A DNA stretch of 64,000 bases, from assembly GCF_026967985.1 (NCBI RefSeq), contig NZ_JAPVBJ010000001.1:186001-250000 (forward strand), read 5' to 3'. Positions 1-64,000 of this stretch are shown piece after piece. The stretch's first letter is position 1, and every line of letters starts with the position of its first letter. This DNA comes from Modestobacter sp. VKM Ac-2984 (GTDB taxonomy: Bacteria > Actinomycetota > Actinomycetes > Mycobacteriales > Geodermatophilaceae). The translations under genes were made by a program, and so were the position numbers. A model generated the notes under the pieces. It ran no database searches. It was not told the origin of the DNA and saw nothing but the letters and a program-made list of their open reading frames with translations.

Positions 1-1020
1 CACCCGCACGGCGTCGGACTCGACCGCATCGATGATCCGCTCCATCGTCTTGACCGCGACGACGGGGTACTTGCCCACCGAGGTCTCCCCCGACAGCATC
101 ACCGCGTCCGCACCGTCCAGGACGGCGTTGGCGACGTCGGAGGCCTCGGCCCGGGTGGGCCGGGAGGCGCTGATCATCGACTCGAGCATCTGGGTGGCGA
201 CGATGACCGGCTTGTTCCGCTCCCGGGCCACCTGCACCGCACGCTTCTGCACCAGCGGGACCTGCTCCAGCGGCAGCTCGACGCCCAGGTCGCCGCGGGC
301 CACCATGACGCCGTCGAACGCCTCGACGATCGCCTCGAGGTTCTCGACCGCCTCCGGCTTCTCCAGCTTGGCGATCACCGGCACCTCGACGTCCTCCTGG
401 CGCATGATCTCGCGCACCAGCTCGACGTCCTTGGCGTGCCGCACGAACGACAGCGCGATGAAGTCGACGCCCAGGGAGAGCGCGAAGCGCAGGTCCTCGG
501 CGTCCTTCTCCGACAGGGCCGGGACGCTGACGGCGACGCCGGGCAGGGACAGGCCCTTGTTGTTGGAGACGGGGCCGCCCTCGAGCACCAGGCACCACAC
601 GTCGGGGCCGTCGACCTCGACCACGGTGAGGGCGAGCTTGCCGTCGTCGATCAGCAGGCGGTCACCGACCCGCACGTCGTTGGCGAGGTCCTTGTAGGTG
701 GTGGAGACCCGCTCGGCGGTGCCCGGGACGTCCTCCACGGTCACGCACACCCGGCTGCCGGCGGCCCAGACGACCGGGCCGTCGGCGAAGGTGCCGAGCC
801 GGATCTTCGGGCCCTGCAGGTCGGCCAGGATGGCGACGGCGCGGCCCACCTTGTCGGAGGCCTCCCGCACGTGCCGGTAGGCCGTCTCGTGGTCGGCGTG
901 CTTCCCGTGGCTGAAGTTGAGGCGGGCGACGTCCATCCCCGCCTCGACGAGGGCGGTGATCTGGTCCAGGGAACCGGTCGCCGGGCCCAGGGTGCAGACG
1001 ATCTTCGCGCGACGAGACAT
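1..1020 (-). CDS. pyk: Pyruvate kinase, 3' end outside the window
   Basis: Converts phosphoenolpyruvate and ADP to pyruvate and ATP, the last step of glycolysis, in the cytosol. The 340 visible codons run from ATG at 1020 to the window edge without a stop. Family motifs are clear: [12 protein letters not shown] at residues 6-17, LNFSHG at 34-39, the B domain at roughly 70-170, the catalytic lysine region KLEKPE at 218-223, the metal and substrate motif ARGDLGVE at 241-248, and [12 protein letters not shown] near 308-319. The C-terminal allosteric domain is off the window. A TAGTTT box ends six bases before the ATG, so the mRNA is probably leaderless. The gene follows gltD in the same direction but is separated from it by a long hairpin, so it is likely its own transcription unit. 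Confidence 0.97.
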
Positions 1021-1026
1021 GAGGCA

Positions 1027-1032
1027 AAACTA
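1027..1032 (-). promoter_or_regulatory. -10 box of a leaderless promoter for pyk
   Basis: TAGTTT on the minus strand, followed by six bases and then the ATG of pyk. This spacing would place transcription initiation at or next to the start codon. No good -35 is visible. Confidence 0.55.
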
Positions 1033-1035
1033 GTC

Positions 1036-1086
1036 GCCCCTCGGGCGGGCACGGCGGACCGGGTCCGTCGTGTCCCCCCGAGGGGC
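1036..1086 (-). terminator. Long hairpin between gltD and pyk
   Basis: A nearly complete 51-base palindrome. Arms GCCCCTCGGG (1036-1045) and CCCGAGGGGC (1077-1086) are perfect complements, with inner arms around CGGACC and GGTCCG and only a few bases at the tip. It lies after the gltD stop, without a T-tract, as is usual for actinobacterial terminators. It probably ends the gltBD transcript. Confidence 0.6.
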
Positions 1087-1149
1087 AGCAGTCGTCAGGG
1101 ACGTCTCATCCCCGCGATGACCAGCGCCGACCAGCGGCCGACCAGCGGG

Positions 1150-2634
1150 TCAGCGCAGCGGGACGGCGTGCGGGGTGACCGGACGGGGCAGCATCGAGTT
1201 GCCGGTCAGCCAGGTGTCGACGGCGGCGGCCGCGGCGCGCCCCTCGGCGATGGCCCAGACGATCAGCGACTGGCCCCGGCCCATGTCCCCGGCCACGAAC
1301 ACCCCGGGGACGCTGGACATGTATTCGTCGTCGCGCGCCACCCGGCCCCGCTCGTCCACGCCGCAGCCCAGCTCCTCGACCAGACCGGTGGTCTCCGGCC
1401 CGGTGTAGCCCAGCGCCAGGAGGACCAGGTCGGCCGGCAGCTCCCGGGTGCTCCCGGGCTTGGGCCGGCGCCTGCCGTCGACGACCTCGATCTCGACGAC
1501 CTCGATCGCCCGGACCCGGCCCTGCTCGTCGCCGAGGAAGGCCTCGGTGTTGACGGCGAACAGCCGCTCGCCGCCCTCCTCGTGCGCCGGGGAGACCCGC
1601 AGGACCATCTCGTAGGTCGGCCAGGGGTTGTCCTCGGGCCGGGTGCCCGACGGCGCCGGCTTGTAGTCCAGCTGGGCCACCGAGGCCGCGCCCTGGCGGT
1701 GCGCGGTGCCCAGGCAGTCCGCCCCGGTGTCGCCGCCGCCGATGATGACCACGTTCTTGCCCTTGGCCGACAACGGCGGGTCGTCGAGTTCGCCGAGCGC
1801 CTCGCGGTTGCCGTGCGGCAGGTACTCCATGGCGAAGTGCACGCCGTCCAGCTGCCGGCCCGGCAGCGGCAGGTCCCGGGCCACCGGGGTGCCGATCGCC
1901 AGCACGACGGCGTCGTGCTCGGCCCGCAGCTGCTCGGTGCTCAGGCTGCCCGCGCTGCCGCCGACGGTGACGTCGGTGACGAAGCGGGTGCCCTCGGCGC
2001 GCATCTGGTCCAGCCGCCGGTCCAGGTGGCGCTTCTCCATCTTGAACTCGGGGATGCCGTAGCGGATTAGCCCGCCGATCCGGTCGTCGCGCTCGTAGAC
2101 GGTCACCTGGTGCCCGGCGCGGGTGAGCTGCTGGGCGGCGGCCAGGCCGGCCGGCCCGGACCCGATGACGGCGACCTTCTTGCCGGTCAGCTCCGCCGGC
2201 GGCTGCGGGGTGACCCAGCCGTTGACGAACGCCTGGTCGATGATCTCCCACTCGATCTGCTTGATCGTGACCGGCGCGTTCTCCAGGTTGAGCACGCAGG
2301 CCGACTCGCACGGCGCCGGACAGAGCTTCCCGGTGAACTCAGGGAAGTTGTTCGTCGCGTGCAGCCGCTCGATCGCCTCCTGCCAGTCGTCCCGGCGGGC
2401 GAGGTCGTTCCACTCCGGGATCAGGTTGCCCAGCGGGCAGCCGTGGTGGCAGAACGGGATGCCGCAGTCCATGCAGCGCGCCGCCTGATCGCGGACGGCC
2501 TGCACCGGGAAGACGGCGTCCTCACCCGTGTCGCGGGTCAGGTACACCTCCTTCCAGTCCAGCAGGCGCAGGTCGACCGGCCGCCGGGGCGGCAGCTCAC
2601 GGTCGAACCTCAGGAACCCGGTGCTGTCAACCAC
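1150..2634 (-). CDS. gltD: Glutamate synthase (NADPH) small subunit
   Basis: Beta subunit of bacterial glutamate synthase. It oxidises NADPH and passes electrons through FAD and iron-sulphur centres to GltB, for glutamate formation from 2-oxoglutarate and glutamine. The protein has 494 residues, normal for the family. The N-terminal cysteine region includes Cys54, Cys57, Cys62 and Cys66, then Cys105, Cys109 and Cys113. An FAD-binding GSGPAG lies at 158-163, the NADPH-binding GGGDTG in the middle, and the FAD motif VAGDMGRG near the C-terminus. The GTG start at 2634 overlaps the end of gltB by eight bases, so the two subunits are translationally coupled. Confidence 0.96.
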
Positions 2635-5600
2635 GAGCTGCCTCCATCACGGCACGGTCCACGTCGTAGCCGGCGGCCTCGGCGGCCCGCCGGGCCTCCA
2701 TGGCACGCCGGTAGTCACGCGGCATGATCACGCTGAATCGGCCCGCCCAGCGGCCCCAGTCGGCCAGCAGGCTGGTCGCGACCGCCGAGTCGGTCGCCGC
2801 GCAGTAGCGCTCGAGGACGTCACGCAGCCAGGCCGAGCCCTGCCCGTCCAGCGCCTCGACGTCCACCATCTCGGTGTTGACCCGGTGCCGGGCCAGGTCG
2901 AGCACGTACCCGATCCCCCCGGACATGCCGGCGGCGATGTTGCGCCCGGTCGGCCCGAGGATCACCGCGGTGCCGCCGGTCATGTACTCCAGCGCGTGGT
3001 CACCGACGCCCTCGACGACGGCCAGCGCCCCGGAGTTGCGGACGCAGAACCGCTCCCCCACCCGGCCGCGGAGGAAGACCTCGCCGGAGGTGGCGCCGTA
3101 GCCGATCACGTTGCCGGCGATGACGTTGTCCTCGGCGGGGAAGCTCGCCTCGGGTGCCGGGCGGACGATGATCCGGCCGCCGGACAGGCCCTTGCCGACG
3201 TAGTCGTTGGCGTCGCCGACCAGGGTCATGGTGATCCCGCGGGGCAGGAACGCCCCGAAGGACTGCCCTGCCGACCCGGTGAAGGTCAGGTCGATGGTGC
3301 CGTCGGGCAGACCCTCCCCACCGAAGCGGCGGGTGACCATCGAGCCCAGCATCGTGCCGACGGTGCGGTTGACGTTGCGGACGGGGAGCTCGAGGTGCAC
3401 CGGGCGGGCGTCGAGCAGGGCGCCCTCGCACAGCTGGATCAGCGTCTGGTCCAGGGCGACGTCCAGCCCGTGGTCCTGGTCGCGGACCTTGTGCCGCGGC
3501 GTGCCCTCGGGCAGCTCGGGCACGGCCAGGATCGGCCGCAGGTCCAGCCCGGAGGCCTTCCAGTGGTCGATCGCCGGTGCGACGTCCAGCAGCTCGGCGT
3601 GACCGACGGCCTCGTCGATGGAGCGGAAGCCCAGCTCGGCGAGGTACCCGCGCACCTGCTCGGCCAGGAACTCGAAGTAGGTCACCACGAACTCGGGCTT
3701 GCCGGTGAACCGCTTGCGCAGCTCCGGGTTCTGGGTGGCGATGCCGACCGGGCAGGTGTCCAGGTGGCAGACGCGCATCATCACGCAGCCCTCGACCACC
3801 AGCGGCGCGGTGGCGAAGCCGAACTCCTCGGCGCCCAGCAGCGCGGCGACGATGACGTCCCGGCCGGTCTTCATCTGGCCGTCGACCTGCACCACGATCC
3901 GGTCGCGCAGGCCGTTGGCCAGCAGCGTCTGCTGGGTCTCGGCCAGGCCGATCTCCCACGGGATGCCGGCGTGCTTGAGCGAGGTCAGCGGCGCCGCACC
4001 GGTCCCGCCGTCGAAGCCGGAGACCAGGACGACGTCGGCCTTGGCCTTGCTGACCCCGGCCGCCACGGTGCCGATCCCGGACTCCGCGACCAGCTTGACG
4101 TGCACCCGCGCCTCGTTGTTCGCGTTCTTGAGGTCGTGGATCAGCTGCTTGAGGTCCTCGATCGAGTAGATGTCGTGGTGCGGCGGCGGGCTGATCAGGC
4201 CGACCCCGGGCGTGGAGTGCCGGGTGCGGGCCACCCACGGGTAGACCTTGCTCCCCGGCAGCTGACCGCCCTCACCGGGCTTCGCGCCCTGGGCCATCTT
4301 GATCTGGATGTCGTCGGCGTTGACCAGGTACTCGCTGGTGACGCCGAACCGGCCGCTGGCGACCTGCTTGATCGAGCTGCGCCGCAGGTCGCCGTTGGGG
4401 TCGGCGGTGAACCGGTCGGGGTCCTCGCCGCCCTCGCCGGTGTTGGACTTGCCGCCCAGCCGGTTCATCGCGATCGCCAGCGTCTCGTGCGCCTCGGCGG
4501 AGATGGAGCCGTAGCTCATCGCGCCGGTCTGGAACCGCTTGACGATCTCGCTGACCGACTCGACCTCCTCCAGCGGGACGGCGGGCCGGGCCCCGGTCCT
4601 GAGGGTGAACAGGCCGCGCAGCGTCGCCGCCTGGGCCGAGAGACCGTCGACGGTGTCGGTGTAGCGCTGGAAGACGTCGTACTGCCGGGACCGGGTGGCG
4701 TGCTGGAGCAGGAACACCGTCTCGGGGTTGAACAGGTGCACCTCGCCCTCGCGGCGCCACTGGTACTCCCCGCCGGTCTCCAGCCGCCGGTGCGCCGTCT
4801 CGGTCGGGTTGCTCGGGTAGGCGCGGCGGTGCCGCATCACGACCTCTTCGGCGAGCACGTCGAGCCCGACGCCGTCGAGGGTGGCCGCCGTCCCGGTGAA
4901 GTATTCGTCGACGACGGCCTTGGACAGCCCGACCGTCTCGAAGATCTGCGCCATCGTGTAGGAGCCGACGGTGCTGATGCCCATCTTGCTCATCACCTTC
5001 AGCACGCCCTTGCCCATGGCCTTGACCACGTTGCGGACGGCCTGGGCCGGCTGGACGCCGGTGAGCGTGCCGGTGCGGATGAGGTCCTCGACGCTCTCGA
5101 ACGCCAGGTAGGGGTTCACCGCGGCCGCGCCGTACCCCAGCAGCAGGGCGACGTGGTGCACCTCGCGGCAGTCGCCGGACTCCACGACCAGGCCGACCTG
5201 CATCCGGGTGCGCTCGCGCACCAGATGGTGGTGGACAGCGGCGGTCATCAGCAGCGACGGGATGGGGGCGCGCTTCTCGTCGCAGTCCCGGTCGGACAGC
5301 ACGATGACCCGGGCGCCGGCCGCGATCGCCTTGCTGACCTTGGTGCGCAGGTCCTGGACCGCCTGGGCCAGGGCCTCGCCACCGCCGGCGACGTCGAAGT
5401 GGCCGGTGATCCGCACGGCGGCGAAGCCGGGCAGGTCGCCGTCGTCGTCGATGTGCAAGATCTTGGCCAGCTCGTCGTTGTCGATGACCGGGTAGGGCAG
5501 GAACAGCTGCCGGCAGGAGGCCGGGGTGGCGTCGAGCAGGTTCTGCTCGGGGCCGAAGGTGCGCCCGAGGCTGGTGACCAGCTCCTCGCGGATGGCGTCC

Positions 5601-7303
5601 AGCGGCGGGTTGGTGACCTGGGCGAACAGCTGGGTGAAGTAGTCGTACAGCTGCCGCGAGCGGTCCGACAGCGACGCGATCGGCGTGTCGGTGCCCATCG
5701 AGCCGATCGACTCGGCGCCGCTGGCGGCCATCGGCTGCACCAGGATGCGCAGCTCCTCCTCGGTGTAGCCGAAGAGCAACTGGCGGCGGACGACGGACTC
5801 GTGGCTGGGCCGCGAGCGACGCCGCTCGGGCAGCTGGGGCAGGTGCACCTGGCCGGCGTGCAGCCAGTCGTCGTAGGGCTCGGCGCCGGCCAGGGAGCCC
5901 TTGACCTCCTCGTCGGAGACGATCCGCCCGGCGGCGGTGTCCACGAGGAACATCCGGCCCGGCTGGAGCCGGCCCTTGGCGACCACGTCGGCGGCCGGGA
6001 TGTCGAGCACGCCGGCCTCGCTGGCCAGCACGACCAGGTCGTCCTTGGTGCGCCACCAGCGGCCCGGGCGCAGGCCGTTGCGGTCCAGCACGGCGCCGAT
6101 CAGGCTGCCGTCGGTGAACGCCACGCAGGCCGGCCCGTCCCAGGGCTCCATGATCGAGGAGTGGAACCGGTAGAAGGCGCGGCGGGCCGCGTCCATCTCG
6201 TCGTGGTTCTCCCACGCCTCCGGGATCATCATCAGCACCGCGTGCGGCAGCGAACGGCCCGACAGGTGGAGCAGCTCGAGCACCTCGTCGAAGGTCGCCG
6301 AGTCGCTGAAGTCGCTGGCGGTGACCGGGAAGATCCGCTCCAGCCCGAGCTCGCTGGCCGGACCGGCCGGGCCGTCGAACAGCTCGGTCTCCAGCTTGGC
6401 CTCGCGGGCCCGCATCCGGTTCCGGTTGCCCTTGATGGTGTTGATCTCGCCGTTGTGGGCGATGAACCGGAACGGGTGGGCCAGCGGCCAGCTGGGGAAG
6501 GTGTTGGTGGAGAACCGGCTGTGCACCAGCGCGATCGCCGACTCGTACCGCTCGTCCTGCAGGTCGGGGAAGAACGCCGGCAGCTGGTCGGTGGTCAGCA
6601 TGCCCTTGTAGGTGATCGTCCGGGAGGACAGCGAGGCGATGTAGCAGCTGGTGCCGGCGTCCCGGGCGGCCCGCTCGACCCGCTTGCGCAGCACGAAGGC
6701 GCGACGCTCCAGCCGGGTCACCCCGTGCGGGGCGGCGGTGCCGCCGAAGGCGCGGGAGTCGGCGCGGGCACCGATGGTCTCGGCGACGAACAGCTGGGCG
6801 AAGTGCGGCATGACCCGCCGGGCGGTGGGCCCGAGGTCGGCGCCGTCCGGGTCGACCGGCAGCTCACGCCAGCCCAGGACGGTCAGCCCCTCCTCGGCGG
6901 CGAGCCCGGCGACGGCGTCGACGACCGAGGCCCGCTCGGTCTCGTCGGCGGGCAGGAAGGCGATGCCGACCGCGTACTCGCCCAGCGGCGGCAGGTCGAA
7001 CTCGACGCTCTCCCGCAGCAGCCCGTCCGGGACCTGGGTCAGGATCCCCGCCCCGTCACCGGAGTTGGGCTCGGAGCCCGCGGCGCCACGGTGGTCGAGG
7101 TTGTGCAGGGCGGTGAGACCGGCGGCGACGATCTTCCGGGAGCGACGGCCCCGGGCGTCGGCGACGAACGCGACGCCGCAGGCGTCGTGCTCGTTGGCCG
7201 GGTCGTAGAGCCCGGAGGCGGCCGGGAGCGCGGAGAAGGGCACGGCCGGCGCAGATGCGGCCGGGGAAGGCGATCCCGCGGAGGGGGCGGCGAGGTCAGA
7301 CAT
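2627..7303 (-). CDS. gltB: Glutamate synthase (NADPH) large subunit
   Basis: Alpha subunit of glutamate synthase, 1558 residues. The N-terminal class II glutamine amidotransferase domain releases ammonia from glutamine, and the FMN barrel adds it to 2-oxoglutarate. The catalytic cysteine is Cys42 in DACGVAF, so about 41 residues form a propeptide that must be removed. The FMN synthase domain shows [16 protein letters not shown], the 3Fe-4S cysteines lie in [15 protein letters not shown], and the C-terminal third has the glycine-rich beta-helix pattern ([20 protein letters not shown]). The frame is open to 7657, but ATG at 7303 is preceded by GGGAG at a suitable distance and gives the expected propeptide. 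Operon partner: gltD. Confidence 0.96.
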
Positions 7304-7701
7304 GTCACTCCCGTCGTCGGCTGGCCGCGGCGCCGCTCGCCGCCCGGGATCCGGTCGGCGGGTGGCGCTGGTGCGGGGGGTCGCAGACCCCGCCGGGTGG
7401 TCAGAGCGGGTGGGTGGTGCACGCCAGGACCGGGGAGGGTCCGACGAGTGGGGCAGCGGAGGCCGGCGGACACGGTACGTCGAGCCGGCATCACGGACCC
7501 GCACACCCGCAGGGACGGGTGGCCGCGGGATGGTCGTGCACGGGGCAGCGCTGGCCCGGTCCGACGTCGCCGACCGGCCCAGGATCACTGGTCGGCCGGG
7601 TTCGAGCGTACACAGCGAGGACACCTGCGCGACATGTCGACCAGGTGTCGGGAACATCTCGTCCAGCTGCGCGGACGGCGCCCCGACGCGCCGTACCGGG
7701 G
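7304..7701. other. Intergenic region between lgt and gltB
   Basis: No convincing gene lies in these 398 bases. On the minus strand TACGCT (7605-7610) is a possible -10 box for gltB, which would give a leader near 300 nt. A small hairpin with six-base arms GGGGTC and GACCCC (7377-7391) falls in that leader. No known riboswitch was recognised. Confidence 0.4.
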
Positions 7702-8793
7702 TCAGCCCTTCCCGGGTGAACCGCCCTCGTCGGTGCGCGCACCGGCCCGGTCCTCACCGGCGCGGTCGGTGACCGTCTCCCCCGCGACCGTGCCGCCTGC
7801 CGCCGGCCGCCCGGCGGCCGTCGCACCCGAGGTCGTGGCGCCCGGGGCCGTGCCGTTCGCGGTGGTGGCGGCCGTGGTGCCCGCCGTCGGCGACGAGACC
7901 TCGGCCGGGGCCTCCTCGCGGGCCTTGTCCGCCCCGCGGGTGATCACCTCGCGCGGCCGGCCGCGGTTGACGATCAGGTAGGCGACGGCCAGCAGGCCGA
8001 CGACGACCGACGTGAAGACGTTCAGCCGCAGCCCGAGGAACTGCTCGGCGGTGTCGATGCGGAGCATCTCGATCCAGACCCGGCCGGCGCAGTAGGCGGC
8101 CACGTACAGCGCAAAGGCCCGCCCGTGGGAGAGCCGGTAGCGGCGGTCTGCCCAGATCACCAACGCGGCGACGCCGAGGTTCCACAGCAGCTCGTACAGG
8201 AAGGTGGGGTGGAAGGTGCCCAGCACCAGGGGCTCGCCGTCGGGGCCGGTGACCGCCTGACCGGCGGAGGCGTTCCAGCGGTAGATCGTCAGCGCCCACG
8301 GCAGGTCGGTGGCGCTGCCGTAGAGCTCGTTGTTGAACCAGTTGCCCAGTCGCCCCACGGCCTGGGCGAGCGCGATGCCCGGGGCGATGGCGTCGGCCCA
8401 GGCCGGCAGCGGGATGCCCCGCCGGCGGCAGCCGATCCACGCGCCGACGCCACCGAGCGCGATGGCGCCCCAGATCCCGAGGCCGCCCTCCCAGATGGCG
8501 AAGGCCCGGATCGGGTCGCCGCCCTCCCCGAAGTAGGGCTGCGGGGTGGTGATGACGTGGTAGATGCGGCCGCCGACGATGCCGAAGGGCACCGCCCAGA
8601 CGGCGATGTCCAGGACGTCGCCGGGGGCGCCACCACGGGACACCCAGCGGCGCTCACCCAGCCAGCAGGCCAGCACGATGCCGGCGATGATGCACAGCGC
8701 GTAGGCGCGCAGCGGGAACGGCCCGATCTCCCAGACCCCCTGGGTGGGGCTGGGGATCGCGGCGAGGACGGCGGCGTCCGCGAGCACGGTCAT
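7702..8793 (-). CDS. lgt: Prolipoprotein diacylglyceryl transferase
   Basis: Integral membrane enzyme that transfers diacylglycerol from phosphatidylglycerol to the lipobox cysteine of prelipoproteins, the first step of lipoprotein maturation. The protein has 363 residues. Several membrane helices are visible (about 30-46, 62-80, 100-120, 225-245 and 265-280). The Lgt signature [13 protein letters not shown] is at 147-159. After the last helix comes a tail of about 75 residues rich in Ala, Thr and Gly, likely disordered. The ATG at 8793 overlaps the trpA stop by four bases; the frame is open further upstream, but only inside trpA. Linkage of lgt to trpA is common in actinobacteria. LspA, the next enzyme in the pathway, is at 38019-38597. 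Confidence 0.95.
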
Positions 8794-9589
8794 GCCTGCA
8801 CCTTCGCACGCCGGACGCCCTCGGCGAGCTCGACGGACAGTGAACGCACGCCGGCAGCGCCGTGACCGTCGAGCAGCCGCCGCACGTACGCCGAGCCGAC
8901 GATCACGCCGTCGGCGAACCCGGCGACCTCGGCGGCCTGGTCGCCGGTGGAGACCCCCAGGCCGACGCAGACCGGCGGCTCGCCGGCGGCGGCGCGGGTG
9001 CGGGCGACCAGCCGTTCCGCGGCGTCCCCGACGGTGGCCCGGCTGCCGGTGACGCCCATCGTGGAGGCCGCGTAGACGAAACCGCGGCAGGCGGCGACGG
9101 TGGCGGCCAGCCGCGCGTCGGTGGACGACGGCGCGACCAGGAAGACCCGGTCCAGGCCGACCCGGTCGCTGGCGGCCAGCCACGGACCGGCCTCGTCGGG
9201 GATGAGGTCGGGGGTGATGGCGCCGGCGCCACCGGCCGCCGCCAGGTCGTCGGCGAACCGGTCGACCCCGTAGCGCTCGATCGGGTTCCAGTAGCTCATC
9301 ACCACCGGCACCGCCCCGGCGTCGGCGACCGCCGTGACGGCGCGCAGCACCTCGGCCATGCCCACCCCGGCCCGGACGGCGACGTCCACGGCCTCCTGGA
9401 TGACCGGCCCGTCCATCCCCGGGTCGGAGTACGGGACCCCGATCTCGACGACGTCGGCGCCGCCCTCCACCGCCGCGACCATGGCCGCGATCGACGTGTC
9501 GACGTCCGGGTAGCCGACCGGGAGGTAGGCGATGAGCGCTGCCCGGCCCTCGGCGCGGGCGGCGCCGATCACCTCGGCGAGGGCGCTGC

Positions 9590-9593
<4 letters not shown>
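8790..9593 (-). CDS. trpA: Tryptophan synthase alpha subunit
   Basis: Cleaves indole-3-glycerol phosphate to indole and glyceraldehyde-3-phosphate; indole is channelled to TrpB. The protein has 267 residues, typical for the family. Catalytic Glu50 lies in [11 protein letters not shown] and Asp61 in DGPVIQ, matching the E49 and D60 pair of the enterobacterial enzyme. The phosphate-binding CVGLGVSTG and GVIVGSAYV are present towards the C-terminus. The ATG at 9593 overlaps the trpB stop by four bases, and its own stop overlaps the lgt start in the same way. Confidence 0.96.
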
Positions 9594-10984
<1,391 letters not shown>

Positions 10985-10996
10985 GCCCCCCAGCGT

Positions 10997-11054
10997 AAGG
11001 ACCTCCTTGCCCCCCACCGCTCGCAGGCTCGCGTCGGGCCCCTGCAAGGAGGCC
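10997..11054. repeat. Dispersed palindromic intergenic repeat, copy 1
   Basis: A 58-bp element between trpC and trpB. Outer arms CCTCCTTGC (11002-11010) and GCAAGGAGG (11044-11052) are perfect complements, around a core with GCTCGC twice, two bases apart. Copies at 26517-26574 and 31527-31583 share the layout but have different, still complementary, arms. It probably ends or attenuates trpC transcription ahead of trpB. Confidence 0.8.
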
Positions 11055-11061
11055 GTACTGA

Positions 11062-11871
11062 CTAGCGGGCGGTGCGCGGGGTGGCCGGGTGTGAACCGGC
11101 GGTGACCAGGTCGGCGACCGCCTGCCGCGGGTCGCCAGCGGTGACCAGGCCCTCGCCGACCAGCACCGCGTCAGCGCCCGCGCCGGCGTAGCTGATCAGG
11201 TCGTGCGGGCCGCGCACGCCGGACTCGGCGATCTTGACGACCTCGCTCGGCAGCCCCGGGGCGATCCGCTCGAAGGTGGAGCGGTCGACCGACAGGGTGG
11301 TCAGGTCGCGGGCGTTGACGCCGATCACCGAGGCGCCCGCGGCGAGCGCACGGTCGGCCTCGCCCTCGCTGTGCACCTCGACCAGGGCCGTCATGCCCAG
11401 GGACTCGATCCGCTCGAGCAGGCCGATCAGCACCGGCTGGTCCAGCGCCGCCACGATGAGCAGCACGAGGTCTGCGCCGTGCGCCCGGGCCTCGTGCACC
11501 TGGTAGCTGCTGACCACGAAGTCCTTGTTCAGCACGGGGACCTCGACGGCGGCGCGGACGGCGGCCAGGTCGGCGTGCGACCCGCCGAACCTCCGTCCCT
11601 CGGTGAGCACGCTGATCGCCCGGGCACCGCCGGCGGCGTACTGCGCGGCGAGCGCGGCCGGATCGGCGATCGCGGCGAGGTCGCCCTTGCTCGGGCTGCG
11701 CCGCTTGACCTCCGCGATCACGCCGACGCCCGGCGCGCGCAGCGCGGCCAGGGCGTCCAGGGCGGGCCGGGCGTCGCGGGCCGCGGCCTGCACCTCGGTC
11801 AGCGGGGTGGTGGCCTGACGGGCGGCGACGTCCTCCCGGACGCCGGCGACGATCTCGTCGAGGACGCTCAT
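11062..11871 (-). CDS. trpC: Indole-3-glycerol phosphate synthase
   Basis: Closes the indole ring from 1-(2-carboxyphenylamino)-1-deoxyribulose 5-phosphate in tryptophan synthesis. A single-domain TIM barrel of 269 residues, not fused to TrpF. Family motifs: [15 protein letters not shown] with the catalytic lysine near residue 56, VLNKDFVV with the second lysine, GVNARDL, and KIAESGV. The ATG at 11871 has GAGGAGG a few bases upstream. A TAGAGT box at 11938-11943 and a terminator beyond it suggest that trpC starts its own transcript instead of belonging to the trpE unit. Confidence 0.96.
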
Positions 11872-11937
11872 GACCCCTCCTCGGACCTCTCAGGATGTGG
11901 CACCGGACCGGCCCTCACCACTCGGACCGCGCGGATC

Positions 11938-11943
11938 ACTCTA
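11938..11943 (-). promoter_or_regulatory. Possible -10 box for trpC
   Basis: TAGAGT on the minus strand in the 134-base gap upstream of trpC, giving a leader of about 60 nt with a GAGGAGG ribosome-binding site. No clear -35 element. Confidence 0.4.
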
Positions 11944-11965
11944 GAGACGGGTCGGGTCCGGTCCC

Positions 11966-11997
11966 GTCCCGGGGGGCCGGTGCACCGCGCCCGGGAC
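11966..11997 (-). terminator. Hairpin after the trpE-membrane protein unit
   Basis: Perfect arms GTCCCGGG (11966-11973) and CCCGGGAC (11990-11997) with the inner palindrome CGGTGCACCG. It starts about eight bases after the stop codon of the 12006-12665 gene on the minus strand, so it probably terminates that transcript before trpC. Confidence 0.65.
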
Positions 11998-12005
11998 GCC
12001 CCTGT

Positions 12006-12665
12006 TCAGACTGTCGGGTCGTCTCCCCGGTCCAGCGCCTTCCAGGCCGCCTGGTGCCGGTCCTCGTCGGTCTCCGGACGGGCGGGACGGGTCGGGCGGG
12101 CCGGCGCCGGCTCCGGCGCCGCCGGCTGACCGGTGCGCTCGTAGCGCCGCCCCATGCCCGGCCACTCCCCGCCGCGGAGCACCACCAGGGCCCCGGCCAG
12201 CACGCCGAGCACGCCGGCGACGAGGGCCACCGCGGGCCAGGTGGCCACGGGGTCCACGGTCACCTGCGCCTCCCCCAGCCCGATCCCCGACGTGACGACG
12301 GCATCGCCGAGGTCCAGCGAGCCGGTGACCGCCCGCAGGCCGGACCAGCCGAGCACGCCCCCGGACGCCGCGACGAGCAGGCCGACCACCACCCGGCCGG
12401 CGCCGCGGACGGCGATGACCGCGAGCGCGGCGGCGAGCAGCAGCAACCCACAGGCGGCGACCAGCGGGGCGGCCTGGCCGCCGGTCAGCACCTCCGCCGT
12501 CGGCGGGAGTGGCGGTTCGCGCACGACCGTGACGTCGGCCCACGGCTCCCCCGACGCCGACAGCGCCAGCCCCCCGGACAGCGCGCACAGCAGGACCGCG
12601 ACGGTGAGCTCCCGCCGGCCCCGGGCGGTGGCCGGGGCCGGCGCCGAGGGCGCGGGGTGGCTCAC
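12006..12665 (-). CDS. Tryptophan-locus membrane protein (TIGR02234-like)
   Basis: A 219-residue protein with four predicted membrane helices, at about 21-39, 66-87, 90-110 and 146-166. The N-terminus is basic, and the cytosolic tail of about 45 residues is rich in Pro, Ala and Arg. Its position directly after trpE, with a four-base GTGA overlap at 12662-12665, matches the family of tryptophan biosynthesis-associated membrane proteins found in many actinobacteria. Its function is not known; a transport or anchoring role is only inferred from linkage. A hairpin directly downstream ends the unit. Confidence 0.8.
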   Translation of the reverse strand: MSHPAPSAPAPATARGRRELTVAVLLCALSGGLALSASGEPWADVTVVREPPLPPTAEVLTGGQAAPLVAACGLLLLAAALAVIAVRGAGRVVVGLLVAASGGVLGWSGLRAVTGSLDLGDAVVTSGIGLGEAQVTVDPVATWPAVALVAGVLGVLAGALVVLRGGEWPGMGRRYERTGQPAAPEPAPARPTRPARPETDEDRHQAAWKALDRGDDPTV

Positions 12666-14167
12666 GACAGCTCCCGCAGCCCCTCCGCGGTGGCGATCGC
12701 CGACAGCACCGCGCGGGCCTTGTGCCGGGTCTCGGCCTCCTCGGTGGCCGGGTCGCTGTCGGCCACGACGCCGGCGCCCGCCTGCACGTACGCCCGCCCG
12801 TCGTGCAGCACCGCGGTGCGGATGGCGATCGCCATGTCCATGTCACCGCTGGCGTCGACGTAGCCGACCGTGCCGGCGTAGAGCGCGCGGCGGGTCGGCT
12901 CCAGGGACTCGATGACCTCCATCGCCCGCGGCTTGGGCGCACCGGAGACGGTGCCGGCCGGGAAGGTCGCGTCGAACACGTCCAGGGCGTCCCGGTCGGC
13001 GGTCACCTGGCCGGCGACGGTGGAGACCAGGTGCATGACGTGGCTGTACCGCTCCACCCGCATGAAGTCGGCGACCTCGACGGTGCCCGGCTCGCACACC
13101 CGGCCCAGGTCGTTGCGGGCCAGGTCGACGAGCATGACGTGCTCGGCCCGCTCCTTGGGGTCGGCCAGCAGCTCCTCGGTGAGCCGGACGTCGTCCTCCG
13201 GGGTCGCGCCGCGGGGACGGGTGCCGGCCGGGGGGTGCACCACGGCCCTGCTCCCGGTGACGGTGACCAGCGCCTCAGGAGAGGAGCCGACCACGTCGAA
13301 CGGCGACTGCCGGCCGGCGAAGCGCAGCAGGTACATGTACGGCGAGGGGTTGGTGGCCCGCAGCACCCGGTAGAGGTCCAGGGCGTCGACGGCGGTGGCC
13401 AGCTCGAACCGCTGGGCCAGCACGGTCTGGAAGACGTCGCCGGCGCGGACGTGCTCGCGCACCCGCTCGACCCCGGCCTCGTACTCCCCCGGCCCCATGT
13501 TGCTGGTCACCGGCGGCGCGTCGGCGGTCTCGACCATCGCCACGCCCGGGGGTGACGCCTCGGCCAGGTCGGCGGCCATCGCGTCGAGCCGGGCGACGGC
13601 GTCGTCGTAGCCGCCCGGCGCGCCGCCCAGCACGTTGGCGATGAGCAGCACGGTGCCGTCGGTGTGGTCCAGCACCGCCAGGTCGGTGACGAGCATCAGT
13701 GCGAGCTCGGGCATGCCCAGGTCGTCGACGGCGGTCTGCGGCAGCCGCTCGAGCCGCCGGACGACGTCGTAGCCCAGGTAGCCGACCAGCCCCCCGGTCA
13801 GCGGCGGCAGGCCGGGGGTGCGCGGTGAGCGGAGCCGGCGGGCCAGGGTGCGGACGGCGGCCAGCGGGTCGCCCGGCAGGTCGTCGGTGAGCCCGGGCAG
13901 CGGGTCCCCGAGCCAGGCCGTCGTCCCGTCGGCCTCGGTCAGCACCCCGGCGCTGCGCACGCCGACGAAGCTGTACCGGGACCACTGCTTGCCCTGCTCG
14001 GCGGACTCCAGGAGCACGGTGCCCGGACGGTTGCCGGCCAGCTTGCGGTAGATGCCCACCGCGGTCTCGCTGTCGGCCAGCAGCCGGCGGGTGACCGGGA
14101 CGACGGGGGCGTCCAGGTGGGCGAACTCGGCGCGGGTCGGGCTGGTGCGGCCCAGCTGCAGGCTCAT
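12662..14167 (-). CDS. trpE: Anthranilate synthase component I
   Basis: Converts chorismate and ammonia to anthranilate, the committed step to tryptophan; the ammonia comes from a TrpG subunit that is not in this window. The protein has 501 residues. The N-terminal domain carries the likely feedback-binding [16 protein letters not shown] around residues 51-66. The chorismate-binding half has the usual series: [42 protein letters not shown], and [18 protein letters not shown]. The ATG at 14167 overlaps the hisI stop by four bases, so trpE is coupled to hisI. No leader peptide with a tryptophan run is seen upstream. Confidence 0.95.
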
Positions 14168-14538
14168 GCCGGCGCCCCGGGCGTGGCCGGCAGCGGGCGG
14201 TGGAAGCAGCTGCGCTCGCCGGTGTGGCAGGCCGGGCCCTCCTGGTCGACCAGCAGCAGCAGGGCGTCGCCGTCGCAGTCCAGCCGCACGTCGCGCACCC
14301 ACTGCCGGTGGCCGGAGGTCTCCCCCTTGACCCAGTACTCGCCCCGGCTCCGGGACCAGTAGGTGGCCCGTCCGGTGGTGAGCGTGCGGTGCAGCGCCTC
14401 GTCGTCCATCCAGGCGACCATCAGCACCTCGCCGGTGTCGTGCTGCTGCACGACGGCGGCGACGAGGCCGGCGGGGTCGCGGCTGAGCAGCGCGGCGACG
14501 GCGGGGTCCAGGGCGGTGTCGGGGGCAGGGGCGGACAT
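14164..14538 (-). CDS. hisI: Phosphoribosyl-AMP cyclohydrolase
   Basis: Opens the purine ring of phosphoribosyl-AMP, the third step of histidine synthesis. A monofunctional HisI of 124 residues, without a HisE domain. The family core is intact: [30 protein letters not shown], and the metal and zinc ligands in [17 protein letters not shown] and [10 protein letters not shown]. The ATG at 14538 lies six bases after GACGAT, a possible leaderless -10 box. It is the first gene of a hisI-trpE-membrane protein unit, so this his gene is driven apart from the other his blocks. Confidence 0.96.
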
Positions 14539-14544
14539 GCAGGG

Positions 14545-14550
14545 ATCGTC
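14545..14550 (-). promoter_or_regulatory. Possible leaderless -10 box for hisI
   Basis: GACGAT on the minus strand, exactly six bases before the hisI ATG. It is weaker than the TANNNT boxes elsewhere in the window but has the same spacing. Confidence 0.35.
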
Positions 14551-14570
14551 CCACCCGCTGCGTCGCGGCC

Positions 14571-14629
14571 GGTCAGGCCCTGGCGAACCGGCCGGTCAGG
14601 CCCTGGGGAACCGGCCGGTCAGGCCGTGG
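14571..14629. repeat. 23-bp tandem repeat at a gene 3' end
   Basis: Two 23-bp copies (14571-14593 and 14594-14616, one mismatch) and a 13-base partial third copy. Each copy contains TCA, i.e. TGA on the minus strand; the TCA of the third copy is the stop codon of the 14619-15356 gene. Confidence 0.85.
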
Positions 14630-15356
14630 GCCAGCGCACCCCTGCCGACGTCTGCTCGGGGCCCGGGGCCGGTTCCGGCGGGTCGGCCCGCCGGCCCCAC
14701 GCCCGGGCGTCGGGCAGGAAGGTGAGACCGATCGCCGTCCCCGCGAGAGCGAGGTAGAGCAGCGGCACGAAGCCGAGGACGTCGCCGACGGTCCGCGAGG
14801 AGAGGTCGTCGAGCACGACGACCCAGTGCAGGCAGAGAACGACCTGGAGGGCACCGGCACCCAGCAACCACCGCCGGTCGCCGTTCAGCTGCCGCAGCCC
14901 GCCGACGACGAGCAGGGCCACCAGGGCCAGCTGGGCCAGCGCCGTCCAGGTGCCGACGCCGGCCGAGGGCCCGCGCGCGAGGCTGAGCAGTGCGCTGAAG
15001 GCCAGGCCGTAGATCGTGCCGAGGACCACCAGCACCGCGGAGACGAACGCCAGCACCGCGGCGGCGACCACCGACCCCGGCCGGGCCGGGCGCCGCGGCC
15101 CGCCCCAGGCCCCCGGCGGACCCCATGCCGGCGGACCCCAGCCCGGTGCACCCCAGCCCTGTGGCGGTGGCCAGCCCTGCGGGGCCGCCCACCCCTGCGG
15201 CGGTCCCCACCCCGGCGGGAGGCCCGCCTGGGACGCGGATCCCTGCCCCTGCTGAGGCGGCGGAGCTCCGTAGGACGGCGGGCCGGCGTAGGGCACGGCG
15301 TCCCAGTCGGGCACGGCGTCCCAGTCGGGAGCGGCGTCCCAGTCGGGTGTGGTCAC
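14619..15356 (-). CDS. Membrane protein with a PGW-rich N-terminus, unknown function
   Basis: 245 residues, not assigned to a named family. The N-terminus has three near-copies of PDWDAVP (residues 4-22), then a long stretch of Gly, Pro, Gln and Trp repeats (GWGPPQGW style) to about residue 87, which is probably cytosolic and disordered. Four membrane helices follow, at about 95-118, 133-150, 160-180 and 185-205, with a short polar tail. Such Pro/Gly/Trp-rich heads on small membrane proteins are common in actinobacteria. The GTG start overlaps the stop of the upstream flavoprotein by four bases, so the two are co-translated. Confidence 0.75.
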   Translation of the reverse strand: MTTPDWDAAPDWDAVPDWDAVPYAGPPSYGAPPPQQGQGSASQAGLPPGWGPPQGWAAPQGWPPPQGWGAPGWGPPAWGPPGAWGGPRRPARPGSVVAAAVLAFVSAVLVVLGTIYGLAFSALLSLARGPSAGVGTWTALAQLALVALLVVGGLRQLNGDRRWLLGAGALQVVLCLHWVVVLDDLSSRTVGDVLGFVPLLYLALAGTAIGLTFLPDARAWGRRADPPEPAPGPEQTSAGVRWPTA

Positions 15357-17008
15357 AGCGCCGCCGCCAGCGCCCGCCCGGCCACCCGGCCGGAGAACAG
15401 GCAGCCGCCGAGGAAGGTGCCCTCCAGCGAGCGGTAGCCGTGCATGCCCCCGCCCCCGAAGCCGGCGACCTCCCCGGCCGCGTACAGGCCCGGGAACGGC
15501 TCACCCCCGGCACGCAGCACCCGGCCCGACAGGTCGGTCTCCAGCCCGCCCAGGGACTTGCGGGTGAGCACGTTGAGCCGGACGGCGATCAGCGGCCCCG
15601 CGTCGGGGTCCAGCAGCCGGTGCGGGGCGGCCACCCGGATCAGCTTGTCGCCGAGGAACGTGCGGGCCTGGCGCATCGCGGTCACCTGGAGGTCCTTGGT
15701 GAAGGTGTTGGCGATCTCCCGGTCGCGGGCGACGACCTCCCGCTCCACGGTGGCCAGGTCGACGTGCGGGGAGTCGCCGGTGACCCGGTTCATCCCGGCC
15801 ACCAGCTCGGGCAGGGTGCGCTCGACGACGAAGTCCTCGCCCCTGTCCAGGAACGCCTGCACCGGCGCCGCCGCACCCGCGCGCACCCGGGTGAGCAGCA
15901 GCTTGAGGTCCTTGCCCGTCAGGTCGGGATTCTGCTCGGACCCGGAGAGGGTGAACTCCTTCTCCACGATCTTCTGGGTCAGCAGGAACCAGGTGTGCTC
16001 GTACCCGGTCGTGCCGATGTGCGCGAGCGTGCCGAGGGTGTCGAACCCGGGGAACAGCGGCACCGGCAGCCGGGACCCGGTCGCGTCCAGCCAGAGCGAG
16101 GAGGGGCCCGGGAGGATCCGGATGCCGTGGTGGGCCCAGATCGGTGAGTGGTTCGCGATGCCCTCGGTGTAGTGCCACATCCGGTCGGGGTTGACCACCC
16201 GGCCACCGGCGCCCTGGGCGATCTCCAGCATCCGGCCGTCGACGTGCGCCGGGACGCCGGAGAGCAGCCGCTTCGGCACCGGGCCCAGCCGCGCCGGCCA
16301 GTTCTTGCGCACCAGCTCGTGGTTGCCGCCGATGCCGCCGGAGGTGACGACGACCGCCTGCGCCGCGTACTCGAACTCGCCGACCTCGGTGCGGGAGCTG
16401 GCGACGCCGCGCGCGACGTCGCTGGGCTCCAGGACCGCACCGCGCACCCCGGTGACCGCGCCGCCGGTGACCACCAGGCCGTCGACCCGGTGCCGGTGGC
16501 GCACCTCGACCAGCCCGCGGGCAGCGGCGTCGGCGACCCGGCGCAGGAACGGGGCGAGCACGCCCGGCCCGGTGCCCCAGGTGATGTGGAACCGGGGGAC
16601 GGAGTTGCCGTGCCCGGTGGCGGTGTACCCGCCGCGCTCGGCCCAGCCCACGACCGGGAAGAACCGGACGCCCTGCTCGCGCAGCCAGGCGCGCTTCTCC
16701 CCCGCCGCGAACTGCAGGTAGGCCTCGGCCCACTGGCGGGGCCAGTGGTCCTCCTCGCGGTCGAAGCCGGCGGTGCCCAGCCAGTCCTGCCGAGCCAGCT
16801 CCAGGGAGTCCTTGACCCGCAGCCGGCGCTGCTCGGGGCTGTCGACGAGGAACAGGCCGCCGAAGGACCAGTGCGCCTGCCCGCCGAGGGAGGCGACCGG
16901 TTCCTGGTCCAGGAGCAGCACCCGCTTCCCGGCGTCGGCCAGCTCGGCGGTGGCGACCAACCCGGCCAGCCCCGCCCCCACCACGATCACGTCAGCGTCG
17001 TTGCCCAC
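15353..17008 (-). CDS. FAD-binding dehydrogenase (fumarate reductase/ketosteroid dehydrogenase-like)
   Basis: 551 residues. The dinucleotide fold VIVVGAGLAGLVATAEL is at residues 8-24, followed by an acidic strand end (VLLLDQE), and the FAD-closing region GEVAGFGGGGMHGYRSLEG is near the C-terminus. This is the pattern of the uncharacterised FAD-binding dehydrogenase group related to fumarate reductase flavoproteins and 3-ketosteroid-delta1-dehydrogenases. The substrate is unknown. There is no Tat signal or haem motif, so it is likely a soluble cytosolic oxidoreductase. A TAGCGT box lies seven bases before the GTG start, suggesting a leaderless transcript. It is coupled to the membrane protein gene downstream. 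Confidence 0.85.
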   Translation of the reverse strand: MGNDADVIVVGAGLAGLVATAELADAGKRVLLLDQEPVASLGGQAHWSFGGLFLVDSPEQRRLRVKDSLELARQDWLGTAGFDREEDHWPRQWAEAYLQFAAGEKRAWLREQGVRFFPVVGWAERGGYTATGHGNSVPRFHITWGTGPGVLAPFLRRVADAAARGLVEVRHRHRVDGLVVTGGAVTGVRGAVLEPSDVARGVASSRTEVGEFEYAAQAVVVTSGGIGGNHELVRKNWPARLGPVPKRLLSGVPAHVDGRMLEIAQGAGGRVVNPDRMWHYTEGIANHSPIWAHHGIRILPGPSSLWLDATGSRLPVPLFPGFDTLGTLAHIGTTGYEHTWFLLTQKIVEKEFTLSGSEQNPDLTGKDLKLLLTRVRAGAAAPVQAFLDRGEDFVVERTLPELVAGMNRVTGDSPHVDLATVEREVVARDREIANTFTKDLQVTAMRQARTFLGDKLIRVAAPHRLLDPDAGPLIAVRLNVLTRKSLGGLETDLSGRVLRAGGEPFPGLYAAGEVAGFGGGGMHGYRSLEGTFLGGCLFSGRVAGRALAAAL

Positions 17009-17015
17009 CCCGGGG

Positions 17016-17021
17016 ACGCTA
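17016..17021 (-). promoter_or_regulatory. Leaderless -10 box for the FAD dehydrogenase
   Basis: TAGCGT on the minus strand, seven bases before the GTG at 17008. The same hexamer precedes the 17565-18011 gene and hisH at nearly the same distance. Confidence 0.5.
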
Positions 17022-17089
17022 GCTGGCCCGGGGCGCCGGTCGGGCGGTCCGGCGCGTGCGAGTCGCCCGGGCGGGTCGGTGGGCGCGGC

Positions 17090-17503
17090 TCAGCCGGACG
17101 GCGGCGGGGCGGCAGGGTCGGTCCAGCGCCGTGCCCCGGACGACGAGCCGAGGAGCGCGGCCGCCGCGGGCCCGACCGCCAGCAGGACGAGCACCCCGGC
17201 CGCGCCGTCCGCCGGTGCCCGCATCGACTCCACCAGCGCGGCGAGGGCACAGCCGACGACGGAGGCGACCGAGGCGCCCACCAGCAGCCGCCGCCCTCGC
17301 CGCGCGCGCAGCCGCGCCGCACCGGTGAACTGCCCGATCGCCAGGACCAGGAGCAGCAGCGCCCACCAGTGACCGCCCTCGGCGACGGCGTCGTCGTAGC
17401 TGACGGCCAGCACCGCGAGGAACACCAGTGGCACGCCGCTGAGGTGGCTGACCGAGATGGCGAGCTGGGCCGACCAGGGCGGGGACTCCGCGGGTGTGCG
17501 CAC
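17090..17503 (-). CDS. Small membrane protein, unknown function
   Basis: 137 residues with four predicted hydrophobic helices (about 15-33, 46-60, 72-90 and 98-118) and a short polar Ser/Pro tail. I do not recognise the family. The frame has the strong GC third-position bias of its neighbours and starts with GTG at 17503; the start is not fixed by a clear ribosome-binding site. It follows the 17565-18011 gene in the same direction after 61 bases, part of which is a tandem repeat, and is of similar size and topology, so the two may be related or act together. Confidence 0.6.
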   Translation of the reverse strand: MRTPAESPPWSAQLAISVSHLSGVPLVFLAVLAVSYDDAVAEGGHWWALLLLVLAIGQFTGAARLRARRGRRLLVGASVASVVGCALAALVESMRAPADGAAGVLVLLAVGPAAAALLGSSSGARRWTDPAAPPPSG

Positions 17504-17542
17504 ACCGGGACGCCAGGGAGAACGGCGCGCCGGTGCGGCCGG

Positions 17543-17608
17543 TCAGCCGAGGGCTGTGGACGACTCAGCCGAGGGCTGTGGACGACTCAGCCGAGGGCTG
17601 TGGACGAC
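17543..17608. repeat. Three perfect 22-bp tandem copies across a stop codon
   Basis: The unit TCAGCCGAGGGCTGTGGACGAC occurs three times without mismatch (17543-17564, 17565-17586 and 17587-17608). The TCA at 17565-17567 is the TGA stop of the minus-strand gene 17565-18011, whose last codons are read through the third and second copies. Confidence 0.95.
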
Positions 17609-18011
17609 CGGCCCCCCGGCGCGCGGTGACCCAGCGGCGCACGCCGGGGAGCGCGGCCAGCCCCGCGGTGCCGGCGGGCAGCAGCCACAGCAGGACGACG
17701 AACCCGGCGGTGTCCGTGCCGAGCCCGGCGGCGATGGTCCCCCAGACGACCAGGCCGAACAGCACCGCAGCGGGCAGCACCAGTGCCAGCCAGGAACGGC
17801 CGGTCAGCAGCAGCAGGGCACCGGCCAGCAGCCAGGCCGCCAGCACCGCCGGGACGGCGATCACCAGCCAGTTGCCGTCGGCGAAGTGACCGTTGGAGAA
17901 GGCCAGGGCGACGAAACCGAACAACGCCGTGCCCAGGGCGGTGAGCACCGCCAGCGGCAGGGCGACCAGGGCGGGCAGCGGCGGACGGCGGCGGGTCGGA
18001 GCGGGGTGCAC
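17565..18011 (-). CDS. Small membrane protein ending in a tandem repeat
   Basis: 148 residues with four likely membrane helices (about 13-36, 47-70, 72-95 and 100-122), a basic N-terminus and a short tail PQPSAESSTALG that is encoded by the 22-bp tandem repeat. The family is not recognised. The start is GTG at 18011: a TAGCGT box lies six bases upstream, so the transcript is probably leaderless. Because the stop codon falls inside the repeat, loss or gain of repeat units changes the C-terminus only slightly. Same direction as, and close to, the similar small membrane gene at 17090-17503. Confidence 0.65.
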   Translation of the reverse strand: MHPAPTRRRPPLPALVALPLAVLTALGTALFGFVALAFSNGHFADGNWLVIAVPAVLAAWLLAGALLLLTGRSWLALVLPAAVLFGLVVWGTIAAGLGTDTAGFVVLLWLLPAGTAGLAALPGVRRWVTARRGAGRPQPSAESSTALG

Positions 18012-18017
18012 GGCCGC

Positions 18018-18023
18018 ACGCTA
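18018..18023 (-). promoter_or_regulatory. Leaderless -10 box for the 17565-18011 gene
   Basis: TAGCGT on the minus strand, six bases before the GTG at 18011. Confidence 0.5.
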
Positions 18024-18105
18024 GGGGTTCGGGCGTCGTCGGTGTCCGCGCACCGGCCGGACGGGCGAGGTCGGCGTCCCACCCGCCCCACCGGCACCCG
18101 GCGCC

Positions 18106-18129
18106 GGGTCAGGCGGCGGGTCAGGCGGC
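18106..18129. repeat. 12-bp tandem duplication across the ABC exporter stop codon
   Basis: GGGTCAGGCGGC occurs twice in a row. The TCA in the second copy (18121-18123) is the stop of the minus-strand ABC gene. The other copy puts a second TGA in the same frame 12 bases further on, a built-in backup stop. Confidence 0.8.
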
Positions 18130-19929
18130 GGGTTCGGACTGCCGACCGGAGCTGCGGCGCCAGGAGGCGTGCAGCCGCGCGTAGGGCCCGTCGGCCTCCA
18201 CGAGCTGGGCGTGGGTGCCGCGCTGGACCACCCGGCCGGCGTCGACGACCAGGACCTCGTCGGCCCGCTCCGCGGTGGACAGCCGGTGCGCGATGGTCAG
18301 CGTGGTGCGCCCGTCGGTGAGCGCGTCCAGCGCCCGGGTCAGCCGCATCTCGGTGGCCGGGTCGACGGCGCTGGTCGCCTCGTCCAGCACCAGCAGGTCG
18401 GGGTCGGCCACGTAGGCGCGGGCCACCGCGACCAGCTGCCGCTCCCCCGCCGACAGCGACTCCCCGCGCTGGCCCACCGGCGTGCTGACGCCGTCGGGCA
18501 GCCCGTCCAGCCAGTCCCGCAGGCCGAGCTCGTCGAAGGCGGCGACGATCTGCGCGTCGGTCAGGTCCGGCCGGCCGTAGCGGACGTTGTCGGCCACCGA
18601 GGCGTCGAACAGGAACCCGTCCTGGGGCACCATCACCACGCGTTCGCGCAACGACGCGAAGGCCACCTCGTCCAGCGGCACGCCGCCGACCAGCACCCGG
18701 CCGCCGGTGGGGTCCATCAGCCGGGTGACGAGCTTGGCGAACGTCGTCTTGCCGGACCCGGTCTCCCCGACGATCGCGATGCGGGTCCGGGCGGCGATGG
18801 TCAGGTCGACGCCGTCCAGGGCCTTGGCGGCCCCCGCGCCGTAGGCGAAGGAGACGGCGTCGAAGCGCACGTCCAGCGGCCCGTCCGGCAGCGGCCGGCC
18901 GTCGGTGGGGTCCTGGACGTCGGGCTCGGTGTCCAGCACGTCGAGCACCCGGCGGAACCCGGCGACGGCGTTCTGTGCCTCGTTGAGCACCTCGCTGGCG
19001 GTCTGCACCGGCGCGACGAACAGCGTGACCAGGAAGAGGAAGGCGACCAGGGTGCCGGCGCTGATGTCCCCGGCGATGCCGAGCAGCACGCCGACCACGA
19101 CGACCGCCGCGTTGGCGACGGCGGCGATGAACTCCCCGCTGACGTAGACCCCGGCGGTCACCTTCTGCGCGTGCACGGAGGCGCGGTAGTGCCGGTCGAT
19201 GGCGCCGTCGATGCGGGCCGCCGTCCGGGTGCGCACGCCGTAGGCCCGGACCGTCGGCGCACCGATGACCGACTCCCCCACGGCGGCCAGCACGTCGCCC
19301 ACCCGTTCCCGCACGACCCCGTAGACCTCGGCGAGGCGGCGGGCGAAGAACTTGATCGCCACCGCCAGTGGGATGAAGCAGACCAGCACCAGCAGGGTCA
19401 GCTGCCAGGAGTAGACCGCCATGACGGCGGTGGCCACCACGAGCTGGCCGAGGCTGACCAGCCCGAGCACCCCGCCCCACTGCATGAACACCGACAGCTG
19501 GTCGACGTCGCTGGTCACCCGGGAGACCAGTGACCCCCGCCGCTGGCCCTGCTGGTGCAGCACCGACAGGTCGTGCACGTGCCGGAACGCCCGGACCCGG
19601 AGCCCGGCCAGCGCCGTCTCGGTGGTGCGGAACAGCCGGACGTTCATCCGGTAGACGGCGAAGCTGGTGATCAGCACGACGACCGCGCAGATCGCGACCA
19701 GGTCGCGGACCAGGTCGATGTCCGGGCCGCCCGGTGCGCCGAGCCCCCGGTCCAGGGTCTGCTGCACCGCGATCGGGACGACCACCCGGCCGGCGGTCGC
19801 GATCAGGGCCAGGGCGAAGGTGGCGGGCAGCCCCTGGCGGAACTCCGGCATCATCCGCAGGCCGCGGCGCAGGGTCGCGGTGGCGCTCTCCGACCGGCGG
19901 TCGGTGGCCAGCACCGGCTGGTCGCTCAC
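18121..19929 (-). CDS. ABC exporter, fused membrane and ATPase half with the canonical site
   Basis: 602 residues: six-helix exporter domain at about 35-325, nucleotide-binding domain at about 350-590. Walker A GETGSGKT is at 388-395, the Walker B end LLVLDEATS carries the catalytic Glu517, and the H-loop His548 lies in IAHRLST. The signature LSAGE (492-496) departs from LSGGQ. The other half-transporter is encoded just upstream and overlaps by four bases (GTGA at 19926-19929), which fixes the GTG start at 19929. The two most likely form a heterodimeric exporter for lipids, drugs or another hydrophobic substrate; the sequence does not tell which. Confidence 0.9.
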   Translation of the reverse strand: MSDQPVLATDRRSESATATLRRGLRMMPEFRQGLPATFALALIATAGRVVVPIAVQQTLDRGLGAPGGPDIDLVRDLVAICAVVVLITSFAVYRMNVRLFRTTETALAGLRVRAFRHVHDLSVLHQQGQRRGSLVSRVTSDVDQLSVFMQWGGVLGLVSLGQLVVATAVMAVYSWQLTLLVLVCFIPLAVAIKFFARRLAEVYGVVRERVGDVLAAVGESVIGAPTVRAYGVRTRTAARIDGAIDRHYRASVHAQKVTAGVYVSGEFIAAVANAAVVVVGVLLGIAGDISAGTLVAFLFLVTLFVAPVQTASEVLNEAQNAVAGFRRVLDVLDTEPDVQDPTDGRPLPDGPLDVRFDAVSFAYGAGAAKALDGVDLTIAARTRIAIVGETGSGKTTFAKLVTRLMDPTGGRVLVGGVPLDEVAFASLRERVVMVPQDGFLFDASVADNVRYGRPDLTDAQIVAAFDELGLRDWLDGLPDGVSTPVGQRGESLSAGERQLVAVARAYVADPDLLVLDEATSAVDPATEMRLTRALDALTDGRTTLTIAHRLSTAERADEVLVVDAGRVVQRGTHAQLVEADGPYARLHASWRRSSGRQSEPAA

Positions 19930-21731
19930 GCCGACACCCCCGCGGGCTCGCGTTCGGCCGGGCCGGGCTCGGGCGGCTGGTAGGCGTGCACCAGGCGGGC
20001 GTAGCCGGGCACCCGGGCGAGCAGCTCGGTGTGCGTGCCGCGGGCGACCAGCCGGCCGGCCTCCAGCCACAGCACCTCGTCGGCCAGCGAGATGGTGGCC
20101 TGCCGGTAGGCGACCACGACGACGGTGGCCGGCCGGTCGGCGGCGCGCAGCGCGTCCAGGATCCGGGCCTCCACCGACGGGTCGACGGCACTGGTCGCGT
20201 CGTCCAGGACCAACAGCCGGGGACGGCGGACGATGGCCCGGGCCAGCGCCAGCCGCTGCCGCTGACCGCCGGAGAGGCTGGCGCCGCGCTCGCCGACCCG
20301 GGTGTCCAGGCCGTCGGGGAGCCGGCCGACGAAGTCGTCGGCGGCGGCGATGCGCAGCGCCTCGTGGACCTCCTCGTCGGTGTACGGCCCGCCCAGGGTG
20401 ACGTTGTCGCGGACGGTGTCGTCGAACAGGAAGGTCGTCTGGGCGACGAAGGCCACCTGGTCGCTGACCTGGCCCTCGCGGAGGGTGCGCAGGTCGACCC
20501 CGTCGAGGAGCACCGCCCCGGAGTCCGGGTCGGTCAGCCGCACCAGCAGCCCGGCGAGGGTGGACTTGCCGGCGCCGGTCGGGCCGACGACGGCGAGCGT
20601 GCGCCCGGCGGCGACGTCGAAGGTGACGCCGTCCAGGGTCGGGCGGGCGGCACCGCCGTAGCGGAAGGAGACGTCCTGCAGGTCGAGCACGGCGCCCTGG
20701 TCGCCGGCGGGCGCCGCGTCGGGGCCGTGCGGGATCTCCCCGGTGGCCTCCAGCACGGGGGTCACCCGGTCGAACCCGGCCATCGCCCGCGGCAGGTCGG
20801 CCAGCACCCAGCCGATGGCCCGGATCGGCAGCGCCAGGAGGGTGAACAGGTAGGCGATGGAGACCAGGTCGCCGGCGTCGGCGGCACCGGCGGCGACCCG
20901 CTGGGCCCCGATCAGCAGCACCGCCAGGGTGCCCAGGTTCGGCAGCGCCTCCATCAGCGGGTCGAACAGGCCCCGGACCCGGCCGACCGAGATCAGCCCG
21001 TCGCGCAGCTCGTCGGCCTTCACCGCGAACCGGCTGGTCTCGGTGGTCTCCCGGCCCAGCGTCTTGACGACGAGTGCGGCGTCGAAGCTCTCGTGGGCGA
21101 TCTCGCTGACCTCGGCGCGCAGCTGCTGGGCACGCGCCATCCGGGGCGACATGACCTGGCTGTAGACGGCGTTCATCACGAACACCAGGGGGAAGACGAC
21201 CAGCCCGACCACGGCGAGCAGCGGGTCGGTGAGCACCAGCGCGACGCTGGTGATGGCCACCATCACCAGCGCGCCGCACGCGAAGGGCAGCGGCTGGACG
21301 AAGAACCAGGCCGACTCGACGTCGGAGTTGGCGTTGGACAGCAGCTGCCCGGTGGGGTGCCGCTGGTGCCAGGACAGCGGCAGCCGGAGGTACTGGGCGG
21401 TGACCCGGCGGCGGTAGTCGGCCTGCAGCCGGTAGGCCATCATCCCGGCGAACAGCCGCCGGCCGATGATCCCGACGATCTTCAGGACGGCGACGACGAG
21501 GATCGCCAAGGCGGCCAGCGTCAGCGCGGCCGTGGTGGTGGCCCCCTCCTCGAAGGCCGGCATCAGCACCCGGGTGGTGATCCCACCGATGACGTAGGCG
21601 CTGGCGACCGTCATCCCGCCGTAGAGGCTGCTGCCCAGGAAGGCCAGCGCGAAGATGCCCGGTTGCTCGCGCACGGCGCGGCGCACGTGACGGAGCCCGC
21701 GCCGGACGACGGCGTCTCTGCGGCGCGGCAC
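19926..21731 (-). CDS. ABC exporter, fused membrane and ATPase half with a degenerate site
   Basis: 601 residues from GTG 21731, which has GGAGG six bases upstream. The frame extends to an ATG at 21779 that has no properly spaced ribosome-binding site and overlaps the promoter dyad. Exporter membrane domain at about 20-320, ATPase domain at about 350-590. Walker A GPTGAGKS lies near 383-390 and the signature LSGGQ is intact near 486-490. Walker B reads LLVLDDATS, so the catalytic Glu is Asp511, and the H-loop reads VAYRQAT, Tyr542 replacing His. This pairs with the odd signature of the partner to make one inactive ATP site, as known for asymmetric heterodimeric exporters. Confidence 0.9.
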   Translation of the reverse strand: MPRRRDAVVRRGLRHVRRAVREQPGIFALAFLGSSLYGGMTVASAYVIGGITTRVLMPAFEEGATTTAALTLAALAILVVAVLKIVGIIGRRLFAGMMAYRLQADYRRRVTAQYLRLPLSWHQRHPTGQLLSNANSDVESAWFFVQPLPFACGALVMVAITSVALVLTDPLLAVVGLVVFPLVFVMNAVYSQVMSPRMARAQQLRAEVSEIAHESFDAALVVKTLGRETTETSRFAVKADELRDGLISVGRVRGLFDPLMEALPNLGTLAVLLIGAQRVAAGAADAGDLVSIAYLFTLLALPIRAIGWVLADLPRAMAGFDRVTPVLEATGEIPHGPDAAPAGDQGAVLDLQDVSFRYGGAARPTLDGVTFDVAAGRTLAVVGPTGAGKSTLAGLLVRLTDPDSGAVLLDGVDLRTLREGQVSDQVAFVAQTTFLFDDTVRDNVTLGGPYTDEEVHEALRIAAADDFVGRLPDGLDTRVGERGASLSGGQRQRLALARAIVRRPRLLVLDDATSAVDPSVEARILDALRAADRPATVVVVAYRQATISLADEVLWLEAGRLVARGTHTELLARVPGYARLVHAYQPPEPGPAEREPAGVSA

Positions 21732-21766
21732 AGGGGTCCTCCAGGGATCGAGCGGTCGGTGTCGCC

Positions 21767-21801
21767 AGCCTACGCGCATTCCTTAGGCCCCCTAACGGAA
21801 T
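21767..21801 (-). promoter_or_regulatory. Promoter with an operator-like dyad for the ABC exporter
   Basis: On the minus strand TTAGGG (21790-21795) and TAGGCT (21767-21772) are spaced 17 bases apart as possible -35 and -10. A dyad TTAGG-CCC-CCTAA (21783-21795), extended outward by ATTCC (21778-21782) and GGAAT (21797-21801), covers the -35. This is the layout of a repressor site, for example for a MarR- or TetR-type regulator. No regulator gene is adjacent. Confidence 0.5.
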
Positions 21802-21903
21802 CGGCAGGAGCCCAGGACGGGTCGGTCGGTGCCCGGGACGCCGGGGGCTGGGCGTGGGTCACGCACCGGTCTCGCCGGCGGAGCCGGGGTGGCGGAACGG
21901 ATA

Positions 21904-21909
21904 TAGCCT
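21904..21909 (+). promoter_or_regulatory. Leaderless -10 box for the TIGR03085-like gene
   Basis: TAGCCT, six bases before the GTG at 21916. Confidence 0.55.
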
Positions 21910-21915
21910 CGGCTG

Positions 21916-22545
21916 GTGCCGACCTCCGCCGTGCCCGTGTCGCAGTCGGAGCGGGCCGCGCTGGCCGACCTGCTGGAGCAGCTGGGGCCCGACCAGCCCA
22001 CCTGCTGCGAGGGCTGGGCCACCCAGGACATGGCCGCCCACCTCGTCGTGCGCGACCGCCGCCCCGACGCCATGCCGGGGTTCGTGCTGGGTGGGCCGTT
22101 CGCGCGATGGACGGACAAGGTGCACGGCCGGGCCCGCGACCACCAGGACTTCGCCCGGCTGGTCGCCGAGGTTCGGTCGGGTCCACCGGCCTGGGTGCCC
22201 ACCGCCTGGCCGGTGCTGGACCGGCTGGTCAACACCGCGGAGATGGTCATCCACCACGAGGACGTCCGGCGGGCACAGCCCGGCTGGGCACCGCGCGAGC
22301 TGCCGCGCCAGGTGCAGGACCAGCTCTGGAAGAGCGTGCCGTTGCTGGCCCGCGGCGGGGCCGCGCCGCGGCCGACGGCCGGCCTGCTGGTGCAGCGCAG
22401 CGACGTGCCCGACGGCTCGGCGGGCAGCGAGCGCCGGCTGCACGACGGTGAACCGACGACCACGGTGACCGGAGCCCCGCTGGAGGTGCTGCTCTGGGTG
22501 AGCGGCCGCCGCGAGGTCGCCTGCGTGGACCTGACCGTCGACTGA
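21916..22545 (+). CDS. TIGR03085-like DinB/mycothiol-dependent isomerase-fold protein
   Basis: 209 residues. The N-terminal part (about 8-130) has the four-helix DinB fold of actinobacterial mycothiol-dependent maleylpyruvate isomerase-like proteins: an early ERAALADLLEQLGPDQPT helix, a CCEGWATQDMAAHLV segment with metal-ligand-type His, and EMVIHHEDVRRAQPGW with a His pair near residue 116. The C-terminal part fits the TIGR03085 group. The function of this group is not established; a metal-dependent thiol (mycothiol) transferase role is a family-level inference. The GTG start is supported by the TAGCCT box six bases upstream. It is divergent from the ABC exporter. Confidence 0.75.
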   Translation: MPTSAVPVSQSERAALADLLEQLGPDQPTCCEGWATQDMAAHLVVRDRRPDAMPGFVLGGPFARWTDKVHGRARDHQDFARLVAEVRSGPPAWVPTAWPVLDRLVNTAEMVIHHEDVRRAQPGWAPRELPRQVQDQLWKSVPLLARGGAAPRPTAGLLVQRSDVPDGSAGSERRLHDGEPTTTVTGAPLEVLLWVSGRREVACVDLTVD

Positions 22546-22554
22546 CCCGCGGTC

Positions 22555-22598
22555 GCCGGTCAGCGCCGCGGGCGCCGCCGGTCAGCGCAGCGGGTGGT
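22555..22598. repeat. Imperfect 22-bp tandem duplication across the hisF stop codon
   Basis: GCCGGTCAGCGC recurs at 22555 and 22577, followed in both by one variable base and GCGGG, so the period is 22. The TCA at 22582-22584 is the hisF stop on the minus strand; the other copy carries a further TGA. Confidence 0.65.
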
Positions 22599-23376
22599 CG
22601 GTCTCCTGCCGGACCTGCACGCCGGCGGCCGCCAGCCCCTGCTTGACGTCGCCGACCCGCAGCTGGCCGAAGTGGAAGACGCTGGCCGCGAGGACCGCGT
22701 CGGCGCCAGCCGCCACCGCCGGCGGGAAGTGGTCGACCGCGCCCGCTCCCCCGCTGGCGATCAGCGGCACGGTGACCTCGCGGCGCACCGCGGCGATCAG
22801 GTCGGTGTCGAAGCCGGTGCGCGTGCCGTCGGCGTCCATCGAGTTCAGCAGCACCTCGCCGACGCCCAGCCGGGCAGCCTGCACCACCCACTCCACGGCG
22901 TCCCGGCCGGTGCCGCGCCGGCCACCGTGGGTGGTGACCTCGAACCCGGAGTCGGTCTGCACGCCGTCCCGCACCCGGCGTGCGTCCAGGGACAGCACGA
23001 GGACCTGGTTGCCGAACCGGTCGGCGATCTCGGCGATCAGCTCCGGCCGGGTCACCGCCGCGGTGTTGACCGCGATCTTGTCCGCGCCGTTGCGCAGCAG
23101 CCGGTCGACGTCGGCGACGCTGCGCACCCCGCCGCCGACGGTGAGCGGGATGAACACGCTCTCCGCCGTGCGCCGGACGACGTCGTAGGTCGTCTCCCGG
23201 TCACCGGAGCTGGCGGTGATGTCCAGGAAGGTCAGCTCGTCGGCGCCCTCGGCGTCGTAGACCCGGGCCATCTCCACCGGGTCACCGGCGTCGACCAGGT
23301 CGACGAAGTTGACGCCCTTGACCACCCGGCCGGCGTCGACGTCCAGGCACGGGATCACCCGCACGGCCAGGCTCAT
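22582..23376 (-). CDS. hisF: Imidazole glycerol phosphate synthase, cyclase subunit
   Basis: With HisH, uses ammonia from glutamine to turn PRFAR into imidazole glycerol phosphate and AICAR. 264 residues, (beta-alpha)8 barrel. The catalytic acid pair is Asp12 in IPCLDVD and Asp131 in LSLDARR; the phosphate sites GGGVRS and IASGGAG are present. The ATG at 23376 overlaps the stop of the Rid-family gene by four bases. Its glutaminase partner hisH is in the other his block at 26579-27217. Confidence 0.96.
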
Positions 23377-23765
23377 GATCCCGCCCCTCGTACTGCGTCG
23401 GCCTCGATCTCCACCAGCATCGCCGGGTCGATCAGGGCGGCCACCTGCACCATCGCGGTGGCCGGCCGGACGTCGCGGAAGAACTCGCCGTGCACCCGCC
23501 CGACCTCCTCCCAGCGGCTGATGTCGGTGACGTACAGGCGGGTGCGCACCACGTCGCCGAGGGCGAACCCGGCGTCGGCCAGCGCCCGGGTGATCGTGTC
23601 CAGCGCCGCCCGGGTCTGCGCGCCGGCGTCGCCGGGGTGCACGACCACGCCGTCGACGGTCGCCGTCGTCCCGCTGACCCAGGCGGTGTCACCGTGGACG
23701 ACGACCCGGCTGTAGCCGACGACCGCCTCCCAGGGAGCCCCCGATCCCAGCCGCAGCGCGGTCAT
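23373..23765 (-). CDS. Rid family (YjgF/YER057c/UK114) protein in the his block
   Basis: 130 residues, the size of the family trimer subunit. The fold is recognisable from [49 protein letters not shown] and VEIEADAV. True RidA enamine deaminases carry a key arginine in an ARS motif; here the aligned segment reads [11 protein letters not shown], so that arginine is missing and the protein may not be an active imine hydrolase. It overlaps priA upstream and hisF downstream by four bases each, so it is made together with them. Linkage of a Rid protein to priA and hisF is seen in other actinobacteria. Confidence 0.85.
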
Positions 23766-24493
23766 GCCAGTTCTTCGGTCAGCGCAAGCGCCTCGGGCAA
23801 CGTGAACTGCCCGGCGTAGAGCGCCTTGCCGACGATCGAGCCCTCGACGCCGACCTCGGTCAGCGCGGCCAGCGCGCGGATGTCGTCCAGCGAGCTGACG
23901 CCCCCGGAGGCGATGACCGGGCGTGAGGTGGCCGCGCAGACCTCGCGGAGCAGCTCGAGGTTCGGGCCGCGCAGCGTGCCGTCCTTGGTGATGTCGGTGA
24001 CGACGTAGCGGGCGCACCCCTCGGCGTCCAGCCGGGCGAGGGTCTCGTACAGCTCCCCGCCCTCCTTGGTCCAGCCGCGGGCGGCCAGCCGGGTGCCCCG
24101 GACGTCCAGGCCGACGGCGACCCGGTCACCGTGCTCGGCGATCGCCCGCGCGCACCACTCCGGGGACTCCAGCGCGGCGGTGCCCAGGTTCACCCGGCGA
24201 CAGCCGGTGGCCAGCGCGGCCGCCAGGGACTCGTCGTCCCGGATGCCACCGGAGAGCTCCACGTCGACGTCGAGCGAGCCGACCACCCGGGCCAGCAGCT
24301 CCCGGTTGGAGCCCCGCCCGAAGGCGGCGTCCAGGTCGACCAGGTGCACCCACTCGGCACCGTCGCGCTGCCAGGCCAGCGCCGCCTCGAGGGGGTCGCC
24401 GTAGGAGGTCTCGCTGCCGGCCTCCCCCTGGACCAGGCGGACGGCGAGGCCGTCGGCGACGTCGACGGCGGGGAGCAGCTGGAGCTTCGACAC
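23762..24493 (-). CDS. priA: PriA, bifunctional phosphoribosyl isomerase (HisA and TrpF activity)
   Basis: In actinobacteria this barrel isomerises both ProFAR (histidine pathway) and phosphoribosyl anthranilate (tryptophan pathway). 243 residues. Asp11 in LPAVDV and the acid in [10 protein letters not shown] match the catalytic pair; the RGW motif (Arg139 and Trp141) matches the residues used for the tryptophan substrate in characterised PriA. No trpF is in the window, which fits. The frame reaches a GTG at 24499, but TAGGCT (24500-24505) would then abut it; with the usual six-base leaderless spacing the start is the GTG at 24493, giving [12 protein letters not shown] as in Streptomyces. Confidence 0.94.
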
Positions 24494-24499
24494 GTGCAC

Positions 24500-24505
24500 A
24501 GCCTA
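24500..24505 (-). promoter_or_regulatory. Leaderless -10 box for priA
   Basis: TAGGCT on the minus strand, six bases before the GTG at 24493. It decides between two in-frame GTG codons. Confidence 0.55.
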
Positions 24506-24531
24506 GGGAAGCCCGCCGACAGCCGGGTCCG

Positions 24532-24577
24532 GCCTCCCCGGCGGCCGGTGGCGGGCCTCCCCGGCGGCCGGTGGCGG
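24532..24577. repeat. Two perfect 23-bp tandem copies near a gene 3' end
   Basis: GCCTCCCCGGCGGCCGGTGG plus CGG is repeated exactly (24532-24554 and 24555-24577). The repeat ends five bases beyond the stop codon of the 24583-25002 gene, so unlike the other loci it does not contain the stop. Confidence 0.9.
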
Positions 24578-24582
24578 GCCGA

Positions 24583-25002
24583 TCAGCCGGCCGGCGGCGC
24601 GGTGCCCCCGGACGCCCCGGGGCGGGCCGCCCGCGCGTCGTCCTTCACGCTCTGCACGGTCTCCTCCGGCACGAACGGCCTCGCCCGGCGCAGCTCGGCG
24701 ACCCCCAGCGCGGCGAGCACCCCGGCGCCGGCGCCGCAGACCCCGCTCAGCAGCGCGGCCGAGGCCGGGCGGGGCAGCACGGTGTCCAGCGACCGCAGCA
24801 CCAGGGCCACCGAGGTCCCCACCGTGACCATGCCGAGCAGCCCGGCCGCGCCCAGCAGCGCCGAGGCCCGGCCGGCCTGGCGCGCGCTGTCGGTCAGCTC
24901 CTGCCGGAGCCGGTCGAGCTCCAGGCGCACCAGCGACGCCGCGTTCCCCTGCAGGCTCTGCACGAGGCCGCCGGTCGGCGTCCCCCGTCCGCTCGTCGTC
25001 AT
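24583..25002 (-). CDS. Phage holin family/actinobacterial holin-X-like membrane protein
   Basis: 139 residues. An N-terminal amphipathic segment (SLVRLELDRLRQELTDSARQ, about 24-43) is followed by two hydrophobic helices (about 46-70 and 80-103) and a polar tail rich in Pro and Ala. This matches the putative holin-X superfamily, which is widespread in actinobacterial chromosomes and has nothing to do with lysis as far as known. The function is unknown. ATG at 25002 is used because GAGGGG lies five bases upstream; the frame itself is open to 25119. It stands alone, convergent to nothing and divergent from the nitroreductase gene. Confidence 0.75.
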   Translation of the reverse strand: MTTSGRGTPTGGLVQSLQGNAASLVRLELDRLRQELTDSARQAGRASALLGAAGLLGMVTVGTSVALVLRSLDTVLPRPASAALLSGVCGAGAGVLAALGVAELRRARPFVPEETVQSVKDDARAARPGASGGTAPPAG

Positions 25003-25130
25003 GGCTGCCCCTCGGTCCGGCGGTGGCGACGGCCGGGAGGTCCCCGGCGGCCGCGGTGCGCTCCTACCCGACCGGGGCGCCGACAACCTGTCGGGCGGGT
25101 GCGGCAGGGTGCCCTGCATGGAGTCGTGCC

Positions 25131-25730
25131 GTGGAGTTCGCTGACGTCGTCCGCCGCCGCCGCATGGTGCGGGACTACGACCCCGACCGGCCGGTGCCGC
25201 CCGAGGTGCGGGACCGGCTGCTCGAGCACGCGATCCGGGCGCCCTCGGCCGGGTTCAGCCAGGGCTGGGCGTTCCTGGTGCTGGAGACGCCGGAGGAGCG
25301 GGAGCGCTTCTGGACGGCGACCACCGACGCCGGCCCGGCCGACGGCTGGCTGACCCGGATGCGCCGGGCGCCGCTGCTGGTGGTGCCGCTGTCGCACAAG
25401 GCCGCCTACCTGCAGCGCTACGCGGAGCCCGACAAGGGCTGGACCGACCGCGACGAGGCCCGCTGGCCGGTGCCCTACTGGGACGTCGACACCGGCATGG
25501 CCTCGCTGCTGATGCTGCTCACCGCGGTCGACGAGGGGCTGGGCGCCTGCTTCTTCGGCGTGCCGGCCGAGCGTGTCGACGCCTTCCGCACCGCCTTCGG
25601 GGTGCCGGCCGCCTACACCCCGATCGGCTGCGTCTCGGTGGGCTGGCCCGGCGCCGAGGACAAGCGGTCGCCGTCGCTCAAGCGCGGCCGGCGGGGCCTG
25701 GACGAGGTCGTGCACCGGGGCAGCTGGTGA
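25131..25730 (+). CDS. Nitroreductase family protein
   Basis: 199 residues from GTG 25131. The N-terminal FMN motif VEFADVVRRRRMVRDYDPDRP and APSAGFSQGW (residues about 39-48) fit the FMN-dependent nitroreductase family, as does the later helix MASLLMLLTAVDEGLGACFFGV and the end segment with IGCVSVGWPG. Homologues reduce nitro or quinone compounds or take part in cofactor pathways; the substrate here is unknown. The frame is open upstream to 25023, but the homologous region begins at residue 1 of the GTG start. It is followed after 16 bases by an SDR gene in the same direction, likely one transcript. Confidence 0.85.
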   Translation: MEFADVVRRRRMVRDYDPDRPVPPEVRDRLLEHAIRAPSAGFSQGWAFLVLETPEERERFWTATTDAGPADGWLTRMRRAPLLVVPLSHKAAYLQRYAEPDKGWTDRDEARWPVPYWDVDTGMASLLMLLTAVDEGLGACFFGVPAERVDAFRTAFGVPAAYTPIGCVSVGWPGAEDKRSPSLKRGRRGLDEVVHRGSW

Positions 25731-25746
25731 CTGGTTGACTCCCTGC

Positions 25747-26514
25747 GTGGCCACGCAGACCCCGAGTTCCCGCGCCGTCCTGGTGACCGGCGCCTCCCGC
25801 GGCATCGGCCGCGCGATCGCCCTCGCGTTCGCCGGCCAGGGCGACCGGGTGGCGGTGCACTGGGGCGGCTCACGGGAGCGGGCCGAGCAGGTGCTCGCCG
25901 AGCTGCCCGGCGACGGGCACGTGCTGGTGCAGGCCGACCTCACCGATCCCGCCGCCGTGGGCCGGATGGTCGACGAGGCCGCCGCGGCGCTGGGCGGGCT
26001 GCACGTGCTGGTCAACAACGCCGGCGTCTTCACCGCGCACCCGCCGCTGGAGACCGGCTACGACGAGTGGCAGGCGGCCTGGCAGCACACCCTGGCGGTC
26101 AACCTGGTCGGCCCGGCCAACGCGACGTTCCGCGCACTGCCGCACCTGATCGCCGCCGGTGGCGGCGCGGTTGTCAACGTCTCCAGCCGGGGCGCCTTCC
26201 GCGGCGAGCCGGCCAACCCCGCGTACGGCGCGTCCAAGGCCGGGCTGAACGCCTTCGGCCAGTCGATGGCCTTGGCGCTGGCCCCGCACGGCATCTCGGT
26301 CGGCACCGTGGCGCCGGGTTTCGTGCAGACCGAGATGGCCCGCGAGGTGCTCGACGGCCCGGGCGGAGACGCCGTCCGCGCCCAGTCGCCCTACGGCCGG
26401 GTCGCCGACCCCGACGAGGTCGCCTCGGCGGTGCTGTGGCTGGCCTCGCCGGGAGCCCGGTTCTCCACCGGCACGATCATCGACGTGAACGGCGCGAGCT
26501 ACCTGCGGAGCTGA
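25747..26514 (+). CDS. Short-chain dehydrogenase/reductase
   Basis: 255 residues. Classical SDR: the nucleotide-binding TGASRGIG is near residues 14-21, LVNNAGV near 85-91, the catalytic serine in NVSSRG, and YGASK with the catalytic Tyr and Lys. The closing segments APGFVQTEM and GTIIDVNGA are typical. It is NAD(P)-dependent, with an unknown carbonyl or alcohol substrate; many relatives are annotated as 3-oxoacyl-ACP reductase-like. GTG at 25747 is chosen because family similarity begins right there; translation further upstream would overlap the nitroreductase gene. Its stop is three bases before a palindromic repeat. Confidence 0.88.
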   Translation: MATQTPSSRAVLVTGASRGIGRAIALAFAGQGDRVAVHWGGSRERAEQVLAELPGDGHVLVQADLTDPAAVGRMVDEAAAALGGLHVLVNNAGVFTAHPPLETGYDEWQAAWQHTLAVNLVGPANATFRALPHLIAAGGGAVVNVSSRGAFRGEPANPAYGASKAGLNAFGQSMALALAPHGISVGTVAPGFVQTEMAREVLDGPGGDAVRAQSPYGRVADPDEVASAVLWLASPGARFSTGTIIDVNGASYLRS

Positions 26515-26516
26515 AG

Positions 26517-26574
26517 AAGGACCCCGCTGCCCCCCACCACTCGCGAGCTCGCGGCGGGCCCCTGCAGCGGGGCC
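26517..26574. repeat. Dispersed palindromic intergenic repeat, copy 2
   Basis: 58 bp lying exactly between the stop codons of the convergent SDR and hisH genes. Outer arms CCCCGCTGC (26522-26530) and GCAGCGGGG (26564-26572) are perfect complements but differ from those of copy 1, so base pairing is conserved while the sequence changed. Most likely a bidirectional terminator. Confidence 0.85.
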
Positions 26575-26578
26575 GGGG

Positions 26579-27217
26579 TCAGTCGAGCGTGTGGAGCCAG
26601 TTGGTGAGCAGCTGGGCGCCGGCGTCGCCGCTCTTCTCCGGGTGGAACTGGGTCGCCGACAGCGGCCCGTTCTCCACCCCGGCGACGAACCGGTCGCCGT
26701 GCTCGGCCCAGGTGACCGCCGGCGGGGTCAGCCGCCCGGTGACGCCGGGCTCGGCCAGCGGGAACTCCCGCACCCCGTAGGAGTGCACGAAGTAGAAGCG
26801 CTGCTCCTCCAGGCCGGCGAACAGCGTCGACCCCTCCGGGGAGGAGACGGTGTTCCAGCCCATGTGCGGCAGCACCGGCGCGTGCAGCTCTTCGACGACG
26901 CCGGGCCACTCCCCGCAGCCCTCGGTGTCCTGGCCGTGCTCGACGCCGCGCTCGAACAGGATCTGCATGCCCACGCAGATGCCGAGCACCGGACGCCCGC
27001 CGGCCAGCCGGCGGCCGATGACCTTGGGCCCGTCCACGGCGCGCAGCCCGTCCATGCAGGCGGCGTAGGCGCCCACCCCGGGGACGACGAGCCCGTCGGC
27101 CTCCAGCGCGGCCTCCGGGTCGGCGGTCACGGTGACGTCGGCACCCACCCGGGTCAGCGCGCGCTCGGCCGAGCGCAGGTTGCCCGACCCGTAGTCGAGG
27201 ACGACGATCTTCTTCAC
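26579..27217 (-). CDS. hisH: Imidazole glycerol phosphate synthase, glutaminase subunit
   Basis: Class I glutamine amidotransferase that supplies ammonia to HisF. 212 residues. The triad is Cys81 in GICVGMQ, and His192 with Glu194 in QFHPEKS. The frame is open to 27259, but GTG at 27217 gives the family N-terminus [12 protein letters not shown] and has a TAGCGT box seven bases upstream, so hisH probably also has its own leaderless promoter within the his unit. It faces the SDR gene across the palindromic repeat. Confidence 0.95.
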
Positions 27218-27224
27218 ATCTCCC

Positions 27225-27230
27225 ACGCTA
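27225..27230 (-). promoter_or_regulatory. Leaderless -10 box for hisH
   Basis: TAGCGT on the minus strand, seven bases before the GTG at 27217, in the 66-base gap after the small membrane gene. Confidence 0.45.
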
Positions 27231-27283
27231 CCCACCAGCCCGCTGCGGCCCGCCGGCATTCCCGGGCTGCGGGGCGACCGCCC

Positions 27284-27460
27284 CTAGACCAGGCGCAGGA
27301 CGCCGGCCGCGGTCGCCAGCAGCGCGGCGACCAGCAGGATGACGGCGAAGGCCACCTGCACCCCGGTGCGCCCGTCGGTGTCGGAGTCGGCCTTGAAGAT
27401 GCTGTACGCGCCGCCGAGCAGGAAACCGCCGACGACCATCAGCGCGACGCCGAAGTTCAC
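27284..27460 (-). CDS. 58-residue membrane protein within the his operon
   Basis: A small gene between hisB and hisH. It begins with GTG at 27460, four bases after the hisB stop, and ends with TAG. The protein starts MNFGVALMVVGGFLLGGAYS, followed by a short polar loop (FKADSDTDGRTGVQ) and a second hydrophobic helix ending in LRLV. Two membrane helices at about 3-21 and 37-55 form a hairpin. Codon use has the same GC-rich third positions as its neighbours. The tight spacing argues that it is real and co-translated with hisB. No function is known to me; a role tied to histidine synthesis is only suggested by position. Confidence 0.7.
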   Translation of the reverse strand: MNFGVALMVVGGFLLGGAYSIFKADSDTDGRTGVQVAFAVILLVAALLATAAGVLRLV

Positions 27461-27464
27461 GAGG

Positions 27465-28061
27465 TCACAGAGCGCCCTTGGTCGAGGGCACGTCGGTGAC
27501 CCGCGGGTCCAGGGCGACGGCGGTGCGCAGCGCGCGGGCCAGGGCCTTGAACTGCCCCTCGACGATGTGGTGGGCGTCCCGGCCGGCGTAGAGCACCCGC
27601 ACGTGCAGACTGATCCGGGCGTTGAACGCGAAGGACTCCAGCACGTGCTTGGTGAGCGACGTCGGGTAGTCCGGCCCGATCATCGGCGTCATGTCCGCCG
27701 GCTCGGCGTGCACGAAGTACGGCCGGCCGGACAGGTCGACGGCGGCCTGCACCAGGACCTCGTCCATCGGGATCGTCGCGTCGCCGTAGCGGGTGATCCC
27801 GCGCTTGTCGCCCAGCGCCTCGGCGAACGCCTGACCGAGCGCGATCGCGACGTCCTCGACCGTGTGGTGGGCGTCGATGTGCAGGTCACCGTCGGCGTGC
27901 ACGGTGAGGTCGATGCCGCTGTGCTTGGACAGCGCGGTGAGCATGTGGTCGTAGAAGCCGACCCCGGTGGCGACGTCGGCCGTCCCCGTGCCGTCGAGGT
28001 CGACCTCGACCACGAGCTTGGTCTCCTTGGTCGTGCGCTCGACGCGTGCAGTGCGGTTCAT
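27465..28061 (-). CDS. hisB: Imidazoleglycerol-phosphate dehydratase
   Basis: Manganese enzyme that dehydrates imidazole glycerol phosphate to imidazole acetol phosphate. 198 residues, the monofunctional form without a phosphatase domain. The two metal-binding motifs of the duplicated fold are [14 protein letters not shown] (about 64-77) and [17 protein letters not shown] (about 161-177), and GFYDHML is also conserved. The ATG at 28061 overlaps the hisC stop by four bases. Confidence 0.97.
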
Positions 28062-29194
28062 GCCGTCGATCCTCCCAGAGAGCTGCGGTGCGCCGGTGCG
28101 ACCTCACCCAGCGCGGTGAGGAACGCATCGGTCTCCTCGGTGGTGCCGGCGGTGACCCGCAGCCAGCCCGGCAGGCCGACGTCGCGCACCAGCACCCCGC
28201 GGTCCAGCAGCGCCTGCCAGGCCGCGGCGGAGTCGGTGAAGTGCCCGAAGAGCACGAAGTTGGCGTCGCTGGGCACGCTGGTCAGCCCCATGCCCGGCAG
28301 CGCGGCGACGATCCGGTCGCGCTCCGTCCGGACCAGGTCGACCGTGGCCAGCAGCTGCTCGGTGTGCGCCAGCGCGGCCCGCGCGGCCGCCTGGGTCAGC
28401 GAGCTCAGGTGGTAGGGCAGCCGGACCAGCTGCAGGGCGTCGACCACGGCCGGGTCGGCGGCCAGGTAGCCCAGCCGCAGCCCCGCCATCCCGAACGCCT
28501 TGCTCATCGTGCGGCTGACGATCAGCCGCGGCCGGCCGGGCAGCAACGAGAGCGCCGAGACCGTGCCGGAGCGGGCGAACTCGGTGTAGGCCTCGTCCAC
28601 GACCAGCACGCCGGCGCCGTCGTCGTAGGAGGTGGCCTCGTACAGCGCGGCGATGGTGTCCAGCTCGACCGCGGTCCCGGTCGGGTTGTTCGGGCTGGTC
28701 ACGAAGACGACGTCGGGCCGCACCTCGCGCACCTGGGCGGCCGCGGCCGCCGGGTCGATGGTGAAGTCGGTGCGGCGGTGCCCGTCGACCCAGGCGGTGC
28801 CGGTGCCCGCGCTGAGGATCGGGTGCATCGAGTAGGACGGCGTGAACCCCAGCGCCGTCCGCCCGGCGCCGCCGAAGGTCTGCAGCACCTGCTGCAGCAC
28901 CTCGTTGGAGCCGTTGGCCGCCCACACCTGCGCCGGGGTGACCTGCTCGCCGCTGGTGCGGGTCAGGTAGGCGGCCAGGTCGATCCGCAGCGCCGTCGCA
29001 TCGCGGTCGGGGTAGCGGTTGAGCCCCATGGCCGCCTCGGTCAGGGCCACCTGCAGGTCGGCCAGCAGCGCCGGGGGCAGCGGGTGCGGGTTCTCGTTGG
29101 TGTTGAGCCGGTGGTCGGCCGGCGGCTGCGGCGCGCCGTAGGGCGACCGCCCCCGCAGCTCCGGCCGCAGCGGCAGCGCCTCCATCGCGGTCAC
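28058..29194 (-). CDS. hisC: Histidinol-phosphate aminotransferase
   Basis: PLP enzyme that transfers an amino group from glutamate to imidazole acetol phosphate. 378 residues, fold type I. The N-terminal [12 protein letters not shown], the substrate loop [12 protein letters not shown], the aspartate in VVDEAYTEF and the PLP lysine in [17 protein letters not shown] are all present. The GTG at 29194 overlaps the hisD stop (GTGA at 29191-29194), matching the overlap style of the operon; an ATG nine bases further in, at 29185, is the alternative. Confidence 0.95.
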
Positions 29195-30507
29195 GACCGG
29201 GACGGCGACTGCTGCCGGGCCCGCACCGCCGCGGCGTGCGCAGGCAGGTCCTCGGCGTTCGCCAGCGCGTCGATGTGGCCGGCCACCTCGGCGAGGGCCT
29301 GCTCGTCGTACTCGACCACGTGGATGCCGCGCAGGAACGACTGGACGCTCAGCCCGCTGGAGTGCCGGGCGCAGCCGCCGGTGGGCAGCACGTGGTTGGA
29401 ACCGGCTGCGTAGTCGCCGAGGGAGACCGGCGCCCACGGCCCGACGAAGACCGCGCCGGCGTTGCGCACCCGCATCGCCACCGCACGGGCGTCCCGGGTC
29501 TGGATCTCCAGGTGCTCGGCGGCGTAGGCGTCGACCACGGCCAGCCCGGCGTCCAGGTCGTCGACCAGCACGATGCCCGACTGGGTGCCCCCGAGCGCGG
29601 TGGTGATCCGGTCGCTGTGCTTGGTGGCGGCCACCTGACCGGGCACCAGCTCCAGGACGGCGTCGGCGAGCTCCTCGCTGGTGGTGACCAGCACCGCGCC
29701 GGCCAGCGGGTCGTGCTCGGCCTGGCTGATCAGGTCGGCGGCGACGTGCACCGGGTCGGCGGTGTCGTCGGCCAGGACGGCGACCTCGGTGGGGCCGGCC
29801 TCGGAGTCGATGCCGATCAGGCCGCGCAGCAGCCGCTTGGCCGCGGTGGTGTAGACGTTGCCCGGCCCGGTGACCAGGTCGACCGGCGCGCAGGACCCGG
29901 CGCCGTAGCCGAACACGGCGATCGCCTGGGCCCCGCCCACCGCGTACACCTCGGTGACGCCCAGCAGCGCGCACGCCGCCAGCACCCCGGGGTCGGGCAG
30001 GCCGCCGTTGTCCCGCTGCGGCGGGCTGGCCACCGCGATCGAGGTGACCCCGGCCAGCTGCGCCGGGACGACGTTCATGACCACCGAGCTCAGCAGCGGG
30101 GCCAGCCCGCCGGGCACGTACAGGCCGACCCGGCGCACCGGCACCCAGCGCTCGGTGACGGTGCCGCCGCGCACCACGTCGGTGGTGACGTCGGTCCGGC
30201 GCTGGTCGGAGTGCACGATCCGCACGCGGCGGATCGACTCCTCCAGGGCGGCGCGCACCGCGGGGTCGACGGTGGCCAGCGCCTCGTCCAGCGCCGCCTG
30301 CGGCACGGCCATGTCCGGGACGTCCACGCCGTCCAGCCGCGCGGTGACCTCCCGGACCGCCGCGGCGCCGCGCAGCCGCACGTCCTCGCAGATCGGCCGG
30401 ACGACGTCGAGCACCGAGTCGATGTCGACGCCGGCACGCGGCAGCAGCTGGGCGAGCTCACGCGGCCCGGGCAGAGCAGGACCACGCAGGTCGATGCGGG
30501 ACAGCAC
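29191..30507 (-). CDS. hisD: Histidinol dehydrogenase
   Basis: Zinc enzyme that oxidises histidinol to histidine in two NAD-dependent steps. 438 residues. [21 protein letters not shown], the [12 protein letters not shown] region, SQAEHDP and the EHLEI segment with conserved Glu and His are all typical. The GTG at 30507 has GGAGGTG five bases upstream, which rules out the longer frame to 30537. It is the first gene of hisD-hisC-hisB-membrane protein-hisH. TACCGT at 30541-30546 is a possible -10 box, sharing a short divergent region with the gene at 30588. Confidence 0.96.
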
Positions 30508-30540
30508 GGAGCACCTCCGGGTACGACGGGAGAACACCCC

Positions 30541-30546
30541 ACGGTA
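30541..30546 (-). promoter_or_regulatory. Possible -10 box for hisD
   Basis: TACCGT on the minus strand, giving a leader of about 27 nt that contains the GGAGGTG ribosome-binding site of hisD. No -35 is evident. Confidence 0.35.
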
Positions 30547-30575
30547 GACGGCGGGTGCACCGGCCCCGCTGCCCG

Positions 30576-30581
30576 TAGGCT
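30576..30581 (+). promoter_or_regulatory. Leaderless -10 box for the Lon-domain gene
   Basis: TAGGCT, six bases before the GTG at 30588. The same hexamer serves priA. Confidence 0.55.
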
Positions 30582-30587
30582 CCCGGC

Positions 30588-31523
30588 GTGCGCGAGGAGG
30601 AGGGAACCGGGGACCGCGAGGTCATCCCGCTGTTCCCGTTGGAGACCCCGCTGTTCCCCGGCGTCGTCCTGCCGCTGAACATCTTCGAGCCCCGGTACCG
30701 CCAGCTCGTCGCCGATCTGTCCGCCCTCCCCGAGGGGGCACCGCGCCGGTTCGGCGTGGTGGCGATCCGGCAGGGCTGGGAGGTGGAGCGCGTCGCGCCC
30801 GCCGAGGCGCTCTTCGACGTCGGCTGCACCGCGGTGCTGCGGGTGGTCGCCCCCCAGTCCGACGGCGGGTACCAGGTGGTGACCGTCGGTGGTGAGCGGT
30901 TCCGGCTGCTCGACGTCCTGGCACCGGCCGACGTGGTCGAGCACGGCGGCGAGGCCGGCGGTGAGGCCGGCGCCGCGCCGACGTACCTGCGTGCGGTCGT
31001 CGAGTGGCTGCACGAGGAGGAGGCGGCCGAGGAGGCCGCCGGGGACGCCGAGGGGCTCGTCGGCGTGGACGCCGGCCACGGACACGAGGCCGACGAGGTC
31101 GTCACCGAGGTGGCCCGCGGCTCGCTGGAGCTGCTGGCCGGCAACGTCCGCGACCTCTTCGCCCGGTACGTGGCCGACGTCGCCGTCCGCCAGGGCGGTG
31201 GCGACGGGCTGCCGGACGAGGTGCTGGAGGCGCTGACGTCGGAGGACCTGGTGCCCGAGGACGACGCCGCCCCGGCCGGGATCGCCGACACCGCGGCCCT
31301 GCTGCGCGAGGTCAGCGACGACGCCCGGGGCCTGTCCTACCTGGTGGCCTCGGTGGCCCTGCTGACCACCGAGGACCGGCAGGCGCTGCTGGCCGAGTCC
31401 GCGACCCGCCGCCGGCTGGCCATGGAGTCCCGGATGCTGCGGCGGGAGCTGACCCTGCTGCGGACCCTCGGCGCGGTGCCGGTGCCGCTGCGCCAGTTCG
31501 CCACCCCGATGACCCCCAACTGA
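30588..31523 (+). CDS. Lon-type substrate-binding (LON) domain protein
   Basis: 311 residues. Resembles the N-terminal LON domain of Lon protease without the ATPase or peptidase parts: [26 protein letters not shown] at the start, then the beta-rich domain to about residue 110. A Glu/Ala/Gly-rich stretch (about 118-165) interrupts the domain, and a helical C-terminal region carries a long Arg/Glu helix ([17 protein letters not shown]). Standalone LON-domain proteins are common in actinobacteria; their exact role is unknown, though substrate recognition is assumed. It is leaderless and divergent from hisD, and ends four bases before palindromic repeat copy 3. Confidence 0.85.
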
Positions 31524-31526
31524 TTG

Positions 31527-31583
31527 AAGGACCCCCTTGCCCCCCACCGCTCGCACGCTCGCGGCGGGACCCTGCAAGGGGCC
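31527..31583. repeat. Dispersed palindromic intergenic repeat, copy 3
   Basis: 57 bp filling the gap between two convergent genes. Arms CCCCTTGC (31533-31540) and GCAAGGGG (31574-31581) are perfect complements. The last base is shared with the TAG stop (CTA, 31583-31585) of the minus-strand membrane gene. Most likely a bidirectional terminator. Confidence 0.85.
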
Positions 31584-32302
31584 TACGGGCGGCGGGGGGC
31601 TGCTGGTGGCACCGGCGGGAGCGGGGGGCGGGGCGGCAGCTGCTGCTCGGCCCGCGGGGTGTCGTCGGGGCGGCCGAGGTCGTCGTCGGGGGTGAGCGCG
31701 GTGGCGACCAGGTAGGTGAGCACGGCGGCGAAGGGCCCGATGGCCAGCGCCGCGGTGGCGGCCAGGTCCACGCCGGTGGTGATCGTCCCCCCCACCTCGG
31801 CCAGCTCCGCCTCGGTGGGCCCCGCCCCCAGCAGCTCACCCAGCTGCCAGGCGACGACCCCGGCGCCGACCATCCCGCCGGCCAGGCCGACCAGCGCAGG
31901 CACCCCGCGGCGGCGACGGATCAGCCACACCAGGACGCCGGCCAGCACCCCCAGCCCGGCCAGCACCAGGACGTACACGCCGTCGTCGGCGAAGAACACC
32001 TCGGCGCTCGGCACCCCGACCACCGGCACGATCTGGGTCTCGGTGACCCGGTAGTCGGCCCGCGGGGCCAGCCAGGCCCACAGTGCGCCGGCTCCCAGGC
32101 CGGCGACCGTCAGGGCCAGCACGGTGATCAGCCCGGTCCGCACGTCCTCGCGGCTGCCACGCAGGCCGGGCGCCCACCCGGCCCGGGTCGCCGGCAGCTG
32201 GGGCACCCAGCCCGGTGGGGGTGTCGCGGGCCGGGACGCCGGCAGAGCGCCGGGACCGGCCGGTGCACCGGGCGCCGGCCCGGCGGTACGGGGATCGGTC
32301 AC
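31583..32302 (-). CDS. Membrane protein, possibly DUF2567-like
   Basis: 239 residues. A Pro/Ala-rich cytosolic head (1-50) is followed by four membrane helices, at about 57-77, 107-127, 132-150 and 175-198. The loop after the first helix (VTETQIVPVV...AEVFFADDG) is likely external. The tail is rich in Pro and Arg. Topology and loop resemble the actinobacterial DUF2567 group, but I am not certain. The function is unknown. The GTG at 32302 lies six bases after GACACT, consistent with a leaderless start. It follows dnaE in the opposite sense of expectation: its promoter lies between it and the dnaE stop, so it is a separate unit. Confidence 0.65.
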   Translation of the reverse strand: MTDPRTAGPAPGAPAGPGALPASRPATPPPGWVPQLPATRAGWAPGLRGSREDVRTGLITVLALTVAGLGAGALWAWLAPRADYRVTETQIVPVVGVPSAEVFFADDGVYVLVLAGLGVLAGVLVWLIRRRRGVPALVGLAGGMVGAGVVAWQLGELLGAGPTEAELAEVGGTITTGVDLAATAALAIGPFAAVLTYLVATALTPDDDLGRPDDTPRAEQQLPPRPPLPPVPPAAPRRP

Positions 32303-32308
32303 CGGTCC

Positions 32309-32314
32309 AGTGTC
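32309..32314 (-). promoter_or_regulatory. Possible leaderless -10 box for the 31583-32302 gene
   Basis: GACACT on the minus strand, six bases before the GTG at 32302. Weaker than the TANNNT boxes but with the same spacing. Confidence 0.35.
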
Positions 32315-32412
32315 GCTGCCCCGGCTGTGTGCCTCGACTCAGGCCGTCCCCCGGCCCCCTCCGAGGCTCCGCCGCTCGGGTGCGGGCGGGCCGGAGGCAG
32401 CGGGGGCCGCCG

Positions 32413-35967
<3,555 letters not shown>

Positions 35968-36186
35968 GGTGCGTGGTGCTCCTCACGGGTCGTGCTCACC
36001 GCCTGCCCACCAGCGGTGGACAGGGGCGGCGGGTCGTTCTGGGGTGACCGGCGGGGAAGGCCGTTCAGGGGTGCTGCCGTGCGGGGTGTCGGTCCCCGAT
36101 CCTCGCACCTCCGGAGTCCTACGCCGAGGGTCCGACAGAACGTGTCTCGGCGATCCGGACCACTCCGTCACACCCGCCCCGGCGCC

Positions 36187-36984
36187 TCACCGGACGGCGG
36201 CCGGGAGCGCGGAGGCCGGCACGAACAGGAACCGCAGGTCGATCGCGGCGTGCAGCAGCACCGGCAGCAGGAGCGAGCCGGTGTCGAGGTAGACCCCGGC
36301 CAGCACACCCCCGAGGACGCCGGTGGTCACCACCCCGGCCGGCCCCTGGTAGGCGTGCGCCAGCCCGAACGCCAGCGCGGCGACCAGGACCAGCACCACG
36401 GCGGGCAGCCCGGGGGCCAGCGCCGCCACCACGGCGAGGAAGAAGCCGCGGTACAGCCACTCCTCGCACACCCCCGCGGTCACCCCGACCAGGGCGAACA
36501 GCCGGCGCTCGGACCGGCTGCGCGGCAGCAGCGCGAGCGTCGAGTGCCCGGGTGGCTCGGCGTGCCGGGCCTCGCCGGGCCGGGTGCGGCGCAGCGTCTC
36601 CGGCGGCGGCCCGGCGACCGCACCGCTGCGCAACGCCCGGGTGGTCAGCAGGACCAGCGCCAGGAGCACGACGACCGCCAGCCAGGTCGCCGGTCCGGGC
36701 CAGCCGGTCGGCCAGCGCAGCCCCACCTCGGCCGCGCTCACCCCGGTGGCGGCGAGCCAGACCACGACGGTGACCGCCGCCAGACCCCACTCGAGCACCA
36801 GCAGCCGGCGGTAGAAGGACCGCCGCGCCGCCGGGTCGGTGCGCAGGCGCCCCTCGAAGCGCCGGTGCAGCACGTACCCGACGAACGGCTCCCCCACGAC
36901 CAGGTAGACGGCGATGATCACCGCCGCCAGCTGCGCTGCGCCGAAGTCGGCGAGTGCAGCAGGGAGGTCGGGGGCTCCGGACAC
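36187..36984 (-). CDS. CPBP family intramembrane metalloprotease
   Basis: 265 residues with about seven hydrophobic helices. The three CPBP/ABI (type II CAAX protease-like) motifs are intact: Glu174, Glu175 and Arg179 in EEWLYRGFF, His210 in AFGLAHAYQG, and His245 with Asp249 in LLHAAIDL. These residues form the metal site of the Rce1-type protease fold. In bacteria such proteins are linked to bacteriocin immunity or to processing of membrane proteins; the target here is unknown. The GTG at 36984 is 12 bases after the rluD stop, so it is expressed with rluD and possibly lspA. Confidence 0.85.
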   Translation of the reverse strand: MSGAPDLPAALADFGAAQLAAVIIAVYLVVGEPFVGYVLHRRFEGRLRTDPAARRSFYRRLLVLEWGLAAVTVVVWLAATGVSAAEVGLRWPTGWPGPATWLAVVVLLALVLLTTRALRSGAVAGPPPETLRRTRPGEARHAEPPGHSTLALLPRSRSERRLFALVGVTAGVCEEWLYRGFFLAVVAALAPGLPAVVLVLVAALAFGLAHAYQGPAGVVTTGVLGGVLAGVYLDTGSLLLPVLLHAAIDLRFLFVPASALPAAVR

Positions 36985-36996
36985 GAGGCGAGCGCC

Positions 36997-37962
36997 TCAG
37001 TTCTCGGCGCGCAGGACAGCCAGGGCGCCGGCCAGGTCGGCGGGGTGGTCGCTGGTGAACTCGACCCAGCGCCCGTCGGCGGGATGGGCGAACCCGAGCC
37101 GCACCGCGTGCAGCCACTGCCGCTGCACCCCGAGCCGAGCGGCCAGCGTCGGGTCGGCCCCGTAGGTCATGTCCCCGACGCAGGGGTGGCGCAGGGCGGA
37201 GAAGTGGACCCGGATCTGGTGGGTGCGCCCGGTCTCCAGGTGGACGTCGACGAGGCTGGCCGCCGGGAAGGCCTCCACCACCTCGTAGTGGGTGACCGAC
37301 GGGCGGCCGCCGGTCACCACCGCGAACCGCCAGTCGTGCTTGGGGTGCCGGTCGATCGGGGCGTCGATCGTGCCCTTGGACGGGTCGGGGTGCCCCTGCA
37401 CCAGGGCCTGGTACCCCTTGTCGACGGTGCGCTCCTTGAACGCCGCCTTGAGCAGGGTGTAAGCCCGTTCGCTCTTGGCGACGACCATGAGCCCGGTGGT
37501 CGCGGCGTCCAGGCGGTGCACGATGCCCTGCCGCTCGGCCGCGCCACTGGTGGAGATCCGGTAGCCGGCCGCAGTCAGTCCGCCGGTGACCGTGGGCCCG
37601 GTCCACCCGGGGCTGCCGTGCGCGGCCACCCCGACCGGCTTGTCGATGACCACGACGTCGTCGTCGTCGTGCACCACCGTCAGCCCGGAGACCGGCACCG
37701 GGGCGGCCGGCTCACCCGGTGGCGGCGGCAGCTCGACCTCCAGCCAGCTGCCGGCGGTCAGTCGGTCGCCCTTGCCCCGGGCACGGCCGTCGACGACGAC
37801 GGCACCGCCGTCCGCCAGCTCGGCGGCCACGGCGCGGGAGACCCCGAACAGCCGCACCAGCGCCTGGTCGACCCGCTGGCCCTCGAGCCCGTCGGGCACG
37901 GGCAGCGACCGGTGTTCACCGGGTCGCCCGCCGGAAGAGGCCAGGCCGGGACTGCTGATCAC
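36997..37962 (-). CDS. rluD: RluA family pseudouridine synthase (RluD type)
   Basis: 321 residues. An N-terminal S4 RNA-binding domain (about 22-75, [20 protein letters not shown]) and the catalytic domain with [19 protein letters not shown], which carries the catalytic aspartate. [15 protein letters not shown] and [10 protein letters not shown] are also typical. It modifies uridines in 23S rRNA; the exact site is inferred from family only. The GTG at 37962 is preceded six bases upstream by CACAAT, a leaderless -10 box. It lies 56 bases after lspA in the same direction. Confidence 0.92.
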
Positions 37963-37968
37963 CGCACC

Positions 37969-37974
37969 ATTGTG
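37969..37974 (-). promoter_or_regulatory. Leaderless -10 box for rluD
   Basis: CACAAT on the minus strand, six bases before the GTG at 37962. Confidence 0.45.
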
Positions 37975-38018
37975 ACGGGTGGGGCACTCCGGCCGGCCGC
38001 CGCCGGGCCGTCCTGCGC

Positions 38019-38597
38019 TCAGTCGGTGACGGCGTCCGGCCGGTCGTCGCTGCGGCTGCCGTCGAACTCGATGCCGCGGAAGGCCAGGATCGCGCCCAGC
38101 ACGCCACCGCAGACGATCGCCGAGTCGGCGACGTTGAAGATCGGGAACACCCCGCCGTAGGGGTCGAACACGGAGAGGAAGTCCACGACGCCGCCGCGCA
38201 GGAACCCCGGGTCGCGGAACACCCGGTCGACCAGGTTCCCCAGCGCACCGCCGAGCACGAGGCCGAGGGTGACCGCCCAGGCGGCCGAGTGCATCCGCCG
38301 CGCGCTGCGCACGATCACCACGACCACGGCCAGCGCGATCAGGCTGAACACCAGCGTGGCGCCCTCGGCGAAGGAGAAGGCCGCACCGGTGTTGCGCGCC
38401 TCGGTGAGGTAGAGCGCCCCGCCGAGCAGCCGCAGCGGCTCCCGGTCGGACAGCGTGGCGACGACGATCAGCTTCGTGGCCAGGTCCAGGGCCAGGACCG
38501 CGGCGGCCAGGCCGAGCAGCAGGCGGGCCCGGGAACGGCCGCGCGGGCCGGCCGCAGCGGCCGAGGAACCCGTCGTGGGATCGGGCTGCTCGGACAT
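38019..38597 (-). CDS. lspA: Lipoprotein signal peptidase (signal peptidase II)
   Basis: Aspartic protease of the membrane that removes the signal peptide from diacylglyceryl prolipoproteins after Lgt has acted. 192 residues, four membrane helices. Conserved motifs are [22 protein letters not shown] with one catalytic Asp, VVDFLSV, and FNVADSAI with the second. About 20 polar residues precede the first helix. The ATG at 38597 has GGGGAGG upstream. TATCGT at 38642-38647 is a possible -10 box. The substrate-making enzyme Lgt is encoded at 7702-8793. Confidence 0.96.
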
Positions 38598-38921
38598 CGC
38601 CGTCCTCCCCGTTGGCGGCCCCGGTGACCACGTCGGTCACGACGATAGCGGCCGACCGCGCCCCGTTCGGCAGACTGCCGGGAGGGCCCCGTCCCGGGCG
38701 ACCGGGCGCCGGGGCACGATCAGGGGCCGTCGGCTGCGGGGCGGCCGGACCCGTCGTCCGTCACCCGCGCTGCGGGCGGAGGTGCCGCGGGGGACCCTCG
38801 AGGAGGCGACCCTGTGATGCATCTCATCCCCTCAGATCGGGGGGACTCCCGGGTTCGGGACGTGTCGCCCGCCGGGGCGGACGACGATGGACCGGTACGC
38901 ACTCAGTCACGGAGGCAGATC
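38598..38921. other. Divergent region between lspA and mqo
   Basis: 324 bases without a convincing gene. It holds a likely lspA promoter (TATCGT on the minus strand at 38642-38647) and the GGAGG ribosome-binding site of mqo. The mqo frame is open here up to an ATG at 38814, but this stretch shows no family similarity. Confidence 0.5.
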
Positions 38922-40406
38922 TTGACCACGGATGGTTCCTCGAACCCCGACGTAGTCCTCGTCGGCGGCGGCATCATGAGCGCGACGCTCTCCGCGCTCC
39001 TGGGCGTCGTGGCGCCGGACTGGACCGTCGCGGTCTTCGAGTCCGCCGACCAGGTCGCCGGTGAGAGCTCCGACGCGTGGAACAACGCGGGCACCGGCCA
39101 CTCGGCCCTGTGCGAGCTGAACTACACCCCCGCGGCACCCGACGGCCACGTCGACACGTCCAAGGCCGTCGGCATCAACGAGCAGTTCCAGGTGTCCCGG
39201 CAGTTCTGGTCGCACCTGGTGCGCTCCGGGCTGACCGACTCCCCCAAGCGGTTCATCACCTCCGTGCCGCACGTGAGCTTCGTGACCGGCGAGGCCGGGC
39301 GCCGGTACATGCGCACCCGGTACGACGCGCTGGCCGCCGAACCGCTGTTCGCGGAGATGGAGTACACCGACGACCGCGACGTCCTCGCCTCGTGGGTGCC
39401 GCTGATGATGGCCGGCCGCCCGGCGGACGAGGTCGCCGCCGCGACCCGGTCGCTGGCCGGCACCGACGTCAACTTCGGCGCGCTGACCCGGCTGCTGCTG
39501 GACGCCGCGGTCGGCCGGGGCGTCGAGCTGCACACCTCCACCCGGGTCCGCAAGGTCCGGCGGGAGTCCGACGGGCGCTGGGCGGTCACCGTCCGCTCCG
39601 GCTCCGGCCGCAGCCGCACCGTGCGCACCCGCTTCCTCTTCGTCGGGGCCGGCGGCGGCGCGCTCCCGCTGCTGCAGGGCTCCGGCATCCCGGAGATCCG
39701 CGGCTTCGGCGGGTTTCCGGTCAGCGGCCAGTTCCTCCGCACCCGATCCCCCGAGTTGGTCGGCCAGCACCAGGCCAAGGTCTACGGCCAGGCGAAGGTC
39801 GGCGCGCCGCCGATGTCCGTGCCGCACCTGGACCTCCGGCTGATCGACGGCGAGCAGGCCCTGCTGTTCGGGCCCTACGCCGGCTTCTCCCCCAAGTTCC
39901 TCAAGGCCGGGTCGATGTGGGACCTGCCGAAGTCGGTGCGCAGCGGCAACCTGGGCTCGATGCTCGGCGCCGGGATCGCCAACATCCCGCTGACGAGGTA
40001 CCTGATCGGCCAGGTCCTGCAGTCGACCAGCGCCCGGTTCCGAGCGCTCGAGGAGTTCGTCCCCACCGCCGAGCAGGACGACTGGGAGCTGATCACCGCC
40101 GGCCAGCGGGTGCAGGTCATCAAGCAGGACGCGACGACCGGCCGCGGCGTGCTGCAGTTCGGCACCGAGCTGATCGTGGGGGCCGAGGGCTCGATCGCCG
40201 GCCTGCTGGGCGCGTCCCCGGGGGCCTCCACCGCCACCTCGGCGATGCTCACGCTGCTGGAGCGCTGCTTCCCGGAGCGGATGGACACCTGGCGTCCGCT
40301 GCTGCAGGAGGCCATCCCCTCCTACGGCCACAAGCTGTCCGAGGAGCCGGCGCTGATGGCCGAGGTCCGCGCCGACACGACGAAGACGCTCGAACTCCAG
40401 GGCTGA
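38922..40406 (+). CDS. mqo: Malate:quinone oxidoreductase
   Basis: Membrane-associated FAD enzyme of the citric acid cycle that oxidises malate to oxaloacetate and reduces quinone. 494 residues from the TTG at 38922, the usual family length; this start has GGAGG six bases upstream. The FAD motif VLVGGGIMSATL is at residues 12-23, then the family signature ESSDAWNNAGTGHSALCELNYTP split across residues about 47-69, and ALEEFVPTAEQDDWELITAGQRVQVI further on. The longer frame from 38814 adds 36 residues without similarity. Its 3' end leads into a set of GGA-loop hairpins. Confidence 0.94.
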   Translation: MTTDGSSNPDVVLVGGGIMSATLSALLGVVAPDWTVAVFESADQVAGESSDAWNNAGTGHSALCELNYTPAAPDGHVDTSKAVGINEQFQVSRQFWSHLVRSGLTDSPKRFITSVPHVSFVTGEAGRRYMRTRYDALAAEPLFAEMEYTDDRDVLASWVPLMMAGRPADEVAAATRSLAGTDVNFGALTRLLLDAAVGRGVELHTSTRVRKVRRESDGRWAVTVRSGSGRSRTVRTRFLFVGAGGGALPLLQGSGIPEIRGFGGFPVSGQFLRTRSPELVGQHQAKVYGQAKVGAPPMSVPHLDLRLIDGEQALLFGPYAGFSPKFLKAGSMWDLPKSVRSGNLGSMLGAGIANIPLTRYLIGQVLQSTSARFRALEEFVPTAEQDDWELITAGQRVQVIKQDATTGRGVLQFGTELIVGAEGSIAGLLGASPGASTATSAMLTLLERCFPERMDTWRPLLQEAIPSYGHKLSEEPALMAEVRADTTKTLELQG

Positions 40407-40596
40407 GCGCCCCGATCGCGGGGGCCGGAGGCCCCCCGATCGGGGCGCTCGAACGCACGCCGACGCGGGCTGGCCGCGGTCCGGAGGACCGCTGAGCTGG
40501 GCCGTCGCGGGGCCGGAGGCTCCCGACGGCACGGCTCCAAGCGGCTCAACGTGCCCGGGGCACGGCTCCTGGCCGCGGTGCGGCCCGGAGGGTCGC
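40405..40596 (+). terminator. Four hairpins with identical GGA loops after mqo
   Basis: Hairpin 1, 40405-40450: arms of 14 and 7 pairs with one bulged base. Hairpin 2, 40476-40492: GCGGTCC, loop GGA, GGACCGC. Hairpin 3, 40501-40530: arms of 7 and 6 pairs, one G-U. Hairpin 4, 40580-40596: GCGGCCC, loop GGA, GGGTCGC, one G-U. Every tip reads CC-GGA-GG. The G-U pairs favour folding of the + strand RNA. The set fills the gap to the convergent antiporter gene and can serve as a terminator. Confidence 0.75.
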
Positions 40597-40603
40597 GACG
40601 TGC

Positions 40604-42115
40604 TCAGTCACTCTCGCTGGGCTGGCCGCTCTCCCCGCGCCAGGTGGCGAGCCGGCCGGCCCGGCTGACCGCGCGCAGCCGCCGCTCGGCCTCCTGACGG
40701 GACCCGCGCGCGGACACCAGCAGCGCCTGGTCGCCGTGCATCAGCCGGGTGGACCGGTCGGGGACGAACGGCTTGCCGTCCCGGACGACGAGGACGACCG
40801 CGGCGTCCTCGGGCAGCCGGAGCTCGGGCAGGTAGACGCCGTGCAGCCGGGACGTCTCCGGCACCCGGAGCTGCATCAGCTCCGCGCCGAGCTCGTCCAG
40901 CGGGGCGGACTCGACGTCGATGTCCTGCGGGGTGACCGGGGTGGCCAGCCGGAGCAGCCGGGCGACGGCCGGCAGTGACCAGCCTTGCACCACGGTGAAG
41001 ACGACGACGAGCACGAACACCGTGTCGAACACCCGGGTCGCACCGGGCACCTGGGCGGCGATCGGGAACGTCGCGAGCACGATGGGGACGGCGCCGCGCA
41101 GCCCGGCCCAGGAGATGAACAGCTGCTGGGCGATCGGGATGCGGAACCAAACGACGCTCAGCAGCACCGACAGCGGGCGGGCGACCAGCAGCAGCGCGCC
41201 GCCCACGAGCAGCGCCGGCAGCAGGGCGTCGGGCAGCCGGGCCGGGGAGACCAGCAGCCCCAGCAGCACGAACAGGCCGATCTGGGCGAGGCTGGCCAGC
41301 CCCTCCGCGAAGCCGATGGTGCCGGCCCGGTGCGGGAGCGCGGCGTTGCCGAGCACCAGGCCGCACAGGTAGACGGCGACGAAGCCGGAGGTGTGCACCA
41401 GGTCGGCGGAGGCGAAGGCCAGCACGCACAGGGCCACGGTGGCCAGCGGGTAGAAGCCGACCAGCGGCAGGGCGGCGCGCCGGAGCAGCCAGGCCCCGCC
41501 GAAGCCGATCCCGACGCCGATCGCCGTCCCGCCGGCCAGCTCGCCGAGCACCTCGGCCAGGACGAGGTACCAGACCGAGGGGGCCCCGCCGGTGAGCTGC
41601 TCGCTGAGCACCAGGACGAGCAGGATGACCGGGGCGTCGTTCAGCCCGGACTCCAGCTCCAGCGCGGCGACCATCCGCCGGGGCAGCGGGATCCGGCGCA
41701 GGGTGGAGAAGACGGCGGCCGCATCGGTGGAGGTGACCACCGCACCCACCAGCAGGGCGAACAGCCAGTCGAAGTCCAGCAGCCAGACGGCGATCGAGGA
41801 GACGACGGCGATGCTGACCACCACGCCGACGGTGGCCAGTGCGATGCCCGGGCCCACCGCCCGGCGGACGTCGGACCAGCGGGTGGTCAGGCCACCCTCG
41901 GCCAGGATCACCACGAGGGCGGCCACGCCGAGGGTCTGGGTGAGCCCGACGTCCTCGAAGTCGACGCCGAGGCCGCTCTCCCCCAGCGCCACCCCGAACG
42001 CCAGGTAGAGCAGCAGCGACGGGAGCCCGATCCGGTCGGCCAGCCGCAGCGCGACCGCGGCGAGGAGGACGACGAGGGCGCCGACGGCCAGCGCGATGGT
42101 GACCGTCGTGTTCAT
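40604..42115 (-). CDS. Potassium/proton antiporter (NhaP2/CvrA type)
   Basis: 503 residues. A cation:proton antiporter-1 domain with about 12 membrane helices (about 4-385); the STDAAAVFSTLR and LELESGLNDAPVIL segments hold the conserved acidic pair of this family. A TrkA-C-type cytosolic domain follows (about 415-485, ending in LMHGDQALLVSARG), as in K+/H+ antiporters with nucleotide or ion gating. ATG at 42115 is chosen; the frame is open much further upstream, through sequence that overlaps the ileS start region. Probable role: potassium and pH homeostasis. Confidence 0.88.
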   Translation of the reverse strand: MNTTVTIALAVGALVVLLAAVALRLADRIGLPSLLLYLAFGVALGESGLGVDFEDVGLTQTLGVAALVVILAEGGLTTRWSDVRRAVGPGIALATVGVVVSIAVVSSIAVWLLDFDWLFALLVGAVVTSTDAAAVFSTLRRIPLPRRMVAALELESGLNDAPVILLVLVLSEQLTGGAPSVWYLVLAEVLGELAGGTAIGVGIGFGGAWLLRRAALPLVGFYPLATVALCVLAFASADLVHTSGFVAVYLCGLVLGNAALPHRAGTIGFAEGLASLAQIGLFVLLGLLVSPARLPDALLPALLVGGALLLVARPLSVLLSVVWFRIPIAQQLFISWAGLRGAVPIVLATFPIAAQVPGATRVFDTVFVLVVVFTVVQGWSLPAVARLLRLATPVTPQDIDVESAPLDELGAELMQLRVPETSRLHGVYLPELRLPEDAAVVLVVRDGKPFVPDRSTRLMHGDQALLVSARGSRQEAERRLRAVSRAGRLATWRGESGQPSESD

Positions 42116-42211
42116 CGGCGATCCCCCATGGGGGGCAGTCTCCCGTACCGGTGTCCGCGGCCGGTGGCGGCTGCGGACCGGCGGCTGCGCGGAGGTGCTG
42201 GCGGGGTCGGG

Positions 42212-42217
42212 GATGAT
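42212..42217 (+). promoter_or_regulatory. Possible leaderless -10 box for ileS
   Basis: GATGAT, seven bases before the GTG at 42225. The whole divergent gap to the antiporter is only 109 bases, too short for a T-box leader. Confidence 0.4.
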
Positions 42218-42224
42218 GGGCTGC

Positions 42225-45200
42225 GTGAGTGCTCCCTCCGGGCCGTTCCAGGCCCTTCCCCCGCAGGTCGACCTGCCGGCCCTCGAACACGAGGTCCTCG
42301 AGCAGTGGGAGGCCGACAAGGTCTTCGCCCGATCGCTGGAAGGCTCTGCCGACCGGCCGCAGTGGGTCTTCTACGAGGGCCCGCCGACGGCCAACGGCCG
42401 CCCCGGCACCCACCACATCGAGGCGCGGGCGTTCAAGGACGTCTTCCCCCGGTTCAAGACGATGCAGGGCTACCACGTGCCCCGGCGCGCCGGCTGGGAC
42501 TGCCACGGGCTGCCGGTGGAGATCGCCGTGGAGCAGGAGCTCGGCTTCGCCGGCAAGCCCGACATCGAGCGGTACGGGATCGCGGAGTTCAACGCCCGCT
42601 GCCGGGAGTCGGTGGAGCGGCACGTCGGCGCGTTCGCCGAGCTGACCCAGCGGATGGGCTACTGGGTCGACATGTCGACGGCCTACCGGACCATGGACGC
42701 CAGCTACATCGAGAGCGTCTGGTGGTCGCTGCAGCAGGTGTTCGACAAGGGCCTGCTCGTGGAGGACCACCGGGTCGCCCCGTACTGCCCGCGCTGCGGC
42801 ACCGGTCTGAGCGACCACGAGGTCGCCCAGGGCTACGAGACGCTCACCGACCCCTCGGTCTACGTCCGGCTCCCGGTGACCAGCGGCGACTGGGCGGGGA
42901 AGGCCGACCTGCTGATCTGGACGACGACGCCGTGGACGCTCCCCTCCAACACCGCGGTCGCCGTGCACCCCGACGTCACCTACGTGGTGGCCCGCACGGA
43001 CGACGGGACGTTCGTCGTCGCCGAGCCGCTGCTGACCGCGGTGCTCGGTGAGAACGTGAAGGTGCTGGCCCGCACCACCGGCCGGGACTGGGAGCGGGTG
43101 CACTACCAGCGGCCGTTCGAGCTGGTCGACTTCCCGGAGGGGGACGCGCACTTCGTCGTCCTGGCCGAGTACGTCACCACCGAGGACGGCACCGGGCTGG
43201 TGCACCAGTCCCCCGCCTTCGGCGCCGACGACTTCACCGTCTGCCGGTCCTACGGCCTGCCGGTGGTCAACCCGATCGACGCCTCCGGCCACTTCGTCGC
43301 CGACGTGCCGCTGGTCGGCGGGCACTTCTTCAAGGCCGCCGACCCGGCCCTGGTGCAGGACCTGCAGGACCGGGGCATGCTGTACCGGGAGCTGCGGTAC
43401 GAGCACAGCTACCCGCACTGCTGGCGCTGCCACACGCCGCTGATGTACTACGCACAGCCGTCCTGGTACATCCGCACCAGCCAGGTCAAGGACCAGCTGC
43501 TGGCGCAGAACGAGCGCACGAACTGGCACCCCGAGAGCATCCAGTGGGGCCGCTACGGCGACTGGCTGAACAACAACGTCGACTGGGCGCTGTCCCGGGA
43601 CCGGTACTGGGGCACGCCGCTGCCGATCTGGCGCAACGACGCCGACCCGAGTCGGATGGTGGTCATCGGCTCGCTGGCCGAGCTGTCCGAGCGCACCGGC
43701 CGCGACCTGTCCGACCTGGACCCGCACCGGCCGTTCATCGACGAGGTGACCTTCACCGTGCCGGGTGAGGAGGGCACCTACCGCCGGGTCCGGCAGGTCA
43801 TCGACGCCTGGTACGACTCCGGTTCGATGCCGTTCGCCCAGTGGGGCGCGCCGCACCGCAACAAGGCGGAGTTCGAGGCGGCGTACCCGGCGCAGTTCAT
43901 CGCCGAGGCGATCGACCAGACGCGCGGGTGGTTCTACACGCTCATGGCGGTCGGCACGCTGGTGTTCGAGCAGAGCTCCTACGAGAACGTGCTGTGCCTG
44001 GGGCACATCCTGGCCGAGGACGGCCGGAAGATGAGCAAGCACCTGGGCAACATCCTGGAGCCGATGCCGCTGATGGACCGGCACGGCGCCGACGCCGTCC
44101 GCTGGTTCATGCTGGCCGGCGGCTCGCCCTGGTCGGCCCGCCGGGTCGGCCACGAGACGCTGTCCGAGGTCGTCCGCAAGGTCCTGCTGACCTACTGGAA
44201 CACCGCCAGCTTCTTCACCCTCTACGCCGAGACGAACGGCTGGGACCCGGCCGTCACCCCCGCTCCCCCGCGCGCCGAGCGACCGCTGCTGGACCGCTGG
44301 GCGCTGGCGGAGCTGGCGTCGGTGACCGCCGGCGTCACCGACGCGCTGGAGCGGTTCGACACCCAGACCGCCGGGCGGCTGATCGCCGAGTTCGTCGACG
44401 ACCTGTCCAACTGGTACGTGCGGCGCAGCCGGCGACGGTTCTGGGACGGCGACCCGGCGGCGCTGGGCACCCTGCACGAGGTGCTCGACACGCTGACCCG
44501 TCTGATGGCGCCGTTCACCCCGTTCGTGACCGAGCGGGTGTGGCGCGGCGTCGTCGTGCCCGGGCAGGTGGCGGCGGTCGACTCGGTGCACCTGGCGAGC
44601 TGGCCGGCCGTCGACGAGGACGCCCGGGACGACGCGCTGGTCGACCAGGTCGCCCTGGTCCGGCGCCTGGTCGAGCTGGGCCGGTCCGCCCGCACCGCGG
44701 GCAAGGCCCGCACCCGCCAGCCCCTGGCCCGTGCGCTGGTGGCCGCGCCGGGGTGGGCGCAGCTGCCGCGGGAGCTGGTCGCCGAGGTGGCCGAGGAACT
44801 GAACGTCGCGGAGCTGACCGAGCTCGCCGGGGTCGACGGCTCGCTGGTCGACGTCTCGGTCAAGGTGGACTTCCGGGCGGTGGGGCGCCGGATGGGCAAG
44901 CAGGTGCAGGCGGTCGCCGCCGCGGTCGCCGCCGCCGACGCGGCCGAGCTGGTCGCCGCCTACCGGGCCGGGTCGGCGACCGTGCCGGTCGACGGAGCGC
45001 CGGTGCCGCTCGTCGAGGGCGACCTGGTGATCACCGAGACGCCCCGGGAGGGCTGGACGGTGGCCTCGGCCGGCGGGCTCACCGTCGCCCTGGACCTGAC
45101 CCTCACCCCGGAGCTGGAGCGGGCCGGGCTGGCGCGCGAGGTCGTGCGGTTGGTGCAGGACGCCCGCAAGTCCAGCGGGCTGGCGGTCAGCGACCGGATC

Positions 45201-45368
45201 GAGGTGTGGTGGACCGGCGAGGGGGCCGTGGCCCAGGCGCTCACCGAGCACGCCGCCCCGCTGGCCGCGGAGGTGCTGGCCACCACCGTGCACGCCCAGG
45301 AGGCCGGGGCCGGCGACGGGCTCGAGGGCCCCGCCGGCGCCCGGGTCTGGATCACCCCGGCGCGCTGA
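42225..45368 (+). CDS. ileS: Isoleucyl-tRNA synthetase, eukaryote-like type
   Basis: Charges tRNA-Ile. 1047 residues. The N-terminal signature is EGPPTANGRPGTHHIEARAF, where GTHH (61-64) stands in place of HIGH; KMSKH is at 602-606. A CP1 editing domain is present (DLLIWTTTPWTLPSNTAVAV, GTGLVHQSPAFGADDF). The two CxxC pairs around PYCPRCG and HCWRCHTP are seen. The sequence type (long, GTHH) resembles the IleRS group that in other species is linked to mupirocin tolerance; that is only a family-level remark. GTG at 42225 is chosen from similarity and the -10 spacing. Two hairpins follow the stop. Confidence 0.95.
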   Translation: MSAPSGPFQALPPQVDLPALEHEVLEQWEADKVFARSLEGSADRPQWVFYEGPPTANGRPGTHHIEARAFKDVFPRFKTMQGYHVPRRAGWDCHGLPVEIAVEQELGFAGKPDIERYGIAEFNARCRESVERHVGAFAELTQRMGYWVDMSTAYRTMDASYIESVWWSLQQVFDKGLLVEDHRVAPYCPRCGTGLSDHEVAQGYETLTDPSVYVRLPVTSGDWAGKADLLIWTTTPWTLPSNTAVAVHPDVTYVVARTDDGTFVVAEPLLTAVLGENVKVLARTTGRDWERVHYQRPFELVDFPEGDAHFVVLAEYVTTEDGTGLVHQSPAFGADDFTVCRSYGLPVVNPIDASGHFVADVPLVGGHFFKAADPALVQDLQDRGMLYRELRYEHSYPHCWRCHTPLMYYAQPSWYIRTSQVKDQLLAQNERTNWHPESIQWGRYGDWLNNNVDWALSRDRYWGTPLPIWRNDADPSRMVVIGSLAELSERTGRDLSDLDPHRPFIDEVTFTVPGEEGTYRRVRQVIDAWYDSGSMPFAQWGAPHRNKAEFEAAYPAQFIAEAIDQTRGWFYTLMAVGTLVFEQSSYENVLCLGHILAEDGRKMSKHLGNILEPMPLMDRHGADAVRWFMLAGGSPWSARRVGHETLSEVVRKVLLTYWNTASFFTLYAETNGWDPAVTPAPPRAERPLLDRWALAELASVTAGVTDALERFDTQTAGRLIAEFVDDLSNWYVRRSRRRFWDGDPAALGTLHEVLDTLTRLMAPFTPFVTERVWRGVVVPGQVAAVDSVHLASWPAVDEDARDDALVDQVALVRRLVELGRSARTAGKARTRQPLARALVAAPGWAQLPRELVAEVAEELNVAELTELAGVDGSLVDVSVKVDFRAVGRRMGKQVQAVAAAVAAADAAELVAAYRAGSATVPVDGAPVPLVEGDLVITETPREGWTVASAGGLTVALDLTLTPELERAGLAREVVRLVQDARKSSGLAVSDRIEVWWTGEGAVAQALTEHAAPLAAEVLATTVHAQEAGAGDGLEGPAGARVWITPAR

Positions 45369-45372
45369 CGTC

Positions 45373-45406
45373 GGACGGGCCCCCGGTCAGCACCGGGGGC
45401 CCGTCC
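45373..45406 (+). terminator. Terminator hairpin after ileS
   Basis: Perfect 15-base arms (45373-45387 and 45392-45406) with loop CAGC, four bases after the ileS stop codon. Confidence 0.8.
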
Positions 45407-45435
45407 CGTTCCCTGCGACCCACCGCGAGCCACCG

Positions 45436-45480
45436 CAGCACAGAGCCCCGCCGGACCAGGTCCGGCGGGGCTCTGTGCTG
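45436..45480. terminator. Bidirectional terminator between ileS and divIVA
   Basis: A perfect palindrome with 22-base arms (45436-45457 and 45459-45480) around a single base. It lies 14 bases from the divIVA stop and behind the ileS terminator, so it probably serves the minus-strand cell division transcript and backs up ileS termination. Confidence 0.8.
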
Positions 45481-45494
45481 CTGTGCGTGGTGTG

Positions 45495-46232
45495 TCAGGC
45501 GCTGACGTGCTGGCTCTGCCGGCTGGCGGACGCCGGTTCGGCCGAGCCGCGGCTGTCCAGGTCGCGCAGGTGCGACTCCAGGTAGGAGCGCAGCCGGGTG
45601 CGGTACTCCCGCTCGAAGGTGCGCAGCTCGTCCACCTTGCGCTCGAGGCTGGCCCGCTTCTCCTCCAGGGAGCCCATCGCCTCCACGTGCTTGCGCTCGG
45701 CGTCCTGGGCGAGGGCGGTGGCCTTGGCGCGGGCCTCGCGCTCCATCGTGTCCGCGCGGGTGCGGGCGTCGCCGAGCATGGCGTCGGCGCGGCTCTTGGC
45801 CTCACCGACCATCTGCTCGCTCTTGGCCCGCGCCTCGGACATCATCCGGTCGCTGCTGCTCTTGGCGGTGCCCACCATCTGGTCGGCCTGGGCCTTGGCC
45901 TCGTTGACGTGCCGCTCGGCCGTCTCGGTGGCCAGCGCCAGCATCCGGGAGGCGCGGATCGCGTCGTCCTCGCGCACCTGCGCCGCCGCCGTCTGCGCCG
46001 GCGGGGGCGGCGGGGCCGCGACGGTCATCGGCGCGGACTCGGGCCGTTCCTCCCGCACAGCGGACCCGGTGCCACCGGAGGCGCGCAGGTCGTTGTTCTC
46101 CTCGATGAGCCGGGCCAGCTCGGCCTCGACCACGTCGAGGAAGGCGTCCACCTCGTCCTCGTCGTAGCCGCGCTTGCCGATCGGCGGCTTCTTAAAGACG
46201 ACGTTGTGCACGTCGGCGGGAGTCAGTGGCAT
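45495..46232 (-). CDS. divIVA: Cell division/polar growth protein DivIVA (Wag31)
   Basis: Coiled-coil scaffold that binds curved membrane and directs wall growth and septum placement in actinobacteria. 245 residues. The N-terminal lipid-binding domain [19 protein letters not shown] to about residue 60 is characteristic. A Pro-rich linker (about 70-82) follows, then a long coiled coil (about 95-225) with heptad-like Ala/Glu/Lys repeats ([18 protein letters not shown] and relatives). The frame begins with a GTG at 46241, but GAGGTGA lies five bases before the ATG at 46232, which gives the known N-terminus. Last gene of the division cluster here. Confidence 0.95.
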
Positions 46233-46329
46233 GCGGCTCACCTCAGGTCGGGCGGGAGGAACGGGGACGGATCCAGATCGGCGGCGAACCGGTTCGGGTC
46301 CACACCCCGTTCGGGCACGGTACGACGGA

Positions 46330-46629
46330 TCATGCGATGTTGTAGGCGATGCTGCTCAGGATGCTGCGCAGGAGGATCACGCCGATCAGCAGCACCATAA
46401 ACCCCAGATCGAGGCGGATGGACCCGAGGTTGAGCGGCGGGATGACCTTGCGCACCGCCTTGAGCGGCGGGTCGGTCGCTGCGTAGACGACCTCGAGCCC
46501 CGCCGCGACCAGACCCTGGGGGCGCCAGCTGCGCGCGAGCACCATCACCCAGTCCACGACGAACCGGGCGAAGAGGAGGATCAGGAAGACGAGCAGGATC
46601 GACGAGACGATCTGCAGAAGGAGAGGCAC
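46330..46629 (-). CDS. YggT family membrane protein
   Basis: 99 residues with two hydrophobic helices, at about 4-27 and 75-95, joined by a segment with the family pattern [24 protein letters not shown]. YggT proteins stand next to sepF and divIVA in many Gram-positive bacteria; they are thought to help in envelope or osmotic stress, with no defined biochemical activity. GTG start at 46629. Confidence 0.92.
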
Positions 46630-46680
46630 GGTCCTCGCTCGTTCGGGAGCACCTCACGCCGGGGCGCGGGGTGCACGGGG

Positions 46681-47496
46681 TCAGGACTGGCTGAAGAAGC
46701 CGCCCTCACGGATGCGGGCCTTGTCCTCAGCCGTCACGTCGACGTCCTGCGGACTGAGCAGGAAGACCTTGGCCGTGACTCGCTCGATACTACCGTGCAG
46801 CCCGAACGTCAGACCGATGGCGAAGTCGACGAGCCGCTTCGCGTCGGCGTGCTCCATGTCGGTCAGGTTCATGATCACCGGCATGCCGTCCCGGAACCGC
46901 TCACCGATGGTGCGGGCCTCGTTGTAGGAGGCCGGGTGCACGGTGGTGATCCGGTAGCCCTGCGGAGCCGGCGACGGCACCGGTGCGGGGGCCGGGACGG
47001 GCTCGGGAGCCGGCGCCACGGGCTCGCTCATGGCCAGACCGGCCGCGGCGCCGGAGCCCCCGGAGCTGATCCGGCTGCGGCCCGACGAGCCGGCGCCGGT
47101 GCTCCCGGCGGCGGACAGCCCGCTGCCGGCCAGGCGTGCGGCGGTGCTGCCGCTGGACGGCGCGCCGGCCAGGCCGATGGTCCGCGGCGTGGCCGGCCGC
47201 CGGCCTAGGGAGACCTCGGGCTCGGGTGCGCGCTCCTCGACCGGCTCGTCGACCGGGCGCACGCCGGCGTACTCGGTGTCGTAGCCACCGCCGTAGCCGC
47301 TGCCGTAGCCGTAGCGGGACTCCTCGGCCACGGGGTCGGCGTCGTCGGCGGCGTAGCGGTCGTAGCCGCGGTCATAGCCCCGGTCGTCGCGGTCGTAGTC
47401 GCTCTGCCGTGCGGCGTAGCGGTCGTACCCGCCACGGGTGTCGTCGTCCTCGACGAGGCCGAGGTAGACCCCCATCCTCCGCATCGCTCCCGCCAT
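46681..47496 (-). CDS. sepF: Cell division protein SepF
   Basis: Membrane anchor for FtsZ filaments in bacteria without FtsA. 271 residues. The N-terminal amphipathic helix [19 protein letters not shown] would insert into the membrane. Residues about 20-80 are rich in Tyr, Asp, Arg and Gly repeats, followed by a Pro/Ala/Ser linker to about 175; the compact SepF domain ([20 protein letters not shown] onward) forms the rest. The central linker is long. The frame is open to 47544, but ATG at 47496 has GGGAGA at good spacing and gives the known N-terminus. Confidence 0.94.
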
Positions 47497-47639
47497 CGGA
47501 CGTCTCCCTCTGGTCTCGTCGGCGCTGGACGCCCCGCGCTGCAATCAGGTGCCTGGGTGGTTCAGGTGGTGCTGGTGTTCCAGGTGGGACTCGGGAGGCG
47601 CAGGAGTGCCACGCCACTCCCCCGCACCACAGCCCGGTG

Positions 47640-48380
47640 TCACTGCTCTGCACCGGAGGTTAGGGGGCGCGTCCCGAACAACGCAGTACCGACACGCACC
47701 ACGGTGGCCCCAGCTGTCACAGCAGCCTCCAGGTCGCCGCTCATGCCTGCCGATGTATCCGTGGCATCAGGATGGTCGGCGCGCAGCCGGGTGGCCAGCC
47801 CGGCCAGGCGCTGGAACGCCGGGGCGGGCTCCGCACCCCGCGGGGCCACCGCCATCAGACCGCGCAGCCGGAGCTCCGGCGCGCCGGCGATGGCGTCCGC
47901 GAGGCCGGGGACGTCGGCCGGCGCGGCCCCGCCCCGACTGCCGAGCTCGCCCTCCGGGCCACCCAGGTCGACCTGGACGTAGACGTCCAGGACCCGCTGC
48001 TCACGCTCGGCGGCCCGGGCCAGGGCCGTCACCAGCGAGGCGCGGTCCACCGAGTGCACCGTGGCACCGAGCCGGGCCACCGGGGTCACCTTGTTCCGCT
48101 GCAGCTGCCCGACGAGGTGCCAGTGCAGCTCGGGGACGGCGGGGTCCTCGGCCAGGGCCGCCGCCTTGCCGGCCAGCTCCTGCACCCGGTTCTCGGCGAA
48201 GTGCCGTTGCCCGAGCGCCGCGAGGGCCCGGACGTCGTCGGCCGACCAGGTCTTGCTCACCGCCAGCAGCCGCACCTCGGCCGGGTCCCGTCCGGCGGCC
48301 CGGGCGGCGTCGTCGATCCGGGCGCGGACGGCCCGCAGGTTCTCGGCGAGGGACGGCCTGTTCTCGGCGACGGGCGACAT
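47640..48380 (-). CDS. PLP homeostasis protein (YggS/PLPBP family)
   Basis: 246 residues, single barrel of the alanine racemase fold without the second domain. The PLP lysine is in LLAVSKTWSADDV (about residue 43); HFAENRVQEL, HWHLVGQLQRNK and GLMAVAP are typical. These proteins bind PLP and keep its pool balanced; they are not active racemases. The gene sits between pgeF and sepF, the usual position in actinobacterial division clusters. ATG at 48380 with GGGGAGGATG upstream. Confidence 0.93.
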   Translation of the reverse strand: MSPVAENRPSLAENLRAVRARIDDAARAAGRDPAEVRLLAVSKTWSADDVRALAALGQRHFAENRVQELAGKAAALAEDPAVPELHWHLVGQLQRNKVTPVARLGATVHSVDRASLVTALARAAEREQRVLDVYVQVDLGGPEGELGSRGGAAPADVPGLADAIAGAPELRLRGLMAVAPRGAEPAPAFQRLAGLATRLRADHPDATDTSAGMSGDLEAAVTAGATVVRVGTALFGTRPLTSGAEQ

Positions 48381-48434
48381 GGCCTCATCCTCCCCGCAGG
48401 GAACGCATCGCTCCCCCGGCGGGTGGACCGCCTG

Positions 48435-48488
48435 ATCCCGTCCCGGGGCCCACCGCGAGCATGCGTGCGGCGGGCCCCGGGACGGGAT
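48435..48488. repeat. Diverged palindromic repeat, possible copy 4
   Basis: Perfect 17-base arms (48435-48451 and 48472-48488) around a core CACCGC-N8-GTGCGGC that shares CCCACCGC and GCGGCGGG with copies 1-3. It directly follows the pgeF stop (48492) on the minus strand and lies 54 bases before yggS. Confidence 0.6.
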
Positions 48489-48491
48489 GGG

Positions 48492-49226
48492 TCAGGAGCC
48501 GAGCCAGACCACGCCGGCCTGGCGACCGGTCACGCCGTCGCGCCGGTGGCTGAACAGCCGAGGGTCCTCGACGGTGCAGCGTGGGTCGTGCACGACCTGC
48601 CCGACCCCCGCACCGCGCAGCACCTCGGCGATCCCCGCCCGCAGGTCCAGCCCCGGGGTGCCGCGTCGAGTGCGGACGGCGCTGGCCGGGGCGACCCGGG
48701 CGACGTCGGCCTGCATCTGCGCGGGCACCTCGTAGTCCAGCCCGCAGACGGCCGGGCCGAGCAGCGCTTCCACGTCGCCCGGCCGGGAGCCCAGCCGGGT
48801 CATCGCCGCCAGCGTGGCCGGGACGACGCCGGCCCGCACCCCCTCGCGACCGGCGTGGACGGCGGCGACCACCCCGGCGACGGGGTCGGCCAGCAGCACC
48901 GGCACGCAGTCGGCGACCAGCACGCACAACACCAGCCCGGGGGTGGCGGTGACGAGTGCGTCGACGTCGGCGACCGGGTTCTCGTCGGCGTCCTCGACGA
49001 TCGCGACGCCGGTGCCGTGCACCTGGGTCATCCAGAGCAGCCGATCGGCGGGCACGCCGAGCTCACCGGCCAGCCGTGCCCGGTTGGCGGCGACGGCGTC
49101 CGGGTCGTCGCCGACGTGGCTCCCCAGGTTGAAGGAGTCGTACGGCGCGACAGAACGGCCGCCCCGCCGGTCGGTGACGACCCGACGGGGTCGCACCGCC
49201 GACGGAGCGGCCGGTCCTGCACTCAC
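48492..49226 (-). CDS. pgeF: Laccase-domain protein, peptidoglycan editing factor PgeF (YlmD/YfiH)
   Basis: 244 residues. The DUF152 family places His, Cys and His in three motifs, here MTQVHGTGV, VADCVPVLLAD and AVHAGREG. Homologues have been described as multicopper polyphenol oxidases, purine nucleoside phosphorylases and editors of peptidoglycan precursors. In most homologues the third motif reads HAGWRG; here a Trp is replaced (HAGREG). GTG at 49226, 13 bases after the ftsZ stop, is used because the upstream part of the frame (to 49472) lies inside ftsZ. Confidence 0.9.
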   Translation of the reverse strand: MSAGPAAPSAVRPRRVVTDRRGGRSVAPYDSFNLGSHVGDDPDAVAANRARLAGELGVPADRLLWMTQVHGTGVAIVEDADENPVADVDALVTATPGLVLCVLVADCVPVLLADPVAGVVAAVHAGREGVRAGVVPATLAAMTRLGSRPGDVEALLGPAVCGLDYEVPAQMQADVARVAPASAVRTRRGTPGLDLRAGIAEVLRGAGVGQVVHDPRCTVEDPRLFSHRRDGVTGRQAGVVWLGS

Positions 49227-49239
49227 TGCGGTGCGGACG

Positions 49240-50559
49240 TCACTGGCTGCGGAGGAACTCGGGGATGTCGAGCTCCTCCTCGAAGTCGTCCGAGGCCAGC
49301 GGCCGACGGGTGGTGCCACCCTGGCCGCCACCCTGCCCGGCGATCGGCGGCAGCGGCGGCACGGTGATCCCACCCCCCTGCGGCGCACTGCCGGGCTGAC
49401 CCGGGCGCGGCGCCGACGGGGAGGAGGCCGCCGGGGCGGCCGGCGCCTGCGGCGGCGCGGCCGGAGCCGCACCGGCCGGCCGCTCCCCCGTCTGCACCGG
49501 CGCCGACGGACGGGCCGCCGGCGGGGTGCTCACCGGTGCGGCCGGCGCTGCCGGCGCGGTGGGTGCCGACGTCGCCAGCGGGGTGCTGCCGGCGTCCTTG
49601 CGGGTGCCGGGCTTGCCACCGTCGAAACCGGCCGCGATGACGGTCACCCGCACCTCGTCACCGAGGGCGTCGTCGATGACGGCGCCGAAGATGATGTTGG
49701 CGTCCGGGTGGGCGGCGTCGGAGACGAGCGAGGCAGCCTCGTTGATCTCGAACAGCCCCAGGTCCGACCCACCGGAGATCGACAGCAGGACGCCGTGGGC
49801 GCCCTCCATCGAGGCCTCCAGCAGGGGCGAGGCGATCGCCTGTTCAGCCGCCAACAGGGCGCGGTTGTCCCCGCGCGCACTGCCGATGCCCATCAGCGCC
49901 GAGCCGGCTCCGGACATGACCGACTTGACGTCGGCGAAGTCCAGGTTGATCAGACCGGGCGTGGTGATCAGGTCGGTGATGCCCTGCACACCGGAGAGCA
50001 GCACCTGGTCGGCGGTGCGGAAGGCGTCCATCACGCTGACGTTCCGGTCGCCCAGCTGCAACAGCCGGTCGTTCGGGATCACGATGAGCGTGTCGCACTC
50101 GTTGCGCAGCTCCTCGATGCCCGTCTCGGCCTGGACCGCCCGCCGCTTCCCCTCGAAGGAGAACGGGCGGGTGACCACGCCGATCGTGAGCGCGCCGAGC
50201 TTGCGGGAGATGGAGGCGACGACGGGCGCACCACCGGTGCCCGTGCCACCGCCCTCGCCGGCGGTCACGAAGACCATGTCGGCGCCCTTGAGCACCTCTT
50301 CGATCTCCTCGCGGTGGTCCTCGGCGGCCTGCCGGCCGACGTCCGGCTGCGCACCGGCGCCCAGGCCGCGGGTGAGCTCACGACCGACGTCGAGCTTGAC
50401 GTCGGCGTCGCTCATCAGCAGCGCCTGTGCATCGGTGTTGATCGCGATGAACTCGACCCCCTTGAGGCCGACCTCGATCATGCGGTTGACCGCGTTCACC
50501 CCGCCGCCGCCGATGCCGACGACCTTGATGACCGCTAGGTAGTTGTGCGGAGGTGTCAT
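49240..50559 (-). CDS. ftsZ: Cell division GTPase FtsZ
   Basis: Tubulin-like GTPase that forms the division ring. 439 residues. The GTP-binding GGGTGTG is at 103-109 and the T7 loop [14 protein letters not shown] is near 206-219. After the globular part (to about 312) a Pro/Ala-rich linker of about 100 residues leads to the C-terminal peptide [16 protein letters not shown], which binds partners such as SepF. ATG at 50559. Unlike the upstream wall genes it is set off by 319 bases that hold a distinct promoter. Confidence 0.97.
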
Positions 50560-50878
50560 GCCGCGCTCCCCAACTGGACCCTCATCCTTAGGTTAAGCCT
50601 TATAGTTATGTCAACTGAGTCGTTGTGAGGACGAAGTTAGGTGTGCTCATCCGGGGCAGCAAGCACCCTCCTCGGTTCGGCGTGTCCATCCGGCGGATTC
50701 CCACGAGGATCGGGCGGCACATCCGTCACTTGCCGCTCACGAGACGTGACGACCCGCCTGGTCAGCGTCTCCAGTTCGACTCCAGACATCTCCGGCCCTG
50801 TTCGGCACGCCCGAGACGGACGACGCGCGGACCTTTTTCTGGCCGGGCGTGTCGGGAGCCCGGTCGGACCCCGCGTGG
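50560..50878. other. Intergenic region between ftsQ and ftsZ
   Basis: 319 bases without a recognised gene. The part next to ftsZ (50580-50640) is markedly AT-rich compared with the rest of the window and carries the ftsZ promoter. The remainder is GC-rich; near ftsQ a short A-run occurs on the minus strand (GGCCAGAAAAAGG, within 50830-50850) after a GC-rich stretch, and could be a terminator for the upstream wall genes. Confidence 0.45.
50586..50614 (-). promoter_or_regulatory. ftsZ promoter
   Basis: TTGACA (50609-50614) and CTAAGG (50586-50591) on the minus strand, 17 bases apart, in a strikingly AT-rich patch. The consensus -35 is the best in the window. A leader of about 20 nt with GGGGAG precedes the ATG. 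Confidence 0.55.
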
Positions 50879-51694
50879 TCAGCGCAGGACGACCGCGTCC
50901 GGGGTGCTGACGTCGAGGGTGCTGGCCGGGTCGAGGGTCCCCTGGTCGATCTGGTCCAGCAGCGCGTCCAGCACCTCGGCCTTGCGGTCGGTCCGATCGG
51001 CGCTCCCCCAGCGCACGGACCGGCCGTCGGTCAGCGTCAGCGTGACGTCGTCGGCGCTGCGCGCGGACACCTGGGTCACCTGACTGCGCACGGCGTCCGG
51101 CAGTGCGGTGAGCGCGCCGAGCGCGGCGGTGGTGGCCGCGTCGTCCGGGCCGGGGTCCTGGACGTCGAGCGGGACCACCCCGTTCGGGGCGTCGCCGGTG
51201 ATGGTGTCGAACACCACGCCCCCGGCGTCGAGCAGCTGCCGGGTGCCCGCCTGCTCCACGACCGCGACCGGGACGCGCTCCGCCAGCGTGACCACGACCG
51301 TCCCCGGCCACCCACGGGTCACCTCCACCGAGGCGACCTGCGGCAGCTGAGCCACCCGCCCAGCCGCCGCCCCGGTGTCCACCCGCACCAGCGGGGTGCC
51401 CTCCTCGACCCCGGCGGCGGAGACGACCTGGGCGTCGGACAGCGCGACGGCACCGTCGACCCGCACGGTGCGGACCGCGAGCAACGGGCTGGCCAGCAGG
51501 ACCCACGCCCCGAGCGCCACCACGAGGGCCAGCCCGACCGCCACCACGACCAGCCGGCGGCGCGGACTGCGCGTGCGGCGGGACCGACCGCGCCGGGAGC
51601 CCAGCGAGGTGACCGGTGCGGCAGCTCCCGCCGGGGCGGCGCCGCGGCGCGGTCGGCGGGACCGGTCGCGGGTCGTCGACCCCGTGCGGCTCAC
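50879..51694 (-). CDS. ftsQ: Cell division protein FtsQ
   Basis: Bitopic divisome protein that links early and late division proteins. 271 residues. A basic cytosolic head (1-46) rich in Arg and Ser, one membrane helix at about 47-69, then an external POTRA domain (VRTVRVDGAVALSDAQVVSAAG) and the FtsQ/DivIB domain (VVVTLAERVPVAVVE). The GTG at 51694 overlaps the murC stop by four bases. Confidence 0.94.
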   Translation of the reverse strand: MSRTGSTTRDRSRRPRRGAAPAGAAAPVTSLGSRRGRSRRTRSPRRRLVVVAVGLALVVALGAWVLLASPLLAVRTVRVDGAVALSDAQVVSAAGVEEGTPLVRVDTGAAAGRVAQLPQVASVEVTRGWPGTVVVTLAERVPVAVVEQAGTRQLLDAGGVVFDTITGDAPNGVVPLDVQDPGPDDAATTAALGALTALPDAVRSQVTQVSARSADDVTLTLTDGRSVRWGSADRTDRKAEVLDALLDQIDQGTLDPASTLDVSTPDAVVLR

Positions 51695-53154
51695 CGTGGT
51701 GGCTCCGGCCCGTCCTCCGCCGCGTCCGTCGGCTCCGGCGGTGGCGCCAGCGCCACCAGCACCTCGGGCCCGACCATCGACACGTCGCCGGCGCCCATGG
51801 TCACCACCAGGTCACCCGGCCGCGCCCGGGCGGCCATCGCGCCTGCGGCCGCCGACCACGAGGGCTCGAAGGCGACCCGCCCGGCGGGCAGGGGCACCGC
51901 GTCGGCCACCAGTGCGCCGGTGACCCCGGGGACCGGGTCCTCCCGGGCGCCGTAGACCTCCATCACCACCACCTCGTCGGCCAGCCCCAGCGCCGCACCG
52001 AAGCCGGCGGCGAACTGCGCCGTCCGGCTGTAGAGGTGCGGCTGGAAGAGCACCAGCAGGCGCCCGTCCCCCACCACCGCGCGGGCGGCGCGCAGCTGGG
52101 CGGCCACCTCGGTGGGGTGGTGGGCGTAGTCGTCGTACACCCGGACCCCGGCGACGGTGCCCTTGAGCTCGAAGCGACGGTGCACGCCGCCGAACCGGCC
52201 CAGCCCGGTGAGCAGGCCGGCGACGGGCAGGCCCAGCTCCAGGCCGGCCAGCAGCGCCGCGGCGCTGTTGAGGGCCATGTGCACGCCGGGCAGCCGGATG
52301 TGCACCGCGCCGAGTTCCTGACCGTCGAGGACGGCGGTGTACCGGGTGCCGTCCGGGCCGACCTCGAGGTCGATCAGGCGGAGGTCCGCCCCGGCCGACT
52401 GGCCGTAGGTGCGCACCCGGGCGGTGGCGCCGACACCGGCCAGCCGGGCGGCACCCGGGTCGTCGGCGCAGAGCACCAGGAAGCCCTCGGCGGGGACGGT
52501 GCGCACGAACGTGTCGAACGCCGCCTCCACCGCGGCCAGGTCGCCGTAGTTGTCCAGGTGGTCGGCCTCGACGTTGGTGACGATGCCCCCACGGGGGGCC
52601 AGCAGCAGGAAGGACCGGTCGCTCTCGTCGGCCTCGGCGAGGAAGACGTCCCCCTGGCCGGCGTGGGCGTTCGAACCGGACTCGTTGAGCGTGCCGCCGA
52701 TGGCGAAGGAGGGGTCGACGCCACAGGCCTGGACGGCGACCGTCAGCATCGAGGTCGTCGAGGTCTTCCCGTGGGTGCCCGCCACCGCGACGCTGCGCCG
52801 TCCGGCCATCACCGCTGCCAGCGCCACCGCCCGCGGCAGCACCCGCAGCCCGCGCTCCCGGGCGGCCACCAGCTCGGCGTTCTCGTCCCGGATCGCGGTG
52901 GAGACCACCACGGTCGCCGCCTCGCCCAGGTGCCCGGCGGCGTGACCGACCTCGATCCGGGCACCGAGCGCGTCCAGCGCGCGCAACGCCGGGGAGTCCC
53001 GTCGGTCGCTGCCGGACACCGACACCCCGCGGGCCAGCATGATCCGGGCGATGCCGCTCATCCCGGCCCCGCCGATGCCGATGAAGTGCACCGGCCCCAG
53101 CTCCTCCAGCGACGGGATCGGCCCCCGCCAGGCGGCGACGTCGTCGGCGCTCAT
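51691..53154 (-). CDS. murC: UDP-N-acetylmuramate-L-alanine ligase
   Basis: Adds the first amino acid, L-alanine, to UDP-MurNAc. 487 residues. [14 protein letters not shown] at the start is the Rossmann part that binds UDP-MurNAc, [11 protein letters not shown] is the P-loop, EADESDRSF and [11 protein letters not shown] lie in the central domain, and [16 protein letters not shown] is typical of MurC. The ATG at 53154 overlaps the murG stop by four bases. Confidence 0.96.
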
Positions 53155-54344
53155 CGCTTGCGCACCCCCTCGGCGGCGACCTGCAGCACGATGTCGGCCA
53201 GCCGCTCGTCGGCGTCCGGGGTGCCGGCGGCGGCCGCGGAGGCGGCCAGCGCCGACAGCGCGGCCGGGTCGGTGAGCAGCGGCACGAGCTCGCTCCTGAT
53301 CCAGGCCGGCGACAGGTCCGCGTCGGCGACGAGCAGCCCCCCACCGGCCTCCACCACGGGCAGCGCGTTGAGCCGCTGCTCCCCGTTGCCGATCGGCAGT
53401 GGGACGAAGACGGCCGGCAGCCCGACCGCGGAGAGCTCGGCGACGGTCACCGCACCGGAGCGGCACAGCGCCAGGTCCGCCGCGGCGTAGGCGAGGTCCA
53501 TCCGTTCCAGGTAGTCGACGACGACGTAGGGCGCACCCCCGGCCGGCCGGGCGGGCACCGAGACGTCGGTGTTCTTCGGCCCCCGGGCGTGCAGCACCTG
53601 CACCCCGGCGGCGGTCAGCGCGTCGGCCGCGCCGACCGCGGCCCGGTTCAGCGACGCGGCGCCCTGCGAGCCGCCGAACACCAGCAGGGTCGGGCGGTCG
53701 GGGTCCAGCCCGAACTCCGCGCGCGCCTCGGCCCGCCGGGCGGCGCGGTCCAGCCCGCTGATCGCCGTCCGCAGCGGCATCCCGACGTGCTCGGCGCCGT
53801 GCAGCGGCGTGCTCGGGACGGTGACCGCGACGCGGGCGGCGAGCCGGGCGCCGACCCGGTTGGCCAGTCCGGGCAACGCGTTCTGCTCGTGCACCACGAT
53901 CGGGACGCCGGCCCGCCTCCGCCCGGCCCGGCGGGCGGCCAGGTAGGCCGGCAGGGCCACGTACCCGCCGAAGCCGACGACGACGTCGGCGTCGAGCTCG
54001 GTGAGCAGCGCCCGGGTCTCGGCGACGGCCCGGCGGACCCGGCCCGGGACGCGCAGCAGGTCCGGCGTGGGCTTGCGCGGCAGCGGGACCGGCGGGATGA
54101 GCCGCAGGTCGTAGCCCCGGGCCGGCACCAGCCGGGTCTCCATGCCCCGGGCGGTGCCCAGGCAGGTGACCCGGGGGGCGCCGCCGGCGGCGCCGGTGCG
54201 GCGGGTGAGGGCGTCGGCGAGGGCGAGCATCGGCTCGATGTGGCCGCCGGTGCCGCCACCGGCGAGCACGACGTGCACCGGGGTGGGGCCGGAGGAGGGC
54301 ACGGCCGGGGCGTTCTCGCCGGGGTCGTGCTGGGGAGAGGTCAC
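53151..54344 (-). CDS. murG: Undecaprenyl-PP-MurNAc-pentapeptide GlcNAc transferase
   Basis: Peripheral membrane glycosyltransferase that makes lipid II from lipid I. 397 residues, two Rossmann halves. The N-terminal [53 protein letters not shown] and the UDP-GlcNAc site [10 protein letters not shown] are all present. The GTG at 54344 overlaps the ftsW stop by four bases (GTGA). Confidence 0.96.
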
Positions 54345-55999
54345 TGCGAGCGTCCTGGCCGTTCCGTTCTCGGGGGGCGGGACTGCCGGACGGGCCGGCC
54401 CTGGGCAGCGGGCGGCTCCCCGGACCAGGGACGGTCGCGGAGCCCCTCACGCAGGGCAGGCCCCGCCGCGGACGAGGGCCGGCTGCGGACGGTCGGGCGG
54501 TCACCGGGGTTCTGCCGGCGGTCGACAGTCTGCCGTTCCGGGCCACCTCGGCGCGCGTCCGGGGTGGCCACCGGGCCGCCGGCACCACGGCCCCGACCCA
54601 CCGGGGAGGACGTCGGGTGCCCGGTCACCCGGGCGACCGTCCGGCCGTTGCCACGCCGGGGGGCCGGGGGCGGCGGACCGGGACGGGCGGTGGACCGGCT
54701 CTCGCGGCGCCGGCGGGAGGGCACCGGGTCGACGGCCGCCGCGGGGACCGGCGCCAGCAGCCGGGCCAGCCGGCCGCGGCGCTGGCCCCGCTGGGCGGCG
54801 ATCGCGGCCGGCTCGGCCCGGGCGAAGCGCACCAGCAGCCCGACGACGAAGAGGGTGAGGACCAGCGAGGTGCCGCCGGCGGAGATCAGCGGCAGCGTCA
54901 CGCCGGTGACCGGCAGCAGGCCCACCACGTAGCCCATGTTGATCACGGCCTGCCCGACCAGCCACACCGTGATGGCCACGCAGGACAGCTGGACGAAGCG
55001 GTCGGCGGACCGGTGGGCGATCCGGAACCCGGCCCAGGCCAGGATCCCGTAGAGGGTGACCACCACCAGGCAGCCCAGGAAGCCCAGCTCCTCGCCGATG
55101 ATCGCGAAGATGTAGTCGGACTCCGCGTGCGGCAGCAGGTTCCACTTCATCGCGCTGTTGCCCAGCCCGACGCCCCACACCCCGCCGGTGGCCAGCGCGT
55201 ACAGCCCGCGGATCGCCTGGTAGCCGCCGTTCTCCGGATCGGCGAACGGGTCCAGGAACGAGGTGATCCGGGCCATCCGGTAGCTCGCGAACGTCACCAT
55301 CAGGACGACGGCCACGGCGGCGAGCGCCACGGCACCGGCGATGTAGCGGCGGGACAGCCCACCGGCCCACATCAGCCCGGCCAGCACCAGCCCCAGGCTG
55401 ACCACCGCACCCATGTCCGGCTCGAGCAGCAGCAGCAGCGACAGCACGCCGAACACCGGCAGCACCGGGACGAGCAGCGACTGGACGGTCAGGTACTTCT
55501 CCCGCAGGGCGATGACGTGGGCGCCCCAGAGCGCGAAGACCAGCTTGCCCAGCTCGGAGGGCTGGAAGTTGGTGAAGCCCAGGTCGAACCAGGCCCGGGA
55601 GCCGTTCAGCTTCAGCCCGATGCCCGGCACGAGGACCAGCAGCAGCAGCCCGGCGACGCCGAGCAGTGCCCAGCCGGAGAACTGGCGGATGCGGCCGACC
55701 GGCAGGTGCATCGCCACCAGCATGGCGAGCAGCCCGATGACGGCGAAGGCGATCTGCCGGACGCCGGGCAGCCAGGCCGGCTGGCCGGCCTTGGCCGCCT
55801 CGATCGAGGAGGCGGAGAAGACCATCACCAGGCCGATGGCCAGCAGCATGCCGGCCGCCCCGAGCACCAGGTGGGAGCTGGTCATCGGGCCGTCGACCCA
55901 GGCCGGGATGCGGAAGCGCGGCCCCCCGGCCCGGGCTGCGGCGGGCTGCTCCTCGCGGCCGGCGCGGCGGGACCCGCGCTGCCCGGTGGTCGCCGTCAC
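54341..55999 (-). CDS. ftsW: Septal peptidoglycan polymerase FtsW
   Basis: SEDS-family glycosyltransferase working with FtsI at the septum. 552 residues. Ten membrane helices are expected between about 40 and 400. SEDS motifs: [31 protein letters not shown], and a GTSLV near the last helix. After the membrane part a tail of about 140 residues rich in Arg, Pro and Gly follows, which is longer than in most homologues. GTG at 55999, seven bases after the murD stop, is the probable start; the frame is open further back, inside murD. Confidence 0.93.
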
Positions 56000-56006
56000 C
56001 GGCAGG

Positions 56007-57434
56007 TCACCCCAGCGCGCGGACCGCGTCGGCGAAGGCCCGGCCGCGGTGCGCGTAGTCGGTGAACACGTCCATCGAGGCGGCCGCCGGGGCGAGCAGC
56101 ACGGTGTCCCCGGGGCGGGCCAGCCGGACGGCAGCCGCGACCACCTCACGCATCACGCTGTCCCCATCCGTCACAGCGCCATCGTCGCCGCTGGGGACCA
56201 CCGTGCGTGGGACCGACGGGGCGTGTCGCGCCAGCGACCGGGCCAGCACCTCCCGATCCCGGCCCAGCAGCACCACCCCGGCCAGCCGCGGGGCGACCGC
56301 GGCGACCAGCGGCTCGACGTCGGCGCCCTTGAGCAGGCCCCCGGCGATCCACACCACCCGCGGGTAGGCGGCCAGCGAGGCGCCGGCCGCGTGCGGGTTC
56401 GTGGCCTTGCTGTCGTCGACGAAGTCGATGCCGTCGACGCTGCCGACCAGCACGTTGCGGTGGGCCCCGCCGCGGAAGCCGGCCAGGCCGCGGCCGACCG
56501 CGGCCGCCTCGACGCCGGCGACCCGGGCCAGGGCCGCCGCGGCCAGCGCGTTCACCGTGTTGTGCGGCCCCCGCACCTGCAGGGCCTCGAGCTCGGCGAG
56601 CACCTCACCGGCCGGGTCCGGGCTGAACGCGCGGTCGACGAGGGCACCGGACCGGACGCCGAGCTGGCCGCGGGCGGGCTCGCCGAGGGTCACGGTGACC
56701 GGGTGCCGGTGGGCGGCGACGAGCGCGGACGCGACCGGGTCACCGGCGTCGGCGACCGCGACCGGCGCCAGCCGCAGCAGTCGGGCCTTGGCGTCGCGGT
56801 AGGCGTCGAAGGAGCCGTGCCAGTCGACGTGGTCGTCGGCGACGTTGAGCACGCAGGCAGCGGCAGGGGCGATCGAGGAGGACCAGTGCAGCTGGAAGCT
56901 GGAGAGCTCCACGGCGATCGCGTCGTGGGCGGGGGCGCCGTCGGCGTCGCGGGCGGTGACCACCTCGACGAGCGGCCGGCCGACGTTGCCCGCGGCGACC
57001 GCCCGCCGCCCGCCGGCCAGCAGCACCGCCTCGAGCATCGTGACCGTCGTCGTCTTCCCGTTGGTGCCGGTGACCGCGAACCAGGGGGCGGGCTCCGCGC
57101 CCGGCGCGGCTGCCCGCAGCCGCCAGGCCAGCTCCGGTTCGCCGATGACCTCCACGCCGCGGGCGGCGGCGGTCCGCAGCAGCGGGGAGTCCGGCCGCCA
57201 GCCCGGGGAGGTGACGACCAGGTCGATGCCCTCCGGCGGCTCGCTGAGCGCCCCGAGCCAGCGGGCGCCCGCCTCGACCAGCTCGGTCAGCACGGCGGGC
57301 TCGGTGGCATCGGTGAGCCAGACGTCGTCCCCGCGGGCGAGCAGCACCCGGGCCGCTGCGGCGCCGGAGACGCCGAGCCCGGCGACCAGCACGGTGCCCA
57401 GCGGTCGGTCCGCCGTCCCGTTCGCGTGGGTCAC
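56007..57434 (-). CDS. murD: UDP-N-acetylmuramoylalanine-D-glutamate ligase
   Basis: Adds D-glutamate to UDP-MurNAc-L-Ala. 475 residues. GLGVSGAAAARVL near the start binds the UDP part, TGTNGKTTTVTML is the P-loop, ELSSFQL and NVADDHVDWHGSFDAY are in the central domain, and DDSKATNPHAAGASL is the MurD signature. Its GTG start (57434) comes one base after the mraY stop. Confidence 0.96.
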   Translation of the reverse strand: MTHANGTADRPLGTVLVAGLGVSGAAAARVLLARGDDVWLTDATEPAVLTELVEAGARWLGALSEPPEGIDLVVTSPGWRPDSPLLRTAAARGVEVIGEPELAWRLRAAAPGAEPAPWFAVTGTNGKTTTVTMLEAVLLAGGRRAVAAGNVGRPLVEVVTARDADGAPAHDAIAVELSSFQLHWSSSIAPAAACVLNVADDHVDWHGSFDAYRDAKARLLRLAPVAVADAGDPVASALVAAHRHPVTVTLGEPARGQLGVRSGALVDRAFSPDPAGEVLAELEALQVRGPHNTVNALAAAALARVAGVEAAAVGRGLAGFRGGAHRNVLVGSVDGIDFVDDSKATNPHAAGASLAAYPRVVWIAGGLLKGADVEPLVAAVAPRLAGVVLLGRDREVLARSLARHAPSVPRTVVPSGDDGAVTDGDSVMREVVAAAVRLARPGDTVLLAPAAASMDVFTDYAHRGRAFADAVRALG

Positions 57435-57435
57435 C

Positions 57436-58515
57436 TCAGATACCCGTGACGGAGAGCCAGTCGGCGTAGAACAGCCCCAGCCCGAAGGCGACCGCCATCC
57501 CGGTGACCAGCCAGAACCGGACGATCACGGTGTTCTCCGCCCAGCCGGCGAGCTCGAAGTGGTGGTGCAGCGGGGCCATCCGGAAGACGCGGCGACGGGT
57601 GGCCCGGAAGAAGCCGACCTGGATCACCACCGACAGGGTGACCGCCACGAACAGCCCGCCGAGCACGACGAGCAGCAGCTCGGTCCGGGTGACGATGGCC
57701 AGCCCGGCCATCAACCCGCCGAGGGCCAGCGAACCGGTGTCGCCCATGAAGATCCGGGCCGGTGAGGTGTTCCACCACAGGAAGCCCAGGCAGGAGCCCA
57801 TCGCCGCGGCGGCCACCAGGGTGACGTCCAGCGGGTCGCGGACGGTGTAGCAGCCGTCGACGAAGCCCCCGGCGCAGTCGTTCCCGAACTGCCAGAACGA
57901 GATGACCACGTAGGAGCCGAACACCATCGCCGAGGCGCCGGCGGCCAGCCCGTCGAGGCCGTCGGTGAGGTTGACCGCGTTGGAGAACCCGGCGATGAAG
58001 AGGTAGGCCAGCGCGATGAACGCGACCGTCGGCAGGGTGAGCGGGGCGATGTCCCGGACGAAGGAGACCGTCGTGGTGGCCACCGCGGTGCCGTCCTCGC
58101 CGTCGGCCATCAGCGCGAGCACGGCGAAGGTGACCCCGATGACCAGCTGGCCGACGAGTTTGGCGGTCTTGTTCAGGCCGAGGCTGCGCCGGTACCGGAT
58201 CTTGAGGTAGTCGTCGAGGAACCCGACCGTGCCCAGGCCGATCAACAGGAAGAGCAGCAGCAGGCCGGTGGCGGTGACGCCACGCCCCTCCTGGTTGATC
58301 ACGAACAGGTGCGCCACCAGGTAGCCGACCACCGTGGCCAGCACCATCACGGTGCCGCCCATCGTGGGCGTGCCCTTCTTCGACAGGTGGCTCTCCGGGC
58401 CGTCGTCCCGGATCTCCTGCCCGAAGCCGTGCTTCCGGAAGGCCTTGATCGCCAACGGGGTCAGCAGGATGGAGACGATCAGCCCGACGGCGGCGGCGAC
58501 GAGGACGGACCTCAC
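57436..58515 (-). CDS. mraY: Phospho-N-acetylmuramoyl-pentapeptide transferase
   Basis: Integral membrane enzyme that makes lipid I from UDP-MurNAc-pentapeptide and undecaprenyl phosphate. 359 residues, ten helices. KKGTPTMGG, FLDDYLKI with two key aspartates, NLTDGLDGLA and APLHHHFELAGW are the family signatures. The GTG at 58515 overlaps the murF stop by four bases. Confidence 0.97.
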   Translation of the reverse strand: MRSVLVAAAVGLIVSILLTPLAIKAFRKHGFGQEIRDDGPESHLSKKGTPTMGGTVMVLATVVGYLVAHLFVINQEGRGVTATGLLLLFLLIGLGTVGFLDDYLKIRYRRSLGLNKTAKLVGQLVIGVTFAVLALMADGEDGTAVATTTVSFVRDIAPLTLPTVAFIALAYLFIAGFSNAVNLTDGLDGLAAGASAMVFGSYVVISFWQFGNDCAGGFVDGCYTVRDPLDVTLVAAAAMGSCLGFLWWNTSPARIFMGDTGSLALGGLMAGLAIVTRTELLLVVLGGLFVAVTLSVVIQVGFFRATRRRVFRMAPLHHHFELAGWAENTVIVRFWLVTGMAVAFGLGLFYADWLSVTGI

Positions 58516-59942
58516 GCGGTCACCTCCGGGCCGCCGTCGGCGATCAGGTCGGCGGCGAGCTCCTCGAGGCCGTAGCTGCGCGAGGCCTTGACCAGGACGA
58601 CGTCACCCGGCCCGACCAGCTCGCTCAGCAACCGCCGGGCTGCTGCCCGGTCCGGCAGGTGCACGGGCTCCTCCTGCTCTCCCCCGCGGTCGCCTGCGCG
58701 ACCACGGGCGTCCAGTTCCGCGTGGGCGCCCGCGTGCACCCCGGCCGCGTCGGGCCCGACGGAGACGACGAGGTCGACCCCGGCGCGCACGGCGTCCCGG
58801 CCCAGCTCCTCGTGCGCGGCTCCGGCCGTGGGGCCGAGCTCGCCCATCGCGCCGAGCACGGCGATCCGGCGTCGGCCGCGCAGCCGGCGGAGCGCGGCCA
58901 GCGCAGCCCGCATCGACTCGGGGTTGGCGTTGTAGGCGTCGTTGACGACGGTCACGCCGTCGGCGCGGGTGGTGACCTCCATCCGCCAGCGGCTGCGCGA
59001 CCCGGCGGCCGACAGCGCCTGCGCGACCGTGGCGGGCGTCATCCCGGCGGCCAGCGCCGCGCCGGCGGCGGACAGCGCGTTGGCGACCTGGTGCACGCCG
59101 ACGACCTGCAGGGCGACCGGGTGCTGCTCGCCGCGGGCGAGGAGGGTGAACCGGGCGCGGGCGGCGTCGTCGAGCTCCACGCCGGTGGCCCGCACGTCGG
59201 CGTGCTCGGCCAGCCCGGTGGTCAGCACCGCGGCCTGGGTGCGGGGGGCCATGCCGGCCACCCGGGCGTCGTCGGCGTTGAGCACCGCGGTGCCGGTGGC
59301 CGGCAGCGCCGCCACCAGCTCGCCCTTGCTGGTGGCGATCACCTCGGCGCTGCCGAACTCGCCGAGGTGGGCCGACCCGACGTTGAGCACCACGCCGATG
59401 GTGGGCCGGGCGATGTGGCACAGCCGGGCGATGTGGCCGGGGCCGCGCGAGCCCATCTCCAGCACCAGGAAGCGGGTGTCCGCATCGGCGGAGAGCACGG
59501 TCAGCGGCAGGCCGATGTCGTTGTTGAACGAGCCCTGCGGGCTGACGGTCGGGCCCGCGGCGGCGAGCACCTGGCCGAGCAGGTCCTTGGTCGAGGTCTT
59601 GCCGGAGGACCCGGTGACCCCGATGGTGACCAGCCCCGCCGCCACCAGCCGGCCGTGCACGGCCGCGGCCAGCCGGCCCAGGGCCGCCACCGGGTCGGCG
59701 ACGACGACGCAGGGCAGGGCGGGGTCGGCGCGGGCGGTCAGCGCGCCGGCCGCGCCGGCCGCGGCGGCGGCGGGGAGGAAGTCGACGCCGTCCACCCGTT
59801 CTCCGGGGAGGGCGACGAAGAGGTCACCGGGGGCCACGGCGCGGGAGTCGACCAGCACCGCGCCGGTCACCGTGGCGGAGCCGTCACCGACGAGGTCGCC
59901 GTCGACGGCCGCGGCCACCTCGGCCAGGGTCAGCGCGATCAC
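58512..59942 (-). CDS. murF: UDP-MurNAc-tripeptide-D-alanyl-D-alanine ligase
   Basis: Adds D-Ala-D-Ala to complete the pentapeptide precursor. 476 residues. DSRAVAPGDLFVALPG at the start, GVTGSSGKTSTKDLL as the P-loop, LEMGSRGPGHIARL, NVGSAHLGEFGS, NDAYNANPESMRAAL and GAMGELG are typical. Loop residues GRAGDRGGEQEEP near 420-432 are an insertion of low complexity. The GTG at 59942 overlaps the murE stop by four bases. Confidence 0.96.
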   Translation of the reverse strand: MIALTLAEVAAAVDGDLVGDGSATVTGAVLVDSRAVAPGDLFVALPGERVDGVDFLPAAAAAGAAGALTARADPALPCVVVADPVAALGRLAAAVHGRLVAAGLVTIGVTGSSGKTSTKDLLGQVLAAAGPTVSPQGSFNNDIGLPLTVLSADADTRFLVLEMGSRGPGHIARLCHIARPTIGVVLNVGSAHLGEFGSAEVIATSKGELVAALPATGTAVLNADDARVAGMAPRTQAAVLTTGLAEHADVRATGVELDDAARARFTLLARGEQHPVALQVVGVHQVANALSAAGAALAAGMTPATVAQALSAAGSRSRWRMEVTTRADGVTVVNDAYNANPESMRAALAALRRLRGRRRIAVLGAMGELGPTAGAAHEELGRDAVRAGVDLVVSVGPDAAGVHAGAHAELDARGRAGDRGGEQEEPVHLPDRAAARRLLSELVGPGDVVLVKASRSYGLEELAADLIADGGPEVTA

Positions 59943-61495
59943 GCGCCCACCTCGCCGGCGGCCAGCAGCTCGCGCAGCACCACGCGGTCGTCGAAGGGCA
60001 GCACCTGACCGCCCACCTCCTGACCCGTCTCGTGGCCCTTGCCGGCCACCAGCAGCGTGTCACCCGCTCGCGCGAGCCCGACGGCGGCCGCGAGGGCGGC
60101 CCGCCGGTCGCCGATCTCCAGCACCTCGGCGCGCTGGTCTGCCGGGACGTCGCCGGCACCGGCGCACATCGCCGCGCGGATGGCCGCCGGGTCCTCCGAC
60201 CGCGGGTTGTCGTCGGTGATCACCAGCACGTCACTGCCGGCCGCCGCGGCGGCGCCCATCCCCGGCCGCTTCCCCGGGTCGCGGTCACCGCCGCAGCCCA
60301 GCACGGTGATCAGCCGGCCCGGGGTCGCCGGGCGCAGCGCGGCCAGCGCGGTCTGCACCGCGTCGGGGGTGTGCGCGTAGTCGACGACGGCGACGAACGG
60401 CTGGCCGGCGTCCACCGGCTCCATCCGCCCGGGGACGACGGTCTGCGCGATCCCGGGCAGCGCCGTCTCCGGCGGCACGCCGACGGCGTCCAGCAGCGCC
60501 ACGGCGAGCACCGCGTTCGCGACGTTGAAGCTGCCGGGCAACCGCAGCCGCGCGGGCCAGCTGCGCCCGCCTGGGCCGTGCAGCGTGAAGGTCGACCCAC
60601 CGGTGGGGACGGCGGCCACGTCGGTGGCCGACCAGTCCGCCCCAGGGGCACCGGACCCGGAGACGGTGACCGTGCCCGGGCGGGCCAGCCGCTGCCCGGC
60701 GGGGTCGTCGACGTCGACCACCTCGACGGCGGCCCGCCCGTCGAACAGCAGTGCCTTGGCCTGGAAGTAGCTCTCCGGGTCGCCGTGGAAGTCCAGGTGG
60801 TCGCGGGAGAGGTTGGTGAACCCGGCCGCGGCGAAGCGCACCCCACCGACCCGGCCCTGCACCAGCGCGTGGCTGGAGACCTCCATGACCACCGCACGGA
60901 CCCCGGAGTCGACCATCGTGCCGAGCAGTGCGTGCAGGTCGGCCGCCTCGGGCGTGGTGCGGACGCTGGGCAGCTCGGTGGTCACCGGCGCCCCGTCGCC
61001 GTCCTGGCCGCGGGTGCGGGTCTGCACCGTGCCGATCAGGCCGCTGGCCCACCCGGCGGCGGCCAGACCGGCCTCGACCAGGTAGCTCGTCGTCGTCTTG
61101 CCGTTGGTGCCGGTGATGCCCAGCACGGTGAGCTGCTCGCTGGGGAGCCCGTAGACCCGGGAGGCGACCGCGCCGAGCACGGAGCGCGGGTCCTCGACCA
61201 CGCAGACCGGCAGCCCGGTGGCCCGGGCCTGCTCCTCCCCCGCCGGGTCGGTCAGCACCGCGCGGGCACCGCGCGCGGCGGCGTCGGCGGTGTAGCGGGC
61301 GCCGTGGGTCCGGGCGCCGGGCAGGGCGGCGTAGAGATCACCGGGGCGGACGTCGCCGGAGGCGTGGGTGACACCGGTGACGTCCACGGCGGTCACGCCG
61401 GTCACCGGTGCGCCGACGAGGTCGGCGAGATCACCGAGGGAGAGCGGGCGGTTCCCGGCCGGCCGGGACGCCGCCCCGGGCGCAGTCGGGGTCAC
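59939..61495 (-). CDS. murE: UDP-MurNAc-tripeptide synthetase, meso-diaminopimelate type
   Basis: Adds the third amino acid to the wall precursor. 518 residues. GITGTNGKTTTSYLVE is the P-loop, VMEVSSHAL and NLSRDHLDFHGDPESYFQAK are in the central domain. TDDNPRSEDP contains the DNPR motif that marks meso-diaminopimelate users. The frame is open to 61537, but TAGATT (61504-61509) lies eight bases before the GTG at 61495 and the similarity begins soon after it, so this start is preferred. ftsI lies 95 bases upstream, so murE can be transcribed both alone and with it. Confidence 0.95.
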   Translation of the reverse strand: MTPTAPGAASRPAGNRPLSLGDLADLVGAPVTGVTAVDVTGVTHASGDVRPGDLYAALPGARTHGARYTADAAARGARAVLTDPAGEEQARATGLPVCVVEDPRSVLGAVASRVYGLPSEQLTVLGITGTNGKTTTSYLVEAGLAAAGWASGLIGTVQTRTRGQDGDGAPVTTELPSVRTTPEAADLHALLGTMVDSGVRAVVMEVSSHALVQGRVGGVRFAAAGFTNLSRDHLDFHGDPESYFQAKALLFDGRAAVEVVDVDDPAGQRLARPGTVTVSGSGAPGADWSATDVAAVPTGGSTFTLHGPGGRSWPARLRLPGSFNVANAVLAVALLDAVGVPPETALPGIAQTVVPGRMEPVDAGQPFVAVVDYAHTPDAVQTALAALRPATPGRLITVLGCGGDRDPGKRPGMGAAAAAGSDVLVITDDNPRSEDPAAIRAAMCAGAGDVPADQRAEVLEIGDRRAALAAAVGLARAGDTLLVAGKGHETGQEVGGQVLPFDDRVVLRELLAAGEVGA

Positions 61496-61503
61496 GACGG
61501 TCC

Positions 61504-61509
61504 AATCTA
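61504..61509 (-). promoter_or_regulatory. Leaderless -10 box for murE
   Basis: TAGATT on the minus strand, eight bases before the GTG at 61495. It decides the murE start and marks an internal promoter in the wall gene cluster. Confidence 0.5.
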
Positions 61510-61590
61510 CCGGCGTGGAGGAGCGCGACCCGATCACCTGGCGGCTCCGTGTCGCACCGGCGGGTGGCCGGCTCCCTGCGCCGGCGGGGT

Positions 61591-63453
61591 TCAGGGGACG
61601 GTGAGGGTGAAGTCCGGGCGCGGCGCGCCGGACGGGACGACGCCCCCGGAGATCAGTGCGTACCGCATGACGTCGGCGAAGACCGGGGCCGCCACCTGGC
61701 CGCCCTCGGCGTCGCTGGTGGGCCGCTCGAGGTCGACGGCCACCACGTACTGCGGGTCGTCGGCCGGGGCGTAGCCGACGAAGGTGGTGAAGTAGCCGCC
61801 GCCGGCGTAGCCGCCCGTCTCGGGGTTGGCCCGCTGGGCCGTGCCGGTCTTGCCGGCGACCCGGAAGCCGTCGATCTCGCCCAGCGGTGCGGTGCCCCCG
61901 GGGCCGACCACCGCCTCGAGCATGTAGGTCAGCTGGTCGGCGGTGGACTCGCTGACCACCCGCACGCCCTCGGGCCGGGGCACCTCGGTGACGGTGCCGT
62001 CCTGGGCGATGAGCGAGGACACCACCCGCGGGGCGATCCGCACGCCGTCGTTGGCGAGGGTCTGGTAGGCCGACGCCATCTGCAGGGTGGTCACCGAGAC
62101 GCCCTGGCCGATCGGCACGTTGGCCGCGCGGCTGGCGGTCCAGTCCGCCGCGTCCTCCAGGATGCCGGCGCTCTCGCCGGGGAGCTCGATGCCGGTGGTC
62201 GAGCCGAAGCCGAAGTCCTGCAGGTACTGCTCGAGCGTGCCGTCCCCGATCTCCCGGGCCAGCATGATCGACCCGACGTTGCTGGACTTGGCGAGGATCC
62301 CGGTGACGGTGAAGTCGATCGGCTCGTGGTCGTGGGCGTCGGTGACCACGACGTCACCGGCCCGGATGTGCCCATCCACGTTGAGCACCGTGTCCTTGGT
62401 GGCCTTGCCCTCCTCGATGGCGGCGGCCAGGGTCACCGCCTTCATCACCGAGCCCGGCTCGTACACCTCGGAGACGACCGGGTTGCCGAGCAGGTCGCGG
62501 TCGGTGGTGTTGTAGCTGCCCGGGTCGTAGCCGGGGCAGGAGGCCATCGCGACCACCTCGCCGGTCTGCACGTCCTGGACGACGGCCGACGCCGTGGCCG
62601 TCGCCTCGTCGGCGCAGGCCGCGTCCAGCGTCTGCTGCACGACGAACTGCAGGTCCTGGTCCAGCGTCAGCTGGACGGTGCTGCCGTCGGTCGCCGGCTG
62701 GGTGTCGTCGATGCCCGACGGGATCGGGTTGCCGACGCCGTCCACCTCGATCCGCTCCTCGCCGTCGACGCCGGCCAGGTGCTCCTCGAAGGTCTGCTCG
62801 ATCCCGGCGAGGCCGTCGCCCTCCTTGCCGACGAAGCCGACCAGCTGGCCGCCGACCGCGCCCGCCGGGTAGAGCCGCACGGGGTCGTCCTGGAAGACCA
62901 GGCCGGCCTGGGTGGAGGCCGGGAGCTCCCGGATCTGGTCGGTGACGTCGGTGCTGACCTCGTCGGCCAGGACGACGTAGCGCCCCTCCCGGGAGAGCTT
63001 CTCGACCAGCTCGTCGACCGGGATGCCGAGCAGCGTGGTCAACGCCAGCGCCGTCCGGGTGGGGTCGGAGACCAGCGTCGGGTCGGCCGTGACCCGCTTG
63101 GCGTCCACCGACCAGGCGAGCACCTTGCCGTTGCGGTCGACGATCTCGCCCCGGACGGCCTCGATCGGGTACGTGCGCATCCGGTCGTTCTCGGCCGCCT
63201 GCGCGTAGGCGGCCCCGTCGACGCCCTGGAGCACCACGAGCTTGCCGACCACCACCACCAGCAGGGTGATCAGGAACGCCAGCCCCCACCGGTTGCGCTG
63301 GTCGCGCTGCGTGAGCCCCAGCGGCTGGAGGCGCCGCGCCCCGGGCTCGCGACGCGCGCGCTGCGCACCGCGCCCGGCCGGACCGGTGGGCCGCGGCGGG
63401 GTGCGGCGGCCCCCGGCCGGACGATGCGGCGGGAGAGGACCTGCAGGGGGCAC
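61591..63453 (-). CDS. ftsI: Septal transpeptidase FtsI (penicillin-binding protein 2/PBPB type)
   Basis: Class B penicillin-binding protein that cross-links septal peptidoglycan with FtsW. 620 residues. A long basic, Pro-rich cytosolic head (1-56), one membrane helix at about 57-76, the dimerisation domain, and the transpeptidase domain with SVMK (Ser334 to Lys337), SSN (390-392) and KTGTAQ (535-540). All three active-site motifs are intact. The GTG start (63453) comes three bases after the ftsL-like stop. Confidence 0.95.
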   Translation of the reverse strand: MPPAGPLPPHRPAGGRRTPPRPTGPAGRGAQRARREPGARRLQPLGLTQRDQRNRWGLAFLITLLVVVVGKLVVLQGVDGAAYAQAAENDRMRTYPIEAVRGEIVDRNGKVLAWSVDAKRVTADPTLVSDPTRTALALTTLLGIPVDELVEKLSREGRYVVLADEVSTDVTDQIRELPASTQAGLVFQDDPVRLYPAGAVGGQLVGFVGKEGDGLAGIEQTFEEHLAGVDGEERIEVDGVGNPIPSGIDDTQPATDGSTVQLTLDQDLQFVVQQTLDAACADEATATASAVVQDVQTGEVVAMASCPGYDPGSYNTTDRDLLGNPVVSEVYEPGSVMKAVTLAAAIEEGKATKDTVLNVDGHIRAGDVVVTDAHDHEPIDFTVTGILAKSSNVGSIMLAREIGDGTLEQYLQDFGFGSTTGIELPGESAGILEDAADWTASRAANVPIGQGVSVTTLQMASAYQTLANDGVRIAPRVVSSLIAQDGTVTEVPRPEGVRVVSESTADQLTYMLEAVVGPGGTAPLGEIDGFRVAGKTGTAQRANPETGGYAGGGYFTTFVGYAPADDPQYVVAVDLERPTSDAEGGQVAAPVFADVMRYALISGGVVPSGAPRPDFTLTVP

Positions 63454-63456
63454 GGA

Positions 63457-64000
63457 TCAGTTCCCGGGGGTCGGCGACGCGGGGTCGGTGGGCGCGGGGT
63501 CGGTGGGTTCAGCTGGGGCAAGGCCGGGCTCGGCGGGGGCGTCGGCGGGGGCGGGCTGTGGCGCGGTGGCCCCGTCGGCCGCCGGGTCGGCGGCCTCCGG
63601 CTCGACGGGCGCCGGCGCCGGGGTCGCGCTGCCCAGCAGGACGGAGCTGCCGTCGGGCTGCAGCACCAGGTGGGCTGCGTCCCCCGGCGGGACCAGCCCG
63701 ACCGCGGCTGCGGCGCGGGCCAGCTCGGCAGCAGTGTCGGCAGTGATCACCTGCTGCTCCAGTCGAGCGACCTCCTTGGCCTGCTCGGCCATCGCGACGC
63801 GCTGCTCGGTGGCGCGCAGGGAGTCCACGGCGATGGCGGTGTTGAGCAGCAGGAGGCCCAGCGTCGTCCCGACCAGCAGGGCGACGAGCACGGCGACGAA
63901 CGGCGCCCGGCGACCGCGCAGCGCCGCCCGCCGGCTGCCGCGGGGTCCGCGGGCCGGGGTCGGCACCAGCCGCAGCTGCGGGCCGCTCGGGACCGGTCCG
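63457..64000 (-). CDS. FtsL-like septum formation initiator, 5' end probably outside the window
   Basis: Small bitopic division protein in the FtsL position between rsmH (beyond the window) and ftsI. A GTG at 63966 would give 169 residues, but the frame stays open to the window edge and reads PQLRLVPTPARGPRG, so the true start is likely beyond 64000. One membrane helix at about 22-43 of the 169-residue version, then a short coiled-coil (AVDSLRATEQRVAMAEQAKEV, split by no gaps), a FtsL/DivIC-like GLVPPGDAAHLVL segment, and a tail of about 60 residues rich in Pro, Ala and Glu. Confidence 0.8.
   Translation of the reverse strand, partial: GPVPSGPQLRLVPTPARGPRGSRRAALRGRRAPFVAVLVALLVGTTLGLLLLNTAIAVDSLRATEQRVAMAEQAKEVARLEQQVITADTAAELARAAAAVGLVPPGDAAHLVLQPDGSSVLLGSATPAPAPVEPEAADPAADGATAPQPAPADAPAEPGLAPAEPTDPAPTDPASPTPGN

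Follow-up and report, generated by a model that had tools for sequence, protein, structure and literature searches.

A hairpin array behind mqo is a tandem pair of a dispersed and probably mobile palindromic repeat

Palindromic repeats are well studied in proteobacteria, but it is mostly in the GTAG/RAYT class that the mover has been identified. MITEs and ERIC-like elements are ∼130 bp long, intergenic and non-autonomous, and have polymorphic insertions. REPs usually exceed 100 copies per genome (PMC2817692). Palindromic repeats tagged with CGTC, which form stems of 8–9 bp with loops of 4–5 nt, lack a dedicated transposase (PMC3733652).

Here we describe a repeat found behind mqo in Modestobacter sp. 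VKM Ac-2984, which is best read as a REP-like, non-autonomous mobile hairpin element that works like the REP/BIME or MITE repeats. Similar to REP/BIME elements with a RAYT (GTAG class), it consists of dispersed, mostly extragenic palindromes, single or arrayed, with stems kept by compensatory change; however, its unit of ∼115–130 bp combines two or three hairpins with a conserved linker. It resembles MITEs and ERIC-like elements in size, intergenic location, polymorphic insertions and lack of autonomy, but its junction at birA (one site) has neither long terminal inverted repeats nor a clear target duplication, and its conserved parts are the inner hairpins and the linker. Like the CGTC repeats, it is palindromic, and the search for Y1_Tnp found no dedicated transposase for it; unlike them, it has a hairpin B with a long variable stem, GNA/GNNA loops and a composite unit. 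Our searches of the open literature found no paper on this repeat, and one could exist elsewhere.

Hairpin array between mqo and the antiporter gene

The window analyzed here is the whole stretch of 64,000 nucleotides in which the array lies, and coordinates refer to it unless noted. Four hairpins (h1–h4) tipped CC-GGA-GG occupy 40405–40597, as a preliminary description made from the sequence had reported. The CCGGAGG tips start at 40425, 40481, 40513 and 40585 on the + strand and have 7, 7, 6 and 8 uninterrupted stem pairs, respectively. When at least five pairs were required, the rest of the 64-kb window held two more tips on the + strand (five pairs each) and none on the − strand. Dinucleotide shuffles of 40405–40604 (n = 5000) contained one tip in 41 cases and two or more in none, and we therefore reject a chance origin of the array. 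Additionally, the 241-nt array stretch has a folding z of −5.67.

The tips of h1 and h3 form a 16-nt repeat with 94% identity. These two hairpins represent one type (B) and h2 and h4 the other (A); thus, what looked like four unrelated hairpins is a tandem pair of units, and the earlier statement that the stems are unrelated does not hold for h1 and h3. Hairpins h1 and h2 make up a degenerate unit (unit 2), and h3 and h4 a full one (unit 1). The features of the locus are as follows.

38922–40406, + strand: mqo, malate:quinone oxidoreductase (open reading frame; start codon chosen by us)
40405–40450, + strand: h1, hairpin B of the degenerate unit 2, GGA loop, stem 40405–40426/40430–40450 (inverted repeat)
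40451–40475, + strand: degenerate linker of unit 2, retaining CTGGCCGCGGT, which continues into h2 (sequence, direct repeat)
40476–40492, + strand: h2, hairpin A of unit 2, GCGGTCC-GGA-GGACCGC (tip and stem scan)
40493–40604, + strand: unit 1, full match to the repeat model (100.3 bits, E 5.7e-16, model positions 1–114)
40496–40535, + strand: h3, hairpin B of unit 1, outer stem variable, tip GGGGCC-GGA-GGCTCC with G-U at the fourth pair (model match, fold, covariation)
40542–40546, + strand: 5' arm of linker helix 2, CGGCT (RNAalifold, covariation analysis)
40551–40563, + strand: fifth hairpin, GTGCC-CGG-GGCAC, outside the shared structure of the unit (sequence, fold)
40571–40575, + strand: 3' arm of linker helix 2, GGCCG, within the conserved box CGGCTCCTGGCCGCGGTG (alignment, RNAalifold)
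40579–40597, + strand: h4, hairpin A of unit 1, TGCGGCCC-GGA-GGGTCGCG (covariation, tip scan)
40604–42115, − strand: potassium/proton antiporter gene, convergent with mqo (open reading frame; start codon chosen by us)

Hairpin h1 begins within the mqo stop codon (40404–40406), and h4 lies 6 nt away from the K+/H+ antiporter stop codon on the − strand. Unit 2 is matched by the covariance model at C1:226404–226500, corresponding to window positions 40404–40500, with 44 bits (E 2.4e-4). The preliminary description also noted G-U pairs on the + strand in two stems, which we find once each in h3 and h4, and the fifth hairpin with its CGG loop at 40551–40563, which we recover as well. In the minimum free energy structure of this single sequence, h1, h3 and the fifth hairpin are the only local hairpins; the arms of h2 pair with the linker (40541–40576) and those of h4 with 40460–40473. 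Support for h4 as a predicted local hairpin comes from covariation across copies. No known Rfam 15 family was matched: a search of window positions 39000–42000 and of eight loci with copies gave best scores far below the gathering scores. Elsewhere in the window, 45373–45406 and 45435–45481 are long perfect hairpins whose loops read CAGC and CAG instead of GGA.

Dispersal, covariation and loops of the repeat

BLAST of the array against its own genome returned 15 matches. Besides the array and its first hairpin on the opposite strand, these comprise 13 sequences with 70–93% identity over 27 to 159 bases, the shortest of which may be chance. One of the 13 (L096) falls in coding-like sequence. 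The covariance model gave 17 matches in the same genome at E ≤ 1, 11 of them below 1e-8. The array behind mqo is thus two tandem copies of a dispersed repeat with a unit of ∼115–130 bp. At E ≤ 0.01, and with at most 63 candidates scored per genome under stricter filters, the model matched 32 of 35 genomes (own genome counted) in the family to which the window belongs, presumed from named Modestobacter loci to be Geodermatophilaceae, and none of 24 genomes of the order outside the family. A deeper search of 12 family genomes, with at most 150 candidates scored in each, found from 1 (G014) to 92 (G033) matches per genome at E ≤ 0.001, compared with the usual >100 for REPs (PMC2817692). Phage and plasmid collections had no match to one copy (L108) used as query. 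A single exact-pattern match in a viral contig falls within a long reading frame, and the model gives it 14.5 bits; we took it as chance and, from this one query copy, dismissed phage and plasmid carriage.

In each unit, a conserved linker containing a long-range helix joins hairpin B to the hairpin A that follows. Read in array orientation, hairpin B has a tip like GGGGCCC-GGA-GGGTCCC on a variable outer stem, the linker reads like AAGCGGCTCAgcgcaaCCGGGGCACGGCTCCTGGCCGCGGTG, and hairpin A carries a CC-GGA-GG tip on a variable stem. The long-range linker helix, CGGCT/GGCCG, was added by RNAalifold. On the strand complementary to the array, inspection by eye shows a recurrent CACATSG-like box before hairpin A and, often, a third hairpin and GGTCCGTACYCGT beyond hairpin B.

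We analyzed covariation in 91 units, a set biased toward high-scoring copies; 40 stretches were hand-picked from the top of the 59-genome match listing. Standard pairs fill 93.8% of the stem cells of these units, compared with 75.9% when shuffled, and both sides have changed in 25 of 31 stem pairs. The covariation score is 0.485, against 0.167 for shuffled and at most 0.101 for slid alignments. Helix 1, in hairpin B, shows changes on both sides in 18/18 pairs. Linker helix 2 is paired in 96.9% of cells with a two-sided change in one of its five pairs, and is less supported because it varies little.

The repeat also favors one strand. Across 178 hairpins, scored without preference for either strand, G-T pairs on the array strand number 123, against 17 A-C cells (equivalent to G-T on the other strand), a preference partly favored by the model, which rewards G-U and by which the units were picked. 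The 11 seeds found by BLAST have 15 G-T against 4 A-C. With RNA parameters, folding favors the array strand in 78 of 91 units, and with DNA parameters in 77. The + strand had already been proposed as the folding strand at mqo, and the copies bear this out.

Among the 182 tips of these units, 142 have GGA, 9 GAA, 8 GCA, 4 GTCA, 3 GGCA and 3 GCCA loops; the other 13 depart from this pattern, some of them perhaps through failed hairpin detection. The rule is therefore a G..A loop (GNA/GNNA), not strictly GGA: 169/182 tips have such a loop of three or four bases, all 169 closed by C-G. Triloops of the type C-GNA-G and tetraloops of the type C-GNNA-G are unusually stable in DNA, and such extra-stable hairpin loops are reportedly the subject of work by Yoshizawa and Hirao and by Moody and Bevilacqua. 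The 169 tips share this loop type, which is a structural motif rather than an element family. None of GTCA, GGCA and GCCA is of the GNRA type, which favors folding as DNA over folding as RNA. However, on the other strand the triloops read UNC before G and resemble the UNCG loops of RNA, and so the loop type does not settle the choice between DNA and RNA.

Polymorphic sites behind gene ends

The 91 units fall into 77 clusters: 66 contain one unit, 8 contain two and 3 contain three, and one cluster is of mixed strand. Flanking genes were called by a GC3 heuristic rather than a gene caller, and by this measure 37 of the 77 clusters lie between convergent gene ends. Of the 78 end units, 62 have the stop codon of an opposite-strand open reading frame no more than 11 nt from hairpin A, sometimes inside the stem; the simple heuristic found no stop in 11 of the 78, and in 5 of the other 67 the stop is 39–96 nt away. 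In the window's own genome, the neighbors on the hairpin A side include prs, hemQ, purA, the antiporter gene, an oligopeptide ABC ATPase gene, sua5/tsaC, birA and a response regulator gene. The preliminary description took the array for the 3' UTR of mqo or a separate small RNA, a reading that fails for a repeat dispersed behind many unrelated genes in either orientation. The element is present in many of the fetched species at the prs, hemQ-msrB, purA and asd sites, where asd and msrB are presumed identities taken from their C-termini. Occupancy of the same sites in many species also fits old functional elements.

Presence, orientation and number of units differ between species at these sites, and the element can be cleanly absent. 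At the mqo site, L051 (84% Mqo identity) has all four tips with nearly unchanged spacing and altered stems, L002 and L008 have three, L003 has one, and L004 and L005 have none. Conservation of the GGA loops in relatives, suggested earlier as a check, is thus largely seen in some close relatives. In L002, h2 has a GTA loop and a compensated stem. L006 carries two reversed CCTCCGG tips with hairpin-A flanks.

Several loci behind mqo and prs have other sequences. In L003 (Modestobacter VKM Ac-2985), a different palindromic stretch, GGGGTTGAGCCGCGTC..GACGCGGCTCAACCCC, lies at ∼4482–4720, at the equivalent intergenic site behind mqo. Tandem repeats like GCCCCGGGGCAACTCCGCACTTCC follow mqo in L037 (Trujillonella), and behind prs L222 has some twelve short direct repeats resembling GGGAGCCCCGTCACC at the position of the hairpin unit in relatives. 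Two records named Bacillus sp. AZ43 (L012) and Streptomyces sp. NP160 (L043), names that may be wrong, encode Mqo proteins 76% and 71% identical to that of the window.

Behind prs, a unit is present at E < 1e-5 in 17 of 30 loci; 15 of these share one orientation, and L212 and L225 have the opposite one. Tandem arrays occur in L211 (∼93 nt) and L221 (∼113 nt), and several loci are empty. At sua5, 10 of 21 loci have a unit at the same threshold. In three of these the unit faces the usual way next to the sua5 stop, accompanied in each case by a weaker, reversed second copy, and seven have reversed units only. Adjacency to a stop is ruled out as a universal rule by the reversed unit at several sua5 loci.

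The model matched 6 of 20 birA loci. Compared with G008, G000 has a 129-bp insertion between CCGAGC and CGGTGACG that is absent from G008; it adds three residues to BirA, whose new stop codon, a TGA, lies in the hairpin A loop. G001 resembles G000 at this site. The insertion ends in ACAT..GTGGC and, at this one site, has at most a 2-bp target repeat (possibly GC) and no long terminal repeat.

Mobility and competing explanations

Repeated GGA-loop hairpins recall the RNAs of the CsrB/RsmZ type that titrate CsrA/RsmA, which likewise carry several hairpins with GGA in the loop; the preliminary description raised this likeness and expected CsrA to be absent. The genome does encode CsrA (E 5.1e-24; gene at L001:1501–1749, with neighbors that look like the flagellar hook-associated flgK/flgL), and the Pfam FliW model found nothing in it. 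This, the four GGA loops in one 200-nt stretch, and the concurrent lack of CsrA in the three family genomes without the repeat (G027, G029 and G031) would suit a CsrA sponge. However, those three belong to other genera (g6, g8 and g10), so the link is confounded with descent. CsrA occurs in 30 of the 35 family genomes, and the two can occur apart: G014 (99% complete) has CsrA and one weak copy of the repeat, no CsrA was found in G015 and G019 (72 and 70% complete) with their 43 and 33 repeat matches, and outside the family CsrA is present in 7 of 24 genomes and the repeat in none. According to PMC7652899, CsrA sites are ANGGAN hexaloops and SELEX ligands mostly have four or fewer contiguous pairs, whereas the repeat has triloops on long stems. 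An A stands two bases before GGA in 3 of 142 GGA tips (5 of 184 in a looser count that includes shifted registers), loops with another middle base or with four bases exist, and copies are scattered genome-wide behind unrelated genes in both orientations. We therefore reject a CsrA sponge as the main reading and regard it as highly improbable. Another binder or a structural role, also mentioned in the preliminary description, did have to be weighed.

A cis-acting 3'-end element, either a (bidirectional) hairpin-cluster terminator or an mRNA stabilizer under selection with mobility only historic, is a more serious contender that we nevertheless consider unlikely. It draws on the proximity of stops to the end units, the clusters between convergent gene ends as called by the heuristic, and the recurrence of orthologous sites across species. 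Hairpin clusters close to stop codons were inferred to be intrinsic terminators in 13 bacterial genomes (PMC8355165). Against it, none of the 91 units has a T-rich tail (5 T in 8 bases) behind hairpin A on the array strand or hairpin B on the other, and a simple terminator scan of 40000–41000 gave no terminator-like site. Relative to the gene whose stop adjoins hairpin A, the strand with the G-U pairs is the antisense one, the conserved linker and loop rule exceed what a terminator needs, and orientation varies between species at prs and sua5. The placement between convergent ends (37/77 clusters) and the strongly conserved linker box would also be expected of a site between gene ends bound by a nucleoid or topology protein, for which the association of BIMEs with gyrase is a model. 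Such a site is improbable, as the bias of G-T pairs toward one strand and the loop rule suggest that the DNA folds as a single strand and not as a duplex.

We consider it probable that the repeat is a non-autonomous mobile palindromic repeat of its family, present in two tandem copies behind mqo. Elements of the RAYT/REP (GTAG) class carry GTAG or GTRG at one end and flank a RAYT gene of their genome (PMC3733652 and PMC2817692). The repeat differs in both respects: GTAG or CTAC lies close to the A end of 8 units and to the B end of 4 among the 91, and Y1_Tnp (PF01797), the Y1/RAYT transposase family searched, was found in 0/35 family genomes. The same model had hits in 3 of 24 genomes outside the family, and the positive control was found in 5 of 14 genomes. 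GTGG is present in 44 and CCAC in 36 of 91 units, counted anywhere in the unit and its 25-nt flanks rather than at the ends. As far as Pfam sees, the mover is thus not of the RAYT type. The lack of a Y1_Tnp mover in the 35 family genomes counts against mobility, as do the missing long terminal repeat and the target repeat of at most 2 bp at birA, the sole clean junction, and the occupancy of several sites in many species.

In the proposed mechanism, a putative enzyme would copy the element in trans, recognizing the hairpins of one strand, most likely as folded single-stranded DNA. Candidate recognition marks are the C-GNA-G and C-GNNA-G loops and the G-T pairs. The element would be tolerated or favored just 3' of stop codons, and tandem growth of copies may yield arrays like that behind mqo. 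Presumably the repeat is transcribed, and its hairpins could act as a terminator or 3'-end stabilizer for one or both flanking genes. A bolder version is doubtful as a whole: a DNA element whose C-GNA-G hairpins are recognized on one strand, which is copied by machinery other than Y1/RAYT, prefers the bases behind stops and can swap a gene's stop for that of its own hairpin.

Repeated GGA-loop hairpins alone are not evidence of CsrA control. Spread across an actinobacterial family, the repeat shows strong covariation, polymorphic sites and stop-codon donation, and the Pfam search found no RAYT in the family; it makes a clear case for seeking another mover and for considering DNA hairpin loops as its recognition marks.
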